This document shows positions 1 to 36,724 of a DNA stretch of 36,724 nucleotides, piece by piece. The first letter of the stretch is position 1. Each line of letters begins with the position of its first letter. The notes under the pieces are model-generated. The model ran no database searches and was not told the origin of the DNA. It worked only from the letters and a program-made list of their open reading frames with translations. Made by a program: the position numbers and the translations under genes. The stretch is from a virus. The DNA lies in the IMG/VR virus record IMGVR_UViG_3300009285_000809, positions 1 to 36,724 of that record; one strand, written 5' to 3'.

Positions 1-114
1 TACTTTTTCACCGCCCATATTCTCCCCCACTGATATTTCTGCATTTAGTGAACAGCTTTCACGGTGATACTCTCTCCATCTCTCACTCTCTTGATTTTTG
101 GGTTCTTCCTTCAT
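1..114 (-). CDS. Unknown small protein, 3' end outside the window
   Basis: An open frame starts with ATG at 114 and runs off the left edge after 38 codons. The peptide is hydrophilic and rich in Glu, Arg and Ser (it begins MKEEPKNQES). No family is recognised. It is the most downstream gene of the leftward small-gene run and begins 14 nt after the stop of the preceding gene. A C-run lies in the gap, as upstream of several neighbours, but no Shine-Dalgarno sequence is seen. The gene may be real but rests only on position and open frame. Confidence 0.4.
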   Translation of the reverse strand, partial: MKEEPKNQESERWREYHRESCSLNAEISVGENMGGEKV

Positions 115-128
115 AGATGTGTGGGGGG

Positions 129-314
129 TTACTTGATAACCTCTATTTCTGATGGCCCAAATCTTTCCACCATAGTTTTTCTTGTTATCTCATCCAACTC
201 TACTCGCACAGAGCCATTCTTGAAAACAAAATCCACCTTTCCATTATGGGGTATTCGTAACCAAACTCTATCACCAATCTTTATCTTATTCACCTTAGTT
301 GTTTTCTTTTTCAT
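129..314 (-). CDS. Unknown 61-aa basic protein
   Basis: The protein is short, Lys-rich at the N-terminus (MKKKTTKVNK), then has a compact beta-rich middle (GDRVWLRIPHNGKVDFVF). This pattern could be a small beta-barrel or nucleic-acid-binding fold, but I recognise no family. The start is set by a copy of the repeated leader cassette (312-337), which ends at this ATG and contains the stop codon of the upstream 55-aa gene. Translation is therefore probably coupled to that gene. Confidence 0.6.
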   Translation of the reverse strand: MKKKTTKVNKIKIGDRVWLRIPHNGKVDFVFKNGSVRVELDEITRKTMVERFGPSEIEVIK

Positions 315-337
315 ACTCTTATATTTAATTATTTATT
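312..337 (-). promoter_or_regulatory. Leader cassette copy (gene at 314)
   Basis: Minus-strand reading AATAAATAATTAAATATAAG then AG and the ATG. The AATAAATAATTAA part holds TAA in all three frames. Copies are also at 848-875, 1209-1236, 1451-1478, 2746-2772 and 3232-3257; a shortened one precedes the ATG at 2459. Confidence 0.85.
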
Positions 338-496
338 AGACTTTTTTTGGGGGGGTACTTTGTCTAATTCTTGTTCAAGTTCTTCTATCCTACCTTCTAA
401 AGTTTCCGACTTACCAATCTCTAGACACATCGGACATTCGGTATAATACCCGCCTTCAAAACACACTTCGTCATGTCCGTCATCACATAGTTTCAT
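329..496 (-). CDS. Unknown 55-aa protein with paired cysteines
   Basis: ATG at 496, stop TAA at 329-331. The N-terminal half carries four cysteines (C4, C12, and a CPMC pair near residue 21) that could bind one zinc ion. The C-terminal half is Glu-rich and probably helical. It follows a 13-bp tandem repeat (501-539) whose units carry AAGGA, so the ribosome site lies inside the repeat. Its stop codon is embedded in the leader cassette of the next gene. Function unknown. Confidence 0.55.
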   Translation of the reverse strand: MKLCDDGHDEVCFEGGYYTECPMCLEIGKSETLEGRIEELEQELDKVPPQKKSNK

Positions 497-500
497 ATTC

Positions 501-539
501 TTATTCCTTTATCTTATTCCTTTATCTTATTCCTTTATC
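501..539. repeat. 13-bp tandem repeat, three units
   Basis: The unit TTATTCCTTTATC (plus strand) occurs three times in a row at 501-513, 514-526 and 527-539, with a partial fourth. On the minus strand each unit contains AAAGGAATAA. The repeat spans the stop codon of the 107-aa gene (TAA at 527-529) and supplies the purine-rich ribosome site of the 55-aa gene starting at 496. Confidence 0.9.
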
Positions 540-850
540 TTATTAAGTGCTTCCTTAGTTTCTCTGGTGATGATACCGATGCCCACGAAGTTCCCTTCAC
601 GACAACTTAGGAGGCAGTTGGAGAAGTTTTGTATTTCTTCTTTCCTCACCTGTTCTATAAGACAAGAGATGAAATCAATTAACGATATTTGTCTATCATA
701 CTGAGACCCGTACCCAATATGATTCAGCCACCCAATAAACTCTTTCTCCCATAGGGGAACATGCATGGCGTTACACGCCGAGCAATCCTTTTTTGCGCCA
801 CCGTGGTCTAAACAGTATCCATTTACATATCCAAACTTTTCTTCCTTCAT
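527..850 (-). CDS. Unknown 107-aa protein with N-terminal Cys/His cluster
   Basis: The N-terminal 30 residues contain a Cys/His cluster (YCLDHGG and DCSACNA) resembling a small zinc-binding knuckle. The remainder looks alpha-helical. No family is recognised. The ATG at 850 is immediately preceded by a copy of the leader cassette within the first 60-bp direct repeat (846-905). The stop codon begins inside the 13-bp tandem repeat. Confidence 0.6.
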   Translation of the reverse strand: MKEEKFGYVNGYCLDHGGAKKDCSACNAMHVPLWEKEFIGWLNHIGYGSQYDRQISLIDFISCLIEQVRKEEIQNFSNCLLSCREGNFVGIGIITRETKEALNKIKE

Positions 851-905
851 ACACTCTTATAGTTAATTATTTATTCTTCTTTAGTCTGAGGCAGGTGAGA
901 AATTA
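846..905. repeat. 60-bp perfect direct repeat, copy 1
   Basis: Identical base for base to 1449-1508. It includes the last bases before the ATG at 850, the leader cassette (848-875), and about 30 further bases. The two copies bracket the genes at 906-1211 and 1232-1453. Confidence 0.95.
848..875 (-). promoter_or_regulatory. Leader cassette copy (gene at 850)
   Basis: Same element with C for A at one position (TTAACTATAAGAG) and GTGTATG as start context. Part of the 60-bp direct repeat. Confidence 0.85.
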
Positions 906-1211
906 TTATTCAGCTCTTGGATATTCTTTTCTGTATTCAGTGATTATTTTTTTAAGAAACTCAATAGTTAATTCACCATCATCATTTGACTCTACTTCAG
1001 AATAAAGAATTATACTATTTGCAATCCCCAGGAAAACAGATTTGTATTCTTCTTCTTTTGACCCATCATCTCTAATTAGTTTTACGTTTGGCATGTATTT
1101 ATCCGTCTTGAAAGATTTGCCTGCATGATAACCACTAATAATAAATACTATATATTCTTTATGTAGTTTCTTTTTTTTACTTATTACTTCTCCTATACTT
1201 ATTTTTTTCAT
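906..1211 (-). CDS. Unknown 101-aa protein
   Basis: A Lys-rich N-terminus (MKKISIGEVISKKKK) is followed by a mixed alpha/beta pattern. No motif is recognised. The start is fixed by a leader cassette (1209-1236), which contains the stop of the upstream membrane-protein gene. With that gene it forms a two-gene unit bracketed by perfect 60-bp direct repeats, which suggests it was gained, or could be lost, as a block. Confidence 0.6.
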   Translation of the reverse strand: MKKISIGEVISKKKKLHKEYIVFIISGYHAGKSFKTDKYMPNVKLIRDDGSKEEEYKSVFLGIANSIILYSEVESNDDGELTIEFLKKIITEYRKEYPRAE

Positions 1212-1236
1212 ACACTCTTATATTTAATTATTTATT
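1209..1236 (-). promoter_or_regulatory. Leader cassette copy (gene at 1211)
   Basis: Same element; the stop codon of the upstream membrane-protein gene (1232-1234) is one of its three TAA triplets, so termination and restart occur within about 20 nt. Confidence 0.85.
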
Positions 1237-1453
1237 TTCCTTTAGGGGTTGACTCAACATCTTCTGTATACGAAATACTAGTAACTCCTATACAAAGAAG
1301 AAAGACAAGAAAGTGTAAAAAAGTAAAGTCTACTAACTGTTTAGCCCAGTATCCCTCGTAAAAGATATTGAAAGTTGTCAGTCCATAGAGGGAGACTGCC
1401 ATAAATACACTCACACCGATGAGGAACTTTGATCTCTTTGATGGTTGTTTCAT
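1232..1453 (-). CDS. Small membrane protein, two predicted TM segments
   Basis: This 73-aa protein has a basic N-terminus (KQPSKRSK), a hydrophobic segment at about residues 10-30 and a second at about 45-60, then a polar tail. It probably spans the membrane twice with both ends in the cytoplasm. No family is recognised. The start follows leader cassette 1451-1478 in the second 60-bp repeat. The stop TAA lies inside the next cassette. Confidence 0.6.
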   Translation of the reverse strand: MKQPSKRSKFLIGVSVFMAVSLYGLTTFNIFYEGYWAKQLVDFTFLHFLVFLLCIGVTSISYTEDVESTPKGK

Positions 1454-1508
1454 ACACTCTTATAGTTAATTATTTATTCTTCTTTAGTCTGAGGCAGGTG
1501 AGAAATTA
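1449..1508. repeat. 60-bp perfect direct repeat, copy 2
   Basis: Second copy of 846-905, with no mismatch over 60 bases. The flanking bases differ on both sides. It carries the leader cassette for the gene starting at 1453. Confidence 0.95.
1451..1478 (-). promoter_or_regulatory. Leader cassette copy (gene at 1453)
   Basis: Identical to the 848-875 copy, inside the second 60-bp direct repeat. Confidence 0.85.
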
Positions 1509-1614
1509 CATCTCACACAATAGTCAGTCGCCCAATAGCCCGAAGCTATATTTACCCTGCGCTATTAGTTAGTCCCTTGCGTCTTATTCCGCCACTGCCC
1601 CAGGCTGGAGGAGA
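1509..1614 (-). other. Intergenic stretch with tRNA-Leu-like fragment
   Basis: No gene is seen here. Read on the minus strand from about 1604, the bases GTGGCGGAAT then AGACGCAAGGGACT resemble the D-arm and the 5' half of the anticodon arm of a class II tRNA (Leu type). Further on is a 5-bp stem-loop (ATAGC / GCTAT). The T-arm and acceptor pairing are not convincing, so this is at most a decayed or chance tRNA-like fragment. Confidence 0.3.
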
Positions 1615-2151
1615 TTAAAGTTTAATATCACTTTCTACTTCATTACCCCAGACGTCCCAATTATTTTCTTGAAATAAATTACTTTTATTTTGTCGGGCAA
1701 ACATTTCAAGTTTAGTTTCATTAGGATACCATTCAGATATTTTTTGTCTTATATAATCAGGTTTTTCACTATGTCCACTTTTTTTAGATTTTATTATTGA
1801 TGATATACGCTGAATATCTTTAGGCGGACTAAATTTTCCTTTAACCCCAACTAATAATAATTCGTGCTGACCCCTAAACCAATAGCCCATACCGACCCAA
1901 CCCTTATCCCAAATTGCGTGTGTTTTATAAATAAACCCCCAATATTTCATTACCCGTAATGCTTCTAAAAGTTTGGGTGCAGTCGCCCAAAGATACAAAA
2001 CTGAATTATCACTACTGGGGGGGGTAATCTTACAAATATCCTCAACTAACATTGTAGTATAATGATTTTCAATTTTATCCGCATTGTCTTTTGAGAAGTC
2101 GTATCTCCACGGTGGATCAGCCAGTATAATCTGATACTTCTTGCTTATCAT
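1615..2151 (-). CDS. MT-A70-family adenine-N6 DNA methyltransferase
   Basis: This 178-aa protein transfers a methyl group from S-adenosylmethionine to the N6 of adenine in DNA, by family knowledge. The catalytic motif DPPW is at residues 12-15 in the context QIILADPPWRYDF, typical of phage MT-A70 enzymes. A later conserved segment HAIWDKGWVGMGYWFRGQHE, followed by LLLVGVKG, matches the family core. The length is normal for compact phage members and no target-recognition domain is seen. The ATG overlaps the stop of the PD-(D/E)XK-like gene (ATGA at 2148-2151), so both are translated together. Likely roles are protection against host restriction or self-marking of phage DNA. The family call is confident; the target sequence is unknown. 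Confidence 0.9.
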   Translation of the reverse strand: MISKKYQIILADPPWRYDFSKDNADKIENHYTTMLVEDICKITPPSSDNSVLYLWATAPKLLEALRVMKYWGFIYKTHAIWDKGWVGMGYWFRGQHELLLVGVKGKFSPPKDIQRISSIIKSKKSGHSEKPDYIRQKISEWYPNETKLEMFARQNKSNLFQENNWDVWGNEVESDIKL

Positions 2152-2459
2152 AGTGTATTGAAATTACTGATAATATACTTCGTCTTACCCCTATCTCTAA
2201 AATCAATACATTGCTTCAAAAAGCCAGTATCAGAGGTTATTTCTTTTACTGGAATATACTGAACTCGCTTTATGTCAAAAAACACAAAGGCAATATAATC
2301 CACTTTGTTTGCTTTTATTGCCCTATTCGCACCTTTTGCACTTCTCAATGAAAAACGATAAACATTTTTGCTTTTCCCATAATCGGCAATTTGAGAACAG
2401 GTCTTAACTTGTATTCTTTTAATCACGCCATCCAATACCAACCCTAGATCTTTTGACAT
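2148..2459 (-). CDS. PD-(D/E)XK nuclease-like protein, apparently N-terminally short
   Basis: This 103-aa protein contains DLGLVLDGVIKRIQVKT at residues 4-20. The Asp followed by a beta-hairpin and QVKT resembles the catalytic strand pair (D...QxK) of PD-(D/E)XK proteins of the I-Ssp6803I-like endonuclease family. Further family-like features are KVDYIAFVFFD and YIPVKEI. Members usually have about 30 more N-terminal residues with a Glu-bearing helix. Here the in-frame sequence upstream ends soon at a stop codon, so that helix is absent. The gene is coupled by ATGA to the methyltransferase. It could be a miniature nuclease, a remnant, or a DNA-binding partner. Family call moderate, activity uncertain. 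Confidence 0.55.
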   Translation of the reverse strand: MSKDLGLVLDGVIKRIQVKTCSQIADYGKSKNVYRFSLRSAKGANRAIKANKVDYIAFVFFDIKRVQYIPVKEITSDTGFLKQCIDFRDRGKTKYIISNFNTL

Positions 2460-2460
2460 A

Positions 2461-2748
2461 TTATTTATTGATGAAGTCGATAAGGCCTTTAAGAATTATA
2501 TTAGTTGCATCGGTTCTTGGATAGTGCTCACATATCGCCAGGTCGCAATAATGGTCTGGCATTTCTTTTTTATGTATTTTTGCCCATAACTTCACCTCTC
2601 TCTTTGAGATGAAGTTTTCTTGGATGAAGGATTTGACCTTTTTAGGATTCAATGTTTCTGGAAAATGCCAATCGTCTATTGGAGGTGGAAAGGGTTTATC
2701 CCCTCCAAATTCTATATCAAACTCCTTTTCCCATTTTTCTGGTTTCAT
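2461..2748 (-). CDS. Unknown 95-aa protein
   Basis: The protein has a Pro- and acid-rich N-terminal third (GGDKPFPPPIDDWHFPE) and a helical C-terminal part with a possible metal-binding mix of His, Cys and Asp (PDHYCDLAICEHYPRTDA). No family is recognised. The ATG at 2748 follows leader cassette 2746-2772. Its stop TAA lies within AATAAATAAT immediately before the next ATG, which looks like a shortened cassette. Confidence 0.6.
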   Translation of the reverse strand: MKPEKWEKEFDIEFGGDKPFPPPIDDWHFPETLNPKKVKSFIQENFISKREVKLWAKIHKKEMPDHYCDLAICEHYPRTDATNIILKGLIDFINK

Positions 2749-2772
2749 ACCTCTTATATTTAATTATTTATT
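2746..2772 (-). promoter_or_regulatory. Leader cassette copy (gene at 2748)
   Basis: Same element ending TATAAGAGGTATG. A C-run (CCCCCT) lies a few bases upstream, as at other copies. Confidence 0.85.
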
Positions 2773-2784
2773 CTCCTGAGGGGG

Positions 2785-3234
2785 TTAAAAATAGTCTCTT
2801 ATTTCTGACAAATGTTTTATTTGCGGTATATTATATTTTACACAAACAATGTCTACATTTCCTTTCTTCCAAAAGCCATCAGGACAACATACAATCAACT
2901 TTTTTGTATGAGCGTAAAGTCCTAATTCCAAAAGTGAAATTGGAGCTTTAGTTTTTGGGTCAAAATACATAAGAATTTTATCAACCATATCAAGTCCGTT
3001 TAATTCCCATTCAACTTGTTCTCTGAATTTTTGATTTTCAATTTTTTGTTCCCACGAACTATCCCAATCTAATCGGCGAGGGTTAAGTATCAAGACATTT
3101 TTATCAGCAAGGTAGACCAATATTCTTGTTTGCCATTCCTCAGCCGTACCCATCTCAATACTACCAGCTAAAAATAAACAGGAATCCGTATCTGCATTTT
3201 CCGGTACTTCATTTGGGGCGTAAATTACGTTCAT
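2785..3234 (-). CDS. Nucleoside 2-deoxyribosyltransferase-like protein
   Basis: This 149-aa protein has the layout of the Nuc_deoxyrib_tr family: CLFLAGSIEMGTAEEWQ near residue 20, NPRRLDW near residue 51, a central FREQVEWELNGLDMVDKILMYFDP, and SLLELGLYA at about residue 100, which carries the usual catalytic-type Glu. The family cleaves or exchanges the base of 2'-deoxynucleosides, or similar N-glycosidic bonds, in the cytoplasm. Phages use such enzymes in nucleotide salvage or in making modified bases. The start follows leader cassette 3232-3257. Substrate cannot be read from sequence. Confidence 0.75.
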   Translation of the reverse strand: MNVIYAPNEVPENADTDSCLFLAGSIEMGTAEEWQTRILVYLADKNVLILNPRRLDWDSSWEQKIENQKFREQVEWELNGLDMVDKILMYFDPKTKAPISLLELGLYAHTKKLIVCCPDGFWKKGNVDIVCVKYNIPQIKHLSEIRDYF

Positions 3235-3257
3235 CCTCTTATATTTAATTATTTATT
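3232..3257 (-). promoter_or_regulatory. Leader cassette copy (gene at 3234)
   Basis: Same element ending TATAAGAGGATG, the rightmost copy found. None is seen in the rest of the window. Confidence 0.85.
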
Positions 3258-3271
3258 AGAGTTTGGGGAGG

Positions 3272-3484
3272 TTAAACAAGTGTTAGCTGTTTAGGTTCTA
3301 ACTTCAGGCGGTAAAAGTAGTATGGCTTCTTCCCGTTCCTTGCCTCAATATCGTAACCATTTCCTTTAAGTTCAAAGATTCTCGCACCGTACCTGTAAAT
3401 ACCCGTAGATTCGTGTAGTTCTATATTGGAGTGCCATTGTTCGTCCGAAAGTATGTCGTATATTTTTTGGCACTGTGGAGTCAT
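3272..3484 (-). CDS. Winged helix-turn-helix protein (HTH_39-like)
   Basis: From ATG at 3484 the product is 70 aa: MTPQCQKIYDILSDEQWHS begins a typical winged-helix domain, followed by a recognition-type helix (YRYGARIFELKGNGYDIE) and a wing ending in YYFYRL. It resembles small phage HTH_39 proteins, which are probable DNA-binding regulators. I chose 3484 because it overlaps the stop of the 42-aa upstream gene (ATGA at 3481-3484); a longer frame exists but its N-terminus is only the shadow of that gene. Confidence 0.7.
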   Translation of the reverse strand: MTPQCQKIYDILSDEQWHSNIELHESTGIYRYGARIFELKGNGYDIEARNGKKPYYFYRLKLEPKQLTLV

Positions 3485-3609
3485 AGTGCACAAGTTACGA
3501 GAACCATGTACGCCTCTAAGGCTCTCCAAACAATAATCAGGAAAATTATCAACGCAACGGATAGAAGAAGTATTACACTAGACCAGAAGTAGGACATGAA
3601 TGTTTTCAT
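3481..3609 (-). CDS. 42-aa single-pass membrane peptide
   Basis: The ATG at 3609 overlaps the stop of the upstream 3D-domain gene (ATGA at 3606-3609), and its stop overlaps the next ATG in the same way. The product starts MKTFMSYFWSSV and is almost entirely one hydrophobic segment (ILLLSVALIIFLIIVW). It may be a small holin-like or accessory membrane peptide working with the membrane-anchored 3D protein. That role is inferred from position only. Confidence 0.6.
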   Translation of the reverse strand: MKTFMSYFWSSVILLLSVALIIFLIIVWRALEAYMVLVTCAL

Positions 3610-4100
3610 AGAACTTGAATTGGTAAATGTTTGATACCAAGTTTGAGTGCAAGCTGATGAGATTCTTCTCCGTACCCTACCCAAATATCAATCCTGTTTT
3701 TGTACTTCGCGGAGATTCTATCTTCGACAGTATATTCCTTTCCGTCAATCAAAAGTTTTGTACCAAATGGGTAGAGATTTGTGGCGACCATTCCCGTTTC
3801 GGCAATCTTTCCACTAGCGGTCAGACAACCACCGTCTTTTGGGTAGTGGCAACTGTCTTTTTCCGAGTAGTGTGAAATAGTCATAATTTGACCCATTTGC
3901 TCGGATGCTACAGACTCTACGACCTCGCTAGGCACACTGAGAGCCTCAAGGTGAGGTTTTGGGGTCGAAAAGGTCATCTGATAGCCACCCGACACTTTTT
4001 GACTCGTAGCGAAGAAAATCACCATTACGGAAAACGCTATGAGTGCGATGATATACAGGGCGTGATTGGTAGGTACGATTTGGTTGAAATACTTTTTCAT
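3606..4100 (-). CDS. Membrane-anchored 3D/RlpA-like beta-barrel protein
   Basis: This 164-aa protein has a signal-anchor segment at about residues 15-32 (YIIALIAFSVMVIFFA), a linker, and a C-terminal double-psi beta-barrel. The barrel carries CLTASG, GMVATNLYPFGTKLLIDGKEYTVEDR and RIDIWVG, the three-aspartate-type signature seen in 3D and RlpA-like domains. Such domains act on peptidoglycan or bind it outside the membrane. Two cysteines (SCHYPKDGGC) could form a disulfide, consistent with export. It sits at the end of the replication-like block, not with the M23 lysin, so it may be a second cell-wall enzyme. Family confident, exact activity not. Confidence 0.75.
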   Translation of the reverse strand: MKKYFNQIVPTNHALYIIALIAFSVMVIFFATSQKVSGGYQMTFSTPKPHLEALSVPSEVVESVASEQMGQIMTISHYSEKDSCHYPKDGGCLTASGKIAETGMVATNLYPFGTKLLIDGKEYTVEDRISAKYKNRIDIWVGYGEESHQLALKLGIKHLPIQVL

Positions 4101-4108
4101 TTTTGTTT

Positions 4109-4258
4109 TTACAGCTTAATAGTTTTTAAGAAGTCTTTTGTACTTTCTTCCCCAGAAACCTCAACGAGTTTATCTACTTGCTCACGGATTTTTGACATGA
4201 GGTACTCTGGGGTTTCCAGAAAATCTTCGGGGTCGAGGGATTTATTGTCGTTGGTCAT
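4109..4258 (-). CDS. Unknown 49-aa acidic helical protein
   Basis: ATG at 4258, stop TAA at 4109-4111. The product begins MTNDNKSLDPEDFLETPEYL and is strongly charged and helical. Its start lies inside the 3' end of the preceding 47-aa gene (17-nt overlap). No family is recognised. The overlap and charged, codon-like composition support a real gene. Confidence 0.5.
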   Translation of the reverse strand: MTNDNKSLDPEDFLETPEYLMSKIREQVDKLVEVSGEESTKDFLKTIKL

Positions 4259-4385
4259 ACTCTTTAAGTTTTGCGTTTAAGTAACTAATTACAAGTGGAA
4301 AAATCTTATCGTTATCAAATCCAAGTACCGAATCTCTATTTCCAATGTCTAACTCTATCCTTTCAAGAAATTCTTTTGCTGTCAT
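4242..4385 (-). CDS. Unknown 47-aa protein
   Basis: ATG at 4385 overlaps the stop of the DnaD-like gene (ATGA at 4382-4385). Stop TAA is at 4242-4244. The product (MTAKEFLERIELDIGNRDS...) is helical and charged with no recognised motif. Coupling to the initiator gene suggests a replication accessory role, which is inference. Confidence 0.5.
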   Translation of the reverse strand: MTAKEFLERIELDIGNRDSVLGFDNDKIFPLVISYLNAKLKEYDQRQ

Positions 4386-5047
4386 ACGCTTACCTTTTTT
4401 ATTAAGTTGGCTTTTAACCGTTGATATTTTTCGGGCATGGGGATTCCCTTAGCTTTAAGCTCCTCTGTCTTTTTGAGTTCGGCTTCGGTTTCACGGCGTT
4501 TAATTGCCTCGACGTCCTTTGGGGCTTTTTTGAGCCAATTAAGCACGAAGTTTTTCCAGTTAGTCGGGTACTTATTGGAATCACACCAGTTGACCATCTT
4601 TGTGTATTCTAGTTTTAAGTCCCTATCTCCGAATCCGTTCTGCTTCCCATAGTGGATAACTTCTTCTAACGAAGGCAGTCGCTCTTTCTTCTTCTTTTCT
4701 TTTCTATTCTCTTCTCTTCTCTTCTCTTCTCTTCTAGGCAAGCAACTTGCTATCAACCTGCTAGCAATCAGCTCCAAGTCAGATAGGTGTTTTATAGCGT
4801 CGTTTAGCCCCTTTTCTTCATCCTCTGAAAGTGTGAGTTGATGACGTATGTAATTGGTGTCGAGGTGAATTTTGTTCTTATTTTTCGATGCGAGGAGTAT
4901 CAAACCGATGAAAAACCACTTCTCAAAACTACTTAGTTGCATAAATTTGTAGTCACTCAGGGTACTTATATACAGCTTTATCCACAGGATGTGCCTGTCT
5001 GAATAGTGCTGGTACTTGTGGTAGTTTTTGACATACAGGTACTCCAT
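4382..5047 (-). CDS. DnaD-like replication initiator protein
   Basis: This 221-aa protein begins with a winged-helix module typical of phage replisome organisers: VKNYHKYQHYSDRHILWIKLYIS followed by FSSFEKWF-like LSSFEKWFFIGLILLA and a second helix pair to about residue 95. A highly charged linker (about 105-122, REEKRREENRKEKKKKER) joins a C-terminal DnaD-like part with VIHYGKQNGF, EYTKMVNWCDSNKYPTNWKNFVLNWLKK. Such proteins bind the phage origin and load the host helicase. A perfect DnaA-box sequence (TTATCCACA, plus strand 4978-4986) lies in this gene. The family call is from architecture. Confidence 0.75.
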   Translation of the reverse strand: MEYLYVKNYHKYQHYSDRHILWIKLYISTLSDYKFMQLSSFEKWFFIGLILLASKNKNKIHLDTNYIRHQLTLSEDEEKGLNDAIKHLSDLELIASRLIASCLPRREEKRREENRKEKKKKERLPSLEEVIHYGKQNGFGDRDLKLEYTKMVNWCDSNKYPTNWKNFVLNWLKKAPKDVEAIKRRETEAELKKTEELKAKGIPMPEKYQRLKANLIKKVSV

Positions 5048-5048
5048 A

Positions 5049-5246
5049 TCAGTACCCCGACGTTATCCATTTAACTCTAGAAACCGATATACTCCTTGAG
5101 TTTGGCAGGGAGGCGCTTATCTCATCTGCCGTGCCTTTATTCAATGCCTTATGGCTTTCTATGAAGTATCTATCTGCATTGAACATGGCGTCCATCGCCT
5201 CCCTGACCTCCTCATCTTTTAGGTATTCTATAAAGGTCATATCCAT
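5049..5246 (-). CDS. Unknown 65-aa protein
   Basis: The product begins MDMTFIEYLKDEEVREAMDAMF; a second ATG two codons on is an alternative start. AAGG lies 4 nt before the first ATG. The N-terminal half is acidic and helical. It lies between the SSB-like gene and the initiator with almost no spacing, which suggests a replication accessory. No family recognised. Confidence 0.55.
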   Translation of the reverse strand: MDMTFIEYLKDEEVREAMDAMFNADRYFIESHKALNKGTADEISASLPNSRSISVSRVKWITSGY

Positions 5247-5255
5247 TAAACCTTA

Positions 5256-5708
5256 CTAGAATGGTGGCTGGGCGCCGTCATCTACCTTACTCACCTTATT
5301 TGGCATCAATGTTTCACCTGTCCAGATGTAATTTACAAGTGTTGGAGCGTTTTCTAGGATATAGGGAACATCTCGGTTAGCTTCAAGCATGGAGCAAACT
5401 ACACCATGGCGAACTTTTCCCTCATTTATTGCGTCCCAATTAACCTCTTTATTCGATGGAGGTGATGTTTCTTCTGACTTCGGTACGCTCAATCCTTCCT
5501 CACCCGCCTCAAACCAAAGTATATTCTTGAACTTTCCGTTGATTGAGTAGGAGATTATGTATGTTTTTTCTGTTTCTACCGCTAAACTGAGAAATGTTTC
5601 GTGTGCTTTCGTTGTTGAGCCGTCCTGTTTGTTCTTGAAGAAGGAATAGGTGTTTCCCTCGTAATCCCTTATGGTTATTCTCGTTTCGGAGGGTTCTATT
5701 TCCTTAAT
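5256..5708 (-). CDS. SSB-like phage protein, probable ATT start
   Basis: The frame is open from 5708 to 5256 (150 aa). A shorter TTG start at 5492 is possible, but coding-quality sequence continues upstream to residue 2 (KEIEPSETRITIRDYEG...). No ATG, GTG or TTG occurs in that stretch. ATT at 5706-5708 follows AGGTGG with 7-nt spacing and is the best start. The first 75 residues look like a beta-barrel (NTYSFFKNKQDG, KTYIISYSINGKFKNILWF). A linker and NWDAINEGKVRHGVVCSMLEA follow. The C-terminus ends KVDDGAQPPF, like the acidic tip plus Pro-Phe of single-stranded DNA-binding proteins. This fits binding ssDNA and recruiting partners. Function is inferred. Confidence 0.6.
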   Translation of the reverse strand: MKEIEPSETRITIRDYEGNTYSFFKNKQDGSTTKAHETFLSLAVETEKTYIISYSINGKFKNILWFEAGEEGLSVPKSEETSPPSNKEVNWDAINEGKVRHGVVCSMLEANRDVPYILENAPTLVNYIWTGETLMPNKVSKVDDGAQPPF

Positions 5709-5720
5709 TCACCCACCACC

Positions 5721-5900
5721 TTACACATAAATAACATCAATAATCCCTCTTTGGGATTCTAAATAACGCTCAATCTCAAGGTCGCCAGCACTCGACTCCT
5801 GTGCTGACGATTGATTTACCTCGCTCTCACCACTAAAGAAGACCACCATGAGTGGGGAGTTAAGGTAGTTGTCTTGTTTTCTTGCTATCCTCCAGTCCAT
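5721..5900 (-). CDS. Unknown 59-aa protein
   Basis: ATG at 5900 follows AAGGGAAGAAAT, a good ribosome site. The product begins MDWRIARKQDNYLNSPLMVV, has a Ser/Glu-rich centre and ends DVIYV. Stop TAA at 5721-5723 is followed closely by AGGTGG for the next gene. It heads the replication-like block after a 187-nt structured gap. Function unknown. Confidence 0.6.
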   Translation of the reverse strand: MDWRIARKQDNYLNSPLMVVFFSGESEVNQSSAQESSAGDLEIERYLESQRGIIDVIYV

Positions 5901-5953
5901 ATTTCTTCCCTTAAAAGATGAACTACATAGACAGTATACACCTTACTCGAAAC

Positions 5954-6087
5954 GTGTCAAGACACCAAGAAACCCACGTTTTCAGTGGGTTTTGGAGCAT
6001 AGTTCAGGAGGGAAGGGAACCATGCCTTACGGATATTACCGCCTCTGGGGTTCCCGTCAAGGGTGCTTATCAACAGCCTGTTGATAA
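5954..6087 (-). promoter_or_regulatory. Structured intergenic region with four stem-loops
   Basis: Between the M23 gene stop and the 59-aa gene are four inverted repeats. 6067-6087: arms TTATCAACAG and CTGTTGATAA with one central base. 6015-6021 with 6049-6055: GGGAACC / GGTTCCC. 5970-5977 with 5985-5992: AAACCCAC / GTGGGTTT, 7-nt loop. 5954-5965: GTGTC / GACAC. None has a clear T-run, so a simple intrinsic terminator is not shown. The first palindrome resembles two inverted DnaA boxes with one mismatch each (TTATCAACA against TTATCCACA). Origin, operator or RNA-processing roles are possible. Confidence 0.5.
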
Positions 6088-6702
6088 CTATTTAGAGGGT
6101 ATTTTGTCTAAGTCGGACTTGCTCGCCTGAGTGAAGAACCGCCTCTGGACAAGTTCATTGAAGGTGAATTCCTGTTTCTTTGAGTCCTTTATCTCGTAGA
6201 ACTTTCCAGTTTCCACTTCCTGAACGATGACCACGTTTCCACCAATAAGGTCTTGGAGGCGTTGCTTCATCAGCTTAACTAGGTTTTCTATTACTTTCAT
6301 GGTTGGATTGGTTATGTATAATAGTGGGTCTGATACGACCCCGTTGATGTAGATGTGCCAGTGTAGGTGTGGGCCAGTTGAGATTCCAGTAGACCCGACC
6401 TCCCCTATCGCCCATCCCTGCTGTACCCATTGTCCCTGAACTACAAAGGTCTTGTCAAGGTGAGCCATCCAGCTTTTGAATCCGTTTCCGTGGTCAATGA
6501 CGACGATATTTCCTCCTTCTATGTGCCACCTCTTCTCGATAACAAACCCGTTAGCTGGAGCCACGATAGTCCTTCCTTTGTCAGCAATAATATCTACCCC
6601 CCTATGGGTAGAAAGGTGGTAGAGCTTCTGAAACCATGTAGGATAGGGTTCTCCGTGCCTTAGTCCTATGGAATATGGTGAATCTAGTGGGAATATGAAC
6701 AT
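6088..6702 (-). CDS. M23-family peptidoglycan endopeptidase (endolysin)
   Basis: This 204-aa LytM/M23 metallopeptidase cuts peptidoglycan cross-bridges or stems. Zinc and catalytic residues are visible: H33 and D37 in THRGVD, H81 in WMAHL, and H112 and H114 in GPHLHWH. The GSTGISTGPHLHWH block is a family hallmark. There is no signal peptide, so release needs a holin; a holin-like gene lies upstream in the same leftward run. The last 70 residues (KLMKQRLQDLIGGN onward) form an extra helical tail that may bind the cell wall or other lysis proteins. It is followed by the structured gap at 5954-6087. Confidence 0.9.
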   Translation of the reverse strand: MFIFPLDSPYSIGLRHGEPYPTWFQKLYHLSTHRGVDIIADKGRTIVAPANGFVIEKRWHIEGGNIVVIDHGNGFKSWMAHLDKTFVVQGQWVQQGWAIGEVGSTGISTGPHLHWHIYINGVVSDPLLYITNPTMKVIENLVKLMKQRLQDLIGGNVVIVQEVETGKFYEIKDSKKQEFTFNELVQRRFFTQASKSDLDKIPSK

Positions 6703-6787
6703 AATTCACGTTATTTACAGATAAAGTAGAGGGGAGGGGCGAGCGTTTGTTTGCCCCTCCCCGTAATCTAGGTCGTGGGCGTCATCT

Positions 6788-7015
6788 TTACCTCCCAATC
6801 TTGAGAACGTCAGGGTTGCCTCCCCACCATTCTTTGATGAGGTATTCGAGTATCTCCCTAGGTGTGAGATTACCGAACATGGAGTGGTATAGGTTGTGGG
6901 CTTGTTCGTTCACCCATACGATATTGCGTGGGTCGTTCTCCTTGATTCCGAATTGGCGACACCTAGAGCGGGGGCAGATATGGTGTCGGCTATTGTGGTG
7001 CTTTTGCCGTGCCAT
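6788..7015 (-). CDS. HNH-like small protein in the lysis module
   Basis: From ATG at 7015 (ideal AAGGAG 6 nt upstream) the product is 75 aa. Residues HHICPRSRCRQFG, then DPRNIVWVNEQAHNLYHSMFG give the order His-His, Asn, His, His of a beta-beta-alpha HNH nuclease core. The C-terminal tail LTPREILEYLIKEWWGG looks like a short helix. It could be a DNA nuclease or a free-standing mobile gene between lysis genes. A longer frame starting at 7075 is not used because its N-terminus only shadows the zinc-ribbon gene. Confidence 0.6.
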   Translation of the reverse strand: MARQKHHNSRHHICPRSRCRQFGIKENDPRNIVWVNEQAHNLYHSMFGNLTPREILEYLIKEWWGGNPDVLKIGR

Positions 7016-7199
7016 GCTTTCTCCTTTGCAGGAAAAGCTCCTGCCACGTTTCGACCCTTGCCCAGTCCTCATCATGGTATCCGCAGTTTTGGCAAGCGAA
7101 TACGATGTGTTTGAAGATGCCCGCGTTGGCTATCATGCGGAAGACGAAAGTTGTCTTCTGTTTGCAGTCTGGGCAGTAGACGGTGACTTCTATCCGCAT
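6990..7199 (-). CDS. 69-aa zinc-ribbon protein
   Basis: CPDC at residues 9-12 and CQNC at about 36-39 form a classical four-cysteine zinc ribbon. The rest is charged (WARVETWQELFLQRRKHG). AAAGGAGG sits 5 nt before the ATG at 7199, one of the best ribosome sites in the window. The 3' end overlaps the HNH-like gene by 26 nt. Function unknown; small phage zinc ribbons often bind nucleic acids or other proteins. Confidence 0.7.
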   Translation of the reverse strand: MRIEVTVYCPDCKQKTTFVFRMIANAGIFKHIVFACQNCGYHDEDWARVETWQELFLQRRKHGTAKAPQ

Positions 7200-7222
7200 T
7201 TCGTCCTCCTTTCTGGAAAGGA

Positions 7223-7309
7223 CTATGTAAATATAGTAATTAGAAAAGATATTAAGATTAAAGCAAGGAGTGCGTAGTAACTAGTATAGTAAAGTTCATT
7301 CTTCCTCAT
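7223..7309 (-). CDS. 28-aa membrane peptide
   Basis: ATG at 7307-7309 overlaps the stop of the holin-like gene (ATGA). Stop TAG is at 7223-7225. After a polar start (MRKNELYYTS) the peptide is one hydrophobic helix (YYALLALILISFLITIF). Coupling to the holin-like gene makes a role in membrane lysis plausible. It is too short for any family call. Confidence 0.5.
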   Translation of the reverse strand: MRKNELYYTSYYALLALILISFLITIFT

Positions 7310-7518
7310 AACAACAAGGATGTTATTATACCATGCACAACCACGCTCACCAATGTTGTTATTAGCAGACCGACCTGCCAAGCGAGAAGTCTTGATATTC
7401 TATCAATATCTTTTTGAACATGGGGCAAGTGGTTGGTTAGGATAGAGTTCATCTGTTCTTCTAGTCTAGCAAGGCGTTCATGTATTCTTATTTTATCTCC
7501 ATTTCCATTTTGTTCCAT
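7306..7518 (-). CDS. Holin-like protein with N-terminal coiled coil
   Basis: This 70-aa protein has a helical heptad-like N-terminal part (HERLARLEEQMNSILTNHLPHVQKDIDRI) and a C-terminal transmembrane segment (LLITTLVSVVVHGIITSLLL). This is the layout of XhlA-like phage proteins that sit next to holins and lysins. In this window it heads the lysis genes and is followed by a second membrane peptide, a zinc ribbon, an HNH-like protein and the M23 lysin. It likely helps the lysin reach or disrupt the membrane. Confidence 0.65.
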   Translation of the reverse strand: MEQNGNGDKIRIHERLARLEEQMNSILTNHLPHVQKDIDRISRLLAWQVGLLITTLVSVVVHGIITSLLL

Positions 7519-7554
7519 ACTTTACAATTTGTTTACAATTAGTTTTAGGGGGTT

Positions 7555-7602
7555 GACAACTTAGTTTACGACTATTGGTTTTAAGGCTTGGTTAAAGTTG
7601 TC
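7555..7602 (-). other. Stem-loop between internal protein and holin-like genes
   Basis: GACAACTT (7555-7562) pairs with AAGTTGTC (7595-7602), 8 bp, around a loop of about 32 nt, overlapping the stop codon of the 833-aa gene. A weak boundary element between tail and lysis genes is possible. Confidence 0.4.
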
Positions 7603-10103
7603 TACTTGACGGGGAGAACCCAGTTTTTTATCACTGGGCCTAAGGCAGGAATCTTCTCAATGATTCTTCGTTTTTCAAAGTCAGTAAGTTTACCCTTGGT
7701 AACTCCATTAAATATCGTCCCCACCGCCTCAACCAACAGGCCGACGGTTGGGCCGCCAAGATACCCGTAAATCTGCTTTTCTCCGTATCTAAGTGCATTT
7801 ATTGTATCGCCAGCAAGACCAAACCCGCCAACGTAAGCAAGATTTTCAAAGTATCTCTCAAGACCCTTGCTTTCCCTTTCCCTACCCTGAACTAAAGCCC
7901 TAAGGTCGGCTATTGCCTCTCCCGTGAGAGGAAAAACCGTAGAAAGAACTAAAATGTTTCTTAAAGCCCTCTTTATGTTTCCGCTTTTTGCCTGTGATAC
8001 TGTTTGCTGAGCGAGAAACCTTCCCTGTTGAAACGCAAATGTCTTGAACTGAGTAAGAAATTTTCCCATTTCACTACTGGTAAAGTATGAAGGAAGGTCT
8101 ATCGGTCTTGACCTGAACTGCGTTCTGTCTGAAAAAACCTTTCCAGCCCTAAGAAGGTCGTTGTAGCTGAGACCCTTATTCCCTATTATTTTTCCAGGAC
8201 TTAATTCTAGCGCACGAAGTTCTAACTGTGCAAACTTGTTATTAGGGTTTTTTAGAAGAACCTTCGCCATTTTTTGTACCCACTGGAAGCCCACATTAGC
8301 GGCAACACTTCTATTCACAACCTCTGCTCCAGTAAACCCTATGGACTTAAGATAATGACCAGCGAGTGCTTGCTCACCGCCAGCAACTCTTTTTATGTAC
8401 CGAAGTACGCTAGGAGCTACAGCACCAGATTCCAATGAAAACCCACGACCAGTTTTTGTTAAAGACCTAGCTATACCCCTGAGAAATGTTGGGGCGTCTG
8501 ATGCTAGTAGGGAGTTGATGTTTTGTCCTAGGTTTGTAAGTGTGGAGAGTGGATTAAGCCGTAGCGTGGAAAAGTTCCTGCCGAGAATCATCATTTTTAC
8601 AAGAGGTTTCTCAATAGACTCGGTAGCCTCTCTGGAAACTTTTATCAACGCCCTCGCCTCATCTTTTTCTTTTATTGTCCTTATTACGCCAGCAAGCCTG
8701 TCAATTTTTTCTAACTTTGTTCCGAGAACCTGTACATCAGCCAGCCTTCTTTCTACATTGTTGATATATTGCGAGAAAGCTCTTACTGGGTTTGGGTCAA
8801 AGAATGGGTTGTCGAACTCCCTAGCGTACTCAAGGTTCCCATATCTCTGGATTCTACTTTTCTTGAAAAACCTCAACATCTTACCGAAAGCTTCGTTTAT
8901 GTTTTTTGCCTGTCCCTCTGCAACGAGTTTCTCCGCGAAGTACGAATTTCTTGCACCAGAACCCTTTTCAGCAATTTCCAAAAAGCTATCCAGTGCTTTT
9001 TCGGACTCTTCGATACTCTCAAACCTTTTTAGCTTGACGGCATTTTCTACAACCTCACTTCTAATTCTTCCCTTTTTTAGTACATTTAATGGAGGGACTT
9101 GCTGTGGGAAGTAGTTTGGTTTTGTTTCTGGAAAATCAAAAACCCTTCCGTCAGATGCCCTGACCTTCAGCTTTAGTTCCACAGCTCTCTGAGCTACCGA
9201 TTGTCTGTATACGTCCAAGAAGTCATATACCTTCTTTACCTTTTCTGGTAGAGTGTTTCTTTTTGATATTCCCCTGAGCGCGTCTCCAAGCAAATCAGAC
9301 TCAACCCTACTCAACTTTGAAACACCGGAGTCCTTGAAGAGTTTAGTGACCTTTCCAGTATTAAGAATCCCTACAGTATCAGATTCCTTTAGTCTTTTTA
9401 CTATTTTAGCCCCTGGTGTGCCGAGGCTCTTAAATCGTTCCTCCACGCTTCTTAGCAAGGAGTTGACCGCCTTAACCGAGCTTCCTTTCGGTTGAAACTT
9501 TTCAAAACTTTGTGGTTTCGCAAAGTTTATTGTTCTTGTTCTTATTACATCATTGATATTTTGTTTTCCTATATTTCCAACCTTCTTACTTACACTTCCC
9601 AGAACTGACTCTGCAAGTCCTGGAATCTTAGCCGTCCTACTTAGCAATGAGCCATAGCCGAGCAGGATATTTACTGGGTCGCCAAACCCCTCAGCAACTT
9701 GTCCAGTAACCCCCGCCAATGTTCCACCAATAGATGGCTTTCCACCCTCACTCTTTGCGACTGTTTCGCCTATCCTTTGTCCGAGAGATGCACCCATTGG
9801 TATTCCCTCCTTATTTGTCTTGAATGGTTCTGAAACAAACTTCCCCGCCTCAAGAACCTGTCTTTTACCCGCTCCAGTAAAGGGAGTCGCGAGTAATGAG
9901 CCGAGAAGTCTTATAGCACCCTCTCCACTGCGAGATATGGCGTTCAGGAATGTTCCTGGTATCTTTCCACTCGGTACAGATGGTTGGGTTTTCGCCTCAA
10001 TCGGTTTTTTTGTAGTTGGTGGATTCGTTCTATGCAAAAAACCATCGGTTGAACCAGTAGGGCTACCCAAGTTTTTTGGTGTTCTGTGAAGTAAGTATGT
10101 CAT
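7602..10103 (-). CDS. Large internal or tail-associated virion protein
   Basis: At 833 aa this is the largest product in the window. It sits at the end of the tail genes, where podoviruses keep internal or ejection proteins. The sequence is mostly charged and helical, with glycine- and alanine-rich patches (GAIRLLGSLLATPF; LGQRIGETVAKSEGG). C-terminal hydrophobic stretches (RNILVLSTVFPLTGEAIADL; YVGGFGLAGDTINALR) could touch a membrane. QFKTFAFQQGRFLAQQ at about residue 690 matches a pattern I associate with long phage internal proteins. No enzyme motif was found. The ATG overlaps the preceding gene by 4 nt. A role in DNA ejection is inferred from size and location. Confidence 0.6.
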   Translation of the reverse strand: MTYLLHRTPKNLGSPTGSTDGFLHRTNPPTTKKPIEAKTQPSVPSGKIPGTFLNAISRSGEGAIRLLGSLLATPFTGAGKRQVLEAGKFVSEPFKTNKEGIPMGASLGQRIGETVAKSEGGKPSIGGTLAGVTGQVAEGFGDPVNILLGYGSLLSRTAKIPGLAESVLGSVSKKVGNIGKQNINDVIRTRTINFAKPQSFEKFQPKGSSVKAVNSLLRSVEERFKSLGTPGAKIVKRLKESDTVGILNTGKVTKLFKDSGVSKLSRVESDLLGDALRGISKRNTLPEKVKKVYDFLDVYRQSVAQRAVELKLKVRASDGRVFDFPETKPNYFPQQVPPLNVLKKGRIRSEVVENAVKLKRFESIEESEKALDSFLEIAEKGSGARNSYFAEKLVAEGQAKNINEAFGKMLRFFKKSRIQRYGNLEYAREFDNPFFDPNPVRAFSQYINNVERRLADVQVLGTKLEKIDRLAGVIRTIKEKDEARALIKVSREATESIEKPLVKMMILGRNFSTLRLNPLSTLTNLGQNINSLLASDAPTFLRGIARSLTKTGRGFSLESGAVAPSVLRYIKRVAGGEQALAGHYLKSIGFTGAEVVNRSVAANVGFQWVQKMAKVLLKNPNNKFAQLELRALELSPGKIIGNKGLSYNDLLRAGKVFSDRTQFRSRPIDLPSYFTSSEMGKFLTQFKTFAFQQGRFLAQQTVSQAKSGNIKRALRNILVLSTVFPLTGEAIADLRALVQGRERESKGLERYFENLAYVGGFGLAGDTINALRYGEKQIYGYLGGPTVGLLVEAVGTIFNGVTKGKLTDFEKRRIIEKIPALGPVIKNWVLPVK

Positions 10104-11134
10104 TTGACAAATGGTATTTTCCCAACCCAGTCACTCTCATACCAAGACTTTCTTCGTGCTGGGAGTATCTCATCAGACTCAATGGCATTTTTTATTGAAC
10201 GGTAAACCGCAAGGTCTATTTTCCCATCCTCGTTTAGTTTTTCAATGTCATCGAGGGTTATGTCCCCAGTCTCTAGTCTATCTGCGTAATCGTCAAAACT
10301 TACTTGTTGCTCCCTTTCACCTTCCGTTAAGTCTATCCCCTTATTTCCTATTACATACTCAGTTACCTCACCAGTATTTTCGTCTAACTTATACCTTACC
10401 ACATCACCAGTTGTTGTTGTGTATGTTCCCTCAGATGTGTCCTGACCCCCAGAACCACCACCCGATACTCCCTTTAATGCCCTATCGTACTCAAACTGGA
10501 TAGCCTGTTTAGAGGCATAGTCCTCCAAATCCTGTTGCCTCTTGATTTGGCTCTGTAACTCTCCGTAATTCTTTTCAGCTATGCTCTTTAACATGTCCCT
10601 GAGTTCAGAGTATTGGTTTTGAGCCGCACCGAATTGTGTTTCAAAGACCTTGAGAGCGGTCTGCGCCTGTTGTTCAAGAGTACCTCCACGATTCTCTATC
10701 ATAGAACCAGTCCCAGAAAGCTGACCCATTACATTCCCTATAGCCCTAGACACAAGTGCCTCTCTCTTATTGGGGTCAAAGATGTCGGAGTATTGCTCCC
10801 TTGCTTCAAACGGCTTCGCGTAAAGGTCGGAAACAAATCCAGCCCTCTGTTGCTGTAACTGTTGTAATAGGGGGTCTTTTGTTTTAAGACCAGATAATGT
10901 GTCTTCGTAAAAAGTAGGGGCTTTCTCTGTCAATTCCGTCAACCTATTTTCAGCTTCTTGCAGTTGAGGACTCTCAAAAGCCTGATTGATGAAATCAGTA
11001 TAGGTTTGAGGTTGCTGTTGACTTCCCTGTTCGGCATACTGAACATTTGCTTGGTCGGTGGGTGTACCCTGACCAGAGGCTATCCTCGCCCTCGCTATTT
11101 CTAATTCTCTCTGTTGTTGTTCTGTTAGTGCCAT
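10100..11134 (-). CDS. Gln-rich coiled-coil virion protein
   Basis: This 344-aa protein is dominated by Gln, Glu and Ala helices (ALTEQQQRELEIARARIASG; LEQQAQTALKVFETQFGAAQ). A Gly/Ser linker at about residue 228 (GVSGGGSGGQD) precedes a small beta segment (TYTTTTGDVVRYKLDENTG) and an acidic C-terminus. The layout suggests an internal virion or ejection-channel protein. It starts just after the tail nozzle gene and is coupled by ATGA to the 833-aa protein. No family recognised. Confidence 0.55.
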   Translation of the reverse strand: MALTEQQQRELEIARARIASGQGTPTDQANVQYAEQGSQQQPQTYTDFINQAFESPQLQEAENRLTELTEKAPTFYEDTLSGLKTKDPLLQQLQQQRAGFVSDLYAKPFEAREQYSDIFDPNKREALVSRAIGNVMGQLSGTGSMIENRGGTLEQQAQTALKVFETQFGAAQNQYSELRDMLKSIAEKNYGELQSQIKRQQDLEDYASKQAIQFEYDRALKGVSGGGSGGQDTSEGTYTTTTGDVVRYKLDENTGEVTEYVIGNKGIDLTEGEREQQVSFDDYADRLETGDITLDDIEKLNEDGKIDLAVYRSIKNAIESDEILPARRKSWYESDWVGKIPFVK

Positions 11135-11136
11135 AT

Positions 11137-12660
11137 TTATCTGAGCCTAATTGGTTTATAAACTTGCTTCCCGTCATAGACCATAAAGGGCTGTGCCGAA
11201 GAAGCTGATGTTGCGAATTTGTAGTTAATGTATTTCCCACCATAGGAAACGTTCTTTCCTATCGTAACGGCGGAGTCGGTAGTATCCTGCATATCGTACT
11301 GGAGATGCCGAGTCGTCTCAAAATCTACCAAAGCACTCACATTTAGGTTGTAGGAAGTAGTCCTAGACTTTAGGGCTAGGAATAGTTTCTTGAACCTTGC
11401 CGAGAGAGGAAAGTCCTTTGTCTTGTAGTATCCATCTATTGATTCGTTTTGGGTCGCACCAGTAAACTCGTAGTCTGCGTTCCCCGTATTAAGTTGCACA
11501 GTCGCTGATTGAGCATTGTCGTGGCCGTAGACGAAAATCCTTGCTGCGCTAGTAGATGATTCGTATGACGTGAAACTGGCTGCTGCTAGTGGGTTTGCTG
11601 AAGTTCCCTTCCAATAACTCCACGGATGCTGCCCCTCTTCATCTGGTGGAAGATTCATGTAATTTACCAGAATGATGTTATTGGCCGTTGCACTCGTTGT
11701 AGAGGCCGCAACATAAAGCATATCCTTGAAGTACCCTAAAGCAACTTTTGAAATTATGCTTACTGGTATTAGGTTCCATGTTGGCTGTATTCCAAGACTT
11801 ATTTTTTGTAAAGACGTGCCACTCAATCGGTATACGCCGTCGTTGTCAGCAAAATACAGGTAGTTATCGGTTGCAACAAGAGCAAATTTTCCCAAACAAC
11901 CGACATTGTTAGAAATCAATCGGAGTTGCTTTGTATCGTACTGCCATATTGAGCGAGCCTTTAATATAATCAGCCTATTCTGGAACTCAACTAACGCCAT
12001 GATATTATCTCCAGTTTTTCCAGTTTGGTTTACTGACTGTGAGGGAACATCAAAAAAGTCCGAACCTCCCCATGAATCCCCGTCTCCTAACCCAGAAAAG
12101 TAGATTCTCTCTGGATTTGAACTACTCCCAACGGAATAAAGGCGGTTTTTATAAACACATACAAAAGACCCAACTGTTGCAGGAGAAGCTGTTGCGGCGT
12201 AAAGAGTATTGTCGGATGGCTTGTACTTCTGGAAGCTAGTTCCATCTGCGAGGAAAATTACTTGATTTGAACCATCATAGAAATTTGCAAATGACACGGT
12301 ATGATTTGCAAGTTTTGTGGCTCCCGCATCCTTCGTAGCTTCGGTGTAGTTTCCTGTTGTCCTATACCACAACCCAGCAGTCGTAGCCGATTGCGAAGCC
12401 ATTAAAAGTTGTGCAGAAGAGGACGCATAATATGCAGCGAAAACACCTAGAACAGCAGAACTTCCCTTATCATCCCCTACGATGTTAGTCCCGCCTCTCT
12501 TGGCAATCCCGCCACCGTTAGTAAAATCTATATTCAGTAAATCCTGAGCTTCGTTGTTTGCAATCTCTGTCGGTGCGTCCCTTGTGTTTAACCCACCATA
12601 AAAGTTAGACAAACGCAGGGTAGGCCAAATCCTCGGTCTTATTGTAGGAAGTGGTATCAT
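11137..12660 (-). CDS. Tail nozzle or stabilisation protein (beta-propeller-like)
   Basis: The 507-aa product opens with LSNFYGGLNTRDAPTEIANNEAQDLLNIDF and then GGIAKRGG, the recurring N-terminal signature of podovirus tail tube or nozzle proteins. It is followed by regular beta repeats (ANFYDGSNQVIFLADG, NRLYSVGSSSNPERIYFSG, DNYLYFADNDGVYRLSG), consistent with a propeller. It is the likely lower part of the short tail. The ATG overlaps the stop of the adaptor gene (ATGA at 12657-12660). Confidence 0.75.
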   Translation of the reverse strand: MIPLPTIRPRIWPTLRLSNFYGGLNTRDAPTEIANNEAQDLLNIDFTNGGGIAKRGGTNIVGDDKGSSAVLGVFAAYYASSSAQLLMASQSATTAGLWYRTTGNYTEATKDAGATKLANHTVSFANFYDGSNQVIFLADGTSFQKYKPSDNTLYAATASPATVGSFVCVYKNRLYSVGSSSNPERIYFSGLGDGDSWGGSDFFDVPSQSVNQTGKTGDNIMALVEFQNRLIILKARSIWQYDTKQLRLISNNVGCLGKFALVATDNYLYFADNDGVYRLSGTSLQKISLGIQPTWNLIPVSIISKVALGYFKDMLYVAASTTSATANNIILVNYMNLPPDEEGQHPWSYWKGTSANPLAAASFTSYESSTSAARIFVYGHDNAQSATVQLNTGNADYEFTGATQNESIDGYYKTKDFPLSARFKKLFLALKSRTTSYNLNVSALVDFETTRHLQYDMQDTTDSAVTIGKNVSYGGKYINYKFATSASSAQPFMVYDGKQVYKPIRLR

Positions 12661-13343
12661 TGTCGTCCAGTCATTACCGAATTAAGACCTTGGGGGTGGT
12701 TTAGGGTATTTAGTTCCCTTACGTCCCTCATCCTAGAAAGCTGTCCTATAGACTTGACAAACTCCGTCTTCATGGCCTCGATACCGTTTTCTACCTTTGT
12801 TTCGTATAAGACGGTCTTATCAAGTTCATCTTCCTGCTCCCAATATCTCGCAAGCCCGAAGTCTAGGTAGATGTCGTGGTAGGTTGTGGGAAGTTCTGGG
12901 GTAGCAGAAACAGCCGATACGGTTGTCGGATGCTTGTAATACTTCTGGTAGACTTTATCTCCTGTCGTTGTCGGTTCTGGGACTATCCCGTACTTTGAGT
13001 TTGTCGGGTTTATGTAGTATCCAGCTATTGAGTCCGAGATGGAGTTCACTGCCTTATTCTTCTCCATGTACCCAATGAAGCTGTACTCATCCGCTTCTGG
13101 TTCCGTAGAGGTTGAAGAACCGACCCTGAAGGAGAACATCTTCCTGAAATCCGTTGGGAGTGTATACTCTACCGTACCTGAAGTTGTGGTGTCGGTGTCG
13201 TCTGTCATTAAGAGGAATGGCCAGTCTGTTCGTGTTGAAACGAGGCGAGTTGCCGTGTTAGTCCATCCAGTAACACTCGTTTCAGTGATATTGGCATCCC
13301 CAGACCTGTTTCTTATTTCTGTTACCAGTTCTGATACAATCAT
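12657..13343 (-). CDS. Head-tail adaptor / tail tubular protein A-like
   Basis: This 228-aa protein starts IVSELVTEIRNRSGD and continues with TGWTNTATRLVSTRTDWPFLL and VEYTLPTDFRKMFSFRVG. This N-terminal helix, a W-P-F turn and the LP-DFR strand pattern are typical of podovirus adaptor (gp4/gp11-like) proteins that join portal and nozzle. A C-terminal helix (LPTTYHDIYLDFGLARYWEQEDE) fits the same fold. It directly precedes the nozzle gene. No Shine-Dalgarno sequence is seen; the leader is a run of A. Confidence 0.65.
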   Translation of the reverse strand: MIVSELVTEIRNRSGDANITETSVTGWTNTATRLVSTRTDWPFLLMTDDTDTTTSGTVEYTLPTDFRKMFSFRVGSSTSTEPEADEYSFIGYMEKNKAVNSISDSIAGYYINPTNSKYGIVPEPTTTGDKVYQKYYKHPTTVSAVSATPELPTTYHDIYLDFGLARYWEQEDELDKTVLYETKVENGIEAMKTEFVKSIGQLSRMRDVRELNTLNHPQGLNSVMTGRQ

Positions 13344-13347
13344 TTTT

Positions 13348-14202
13348 TTATTGGTTAGCTAGTAATGGGTAATACTGTTGCTGGTAAACATTGAAGGCCC
13401 GATTCTTTCTTTCAAGTTCAGCGCCCGCGATGTCTTCCTTTTGCTGTTGTAGAACTTCCTGCTTTCTTAGTGAGTACGGAGTATATTGACCAGTCCCGTA
13501 GTTTTGTTCAAACCCTCTTGTAAGGTCAGAAAGCGTCTTTCCAAGTTCTTGCTGGTAAATACCCGAACCATAAAGACCCGCCTCATTGAATGTTTCCCCG
13601 TAGCTTTTTGTGTAGTCCTGCGAAGTTCTAGTAAGGTCTTGCTGGGCAAGCGTCCTTTCCTGTTCTAAACCCCCTAGACGTTTGTTGTAGTATGGGTCGT
13701 ACTCGGCACGAATGTTTGCAATGTTATACGCATTTGCGTATGACTTCCCCGCCCCCCTGAGCCACTCATCATAAGACAAAACCTTTGGCTGTTCTGGAAC
13801 AACTGGTTTATTGACCGATGGAGTATTCGGTGCAACTGGTTTACCAGAAACTGGATTTACTGGATTAGTTACTAACTTCTGTCCATGTTTAGTAGGGACT
13901 ATCTTCTTTGAAGAAGTGTCCGCTAAGATATTTGATTCCAACCTTGATACTCCATATTTTTTGTAGTAATCAAGTTCTGTCTTAGTCGCATTTCTTCCGT
14001 AGTATTTAGAAAACAGGGAGTTTATCTGTGAGTTAGCCTGAGAAAAGTTACCACCAGCTTTCGGGTCTTTCCTTAGATTATTCACTAAGAGCTGATACCC
14101 TGCGTCCCCCTTATTTCCGTAGTAACTTAATTCACCAGCAGTTGCGTTCCTGCCAAATGCCTCCTTGAAAGCTACATTGATCTTTTGTTGTAGTGTCGCC
14201 AT
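13348..14202 (-). CDS. Virion protein with two DUF4214-like repeats
   Basis: The 284-aa protein has a duplicated N-terminal motif: FKEAFGRNATAGELSYYGNKG (from about residue 12) and FSKYYGRNATKTELDYYKKYG (from about residue 64). Both resemble the Y-x-R-xP(D/N)-x-x-x-L-x-Y-W unit of DUF4214-like helical repeats. A Pro- and Lys-rich linker (110-140) follows, then a helical C-terminus with many Gln and Glu. It lies between the adaptor gene and a secreted protein gene, so it is probably structural. No Shine-Dalgarno sequence is visible. Confidence 0.55.
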   Translation of the reverse strand: MATLQQKINVAFKEAFGRNATAGELSYYGNKGDAGYQLLVNNLRKDPKAGGNFSQANSQINSLFSKYYGRNATKTELDYYKKYGVSRLESNILADTSSKKIVPTKHGQKLVTNPVNPVSGKPVAPNTPSVNKPVVPEQPKVLSYDEWLRGAGKSYANAYNIANIRAEYDPYYNKRLGGLEQERTLAQQDLTRTSQDYTKSYGETFNEAGLYGSGIYQQELGKTLSDLTRGFEQNYGTGQYTPYSLRKQEVLQQQKEDIAGAELERKNRAFNVYQQQYYPLLANQ

Positions 14203-14208
14203 ATAGTT

Positions 14209-14685
14209 TTAGTCTGCTCCTCTTACCCAAACCCATAAGTTGCTGCTGATGCCTGGAGTTCCTCCAGAACCACTACTAAGGGTTGAGGGGTTTATTAAAT
14301 TTCCCTCTCTGTCGTAAAACCAAATAGTCCACTCGCAAAGCCCCATCATCAGGCCTGGCGTAATACCTTCTCTCGCAAACGCCTCATCTACGGTAACATA
14401 TCCGGTAATCACTTGGTCAAAACAGTTGTCGAGGTGAACTTGAATCTTGTCCGAATACGTCGTGATGCTCGTACAGCTTTCTGGTTCGTGTGTGTCGTTG
14501 TTTAGGATGAACCAGTCGCCGCCGTTCACGTTTGCACTTGGTCGAGGGATACAGCCGTACTCAAACACTCCGTTATCAGCCTGTACTGTGCTGTAGTAAG
14601 TATAGGTATAAAAAGTGGCGTAGGCCACGCCAGCCGTTACCAAGATTCCAGCTATCGCGGAGAGTATGATTCGTAGTGTTTTCAT
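14209..14685 (-). CDS. Exported or virion protein with N-terminal hydrophobic segment
   Basis: This 158-aa product begins MKTLRIILSAIAGILVTAGVAYATFYTY, a clear signal peptide or membrane anchor (about residues 1-24). The rest is soluble with four cysteines (EYGCIPRPS, ESCTS, DNCFDQ, GLCEW), which could pair as disulfides outside the cytoplasm. The C-terminus is SSGSGGTPGISSNLWVWVRGAD. A host-surface or superinfection role is possible. No family recognised. Confidence 0.6.
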   Translation of the reverse strand: MKTLRIILSAIAGILVTAGVAYATFYTYTYYSTVQADNGVFEYGCIPRPSANVNGGDWFILNNDTHEPESCTSITTYSDKIQVHLDNCFDQVITGYVTVDEAFAREGITPGLMMGLCEWTIWFYDREGNLINPSTLSSGSGGTPGISSNLWVWVRGAD

Positions 14686-14688
14686 ATT

Positions 14689-16455
14689 TTATGAAGCTAT
14701 CTGGTAAGTTATGTTACCGTAAGTAAGTCTTTTATTCCCCGATGACGTCCACCCAGCCGTAGAAAAATCTTTATAGAGGCTCAACGTAGTAGCCCCAGAC
14801 GCTATTAAACCTAAACCAGGAGTGGTTAAATTTGCCCCATTGTCCATAACGACCATCGCCGCCTCCCACCCAAGATTAGTAACCGTAGCTGCGGTGATTG
14901 GGAGTGAAATAGTGAATCCAGCGGTGCTACTTGTCCCCGCAGTTGCCTGTCTCATGGCTAAAGTACACATCGTGCCTATTACTTTGAAGTAGTAGACGTC
15001 ATTTGATGGAGCTACGCTGAACCCAGTCAAAGAAGGCGACCAAGCTATCCAATGGGGGAAACCAAGCGGATTTTCTATCTTGGAGTAATACGCATCTGTA
15101 AGCGTAGCGTTTGGAACCGTTCCACCAAAAATAGTTAAAAGCGTATCGGCTACGCCCACTATGTATACATAAATATATGTTCCTGAATCGTTATTTTGAA
15201 AACGTATCTTATCTCCAACATTATAGATGCTCGCCGCACCAGAAGACACATTTATTGTTATGGCGGAGGCGTAGGTGAAGGTTCCCGTGATGCCAATCCA
15301 ACCGTCATATCTACCAGTTATCTGGAACTCTCCGTTGATTCTTAAAATATTATTATCAAACTCACCATAGACAAGCGGGCTTGACGAGTTGGAGTTCTCT
15401 ATGTATAGCCTGTTACTTGCGGCAAGGTTTGCTCCAGCAGCGTATCCAATTAGCACATTCCCAGAATGTGTTGATATGGTGTCACCAGCATTATCTCCGA
15501 TGATGGTGTTTTGACTTCCTGTTGTTAAGGCCGTCGCAACCCCATTGCCCATTAGGATATTATTGTCGCCACCATCTAACGACCACGCCGCCCTGTACCC
15601 AAAAACGCAGTTGTAATCAGATGAGTTAGAGCCTCCTCCGAATAAAGACCTTTCGCCAACAGCAGTATTGCCGTATCCAGTGACTGTATTTAACATAGAC
15701 TCCCTTCCTATCGCAACATTTCCAAAGCCAGTCACCAATGAATACATGGCACTTTCTCCAATGGCGACATTGTAGTCACTATATATCGCATCGTGCATTG
15801 CGCCGTGTCCTACCGCTACATTGTTTATACCTTCGACGTTAGAAACGAGCGCATTAGTCCCAATCTTGATATTGTTTTCTGTAAGGTATAACCTTGCGTC
15901 TCCATCTATGATTACTTTCCCGAATGTCGTATTCTCTCTCGCAGTTCCACTTGCACCAAGTCCAGAGTCGGCGGTGTTATCTGTGTATGTTGTTGTTACG
16001 TTATCATTTATCGTTGTTAGGAGTGAATAGCCAGACCCCCCCGCAGCTGTACGATATACTTTCCTTGAAGTAACATCACCATTGCTTGTGGTTGCAATAG
16101 ATGTTAAATTCACTTGCTGATTTCCAGCAACGGTTGTTACTGTATTTGACACTGCTCCCAATTCTGTTTCCCCGTAATCATTAACGTAGGTAATTTTATA
16201 CTTATGCGTGCCAGCGTCTACGACGCCAGCAACGCCAGCCAGTGTTGCTACACACGCAATCGGTGCGGTAATTGAAGAGAATCGAATATCCCCGCCATAC
16301 TTTAGGGCGATATTACCGCCGTGTTCTATGACGATTGCGTCTGGGGAAGAGGTTGTAAAATCAGATATATTATCTGCATCCAAAAGCCCATTGATTGCTT
16401 CTAAAATATCATCAATGGTTTTGTCTAAATTGTCGTAACTTCTGTATACCTGCAT
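14689..16455 (-). CDS. Tail fibre with YadA-head-like repeats
   Basis: This 588-aa protein has a coiled-coil-like N-terminus (1-30), a fibronectin-like beta segment (about 64-165, HKYKITYVNDYGETELG), and about eight N-x-(A/V/I)-(I/V/F/L)-G repeats from 211 to 345 (NVAVGHGAM, NVAIGESAM, NVAIGRESM, NTAVGERSL, NTIIGDNAG, NVLIGYAAG). Such repeats form trimeric left-handed beta-rolls in YadA-type adhesins. After RLYIENSNSSSPLVYGEF the C-terminal 200 residues form a probable receptor-binding beta domain. It is the most likely host-recognition fibre. An extensive stem-loop (16460-16529) lies just before the ATG. Confidence 0.75.
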   Translation of the reverse strand: MQVYRSYDNLDKTIDDILEAINGLLDADNISDFTTSSPDAIVIEHGGNIALKYGGDIRFSSITAPIACVATLAGVAGVVDAGTHKYKITYVNDYGETELGAVSNTVTTVAGNQQVNLTSIATTSNGDVTSRKVYRTAAGGSGYSLLTTINDNVTTTYTDNTADSGLGASGTARENTTFGKVIIDGDARLYLTENNIKIGTNALVSNVEGINNVAVGHGAMHDAIYSDYNVAIGESAMYSLVTGFGNVAIGRESMLNTVTGYGNTAVGERSLFGGGSNSSDYNCVFGYRAAWSLDGGDNNILMGNGVATALTTGSQNTIIGDNAGDTISTHSGNVLIGYAAGANLAASNRLYIENSNSSSPLVYGEFDNNILRINGEFQITGRYDGWIGITGTFTYASAITINVSSGAASIYNVGDKIRFQNNDSGTYIYVYIVGVADTLLTIFGGTVPNATLTDAYYSKIENPLGFPHWIAWSPSLTGFSVAPSNDVYYFKVIGTMCTLAMRQATAGTSSTAGFTISLPITAATVTNLGWEAAMVVMDNGANLTTPGLGLIASGATTLSLYKDFSTAGWTSSGNKRLTYGNITYQIAS

Positions 16456-16459
16456 AGTG

Positions 16460-16529
16460 TTCTTAAAGGAGTACGAAAATCAGTCCACGAGGAGGATTAT
16501 CGTGGATGACTTCTATACTCCTTAAAGAA
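16460..16529 (-). promoter_or_regulatory. Composite stem-loop before the tail-fibre gene
   Basis: Outer arms 16460-16473 and 16516-16529 pair over 14 positions with one mismatch (TTCTTAAAGGAGTA against TACTCCTTAAAGAA). Inside, TCCACGA (16484-16490) pairs perfectly with TCGTGGA (16500-16506). It fills the gap between the radical-SAM-like gene stop (16532) and the fibre ATG (16455). It has no T-run on the minus strand. It could be an RNA-processing site, attenuator or translation control element. Confidence 0.6.
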
Positions 16530-16531
16530 TA

Positions 16532-17266
16532 CTAGGCACTAAACTTCTTATACACTTCCACAAATCCCTCTTTCCGTAAATCCCCTAGATACCTTTCATC
16601 TAATTCACCAGTTGCTTCTGCTTTAAATATCCCCGTGCTATGCGTGAATACCCTGCCTTTGAAATCAATCACGAAGCCTTTCCGGGGTTCAAACTTCCAA
16701 CTGACCTCTTTAGCTAAATCAGGGTCAAATCCAGTATAGGTGATATTAATTTTATAGTTTGTATCCATATAACTTTGGGGAATAACCTCAACTACCTGCC
16801 CAATGGCTTCAAGTTCCGCAATGTCTGGCTCACTGTCATCGGTAATAATCTGAAACTCATCAAACACCTTTTTGCCGTCGCCGATTGCTTTCATTGAAAT
16901 CTGCTTAGTCAGGGGACTACCTTTATAAAACCAATCAGAATCGTAGGATATGCGTAAGCAATCAAGTCCGCTTTCTTTGAGTCCCTTCCAGTAAGCCTCA
17001 TCATTCGCCCACCAGCCGTTTGTCTTTAGACTGACCCACATTTTCAATTCTTTTGCTTTTCGGATAACAACTAAGAGTTTTTCAAACTCTAAAGTCGCTT
17101 CACCGCCAGACAGTCTTACTCGGTCAAATCCTAATTTACTCGCTTCTTCCAGCCAACCAATCGCCTCATCAAAAATGCTTTCCTTGCCGTCAGGAGAGGC
17201 TTTGAGCCAATCACAAGCCAAGCCCTTGTCCACGTTTATTTTATTATTTAAGTAAAAATGTATCAT
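16532..17266 (-). CDS. Radical-SAM/SPASM-like protein lacking Fe-S cysteines
   Basis: The 244-aa protein follows the radical SAM barrel order: a first strand (MIHFYLNNKINV), the GGE motif in RVRLSGGEAT (residues about 50-59), and SLKTNG like the usual TNG strand. A C-terminal part VIDFKGRVFTHSTG, then ERYLGDLRKEGFVEVYKKF mirrors the SPASM pattern dG-V-x-C ... lGn. However, the CxxxCxxC motif expected after the first strand is absent (KINVDKGLACDW has one Cys), and the SPASM cysteines are replaced. It should not bind a 4Fe-4S cluster in the normal way. It is embedded between tail-fibre genes and coupled by ATGA (17263-17266) to one. It may be a repurposed pseudoenzyme. Fold call moderate to good; function unknown. 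Confidence 0.65.
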   Translation of the reverse strand: MIHFYLNNKINVDKGLACDWLKASPDGKESIFDEAIGWLEEASKLGFDRVRLSGGEATLEFEKLLVVIRKAKELKMWVSLKTNGWWANDEAYWKGLKESGLDCLRISYDSDWFYKGSPLTKQISMKAIGDGKKVFDEFQIITDDSEPDIAELEAIGQVVEVIPQSYMDTNYKINITYTGFDPDLAKEVSWKFEPRKGFVIDFKGRVFTHSTGIFKAEATGELDERYLGDLRKEGFVEVYKKFSA

Positions 17267-17925
17267 GATAAATCTCCAATTTCCTCTAAGTTAGCCCATA
17301 TCTTGCAAACCAACCTATCGGTAGCCCCGAGGGTAACTGGTGTAATGACGCTATGTGTTTGTGTAGCAGTTGTTTCAGTATTGGTTGCACCGCCAGCTAT
17401 GGTATAGGCAATCTGCCCCGATAAAATCCAGGAACTAATTTCATCTTCATAGTAATACCGATACCAACGGGTAGTCCAAGAACTTGAATAATTCAATCCA
17501 TCAACCGTTCTTTTCTGACGTAAAAATGTTTTCCAGATAGATTGAGCTGGCAGGCTTCCAGAATATCCAGGCACTCCAGATGGTGTCATCCACGCCGCCA
17601 TTAATTGACTTGTCGGAGGGTCGCCAGCATTCATACTTCTCGTAATGCTTGTTTTTGCTATATCAGAAGCGGTTGTTGAAAGAATTTTATATCCCGATAC
17701 ATCACTTGCTTCATCGTGGAAGTAATAAGTGATACCAGCCCCAGGGACTTTATCTAAGACTGCTATATTAGCAATCGCCACATCATCTATTTTAGCAATA
17801 CTTGCTTTCGCCAAATCAGCCACCTTAGAAACTCCGCCCATCGGAGGCAAAGGAATCGAGGCGGTGGTGTAGAGGTTCACACTGTCCTCGTAATACATTG
17901 TTAGTTGTTCTACTGGTGCGGCCAT
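17263..17925 (-). CDS. Tail-fibre-associated structural protein
   Basis: The 220-aa product starts MAAPVEQLTMYYEDSVNLYTT and contains an Ile/Ala-rich pseudo-repeat (VADLAKASIAKIDDVAIANIAVLDK) followed by a Ser/Thr-rich beta C-terminal region (GYSGSLPAQSIWKTFLRQKR; TNTETTATQTHSV). Composition matches neighbouring fibre proteins. The stop overlaps the radical-SAM-like gene start by 4 nt. No family recognised; a virion tip role is inferred from location. Confidence 0.5.
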   Translation of the reverse strand: MAAPVEQLTMYYEDSVNLYTTASIPLPPMGGVSKVADLAKASIAKIDDVAIANIAVLDKVPGAGITYYFHDEASDVSGYKILSTTASDIAKTSITRSMNAGDPPTSQLMAAWMTPSGVPGYSGSLPAQSIWKTFLRQKRTVDGLNYSSSWTTRWYRYYYEDEISSWILSGQIAYTIAGGATNTETTATQTHSVITPVTLGATDRLVCKIWANLEEIGDLS

Positions 17926-17928
17926 ATT

Positions 17929-19041
17929 CTAAACGTGTTCAATTGTTTTAAGTTGCGGCGAAAACAGCATCCTGTCTGCATGCGTGGCAATTCCGGCTAT
18001 CTGGATTATATCTGCCGTACCGCTTGGCTGGGTTTGCGTCAAAGTATTCCCCGTCGTTCCCGTAGTGGAAAGATAAATGACGCCGCCCACCGTCCAAGCC
18101 CAAGTATCATCACGGGCTATTCCTAATAATAAATAGTTTCCAGTTGCATTAGCGGATATTGTAGCATCACAACACATCACGCAGACTACAGAAGTTGCAA
18201 TCGCATCAGCATCACCAAGTTGCGCCTGTCCGTCTGAGGCGATGTAACAAGCATCTCCAAAGGCTTGGTTTTCATTGGCGGCCAAGGTTATCTTTACTCC
18301 ACTGGCGGTATGGTCTGAACCAGGTGAAGTTGTCAAATTCGTATCGCCAGTATGGGGAGCCGTAATCCCTGTGAAAGTTGCCATACCTGTCGTAGCGTTG
18401 TATGTCGCCCCTGCATCAGTCTTTGGCCCAAGGTCGCCAGTAGCTGATTCAAATAAAGCTATAAAAGAAGTTGTATCGGTGGTGTCTGCAACAGTAATGG
18501 CCGTTGGTGTTCCACCAGCACCACCAGCTTTGAAAATAGCATTACCCGTAGCAGTGTCTTTTGTTAAAACGTGTTCGTTGGTGGCGGCAGATACTGCGGT
18601 CAGAGCGTTAATCCCAAGTTGGGCGGTAGATTGCCCAGTCCCGCCATCAGTAATTGCAACATCAGTTCCAGCAGGAGCGTAGAAGTCCGTATTGGCTTCG
18701 AGGTTTACTGTTGCCTTAAAGGTAGCCTCATCAGTGTCATCTAAAATTGAACGGGCAAAGGAAGTACAGGCAATTTCCTCTACATCACCAGCCCCAGCAG
18801 TTGCCCTGCCAAGTACCTTGTCCGTAGCAGATACATTCTGCATTTTGGCGTAGGCAACAGCGTCATTGGCAATAGTCGTAGCGACAGCGCCAGCGACAGT
18901 CGTAACTTCACCAGTCAAATCAGGCATCGTGGCATCAGGAAGAACTCCTGCCGCACCACCACCCACTATTTGGTCAGCGTCAACCATACCCGTAAAGGCG
19001 TCGTTGAGTGGAGCTATTTTTGCGGTAAGACCGATTGCCAT
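17929..19041 (-). CDS. Tail fibre protein with GGTGQST-type repeat
   Basis: This 370-aa protein is Ala-, Thr- and Gly-rich. It carries the pattern DVAITDGGTGQSTAQLGINAL, common in phage tail fibres, and further VLGRATAGAGDVEEI and EHVLTKDTATGNAIFKAGG segments. The C-terminal half (SDHTASGVKITLAANENQAFGD and on) is typical of fibre knobs. No cysteine-rich or catalytic motif is seen. It lies in a run of four fibre-like genes separated by 0-3 nt. Confidence 0.65.
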   Translation of the reverse strand: MAIGLTAKIAPLNDAFTGMVDADQIVGGGAAGVLPDATMPDLTGEVTTVAGAVATTIANDAVAYAKMQNVSATDKVLGRATAGAGDVEEIACTSFARSILDDTDEATFKATVNLEANTDFYAPAGTDVAITDGGTGQSTAQLGINALTAVSAATNEHVLTKDTATGNAIFKAGGAGGTPTAITVADTTDTTSFIALFESATGDLGPKTDAGATYNATTGMATFTGITAPHTGDTNLTTSPGSDHTASGVKITLAANENQAFGDACYIASDGQAQLGDADAIATSVVCVMCCDATISANATGNYLLLGIARDDTWAWTVGGVIYLSTTGTTGNTLTQTQPSGTADIIQIAGIATHADRMLFSPQLKTIEHV

Positions 19042-19042
19042 A

Positions 19043-20158
19043 TTATGCTGTTCTTAAAGTAAATGTTCCTGGGCCTAAGATATTCTCCGACCTGAACACC
19101 TTGTAATCTTCTGCATATCCGTTTACGTTTGTTACTGACAATGTTTCTGGGGCGTTAAATGCCGCCTGAAATCCAGTGTCGTTATCATAAAAAGTTGGAG
19201 TGGTTAATCTACTTGGCATAGCAAATATAAAATACTCACTGGCATCAAGAGTTATAGCTGTCCAAGTTTGTGTTTGGTCGTTAGTCGGCGAACTTTGGTC
19301 AAGCCCCTCTACGTTGGCTTCGGAATAAGAACCGGATACAGTAGAGCCACCATAATAAATCCTATTTATTGTAGTTGAGGAAGTTGAAAGTGTTAGTGTA
19401 GAGTTGCCGAGGTTAGTTGCAGTTGAAGCGAATACCTTGTAGTTTTCTGTCAGTCCGGCGGAGTTTGCAATACTAACTGTTTCAGGTGCGGTGAACGGCA
19501 TTGTAACTGAATTGAATATAGCGCCTGTAGCATGTATTGAAGTATAACGTGAGGGGTAAGCCCACACGACATAGTTAGAAGCACCTGCGTTGATTGAGCG
19601 TGAGGTAGTGTAGGAAGCGGAGATTGAAGTAGAGAGTGCCTCTACGTTGGCTTCACTAAATCCCGAACCAGTGGTCGAAGCTCCGTAGAAAATGTAGTTA
19701 TAGAAATAAAGTGCTGCTGCATAATCTATATCAGAATCAGTACCGTCATCAGAACTCAAGCGGAACCTGATATACTGGTCAACGGTAGGGTAAGCGACTG
19801 TGGCGGTATTATTTCCCGATGTATAAGCCGCTCCATCCATTGAATTCATGTCGGAGTAAGCCCCACCATTTACTGACTTAGCGATAGTTGCTGTAGTCGG
19901 AGGGCCATTATCATAAGTAGCGGTAAAGGTAATAGCTTCCGCAGCTTTCCAATCACCCGAACCAGCTAAGATTCCAGTAGTCAGTCCGTCATCAAATGCA
20001 GTACAGGAGAAGGTAAACGTGGTACCCTGTGCGGCATCAACCCAGTTTGTTCCGTTATGGATAAGGGTTTCATTTTTAGCAGCAGCAGTTATGACAACGT
20101 CCGTCAAATCATCTAACGCCGATGCGCCTCCTGCTGTTGATGGTGGGTATAAAGGCAT
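19043..20158 (-). CDS. Fibre-like protein with two internal repeat domains
   Basis: In this 371-aa protein the second half is an internal duplication of about 95 residues. Unit one runs from FYGASTTGSGFSEANVEALS through PETVSIANSAGLTENYKVFAST. Unit two runs from YYGGSTVSGSYSEANVEGLD through PETLSVTNVNGYAEDYKVFRSE. The N-terminal part (ALDDLTDVVITAAAKNETLI, then TFTFSCTAFDDGLTTGI) resembles fibre shaft sequence. It probably forms a beta-sandwich array on the virion. Confidence 0.6.
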   Translation of the reverse strand: MPLYPPSTAGGASALDDLTDVVITAAAKNETLIHNGTNWVDAAQGTTFTFSCTAFDDGLTTGILAGSGDWKAAEAITFTATYDNGPPTTATIAKSVNGGAYSDMNSMDGAAYTSGNNTATVAYPTVDQYIRFRLSSDDGTDSDIDYAAALYFYNYIFYGASTTGSGFSEANVEALSTSISASYTTSRSINAGASNYVVWAYPSRYTSIHATGAIFNSVTMPFTAPETVSIANSAGLTENYKVFASTATNLGNSTLTLSTSSTTINRIYYGGSTVSGSYSEANVEGLDQSSPTNDQTQTWTAITLDASEYFIFAMPSRLTTPTFYDNDTGFQAAFNAPETLSVTNVNGYAEDYKVFRSENILGPGTFTLRTA

Positions 20159-20878
20159 TTATGTTAATTCAGTTACTCTACAAGCTCCATCACCTGGGTC
20201 AGAAGCCCAAATGCCCTTAACCTGTCCCGTAAATCCAAAAGGGACTTCGTAATAAGCACCCGATACAAGTTTAACGGTGTAGTTGGTTGCCGAGGTTACT
20301 GTTGTTCCAAGTCCGAGATATAGAGAAGCAGAAGAATCATTAAAAAATGTTGCTCCAAGTCGGTTAGCATTAGACGCAAGAAGTTCTACGTCAGCAGCGT
20401 TATCAGCTATCTGCGTTCGTGTTCCAGTTGCAGAGCGAATCTCTTTGACTGGCTGTGTTTCGGTGAGGTCTGCTTTGAGTTGAAGCTCAGTGAGCAGAGT
20501 ATCTTGCTTTGCAGAAGTAGAAAAATCTTTTGCCGCTATAGAATCGAGAACAGCATTATCCGTAGCACCAAGATTCACATCTCCAATGACTGTACCAGTT
20601 ACTAGTTTAGTGTTTATTGCTGCAAGGGTAGTTTGGGTCGCGAAATCCTTTCCATCTAAGGATGTGGTATCTCCTGCTATCGTGGCTAAATGTGCAATCT
20701 CAGTGACTTGGTTAGCGGCAGAAGCGTCACCACCAGTAATTACACCATCCCACTTCTCCCACGCAGAACCGTTCCATACCAACATTCCCCGCATAGAAAT
20801 ATACGGGTAGTTGGACTGGTCTATTGATTGTAGGAAAAGCTCGTGGTCGTTTAACCTCTGGGCTTCTTCATTAGCCAT
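20159..20878 (-). CDS. Virion-associated fibre or appendage protein
   Basis: A 239-aa protein begins MANEEAQRLNDHELFLQSID, a helical attachment-like N-terminus. A shaft-like region follows with SLDGKDFATQTTLAAINTKL and DSIAAKDFSTSAKQDTLLTELQLKADLTETQPV; the KADLTETQPV string is frequent in phage structural proteins. The C-terminus (GLGTTVTSATNYTVKLVSGAYYEVPFG) looks like a small beta-sandwich. It leads the fibre gene run. Confidence 0.55.
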   Translation of the reverse strand: MANEEAQRLNDHELFLQSIDQSNYPYISMRGMLVWNGSAWEKWDGVITGGDASAANQVTEIAHLATIAGDTTSLDGKDFATQTTLAAINTKLVTGTVIGDVNLGATDNAVLDSIAAKDFSTSAKQDTLLTELQLKADLTETQPVKEIRSATGTRTQIADNAADVELLASNANRLGATFFNDSSASLYLGLGTTVTSATNYTVKLVSGAYYEVPFGFTGQVKGIWASDPGDGACRVTELT

Positions 20879-21341
20879 TTCTTATTTCTTCCCTCCTACG
20901 CTCTAACTTCCTCTGCGGGGCTACTATCTTCGTAATCCATTTATACAATTTCTCTAGGACTACCCTGCTATTCGTTTCTGGGTGTACCCCGATTGAATCC
21001 AGCACGTTCCTTAAAATACTTTCGTAGCTTTCTATTGTATCATTGAGTTGCATTGAGTCCATTTCGCTTTTAACGAACTCATCAATCTGCCCTCCCCATT
21101 TCTGGTAGAGTGGGAAAGTCCCGAACTCTTTTCCTAAGTTCAAAAACTCAAAAGCGTATGGTTGCTTCCTCGATTCTACATATTCAGCCAAGCTCTCTGC
21201 TTTAGGGAATACTGGTTCAAAGAATGATGCCGCATCAGGAGCCTTCCCTGTTCTCTGGGGCGACGTACTTGTCGGGAGCTTGCTTATAGGGCTTGTAACT
21301 ACTGATGACTGATTTGACTGCGTCAATCCAGAGTCTTGCAT
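20871..21341 (-). CDS. Unknown 156-aa protein, start uncertain
   Basis: The solid part begins near residue 35 (DAASFFEPVFPKAESLAEYVE) and runs through a charged helical region (KWGGQIDEFVKSEMDSM; KLERRREEIRNG). The first 35 residues from the ATG at 21341 are Ser/Thr/Pro-rich and lie wholly inside the 3' end of the GT4-like gene (107-nt overlap), so they may be a shadow. No ATG exists between the end of that gene and residue 70; a TTG occurs near residue 52. Its stop overlaps the next gene by 8 nt. Function unknown. Confidence 0.45.
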   Translation of the reverse strand: MQDSGLTQSNQSSVVTSPISKLPTSTSPQRTGKAPDAASFFEPVFPKAESLAEYVESRKQPYAFEFLNLGKEFGTFPLYQKWGGQIDEFVKSEMDSMQLNDTIESYESILRNVLDSIGVHPETNSRVVLEKLYKWITKIVAPQRKLERRREEIRNG

Positions 21342-22428
21342 TTTTTTCTAAATTAAAGTCTTTTTCTACCGTCTTCCTTCCTTCTTTCCCAAGTTTCTCC
21401 CTAAGCTCTGGGTGCTTCATCGCGTACTCAATCTTCTCATACCAATCATTCTTAGCGAATAACCCGTTCTTTCCTTCAATAATTGTTTCCTTGTAATGCC
21501 CCACGGGTGAGGCGATGACTAGGTTATTTCCAGCAGTCCAGTATTCAAGAATCCGCAGGTTCGACTTCGCCCTGTTATACATACTGTCGTGTATGGGGGA
21601 TAGGCAGACATCTGGTGAAAGGGAGTTTATGTACTCCCAATACTTGTCTGGATGAACCCACTTCATCTTGACGACACGTTTCTCGTAGGGAGTCCCTTCC
21701 AAAAGGTTCGGGAGGTAGTTGTACTGGTAAAAGGTAACATTCGGGTATTTCTCCATTATCCTTTTTATCGGTTCCTTAATGATTCTCATGTTGTCCATGT
21801 GTCCTGCGGAGGTTGACCACATTACCCTGATGTCCTTGTGGGGCTTATACGGTTTTGGTCTCCTCTTAGAAACATCGAGTGAATTCGGGCAAATGAACGT
21901 CGGGGAGAAGTTTTTGTAGAAGTTTTGTAGAAATGGAGTTGTCACGATATACCCGTCAAACACACCGAGGCTTCTCCGCGCTAGAGTTACGGGGTCAGAG
22001 GGGTCAGTGAACATATCCTGCTTCTTTTCGTAATAGCTGAGAAGTCCTGGGTTCAATGGAGGGACATCCCACACATAATCATCTGTTTCTTGTATAATCG
22101 GGATGTTAAACTGTTCCTTCAGTGCGATGGCGAGTGCGAACATCTGCGGAGAGTCCATCCTCTGAAACACAACGGCATCAATCTTGTTCTCAAACATCTT
22201 GGAGAAAAGCCGTGTGTTCTTAACTATCCCATCTTTACCAGCCTCGAAGTCGTACCAAGCATCATTCTCTTTTGGAACCTTCTGGTTCAGCATGGTCACT
22301 TGGAATGGGTTTGCGTATACCTTCGCAAGCCCCAGCTTCTTTATCATCTGTGCTGGGTTGTGGATACGGTAATATCCCGTTCCATCTTGATAGGTTGCAA
22401 AGAAGAATATATTAAGCATTGAGGACAT
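21235..22428 (-). CDS. GT4-like glycosyltransferase
   Basis: The 397-aa protein has a Rossmann-type N-terminal half (MLNIFFFATYQDGTGYYRIHNP) and a GT-B-type C-terminal half. The end contains NLRILEYWTAGNNLVIASPVGHYKETIIEGKNGLFA, the acceptor/donor-site region of Glycos_transf_1 (with E in LEYW), and EKLGKEGRKTVEKDFNLEK. It would add a sugar from a nucleotide donor. The gene overlaps the 3' end of the epimerase gene by 17 nt, so the two are likely coupled. Sugar donor unknown. A second ATG three codons later is a possible start. Confidence 0.8.
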   Translation of the reverse strand: MSSMLNIFFFATYQDGTGYYRIHNPAQMIKKLGLAKVYANPFQVTMLNQKVPKENDAWYDFEAGKDGIVKNTRLFSKMFENKIDAVVFQRMDSPQMFALAIALKEQFNIPIIQETDDYVWDVPPLNPGLLSYYEKKQDMFTDPSDPVTLARRSLGVFDGYIVTTPFLQNFYKNFSPTFICPNSLDVSKRRPKPYKPHKDIRVMWSTSAGHMDNMRIIKEPIKRIMEKYPNVTFYQYNYLPNLLEGTPYEKRVVKMKWVHPDKYWEYINSLSPDVCLSPIHDSMYNRAKSNLRILEYWTAGNNLVIASPVGHYKETIIEGKNGLFAKNDWYEKIEYAMKHPELREKLGKEGRKTVEKDFNLEKNARLWIDAVKSVISSYKPYKQAPDKYVAPENREGS

Positions 22429-23401
22429 TTTTAATAATCTCGTACGGGTTAATCTTCACAAAGTCTGGTGCATCGTTATGGATGTATTTTTCCTTAGCCG
22501 CCTCAGCTATTCTTTGCGCTATTGGCGGGACTAGGGTTCCCCAGCCTTTTTCCATTATTTCTTCCCACTCGGTAACTGACCTGATTATTAGGGAGTGCTT
22601 TAGAAGCCAAAACGCCTCTCTCTGAACGCCCCCAGAGTCCGTTATAACAATCCTGCAATTATGTATCTTACTTAAAGTCACGCTTCTTGGTTGGGGCTTC
22701 ACGACCTCTATGTTCTTTGGAATTTTAATTCTATTCTTCTTTAGCACTCTGCGTGTATGCGGGTGGAGGGGAAGGTAAATCCTTTCGTCAATCATCCCGA
22801 AGCCCTCGAATATCTCTTTTAACTTTTCTGGTTGCAGGTTCTCTCTCCTGTGTATTGAAGCGAAGATGTATGTTCCAGAATCCTTTGTCTTTTTTAGGGG
22901 TAGAAACCTATTGAGCGACCAGAACAGCGAATCACCCGAATAGTAGGAGTTCTCACCCATGCCTTCGTTTAAGAGGTTATTCATCGCGTGGTGAGTCGGA
23001 GCGAACCTCCACGAAGCTAGGACATCGGCTACAATCCTATTTGTTTCTTCTGGCATTGACTTGTCGTGGCTTCTAAGCCCTGCCTCAACGTGGGCGAGTG
23101 GTATGTTCTCCATAGACGAAGCTACTGCCCCAGCGAAGGTTGAATAGGTGTCCCCGTAAACAACGGCAACGTCTGGTTTCTCTTTCCGAAGAACCTCCCT
23201 TGTTCTATCTATCATTCTTCCTATTTCATCTGAAGTGCAACCAAGATTGTACTTAATCTTCAGCTTCATCTCTTTCAAGTGCTGACCGAACATATCCTCG
23301 TCTGCGTGCTGACCAGTATTTATAAAGACGTCAGACAGTGTTGGGTCAATCTTGAAGACTTGAGGTCTGCTCCCTATAACACTCAGGATTTTACGCTTCA
23401 T
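22412..23401 (-). CDS. wecB: UDP-N-acetylglucosamine 2-epimerase (non-hydrolysing)
   Basis: At 329 aa it is slightly shorter than typical (about 370). Family motifs are clear: MKRKILSVIGSRPQVFKI at the N-terminus, VYGDTYSTFAGAVASSMENIPLAHVEAGLRS, PEETNRIVAD, and ITDSGGVQREAFWL. The enzyme interconverts UDP-GlcNAc and UDP-ManNAc, supplying ManNAc for surface polysaccharides. A strong AGGAGG lies 4 nt before the ATG at 23401. Genes for glycosyltransferases follow and precede it. Confidence 0.9.
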   Translation of the reverse strand: MKRKILSVIGSRPQVFKIDPTLSDVFINTGQHADEDMFGQHLKEMKLKIKYNLGCTSDEIGRMIDRTREVLRKEKPDVAVVYGDTYSTFAGAVASSMENIPLAHVEAGLRSHDKSMPEETNRIVADVLASWRFAPTHHAMNNLLNEGMGENSYYSGDSLFWSLNRFLPLKKTKDSGTYIFASIHRRENLQPEKLKEIFEGFGMIDERIYLPLHPHTRRVLKKNRIKIPKNIEVVKPQPRSVTLSKIHNCRIVITDSGGVQREAFWLLKHSLIIRSVTEWEEIMEKGWGTLVPPIAQRIAEAAKEKYIHNDAPDFVKINPYEIIKNVLNA

Positions 23402-23409
23402 ATATCCTC

Positions 23410-23643
23410 CTAAAAATTATATTCAGCCACTATTTTTTTCATCCATACCCAAAATGCTTTTGCACTCTTTGGTTCTTTACTTAGTTTATCTACAAATTCA
23501 GTGGTGAACCATATAGAAAGATGTTTTTGTCTTTTACCGCGTAAACCAGAAATAGTAAATCGAACAACTCCTTTTTCTAATTTTCTATCATTCATTACCG
23601 CAACATCAAATTTGTTCTCAACTATAATGTGTTTGTGTATCAT
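23410..23643 (-). CDS. Unknown 77-aa protein
   Basis: ATG at 23643 is chosen because GGAGG lies 4 nt upstream (GGAGGATATATG), the same ribosome site as the epimerase gene. A longer frame exists but its N-terminus shadows the gene upstream. The product starts MIHKHIIVENKFDVAVMNDRK and is basic with a beta-rich centre (GVVRFTISGLRGKRQKHLSI). No family recognised. Confidence 0.6.
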   Translation of the reverse strand: MIHKHIIVENKFDVAVMNDRKLEKGVVRFTISGLRGKRQKHLSIWFTTEFVDKLSKEPKSAKAFWVWMKKIVAEYNF

Positions 23644-23659
23644 ATATCCTCCAATTAAA

Positions 23660-23845
23660 CTAGAATATCTTAAACTTACTTCCGAGTATTTCACTCATTC
23701 TCTTTCCCCTTCCGACAGTCATAGTTTTTTTTCTCGCCTCGGCTGACTGTTTTCTAAGTTTCTTTTCATTCTGGTCTCTAGGGTCGTTTTTATTTATCCC
23801 TGGTCTCATTAGGATATTTTTGCTGTTTACCTTAAACCTCTTCAT
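23660..23845 (-). CDS. Unknown 61-aa highly basic protein
   Basis: The product starts MKRFKVNSKNILMRPGINKN and is rich in Lys and Arg (KKLRKQSAEARKKTMTVGRGKR). It could bind nucleic acid or be a short linker protein. No Shine-Dalgarno site is seen and no family is recognised. It lies between the GT2 gene and the 77-aa gene. Confidence 0.45.
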   Translation of the reverse strand: MKRFKVNSKNILMRPGINKNDPRDQNEKKLRKQSAEARKKTMTVGRGKRMSEILGSKFKIF

Positions 23846-23859
23846 GATGTTTAATTGTG

Positions 23860-24606
23860 TTATTTTTTTCTAAATCCTTTACCAAACTTATGACCTTTCT
23901 TTACAAGTCCCTCTTTAATGAGGTAATTCTGAATCCACCGTATAGACTCCTGACGCTTTCCTGAAACCTCATTCTTGTAGCTTAAGGAAATTGACGGGTA
24001 TCTGTAGTAGTCATAGAGTCCTATGTCTAGGGCGGTGTACTTAGCCCCCATGCGGTGCAGTAGTATGTGGTGAAACCAGTCCCACATTCCACTTGCTTCT
24101 TTGGGGAACTTTATCTTTAGGAGGGTTTCCCGTTTCGCAAAGATAGCTCCGTTTATGTATTGCTCGGTATAGATTCTGTTGGGAGTCCAAGGCTTTGGTG
24201 GTCGGTACTGTCTTGATATAATTCTCACTCTAGGGTCTGGGTGGGATGCTAGGACGTAAATCCCATGATACAGCACATCTGCATCTCCAATGGCTTTCAG
24301 GCACTTCTCTGCCCTGTCTGGGGCTGATATGTCGTCTGAATCGTGGAACATGACATACTTCCCCTCGGCTCGCTCTATGCCAGTCCTGTAGGCGTTGACC
24401 ACCCCTCCGTTGGTTGGTAGGTACACTCGCTTGAGCCGTTTCTCGGTGAGCATGGAAACCAATTCCCTTGAATGGTCTGTAGAGGCATCGTCTACGACAA
24501 TCAATTCCCATTCACTTATAGACTGGTCGAATATACTCTGGATTGACTGGCTGATTGTTCCCTCTTTATTAAAGCAAGGCACCACAACCGAAACCAATGG
24601 TTTCAT
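23860..24606 (-). CDS. GT2-family glycosyltransferase
   Basis: This 248-aa GT-A enzyme has the standard N-terminus VSVVVPCFNKEGTISQSIQSI, the nucleotide-binding WELIVVDDASTD, NGGVVNAYRTGIERAEGKYVMFHDSDD (DSD metal site near residue 90), and a C-terminal helical part. It would transfer a sugar onto a glycan or lipid carrier. The ATG overlaps the stop of the three-domain protein (ATGA at 24603-24606). Acceptor unknown. Confidence 0.85.
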   Translation of the reverse strand: MKPLVSVVVPCFNKEGTISQSIQSIFDQSISEWELIVVDDASTDHSRELVSMLTEKRLKRVYLPTNGGVVNAYRTGIERAEGKYVMFHDSDDISAPDRAEKCLKAIGDADVLYHGIYVLASHPDPRVRIISRQYRPPKPWTPNRIYTEQYINGAIFAKRETLLKIKFPKEASGMWDWFHHILLHRMGAKYTALDIGLYDYYRYPSISLSYKNEVSGKRQESIRWIQNYLIKEGLVKKGHKFGKGFRKK

Positions 24607-26816
24607 ATCAGGTATGCAACCTTATCGCCCATACTCCACTGTTTCTTAACCTTGAATAGCTCTTTGTAGTCGTGCGAAAAGCAATAATCACCACTTGGTA
24701 CAAACTTCTTCGGTTCAATGAGGAGAATCTGTTTTGCTACTCCTTTAAGGGCATCAACCGCCTTATGTATATTCTCTGGAGGGACATGCTCTAAGCAGGT
24801 GTAACTAAATGCTAGGTCATACTTTCTTGGTACGGATACTTCCTCTACTGATGAAACGAAGAATTGTTTGTCTTGAAACTTCTTTTTGCAGATTTCTACC
24901 AGTCTTTTGGAGATGTCGAATCCGATATACTCCTTACCCTCAAAGTAGGGAACGAAGCGACCATTTCCACATCCTACGTCAATGACAGAATTGAACTTAG
25001 TGCCAGCTAGAATCTCCTTCAGCTTTCCTTCTTTAACCTTATCAACGCCAGCTTGTACGTCCCATGAGTCGGAACGACGCTCCCAGTATCTTTTCTCGTC
25101 GTAGTTTATGTATTGGTTTATAGTCTTTCTGTACTTTTCCGTGTCAAGCCACTTCCTGTAATACTCAGCCCCCTCTTCGTTAAGGGGTTTCTTTAGTGTC
25201 TTGTAGATTGCCTCTTTCAACTCCTTGAGAAGTTCCTTTATTGAGATGTTCGGATTTCTCCGCATGAAGTCAATCAGGTCGAAGTGGTCTGCGTGTGGCA
25301 TCTCAACTGAGGTGAGGGCGTTCCTGCCAGCACCAATCCATTCAGCTACCGAGATAGGAAGCCCATCGTGTTTCGTAATCCTAACGATTGCGTTTGTTTC
25401 TTTTATTATATCTCCGACTCCATTCGTAACACCCCATATTTTGTAGTTCTTTGCTTTCGGGGGCTTCGCCTGAAACCAGTTACCGAAGAAGTGGAAGTCC
25501 ACGTCTGGCATCATCTGAACTAACCCCTTAGCCGTTTCACTTCCGACAAAGAAGTCATGGAAGTAGAACAGCTCATTTCCTTTAGGGAGATAGACAGCTA
25601 CTGCTTTCTTTTTGGGGAGTGGTACTATGTCATACCATTTTCTAGGAGGAAATGGGACTACATCTGCCTTTATCCCGAACGCCGCGAGTTCTTTCTGCGT
25701 AGCTTCAAACTCCGCGAATACCCCGTCGCACTTATTATTTAGGAAGTCCTTGACGATACCTATCTGTTCAATGGTGAGTTTTTGGAGAGTCAATATGTCC
25801 GAACCGATAAAGTGTACCAGTTTCTTTACTGGCGAAAGCGGGTAACTTCCGTTCCACTGCCCCTTAGCTTTGGCAATCTCCGAGTTCACCCAATACTGGT
25901 GTGAACTGAATAATGACTTAATATCCTCGAAGTTGTATATGAAGAATCCTATAACATAGACCGCCTTGTAGTCGTGAGGTTTGAATGGGGGAAAGTCCTT
26001 GTAGTCTGCGTCCAGAACCTTAGCAACCGACTGTCCATGAAATGACGCAAATGGTGCCGCTACGCAGAGTTTAGGATATGGTATCTTGTGAAGCGACTGA
26101 ATCTGTTTAACTCTAGCAAGCCAATTCCTACTGGAATCATCCGACAGTCCGTCCTTATGGGGCATGGTCGTTTCAAAGTTCTTGCATTGAGCAAGGGGCA
26201 TGAACTTCCCCTTAGCCCCGTAATCTAAGACAACCGAGAGCCAAAAGTCCCAATCCTGTAGAGATTTAACCGATGGGTTCCACAACCCGTCCTTTAGTCC
26301 AACCTTCTTTGCCGCACCCCAGTATGCTTCCTTCTGTATAGGGAAAGAGCCGTCTATGTAGTTTGAAGTCTTTAAGTCCCTGATGTCGAATTCCTGAGAG
26401 TGGTATGGCATTACGACTCTCCCACCCTCCCATGAGGGAAGGTTTATTTCGTTGTCTACAAAGTAGTACCCTCCGTATATGAAAGCGCAGTCTGGGTTAT
26501 CCCTCAACTGCTCCATCCATATCGTGAGGACACCAGGAAATATGAAGGAATCTGCTGGAAGGAACGAATATACGTCCCCCGTCGCTACCTTCGCACCCTC
26601 GTTACGAGCGACACAAGCGCCTCTATTACCTTTGAAATAAATGACTTTAATGTCTTTGTTTTTTTCATACTTCTTTAGAATTTTTTTAGTGTTGTCTTTC
26701 GAGCCGTCATCAATAAGAACCAGCTCCTTATTTTCGTAGTCTTGGTCTAAAAATGACTTGATATGCCCCTCAAGCGTTGCCCCGTCGTTGTAACACGGTG
26801 TGATAACTGAAATCAT
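24603..26816 (-). CDS. Three-domain glycosyltransferase-methyltransferase
   Basis: From ATG at 26816 (GGAGG 5 nt upstream) the product is 737 aa. Domain 1 (about 1-220) is GT2: MISVITPCYNDGATLEGHIKS, ELVLIDDGSKD, GNRGACVARNEGAKVATGDV. Domain 2 (about 240-520) looks GT-B: KLVHFIGSDILTLQKLT, DVDFHFFGNW, ITKHDGLPISVAEWIGAGRN. Domain 3 (about 580-735) is a class I SAM methyltransferase: FNSVIDVGCGNGRFVPYF, YIGFDISKRL, YDLAFSYTCLEHVPPENI. It could build and cap a glycan by methylation in one chain. An ATG four codons earlier is less likely because GGAGG would lie inside the coding region. Confidence 0.8.
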   Translation of the reverse strand: MISVITPCYNDGATLEGHIKSFLDQDYENKELVLIDDGSKDNTKKILKKYEKNKDIKVIYFKGNRGACVARNEGAKVATGDVYSFLPADSFIFPGVLTIWMEQLRDNPDCAFIYGGYYFVDNEINLPSWEGGRVVMPYHSQEFDIRDLKTSNYIDGSFPIQKEAYWGAAKKVGLKDGLWNPSVKSLQDWDFWLSVVLDYGAKGKFMPLAQCKNFETTMPHKDGLSDDSSRNWLARVKQIQSLHKIPYPKLCVAAPFASFHGQSVAKVLDADYKDFPPFKPHDYKAVYVIGFFIYNFEDIKSLFSSHQYWVNSEIAKAKGQWNGSYPLSPVKKLVHFIGSDILTLQKLTIEQIGIVKDFLNNKCDGVFAEFEATQKELAAFGIKADVVPFPPRKWYDIVPLPKKKAVAVYLPKGNELFYFHDFFVGSETAKGLVQMMPDVDFHFFGNWFQAKPPKAKNYKIWGVTNGVGDIIKETNAIVRITKHDGLPISVAEWIGAGRNALTSVEMPHADHFDLIDFMRRNPNISIKELLKELKEAIYKTLKKPLNEEGAEYYRKWLDTEKYRKTINQYINYDEKRYWERRSDSWDVQAGVDKVKEGKLKEILAGTKFNSVIDVGCGNGRFVPYFEGKEYIGFDISKRLVEICKKKFQDKQFFVSSVEEVSVPRKYDLAFSYTCLEHVPPENIHKAVDALKGVAKQILLIEPKKFVPSGDYCFSHDYKELFKVKKQWSMGDKVAYLI

Positions 26817-26817
26817 T

Positions 26818-27423
26818 TTATCCTCCATCTGGTTTTTTGAAAATTGGTAAATTACTTAAATCTGGGTATTCGTCTTTCGGAACTGCTGAATTTTTTTTCG
26901 GTAGAAATGAAAGCCTTGTCAGTCCTTCGGCGGAATCTCTCGGACTCATGTAACAGTGATAACCAAGGATTATTTCTTTATCGTCCTTAGGCAACACATT
27001 TTCACTTCTTCCGTCAAATCTTGCTTTGCGTAGCCACTGGTCAGCATCTTGGTTGTCATGGAGTATCGCTCCCCCCTGACCTATTTGCAATGTCTTAGAC
27101 CAATGAAAAGATACACAAATGAACTGACCTGGCATATACATACCAGACGTGAAAAGTTTTGCTGAGTCCCAAATCGGGTATGGTTTCAACTGGTATCTTC
27201 CAGACCAAGCCCAATTCTCGAACTTTACTCGTCCTCCAGAGTGGATAATGGAAAGAGGCACTCCAACATAAGTGTGTTTTGGTATAGTTACTTCTTCTAC
27301 TTTATTATATGCACATGCCAGCAATAACGCGTTTGTGCAGGAGTTCACGACTACCGCGTAACTCGCCCCAGTGTACTTGCAGAGTTCTTCTTCAAACCAT
27401 CTTGTTACGTCGTGCGGATTCAT
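26818..27423 (-). CDS. Shortened DegT/DnrJ/EryC1-family aminotransferase
   Basis: The protein is 201 aa, about half the usual 370-400. It keeps the N-terminal fold (FEEELCKYTGASYAVVVNSCTNALLLA), the D-x-A-x-x-x-x-G type loop (WDSAKLFTSG, D86), and the PLP lysine site SFHWSKTLQIGQGGAIL (K110). The segment between the first strands and D86 is strongly reduced, and the C-terminal domain is nearly absent. Normal members transfer amino groups to nucleotide sugars as dimers. This one may be a minimal enzyme or a sugar-binding relative. The stop codon touches the next gene and the start overlaps the SDR gene by 4 nt. Confidence 0.7.
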   Translation of the reverse strand: MNPHDVTRWFEEELCKYTGASYAVVVNSCTNALLLACAYNKVEEVTIPKHTYVGVPLSIIHSGGRVKFENWAWSGRYQLKPYPIWDSAKLFTSGMYMPGQFICVSFHWSKTLQIGQGGAILHDNQDADQWLRKARFDGRSENVLPKDDKEIILGYHCYMSPRDSAEGLTRLSFLPKKNSAVPKDEYPDLSNLPIFKKPDGG

Positions 27424-28322
27424 GTGAGTGGGAGTGCCTTTCTCCAGTCAATGTATTCTTTTAACTCTTTTTCAAAATCTGTAGTTGGTTTGAAACCCAT
27501 GAGCGTAGCCTTTAATATGTCCGCACACAATCTTCTTACTTCCCCTGGTCGTGGCTCAATGTGGGTGGGTTCTGGACAACCAGTGTACTTCCTGACAAGT
27601 TCAGCTATCTCGTTGACTGAAACAGTTTTCCCTGAACCTATGTTCAATGGCTCCCCTGGTCTTCCTTTTTCTGCAATTATCTTGTACCCCTGTATGGCAT
27701 CTGACACCGACATATAATCCCTAAGCTGTTCACCATCCCCGAATATGACAGGGGGTTTCCCTCTTAATGCACGGTCTACGAATATCGCTATCACACCCCC
27801 ATAACTGTCGAATCTCTGCCACTTACCGAATGTATTGAAGTTTCTCAAAATCTTTACGTCTGTCCCGAAAGTATCGTGGTAAGCCTTTGCGAGTCGGTCT
27901 GCCGAGAGCTTGGAAGCTGCGTATATTGATTGGGCGTCGAGCGAGTGGAGTTCACTCATCTTGTCCATCTGAGAACTCCCATACACCTCACTTGTTGACG
28001 CGAGAATCATCGGCTTCCCGTATTTCCTACACGCCTCTAAGAGATTTAGTGTTCCGTTTACGTTTATGTCATACGTTTCCTGTATGTGTTCATTCCCGTA
28101 GTCTATGTTGATTTGAGCTGCGCAGGCGTAAATTTCATCTACTTGACTAACTAGAAAATCAACCATTTTTTTATCTCGTATATCACCCTCAACCGTATTG
28201 CGCATTTTCCTCGTACTCCACCTTCCGTTGTCTAATCCAATAACCTCCCACCCATCTTTCTCCATTTGTTCCTGAAGGTGACTTCCTATAAACCCTTCGT
28301 TACCAGTAATCAAACAGCGCAT
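27420..28322 (-). CDS. NAD-dependent SDR epimerase/dehydratase
   Basis: The 300-aa extended SDR has the Rossmann motif TGNEGFIGSH (residues 6-15), the active-site S/T in ASTSEVYG and the YxxxK pair in YAASK (Y134, K138). RNFNTFGKWQRFDSYGGVIAIFVDRALRGKPP and FGDGEQLRDYMSVSDA match UDP-glucose 4-epimerase-like and dTDP-sugar enzymes. It modifies nucleotide sugars for the neighbouring transferases. The start lies in the 3' end of the HNH gene (13-nt overlap). Confidence 0.85.
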   Translation of the reverse strand: MRCLITGNEGFIGSHLQEQMEKDGWEVIGLDNGRWSTRKMRNTVEGDIRDKKMVDFLVSQVDEIYACAAQINIDYGNEHIQETYDINVNGTLNLLEACRKYGKPMILASTSEVYGSSQMDKMSELHSLDAQSIYAASKLSADRLAKAYHDTFGTDVKILRNFNTFGKWQRFDSYGGVIAIFVDRALRGKPPVIFGDGEQLRDYMSVSDAIQGYKIIAEKGRPGEPLNIGSGKTVSVNEIAELVRKYTGCPEPTHIEPRPGEVRRLCADILKATLMGFKPTTDFEKELKEYIDWRKALPLT

Positions 28323-28861
28323 ACTTTTTTTACCCTATATCCGTAAGTATCTGTTTTTCTATGACAATCAAGACAAAGTGTCCTTCCGTTATCTATACTT
28401 AGCCCTAGTGACTTAAAGTATGCATAGGGCTTAATGTGATGGGCGTTTAGTTTTCCACCAACTCGCCCACATAAAACGCAGGTATAATTATCTCTTTTAA
28501 AAACAAACTTTCTCCAATCATTGTATACAGTTGACTTTCTAAAGTTCCTTGCTTCTAGAGTTTTGCCTCCCTGCCAGTTCCAATGATTTTCACCCCGCCA
28601 ACCGCAAACCATTCCCTTATTCCATGCAACTTGTAGTCCCCTCCTGCCCTTATTCCATGGTCTCTGTCCATCTAACCATATTGGTTTTCCATGGTTCATG
28701 CTCATTTTCTTTTTTGTTTCTAGCGTGACATGTGTTCCAACTTTTGACCCCCAGTAACAAACCTTAGAACAATAAAAAGAGTTCCCATCTCTCCCATTTA
28801 ATCTATGTGGAAAAATAAGAAATACTTTTTTACATTTTTTACAAACCACTTCAACTCTCAT
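28310..28861 (-). CDS. NUMOD3/HNH homing-type endonuclease
   Basis: From ATG at 28861 the product is 183 aa. It begins with a zinc finger (VVCKKCKKVF ... FYCSKVCYW), then NUMOD3-like DNA-binding repeats (PWNKGRRG, AWNKGM, GENHWNWQGGKT), then an HNH nuclease (YTCVLCGRVGGKLNAHHIKPY ... DNGRTLCLDCH). This layout is typical of phage homing endonucleases. It lies just after the capsid gene, whose intron is 576 nt away, and may promote the intron's spread. A longer frame from 28909 is less likely because its first 16 residues have no family similarity. Confidence 0.85.
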   Translation of the reverse strand: MRVEVVCKKCKKVFLIFPHRLNGRDGNSFYCSKVCYWGSKVGTHVTLETKKKMSMNHGKPIWLDGQRPWNKGRRGLQVAWNKGMVCGWRGENHWNWQGGKTLEARNFRKSTVYNDWRKFVFKRDNYTCVLCGRVGGKLNAHHIKPYAYFKSLGLSIDNGRTLCLDCHRKTDTYGYRVKKVCAV

Positions 28862-28877
28862 AAATTGTTCTGGAGGA

Positions 28878-28919
28878 GGGAGAAATAATTCTCCCCCCAG
28901 CCATAGCAATCAATGCTAT
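28878..28919 (-). terminator. Two stem-loops after the capsid gene
   Basis: GGGAGAA (28878-28884) pairs with TTCTCCC (28889-28895) over a 4-nt loop. ATAGCA (28903-28908) pairs with TGCTAT (28914-28919). They lie in the 71-nt gap between capsid stop and HNH start. No long T-run follows, so this may be a weak terminator, an RNA-stabilising 3' end, or a processing site. Confidence 0.5.
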
Positions 28920-28932
28920 CTATCTTCTCTCT

Positions 28933-30279
28933 TTACCAGTTCGTGATGTAATTGTTGTCGCTGTTGTACAAGATAGCAGTAGCAAGAGTCAACTGTGCCG
29001 AAGTTCCACAACCTGGGAACAGGTTGGTGAAGCCTTGGTTGATTGGAGCGGACGGCGCTGTGCAGGCCGTTCCAATAGAGTTGTTGACTTGCGTACCATC
29101 AGAATTCCAGACGTAAACAATTGCACTCGGATTCAGAACCTTCGAAGCGAGATTCGCTTTCCATGCATACACATCCGTAAGATTGTTTGGGTCATCTTTA
29201 GATGCGCCTGTATTTTTGAAGGTTTGAACTCCGCCATCAAGCTCTGTTACGGCAAAGGCATCTCTGCCGAAGATAGCCATACCGAGCGAACGCCAGCATG
29301 AGCCAGTGGCCGTCGAAATGCTATCGCCTGATAGTGTTGAACCAGGTACAATCGGAACATAGGTTGACTTCATCAAACGGCAATTAAACACCGTTCCGAC
29401 TTCGTAGTCGTACATCCGTTCAGGTTGGCTGTAAGCCTATATGTTGTGTATCAACATTTCTGTTGTACCTCTATGTCGCCATAGAGTTCAGACTTTATCT
29501 TCACCTCTTGCGAGGGCTTTCCGTTAAGTCGTTACACCTTCCCCATAGGGATTGGCTCGGTATTGTCTCATTGAGAGTTCCACCGAATTTGAAAAGATTT
29601 TACTTATCCATTGCTGAATAAGGGGCCACTTACGTTTAGCCCATGAAGCGAATGTAGTATCCGAGTAGACATCCTGTAGTTGGTTCGGGTGAACGATACC
29701 AACGTAGTTTTGTCCGTCGAAGTTTGGTGCATTATTTGCCTGAAGACGAGTAACCGCTTTCCGAATGTCTGATAATGCCAGACGAGCCGCACCGCCAGAA
29801 CAGATAACCAGACCCCAGTGACCCTCTTTAGCACCTGTATCGTGCTTGACAAAGTGGGTAATACCAGTATCGGCTAAAATGCTCTGTTGGATATATTGCT
29901 CGACTGTTTGCGCTGCCTGTTCGGCCATCAACTGAGTCGCATAAGCGTCAGTGTCGAATACCGTAACGAGGCGAGCGTAATCAGACACGGTGACAGAATC
30001 ACCGATTTGCTGAACCAACGCTGAAACTTGGTTTGCTGAAATAGTTTTCACCGAGCAGATAGGTACGCCCTGTGACAGGTTATACCCAAGTGCTAAGGCT
30101 ACTTTTCTATTAAAGACTATAGCGTTACCAGTCCGTTCTGACAGAGGTTTCTTTGTTGCGAATGTGTAATACCGAAAGGTCGGTCTCATCCATTCCAACA
30201 TGATTTTCTGAAAGTTCGAGGTAACACCACTTGACAAGCCAGCGGTAGTTGAGAGAGAAGGTGTTCCTGAGAAAGCCAT
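28933..30279 (-). CDS. N4-gp56-family major capsid protein, split by an intron
   Basis: Exon 1 is 29638-30279 (214 codons) and exon 2 is 28933-29436 (167 codons plus stop), joining to 381 aa. Exon 1 has FQKIMLEWMRPTFRYYTFATKKPLSE, VALALGYNLSQGVPI, VSALVQQIGDSVTVSDYARL, and YVGIVHPNQLQDVYSDTTF, all typical of the N4-gp56 capsid family. Exon 2 has PERMYDYEVGTVFNCRLMKST, the usual E-x-G turn after the P-domain, then the C-terminal domain. Read without splicing, exon 1 continues into 37 residues of intron-encoded sequence and stops at 29524. The splice is in phase 0 between two Ala codons. AAGGA lies 7 nt before the ATG. It follows the scaffold gene. Confidence 0.85.
29437..29637 (-). ncRNA. Group I self-splicing intron (201 nt) in the capsid gene
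   Basis: Numbering from the intron 5' end (29637 = 1). P1: exon GGGCU pairs with GGCCC (11-15), with a U-G pair at the splice site. P10: GUAAGU (5-10) pairs with exon 2 GCUUAC. P2: CUUAU/AUAAG (16-20, 31-35). P3: CUUUUC/GGAAAG (42-47, 116-121). P4: CGGU/ACCG (53-56, 77-80). P5: UCUC/GAGA. P6: CCC/GGG (88-90, 95-97). P7: GACU/AGUC (108-111, 144-147). P8: CCUC-GCAA-GAGG. P9: CUCUAUG-GCGA-CAUAGAG. P9.1: CAACA-GAAA-UGUUG. The last base is G. No ORF lies inside. Confidence 0.88.
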
Positions 30280-30306
30280 TGAACATTCCTTCTATTCCTC
30301 CTGAAT

Positions 30307-31086
30307 TTATTTTGGTCTTTTTACAGTGCGTTGTCGTGAGATTTCTTCGAACATTTTGTACTCAGGCCCAAGTGCTGCAAACACCTCAGCCAGTTCCTCA
30401 CTAGACTTTGCGTTTTTAATTGCATCATCTACCGTGGTTGGCTTGTAACCTGATGGCCTAGACGACTCAACAATAGCTTTTTGGGCTTGCTGGGTCGCTT
30501 CGTTCGCTCTCTGAACGCCCTGATTGAACGACGTTCTCTCTACAGTTGGGTAAGTAGCCAACTTAAAGGCATCTTCCATCGAGATTTTCTTTTCAGACTT
30601 GATTCTTGCAACGTCTTTAGCAACAGACACGAACTTATCGCCGTACTTGTTCACCATATCCTGAACTTCCAATTTCGCAATAGCGGGGGAGAGAAGTCTT
30701 GTGACCTCATCACTTAGTGCTGGTCTCATCTTTTCGATGATAGAACTAAGCTCCTCTGTTTGCGCCTTGGGTTCAGGTTGAGAAACATCTTCAGCTTTCT
30801 GCTCTGGCTGTACAAAGAGTTTTTCAAGCTCTGACCTTTCCATCTCGACTTTTGTGTTGTGCGACTGCAATTCTTGGTAGGCCTTCTCCAAGTCCTCTTG
30901 GGACTTAAACTTTCCAAGAATTAGTCCTGCTTCAGCACCCTCAGATTGTCCCTCGCGGGTCTGCGGTTGCTCGACGCCAGCGGCATCGTTTCGCGGGGTT
31001 TCACCGCTAGACGTGTCGGGCGTCTGGTTCGTTGCATCCGTTTGTCCTTGCGGGACGGTGGTAGCAACGTTTTCGACGTTATCCAT
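30307..31086 (-). CDS. Capsid scaffold protein
   Basis: The 259-aa product has an acidic, disordered N-terminus (TVPQGQTDATNQTPDTSSGE), a predicted coiled coil (QEDLEKAYQELQSHNTKVEMERSELEKL), a helical core and a basic C-terminal end (EEISRQRTVKRPK). This profile and its place just before the capsid gene mark a scaffold. The basic C-terminal tail usually binds the capsid protein. AAGGA lies 5 nt before the ATG. Confidence 0.75.
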   Translation of the reverse strand: MDNVENVATTVPQGQTDATNQTPDTSSGETPRNDAAGVEQPQTREGQSEGAEAGLILGKFKSQEDLEKAYQELQSHNTKVEMERSELEKLFVQPEQKAEDVSQPEPKAQTEELSSIIEKMRPALSDEVTRLLSPAIAKLEVQDMVNKYGDKFVSVAKDVARIKSEKKISMEDAFKLATYPTVERTSFNQGVQRANEATQQAQKAIVESSRPSGYKPTTVDDAIKNAKSSEELAEVFAALGPEYKMFEEISRQRTVKRPK

Positions 31087-31094
31087 ACGTTTCC

Positions 31095-31400
31095 TTATTC
31101 CTCCGTTGGTAATTCTTCTAATCTATTTTTTATTTCTGTTTTTCTATTTGTTGTTGATTCAAAGTGTTTCCTGATTGACCTAAGCACCCTAATCTGTTCC
31201 CTGATAATCGGCAATTGCTCGTTTGATGCGGTTTCCATTAGGTCAAGGAGAGTGTAAATCGGCTTGTCAACCACATTTTCTAGGAACATCTGGAAGTCAG
31301 GATTTCTTCCTAAGCGTTCGTAGACTTCTATCGAAAGACTCGCCTTATTTAGTTGTTCTCTCGCCAAGTCTACCTCTGTCTTTTTTGTCCCCCTAGGCAT
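31095..31400 (-). CDS. Unknown 101-aa helical protein between portal and scaffold
   Basis: The product (MPRGTKKTEVDLAREQLNKA ...) is almost wholly helical and charged, ending KTEIKNRLEELPTEE. Its location suggests a head-assembly accessory. It is separated from the portal gene stop by one base. No family recognised. Confidence 0.6.
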   Translation of the reverse strand: MPRGTKKTEVDLAREQLNKASLSIEVYERLGRNPDFQMFLENVVDKPIYTLLDLMETASNEQLPIIREQIRVLRSIRKHFESTTNRKTEIKNRLEELPTEE

Positions 31401-31401
31401 A

Positions 31402-33168
31402 CTAGACTGTTTGAGTTGTTAATGCTTCTTGAACTTCGGCGGCTTTTGCGGCTTCTTCCATTGATGCGGCTCTCATTCTTGAAGCCACTTCTTTCGGATG
31501 AGTCTTGATGTTCTCTTTCTTATCAAGAATCTGGGCAACGGCATCGGGCATGAGTTCTCCCTTGAGTTGGTAGTTGACGTTTGGTTGTTCTGGTGCTACG
31601 GGTTCTGGGGGTAAGATGTATTCTTCGACGTTCTTTCTTCCTGAGTGTTGCAAGATGTCGGCACCAAGTTTCGCTACATTGAAGTTAGGTACATTGACCA
31701 TTGTCTGCAAGAGCTGTATATCTTGGCTCATCTTCTGCATTTCATCCATGTAGTCAATCTCAACGTCTAGGTCGAAGTTTGACTTAATATCCTCTGGTTG
31801 AATCGGGATAAGGGCGGCTTCGCCGTTCTTTCCTACGACCCTTATTAACTGCTCTTGGGTCATAAATTGCTGGGATAGTTCTAGGAACTTTCTCCCAATC
31901 TTGATAAGACCCCTCTTTAGCTGTTGAATCTTTGAGTTGAATCTTTTATCGGCTTGGTTGATTGCTCCCTGCCACGCAGTCGCCGTTCTGTTTATTACCC
32001 CTCCCTGAGTACCACCCATAGGCGAGGTCAACGCACCAGAAAGCGGAGAGTTCGCACCAGTGATTCTCTCCATGTCTGATTTTATTATAGATTCTTCCGT
32101 AAATGCTTCTGCTGGTAGTGGCTGAGTATCACTTGGAATTAACCCGTCGGGTCTTGTAAGGTGGATAATCCCGCCAGGTCTTGAAACCAGTTCGTCCTCG
32201 AATTGTACGCCTCCAGCGACAATCTTCCACATCCGATTCAGGTTAATCTTCACATTATCCATCCTCTGATTCCGAATGTCATTCAACTCATTTTGGAGGG
32301 AAACTACTGGTTCGATTTCCCCAATGCCATAAAACTCATGGGGAACGATTGTGTCCCTGATGACCGTAAACGGATTCCAGTTCGTATAGGGATTTTTGTC
32401 GCATCTTAAAACTTCATTTCCAGCTAGGACGATGATATATGGCTCTCCCCTGAAGTCGCCCCAGTATTCCAGAACCCTATATCTCTGGCGTGAGGTGTCG
32501 GAAGAGTTGACTCCTATGAGCCCCTCCCTGTACATTCTCTCCTGGTTACTAGGAAGGTCGGAACTTTTCTGTGACTTCAGCCTCTCAATGACTTCCTTTT
32601 TGTAGTTCGGGTTCTGTTCTAGGTCTTCTATATCTCTTTCAAGTCGGTGGATTCCATACTTCATTTCTTCTGCGTTCCTAGCTTTCGGGTCTGGGAAGAA
32701 ATCAAAAATATCTACAACTTCTGGATTCGGCATACCGTCTTTCCAACTCGTCTTACAAACAGCAGTCCCGTAGATAAGGGCTTCTTTTACAAGTTCTTCT
32801 AAAATATCTTCCATGTTCGTCTTTGAGAACTGGAACTTGAGGAGGTCTGAATATGCCTCTGCGTTTCCCGTGTCCATACCCTCTACTGGAAGGGTGGTGA
32901 AGGTGCGTTGAGCCTGAGCTATTCTGGGAGCTACAGTTTCAACTATCTCGAAAGTTTTTGATATGAAAAGGTTTGACCGCCAAGGGAGCCTTCCCGATTC
33001 GAGTTCGCTCCTGTAGAGCCTGTAGTACTCCTGGAACCTTGTAAAAAACGGCTGTGTGTATTTCTCGGATACGTTAAAACGCTTGAGTACAAGCTCTTTT
33101 GCATCCTCTATTTTTTTTATGTCGCCTAACTTTTCCTTACCTGTATCCTCCGTATCTGTATATGCCAT
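31402..33168 (-). CDS. Portal protein
   Basis: The 588-aa protein sits between TerL and scaffold, where phages keep the portal. Motifs resemble P22-type podovirus portals: LKRFNVSEKYTQPFFTRFQEYYRLYRSE at the N-terminus, NPFTVIRDTIVPHEFYGIGEIEPVVSLQNELNDIRNQRMDNVKINLNRMW in the middle, then MERITGANSPLSGALTSPMGGTQGG and a long helical segment (ISQ..RFNSKIQQLKRGLIKIGRKFLELSQQF). It forms the dodecameric DNA channel at the vertex. The C-terminal region is a helical barrel-like extension rich in Glu and Ala. Confidence 0.85.
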   Translation of the reverse strand: MAYTDTEDTGKEKLGDIKKIEDAKELVLKRFNVSEKYTQPFFTRFQEYYRLYRSELESGRLPWRSNLFISKTFEIVETVAPRIAQAQRTFTTLPVEGMDTGNAEAYSDLLKFQFSKTNMEDILEELVKEALIYGTAVCKTSWKDGMPNPEVVDIFDFFPDPKARNAEEMKYGIHRLERDIEDLEQNPNYKKEVIERLKSQKSSDLPSNQERMYREGLIGVNSSDTSRQRYRVLEYWGDFRGEPYIIVLAGNEVLRCDKNPYTNWNPFTVIRDTIVPHEFYGIGEIEPVVSLQNELNDIRNQRMDNVKINLNRMWKIVAGGVQFEDELVSRPGGIIHLTRPDGLIPSDTQPLPAEAFTEESIIKSDMERITGANSPLSGALTSPMGGTQGGVINRTATAWQGAINQADKRFNSKIQQLKRGLIKIGRKFLELSQQFMTQEQLIRVVGKNGEAALIPIQPEDIKSNFDLDVEIDYMDEMQKMSQDIQLLQTMVNVPNFNVAKLGADILQHSGRKNVEEYILPPEPVAPEQPNVNYQLKGELMPDAVAQILDKKENIKTHPKEVASRMRAASMEEAAKAAEVQEALTTQTV

Positions 33169-33188
33169 AGTTTTTGGCTAATCTTAGC

Positions 33189-34541
33189 CTAATATCCAGT
33201 GTATTTATTGGGTTTATAATTTCCTAATGGGTTGTTTCTCATTGACCTCGTTACCGACATCTTCGGCGGTAGTTGCCATGTTGCCAGCATCAGGGATGTG
33301 ACTCCATCATCATGCTTGTCCGACGGTGCGCCATACTTGTAGCGTCCAGATTCAAGCCTCCTGTACCTGTAGTCCTTTAATTCATCAATCAGCCAGTCAA
33401 CTCTCGGAATCTTAACCTCATCCCTTGAAAGCATCTTGGAGAGGTTTCTCACCAAGAGCTGCTTATTCCCAGCAGAAGTGAACTTAATGGGGGTTATGGG
33501 GATTCCTCTTGTTGAGAGATGGTCGAAAATCGTATCTCCCATTCCAGTAGAGTCCATAACCATCTCTGGGCGACCCGCGTCGGTTGTCCATGTGTTCACG
33601 ATATTCTGCGCTCTCTCTAAGAGAAGTTCAATATCTATCTTATTCGTCCTGTAGACATACTTAAACCTCCAGTCAGTCATATCGAGAATCGCAAACACGG
33701 AAAAGTCTTCGCGGAAAGCTGGGTCGAAGCCTATTCTGTACCTGTGTCCTGACTCTGGAAAATCCCTAAACTCATCTACTACATTCTCATCTACCCTGTC
33801 AAAAACCATACCAGCGTTCTCAAGGAAGTCACATTCGTACTCCTGCGCGTAGAACTTCTCTGTCATCTCCGCCTTGGTTGACTCAAGGAAACCTAGAGAC
33901 AGGAGCGCATCACCTCTTGGGGTGTTCTCTGCAAAGTTAAGGGTTGGCTTTGTTGCGGGCAGTAACCATGACTTCCAGTCCTTAACCCCGTCCCTTCCCA
34001 TAGCGAAGACGTCGTAGAAGTGGTTTCTTCCGTCGGGCGTTCCTATGAATAACGCACCGCCGCCAGTTGAAGCCAACTCTGGCTGGATAATCTTCGGCCA
34101 CACATGGGGCTTCATAAAGGCGTATTCGTCTAGGAGGGCGTGATAGAGTCCAGGGCCTCTAAGACTATCTTCCTTGTCAGCTCCTTTTATGTTCACAATC
34201 ACCCTATTCCTTAACCGCATCTCCATCTGGGTCTCATTTGGCTTCTTAAGGAGCATGGAGGGTGGGACAATGTCTTTAAGCAAGTCCCAAGCTATGTCCT
34301 TTGATTGCTTGTATGTCGGGCCTATGTAGGTAAAACGAGGAACTCGGATTGCCCCTTTAACGGCATCTTGGCACTTATAGGCAAGCATAAAGAGATACAT
34401 AAGAGCCATGACCGTCTTTCCTGCTTTTCTGTGGGCTACGACTACCTTGTATTTAGAAGAATCCTCCGCAACGCCTTTGTTGGGGTTTCCTATTATCTGC
34501 TCCTGCCAGTCTCTTGGGGAAAATTCCTCCGCTAAACTCAT
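33189..34541 (-). CDS. terL: Terminase large subunit
   Basis: The 450-aa packaging motor has an ATPase with Walker A AHRKAGKT (residues 36-43) and Walker B LLDE (136-139), then IGTPDGRNHFYD, a motif III-like strand. The RNase H-like nuclease follows: IGFDPAFREDFSVFAILD with D273, VMDSTGMGD with D330, and HDDG at 410-413. Together they cut and pump DNA into the procapsid. The start overlaps the 63-aa gene by 4 nt. Confidence 0.95.
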   Translation of the reverse strand: MSLAEEFSPRDWQEQIIGNPNKGVAEDSSKYKVVVAHRKAGKTVMALMYLFMLAYKCQDAVKGAIRVPRFTYIGPTYKQSKDIAWDLLKDIVPPSMLLKKPNETQMEMRLRNRVIVNIKGADKEDSLRGPGLYHALLDEYAFMKPHVWPKIIQPELASTGGGALFIGTPDGRNHFYDVFAMGRDGVKDWKSWLLPATKPTLNFAENTPRGDALLSLGFLESTKAEMTEKFYAQEYECDFLENAGMVFDRVDENVVDEFRDFPESGHRYRIGFDPAFREDFSVFAILDMTDWRFKYVYRTNKIDIELLLERAQNIVNTWTTDAGRPEMVMDSTGMGDTIFDHLSTRGIPITPIKFTSAGNKQLLVRNLSKMLSRDEVKIPRVDWLIDELKDYRYRRLESGRYKYGAPSDKHDDGVTSLMLATWQLPPKMSVTRSMRNNPLGNYKPNKYTGY

Positions 34542-34729
34542 GAAAATGTGAAATGATTCCTAATAAACCAAGAAAGCCTATTTGAATCCACTGTCTTGTA
34601 GTTCAATGACTGTATGTATTCCCCTAGGGCATAAAACGGCTTCCACCACGATTTAATCTCCCTGCGGTAATATGTGGAGTTTCCAGACTTCTCCCTGTAA
34701 TAGTTGAACCTAAGGTTGTATTTATTCAT
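34538..34729 (-). CDS. Unknown 63-aa protein between TerS and TerL
   Basis: The product starts MNKYNLRFNYYREKSGNSTYY and is rich in Tyr, Arg and Trp. It overlaps the terminase small-subunit gene by 8 nt and the large-subunit gene by 4 nt. The tight overlaps on both sides suggest a real, co-translated packaging accessory. No family recognised. Confidence 0.55.
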   Translation of the reverse strand: MNKYNLRFNYYREKSGNSTYYRREIKSWWKPFYALGEYIQSLNYKTVDSNRLSWFIRNHFTFS

Positions 34730-35138
34730 CTACTACCTCTCCCTCGATTATCTTTGCCTCAGGAAGCTCTTTAGGCTTCTCGAACCAAAGGTTTATAGTC
34801 TTGTTATCTGGCTCTCTCCTCTCCCCGTACTTCTCCCTCCAGTTGTTTTTTAAGTAGAAAATCTTAGACACAGGCGCACCCTTCGGGTCTAGGGCTGAAT
34901 CCAGCAGTGTACTCTCCACTTTCTCTGAAATAAGCCTATTTACCTCCTGCAGGTCTGCTTCGAAGTCTGGGTTCTCTTTTCTCCACCCATCTACCGTAGA
35001 CCGCATAATCTTCAATTCCTTGCAGGTAGTCGTGTAAGCCCCATTATTCTTAACGTAAGCCTCAAGGAACCCAGCGTAATCTCTTTGCTGGAAGTTATTG
35101 ATACTCTTGCCTATCTTGTCTTTAGGTACATTTGGCAT
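34722..35138 (-). CDS. terS: Terminase small subunit
   Basis: The 138-aa product has an N-terminal HTH (FLEAYVKNNGAYTTTCKELKIMRSTVDGWRKENPDFEADL), a central oligomerisation helix (EVNRLISEKVESTLLDSALD) and an acidic tail. It resembles HTH-type TerS proteins that bind the packaging site and load TerL. AGGA lies 4 nt before the ATG. Imperfect direct repeats at 35216-35274 upstream may be its binding site. Confidence 0.8.
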   Translation of the reverse strand: MPNVPKDKIGKSINNFQQRDYAGFLEAYVKNNGAYTTTCKELKIMRSTVDGWRKENPDFEADLQEVNRLISEKVESTLLDSALDPKGAPVSKIFYLKNNWREKYGERREPDNKTINLWFEKPKELPEAKIIEGEVVDE

Positions 35139-35215
35139 TTTTCCTAAGGAATTCGTAAATCAGCTCTTGACATTTTGAAAGTTTCTCGACCCATTTATGG
35201 TGTAATATAGGGTGC

Positions 35216-35274
35216 CTTTGTGATTATTTCTGAGAGGTGGTCGTCTCCTTTGTGATACTTCCTAAGAGGAGGTC
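35216..35274. repeat. Two imperfect 27-bp direct repeats upstream of terS
   Basis: Copy 1 (35216-35242) and copy 2 (35248-35274) both start CTTTGTGAT and end GAGG-GGTC-like; 22 of 27 positions agree and the spacing is 32 bp. They lie in the gap of about 265 nt between the HNH gene and terS, which holds no convincing gene apart from a possible 28-aa frame at 35122-35208. A packaging-recognition role is possible. Confidence 0.6.
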
Positions 35275-35403
35275 AAAGATACTAACACTCATACACCCCC
35301 ACCCCCACATGGTATAGGGGGTCTCGTCTCCATATGCTTTCAATACCCATATTCTACACATATACTCCGCTAACCTTAGAGAAATCCTCTATTTGTTAGG
35401 GTC

Positions 35404-35673
35404 TTACAATGTATAGCACGAGCATGTACCACAGTGTGGTGTACGCATCAGGTGTGCTTCTCCGCTTGCCTCTGTCTTAGATTGATGACAACTATGGCAA
35501 AGTAGCTGTAAATCATTGAGTGTTACGTCGTCACCGTATCTCTTATGGTCTATGTCATAGGATTCACTGGACTGATGACACTCCTCACATGTATCACCGC
35601 GAGTGAATACTAACGCCCAATACACATAAGGACGCATTTTAGGGCTTATTCTGTATTTTATTGCGTTTGACAT
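35404..35673 (-). CDS. HNH endonuclease next to the terminase
   Basis: The 89-aa product holds a compact HNH domain: CEECHQ, YDIDHKRYGDDVTLNDLQLLCHSCHQ with two CxxC pairs, DH, N and CH. HNH proteins located beside TerS/TerL often help cut DNA at cos sites during packaging. The C-terminus (HLMRTPHCGTCSCYTL) has four more Cys/His residues. A role in end processing is inferred from location. Confidence 0.8.
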   Translation of the reverse strand: MSNAIKYRISPKMRPYVYWALVFTRGDTCEECHQSSESYDIDHKRYGDDVTLNDLQLLCHSCHQSKTEASGEAHLMRTPHCGTCSCYTL

Positions 35674-35861
35674 ACCTTATTCTTGACTAATACTGATATA
35701 GGTCTTTTAGGGGATAGTATGAGGTGAATGGAATAATCAAACCTCCACCAGTGCCACTCTCCAAGCATACTAGCTACATACTCACTATCTACGATCCTAT
35801 ATACAATTGTTCAGCCCTTCTCCATGCACTCTCCCTATTTGACAGTTTATATATGAGTAGT

Positions 35862-36017
35862 TTACTTTACATTATTCGCTTCTTCTGTTGCTATCTGTTG
35901 CTGTATCTTATTGGCTTGCTGGACTGCTGATTCGTAGACTTGTTTCGCCCGTGCAATCTGTTTATTGGCTTCGTACCATGCCTTGTAGAGGTCTGGAGTG
36001 TTCTTGTCGTCGCTCAT
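35862..36017 (-). CDS. Unknown 51-aa helical protein
   Basis: ATG at 36017 overlaps the stop of the upstream 36-aa frame (ATGA at 36014-36017). The product, starting MSDDKNTPDLYKAWYEANKQ, is charged and helical with a Gln-rich end. No Shine-Dalgarno site is seen, so expression would depend on coupling. No family recognised. The remaining bases from 35674 to 35861 hold nothing I can support. Confidence 0.5.
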   Translation of the reverse strand: MSDDKNTPDLYKAWYEANKQIARAKQVYESAVQQANKIQQQIATEEANNVK

Positions 36018-36124
36018 AGTCTGTTCATTAGTGATTCAATTATATTTCGTATTTTTACTAGTAACATGAACAGGGCATGTCTTGGACCCGTGCTGATTGG
36101 AATATAGTTATTGTCGTACTTCAT
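36014..36124 (-). CDS. Possible 36-aa leader protein
   Basis: ATG at 36124, product beginning MKYDNNYIPISTGPRHALFM and ending ESLMNRL. It overlaps the 51-aa gene by ATGA. A candidate leftward promoter (TTGCAA 36155-36160, TTATAC as minus strand of 36131-36136, 18-bp spacer) would start transcription at or near this ATG. A longer frame exists to 36244 but its extra part is not convincing. Confidence 0.35.
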   Translation of the reverse strand: MKYDNNYIPISTGPRHALFMLLVKIRNIIESLMNRL

Positions 36125-36164
36125 GGGTGTGTATAAGTACATTGTATTCAATGATTGCAAGGGC

Positions 36165-36193
36165 TTGACAGTATGTGTGGGTAGGTGTATGCT
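36165..36193 (+). promoter_or_regulatory. Strong sigma70-type promoter, rightward
   Basis: TTGACA (36165-36170, perfect -35) and TATGCT (36188-36193) are separated by exactly 17 bp. Transcription would start near 36200 and run rightward, opposite to all other genes in the window. It faces a weaker candidate promoter for leftward transcription, making this the divergent control region. Confidence 0.7.
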
Positions 36194-36199
36194 TACCTT

Positions 36200-36455
36200 A
36201 TCACTAATTGAGAGGCGGACATGGCAAGGCGCAACAGTATGCAATTTTCCTTAACCGACCTGTCCTCTCTCTCGGTGAATGACCTACCAAGCCGTGAACG
36301 CCAGCACTGAAACCTTGTGAGGCGTACCGGACAGGTGGGATAGCAGCAGAACATTGACAATCTAACGTATAGCGTCTGGCCTACCGGTTAGGGTAGGTTA
36401 GACCAACGGGATTGAATGAGTAAACTTTTTCATTTTCCCGCTTTCAATGTTTTTC
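36200..36455 (+). ncRNA. Candidate structured RNA from the rightward promoter
   Basis: Stems seen: ACCTGTCC (36258-36265) with GGACAGGT (36329-36336), and a 12-bp stem 36374-36385 with 36392-36403 (GTCTGGCCTACC against GGTAGGTTAGAC, two G-U pairs, 6-nt loop). Then comes a stem CGGGA/TCCCG around 36406-36440, and ATTGAA with TTCAAT followed by GTTTTT, a weak terminator-like end. No known RNA family is recognised. Ends are estimates. Confidence 0.4.
36221..36310 (+). CDS. Possible 29-aa peptide behind the rightward promoter
   Basis: ATG 36221, stop TGA 36308-36310. The product begins MARRNSMQFSLTDLSSLSVN. A purine-rich GAGGCGGAC precedes the ATG, with suitable spacing. The region also folds into RNA stems (36258-36265 with 36329-36336), so it may be part of a structured RNA and not a gene. 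Confidence 0.3.
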   Translation: MARRNSMQFSLTDLSSLSVNDLPSRERQH

Positions 36456-36538
36456 CAAACGTCGGGTCGTTCGTTCTTGATAGCCAGTTTTTGCTTTATT
36501 ATTTCGTCCTTTACCTGGTGAAACGAGGCGGACTGTAA
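36416..36538 (+). CDS. Possible 40-aa protein, doubtful
   Basis: ATG 36416, stop TAA 36536. The product starts MSKLFHFPAFNVFPNVGSFV and is hydrophobic in the centre. Its 3' end overlaps the next frame. The start lies within the structured stretch, so it may be spurious. Confidence 0.25.
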   Translation: MSKLFHFPAFNVFPNVGSFVLDSQFLLYYFVLYLVKRGGL

Positions 36539-36724
36539 CTACGGTCCAACACCACGTCGAGATAAGGCGAAAAGTAAAACAATACTAAAAGCAAGAAAAA
36601 TACTAGCAGACTTGACCCGCAACACTGGCGGGGAAGGGCTTACTGCTTACCACCAAGGCGACCCACGCGGTTGCTCACTCTATGTAGTGATACCAGAAGA
36701 CTGCTCACAAGAGCGATACGATAA
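36522..36724 (+). CDS. Conserved phage protein with QGDPRGC motif, 3' end cut off
   Basis: The frame is open from after a TGA (36519-36521) to the right edge. It contains KARKILADLTRNTGGEGL then AYHQGDPRGCSLYVV, a motif I know from short conserved phage proteins of unknown function. No ATG or GTG lies between the TGA and this motif; a TTG occurs at the Leu of ADLTRN. The real start could be non-standard. It is the first clear rightward gene. Confidence 0.55.

Follow-up and report, generated by a model that had tools for sequence, protein, structure and literature searches.

Results

Organization of the Capsid Locus

The window (the whole 36,724-nt stretch of viral DNA that was analyzed) carries on its minus strand a major capsid gene of the N4-gp56 family in two pieces, which are separated by a 201-nt sequence containing no open reading frame and followed by a free-standing HNH homing-type endonuclease gene and an epimerase gene (Table 1). 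The epimerase belongs to a set of sugar-modification genes at 24603-28322, after the capsid gene, which also includes an aminotransferase-like gene and a GtrB-like glycosyltransferase joined to a methyltransferase-like region; epimerase and aminotransferase-like genes stand at the corresponding place after the capsid gene in two more distant relatives (L107 and L108). A small HNH-like open reading frame of 89 aa was also observed upstream of the terminase genes (35404-35673), with a score of 20.8 bits against the Pfam HNH cut-off of 21.4 bits.

Table 1. Features of the interrupted capsid locus, in coordinates of the window.
Feature	Position	Strand	Basis
Exon 1, N4-gp56-family major capsid protein, residues 1-214	29638..30279	-	TIGR04387 and phrog_1357 similarity stops at residues 213-214
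Group I intron, 201 nt, no ORF, omega-G end at 29437	29437..29637	-	RF00028, helices, exact absence in sister allele
P1 exon strand GGGCU, conserved U at 5' splice site, pairs with GGCCC at 29627-29623	29638..29642	-	Pairing, U.G at splice site
P10 guide GUAAGU, pairs with exon-2 GCUUAC at 29436-29431	29628..29633	-	6/6 pairs
P2, 8 bp, GCAA loop	29603..29622	-	Helix pairing
P3 outer arms, 29596-29591 and 29522-29517, enclosing P4, P5 and P6	29517..29596	-	Pairing; two-sided changes at P3-P6 positions in 11 related introns
P7 arms, 29530-29526 and 29495-29491, guanosine site, enclosing P8 (29515-29504, GCAA loop)	29491..29530	-	Pairing; Rfam consensus match
P9 (29486-29469, GCGA loop) and P9.1 (29465-29452, GAAA loop)	29452..29486	-	Helix pairing
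Exon 2, capsid residues 215-381 and stop	28933..29436	-	phrog_1357 resumes at profile 243-343; same protein in sister (L002/L003)
Footprint of differences from sister: 29646, 29645, 29644 and 29638 (exon 1), 29419 and 29416 (exon 2)	29416..29646	-	Base-by-base comparison
HNH homing-type endonuclease gene, free-standing, flanked by capsid and epimerase genes; candidate mobilizing enzyme	28310..28861	-	PF01844, E 9e-8; HNH PHROGs

The Interrupting Sequence

A Rfam scan of the whole window returned a single match, to the group I intron model RF00028 (full model 1-253, at 29648-29469 of the minus strand), with 79.7 bits (E 7.4e-19) against a gathering score of 50 bits. All 62 pairs checked in P1, P2, P3, P4, P5, P6/6a, P7, P8, P9, P9.1 and P10 were standard, the region folded 4.1 standard deviations more stably than its dinucleotide shuffles (none of 200 equaled it), and alignment with 11 related phage introns revealed pair-preserving two-sided changes at 21 of the 31 consensus pairs. 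Helix pairing and the comparison with related introns showed that the core helices P3-P8 and the guanosine site of P7 are present, and the ends of the intron display a U.G pair in P1 at the end of exon 1, a terminal intron G and P10, full pairing to which is expected for 0.4% of random hexamers. With respect to the group I subgroups (such as IA and IC, told apart by peripheral helices like P7.1/P7.2), the core is closest to that of phage introns with an extra stretch between P7 and P3, which the window intron lacks. We are practically certain that the insert is a group I intron.

An earlier sequence-only reading had placed the intron at these same coordinates, exact to the base, and its helices from P1 to P9.1 together with P10 all proved to be fully paired; it was also right that the intron contains no ORF and that the group I covariance model would match the minus strand. 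The GNRA loops that it listed (GCAA, GCGA and GAAA) are present, but the list had omitted the second GCAA loop, on P8. Its description of the intron as near the minimal size needs correcting: small group I introns are abundant in phages, and those without an ORF commonly have a length like these 201 nt (mean of about 206 nt in Jug phages; PMC12363816).

The Predicted Spliced Capsid Protein

Exon 1 comprises 214 codons and exon 2 comprises 167 codons and the stop, and the two join in phase 0 to a stop-free frame of 381 aa. Both exons match phrog_1357 (major head protein), the match of exon 1 reaching profile position 233 and that of exon 2 beginning at 243. The spliced protein scored 107.7 bits on TIGR04387 (N4-gp56 family major capsid protein; curated cut-off 60 bits) with a match over residues 12-323, in agreement with the N4-gp56-type product that had been proposed, while the unspliced reading scored 62 bits and its match halted at residue 213. 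Alignment of twelve phage records was gap-free over the exon junction, one residue beyond which the aligned set has an invariant Tyr. The sequence-only reading would have been contradicted by conservation, in related capsid proteins, of the 37 residues that follow Ala214 when the RNA is read unspliced; these residues are missing from the homologues. A profile search with the capsid protein retrieved N4-like capsids in PDB (E 5e-21), and the top PDB matches of a low-confidence AlphaFold model (mean pLDDT 52) were again N4-like capsids (E 4e-14), so that the profile search and this low-confidence model both assign the protein an HK97-type fold.

An Intron-Free Sister Allele

Searching IMG/VR with the spliced protein revealed one close relative, the contig IMGVR_UViG_3300025087_000932 (L002/L003). 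There the capsid gene runs without interruption and its product matches the spliced protein at all 381 residues, which independently supports both splice sites as originally proposed, and Rfam found no group I match in the contig. The two contigs are base-identical over 29647-36142 and 26822-29415 of the window, the latter identity running from 22 nt downstream of the insertion site through the HNH gene. Over about 9.1 kb, the sole differences are the intron and six synonymous bases, the outermost of which lie 9 nt upstream and 21 nt downstream of the insertion site. In the window and the sister, respectively, these are TCA and AGC (29646-29644; both Ser), GCT and GCG (29638; both Ala), GAA and GAG (29419; both Glu), and CGG and CGT (29416; both Arg).

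If point differences are taken as independent, the probability that six random differences over 9.1 kb would all lie within those 31 exon nt is about 1.5e-15; the comparison concerns one pair of alleles, and thus a sample of one. Such clustering is not expected of new point mutations, and the change from AGC to TCA or the reverse, which alters all three bases of a Ser codon, points to imported rather than mutated sequence. Exon 1 of the sister ends in GGGCG, and this G at position -1 would leave P1 without its U.G pair at the splice site; the window flank has the T that is needed. Beyond 36142 (36142-36724 of the window) the sister diverges: one patch there is 87% identical, and the sister has about 450 nt more than the window, which marks a recombination boundary. 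The two contigs are therefore separate sequences, as opposed to a duplicate deposit of a single assembly.

More Distant Relatives and Search for a Donor

The site is also free of the intron in L107, L108 and L109 (portals 62-70% and capsids 53-66% identical), and about 35 further capsid ORFs adjoining portal homologues were all single frames. In L107, the site reads GGGCT followed directly by GCTTAT, with no intron, indicating that intron-compatible sites exist in this phage group. The codons of these three relatives are too diverged to polarize the six flank bases. The HNH gene is present in the window and in the sister and absent from L107, L108 and L109, where the epimerase gene directly follows the capsid gene; it is thus an insertion relative to these three, and it starts about 0.58 kb from the intron insertion site. 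In Stenotrophomonas phage StenR_269 (L008:1047-1496, OR838459.1), an annotated intron homing endonuclease lies directly upstream of an N4-type capsid gene that is itself uninterrupted.

A scan with four close capsids detected no further intron carriers among close relatives, and a search of viral contigs with the intron core pattern detected no donor. The sister was the only match to a degenerate exon pattern, and a nucleotide search of isolated phages with 22000-36724 of the window gave no match. One candidate among the genome contigs (L016) was rejected as a 37-residue chance match inside an unrelated protein of 1171 aa.

Introns in Other Capsid Genes

Capsid-gene group I introns are already known from LittleE and Tuc2009, the latter as cited in the LittleE report (PMC3706429). 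In LittleE, a Cluster J mycobacteriophage, splicing was demonstrated by RT-PCR and by N-terminal sequencing of the capsid protein (PMC3706429). As in the window, a probable group I intron of the major capsid gene was recognized there against intron-free relatives, but it is of about 819 bp and carries a homing-endonuclease ORF on the opposite strand, and the available portion of that report describes no near-identical sister with a flank footprint (PMC3706429).

Two marine podovirus capsid genes that are split in public annotation were also found. The uncultured phage Deep1-GF2-KM23-C739 (L024; KT997847.1, 1146-2035) resembles the window in its split capsid gene and compact P7-P3 joiner and differs in its capsid family, which is T7-type (phrog_267); RF00028 matches it twice (78.0 and 76.9 bits; 181 nt), where capsid fragments end, and neither match is annotated as an intron. 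In Pelagibacter phage HTVC120P (L022:982-2156, MH598807.1), the interruption is probably also an intron, judging from blastn similarity confined to the core; Rfam returned no match at E 0.001.

Introns from nine IMG/VR contigs (L163, L165 and L168-L174) share with the window a near-identical P4-P7 core and an upstream frame encoding a major head protein, whereas they possess the extra P7-P3 stretch and follow frames of other capsid families (phrog_267 or phrog_1328). In several of the phrog_1328 contigs, the intron apparently occupies the same site. Introns with the same core also adjoin portal genes (L162 and L167) and a DNA polymerase gene (L164 and L166). The huge Jug phages likewise have ORF-less group I introns of closely similar mean length and mostly stand-alone homing endonucleases, but their examples lie in terL, nrdD and DNA polymerase genes of Bacteroides/Phocaeicola phages; metatranscriptomes support the splicing of 37 of 76 of these introns (PMC12363816).

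Discussion

The data presented here strongly support a mobile group I intron, without an ORF and predicted to be self-splicing, that separates codons 214 and 215 of the capsid gene and probably entered this lineage recently. According to established group I chemistry, P1 would present the U of GGGCU so that an external G can attack just behind it; the released exon 1 would then attack behind the omega-G, which P10 aligns, and ligation of the exons would give the message for the 381-aa shell protein, presumably also in vivo. It had been suggested that the intron makes virion production dependent on the ribozyme. This is sound insofar as the unspliced RNA has an in-frame stop, while a regulatory role finds no support in anything seen here.

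When homing in phages is initiated by an endonuclease, co-conversion of flanking exon is its recognized mark (PMC2988022, PMC3984707). The confinement of the six differences to the flanks of the intron points to homing at the DNA level with co-conversion; as a simple account, reverse splicing with subsequent recombination of the cDNA was set aside, because the exon bases would then have stayed as they were. A natural intron-free allele with co-converted flanks is what a mobile intron should leave, and a recent gain by homing is the likely origin of the window allele. An allele without the intron would have been cut by an endonuclease, either the adjacent HNH protein or one from the donor phage, and repaired on the template of a diverged capsid gene that had the intron. 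The intron would thereby have been copied in along with about 10-30 nt of flanking donor exon to either side, and this flank would also have supplied the T at position -1 that the P1 of the intron needs. The footprint alone gives no direction of transfer. Since the intron is absent from L107, L108, L109 and the other relatives, the intron-free state is most simply ancestral, and from these relatives we infer that the intron was gained.

As a refinement of homing rather than an exclusive rival to it, the neighboring HNH endonuclease may tentatively be considered the enzyme that cuts intron-free capsid alleles at or near the site and mobilizes the ORF-less intron in trans. The gene lies close to the insertion site and is inserted relative to the three more distant relatives, and there is precedent for a group I intron that lacks an ORF and has a free-standing gene for a homing endonuclease close by: F-CphI mobilizes the cyanophage psbA intron in trans, a process known as collaborative homing, which is also found in T3 and T7-like phages (PMC3984707, PMC10448857). 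In such a pair, the free-standing endonuclease would be expected to be absent from the intron-free recipient, whereas here the intron-free sister carries the identical HNH gene, and none of the 20 HNH-relative loci searched had a group I intron nearby. The HNH enzyme thus cannot simply cut every intron-free allele; either the site of the sister is resistant or another enzyme is responsible.

The presence of the HNH gene in an intron-free phage, where a sensitive intron-free site should be cut, also bears on the opposite direction of change, in which the intron was ancestral to both sisters and the lineage of the sister lost it with its flanks when a diverged phage without the intron contributed a short conversion tract. 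Such a loss could even have been selected, if the synonymous changes made the site resistant to the resident HNH enzyme. The footprint is symmetric, so that removal by conversion would leave the same trace, and the codon states of L107-L109 do not polarize the six sites. We nevertheless consider loss unlikely, because with all other relatives intron-free it needs a gain followed by a loss, and because the G at position -1 of the sister removes the splice-site U.G pair and its flanks are unlike former intron flanks. An arms race at the capsid gene, in which the resident HNH enzyme cuts susceptible alleles and lineages survive either by the intron or by an imported synonymous block that confers resistance, is more speculative still.

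That assembly joined an intron of another phage into the contig is scarcely credible: the contigs are metagenomic and the six mismatches cluster at the junctions, but an artefact is not expected to give a ribozyme with matching P1 and P10 in exact phase and flank differences that are only synonymous. Equally improbable is a capsid gene truly split into two proteins, or used in its 251-aa unspliced form, with the insert as a remnant past splicing, since an ATG at 29415 does start a second frame of 160 aa, but the homologues are single uninterrupted proteins, the catalytic helices are all intact and the spliced product is the protein of the functional sister; on the evidence of the empty-site allele, this split gene was rejected, as was a coding insertion.

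Returning to recent gain by homing, what is new relative to the capsid introns described in the available portion of PMC3706429 is the near-perfect allele pair. The sisters represent a natural before-and-after experiment, with about 9.1 kb otherwise identical and a conversion tract bounded within tens of bases, which makes short-tract co-conversion in wild phages measurable, and the two known alleles allow the mobilizing endonuclease to be sought by comparing their cleavage. The intron also adds to the evidence assembled above that capsid genes of several families host group I introns. Gene callers report intron-split capsids as two broken genes, and surveys that use the capsid as a marker will therefore miss or shorten them. 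If the arms race were real, capsid alleles would record two routes past a resident HNH endonuclease, by the intron or by a resistant site.
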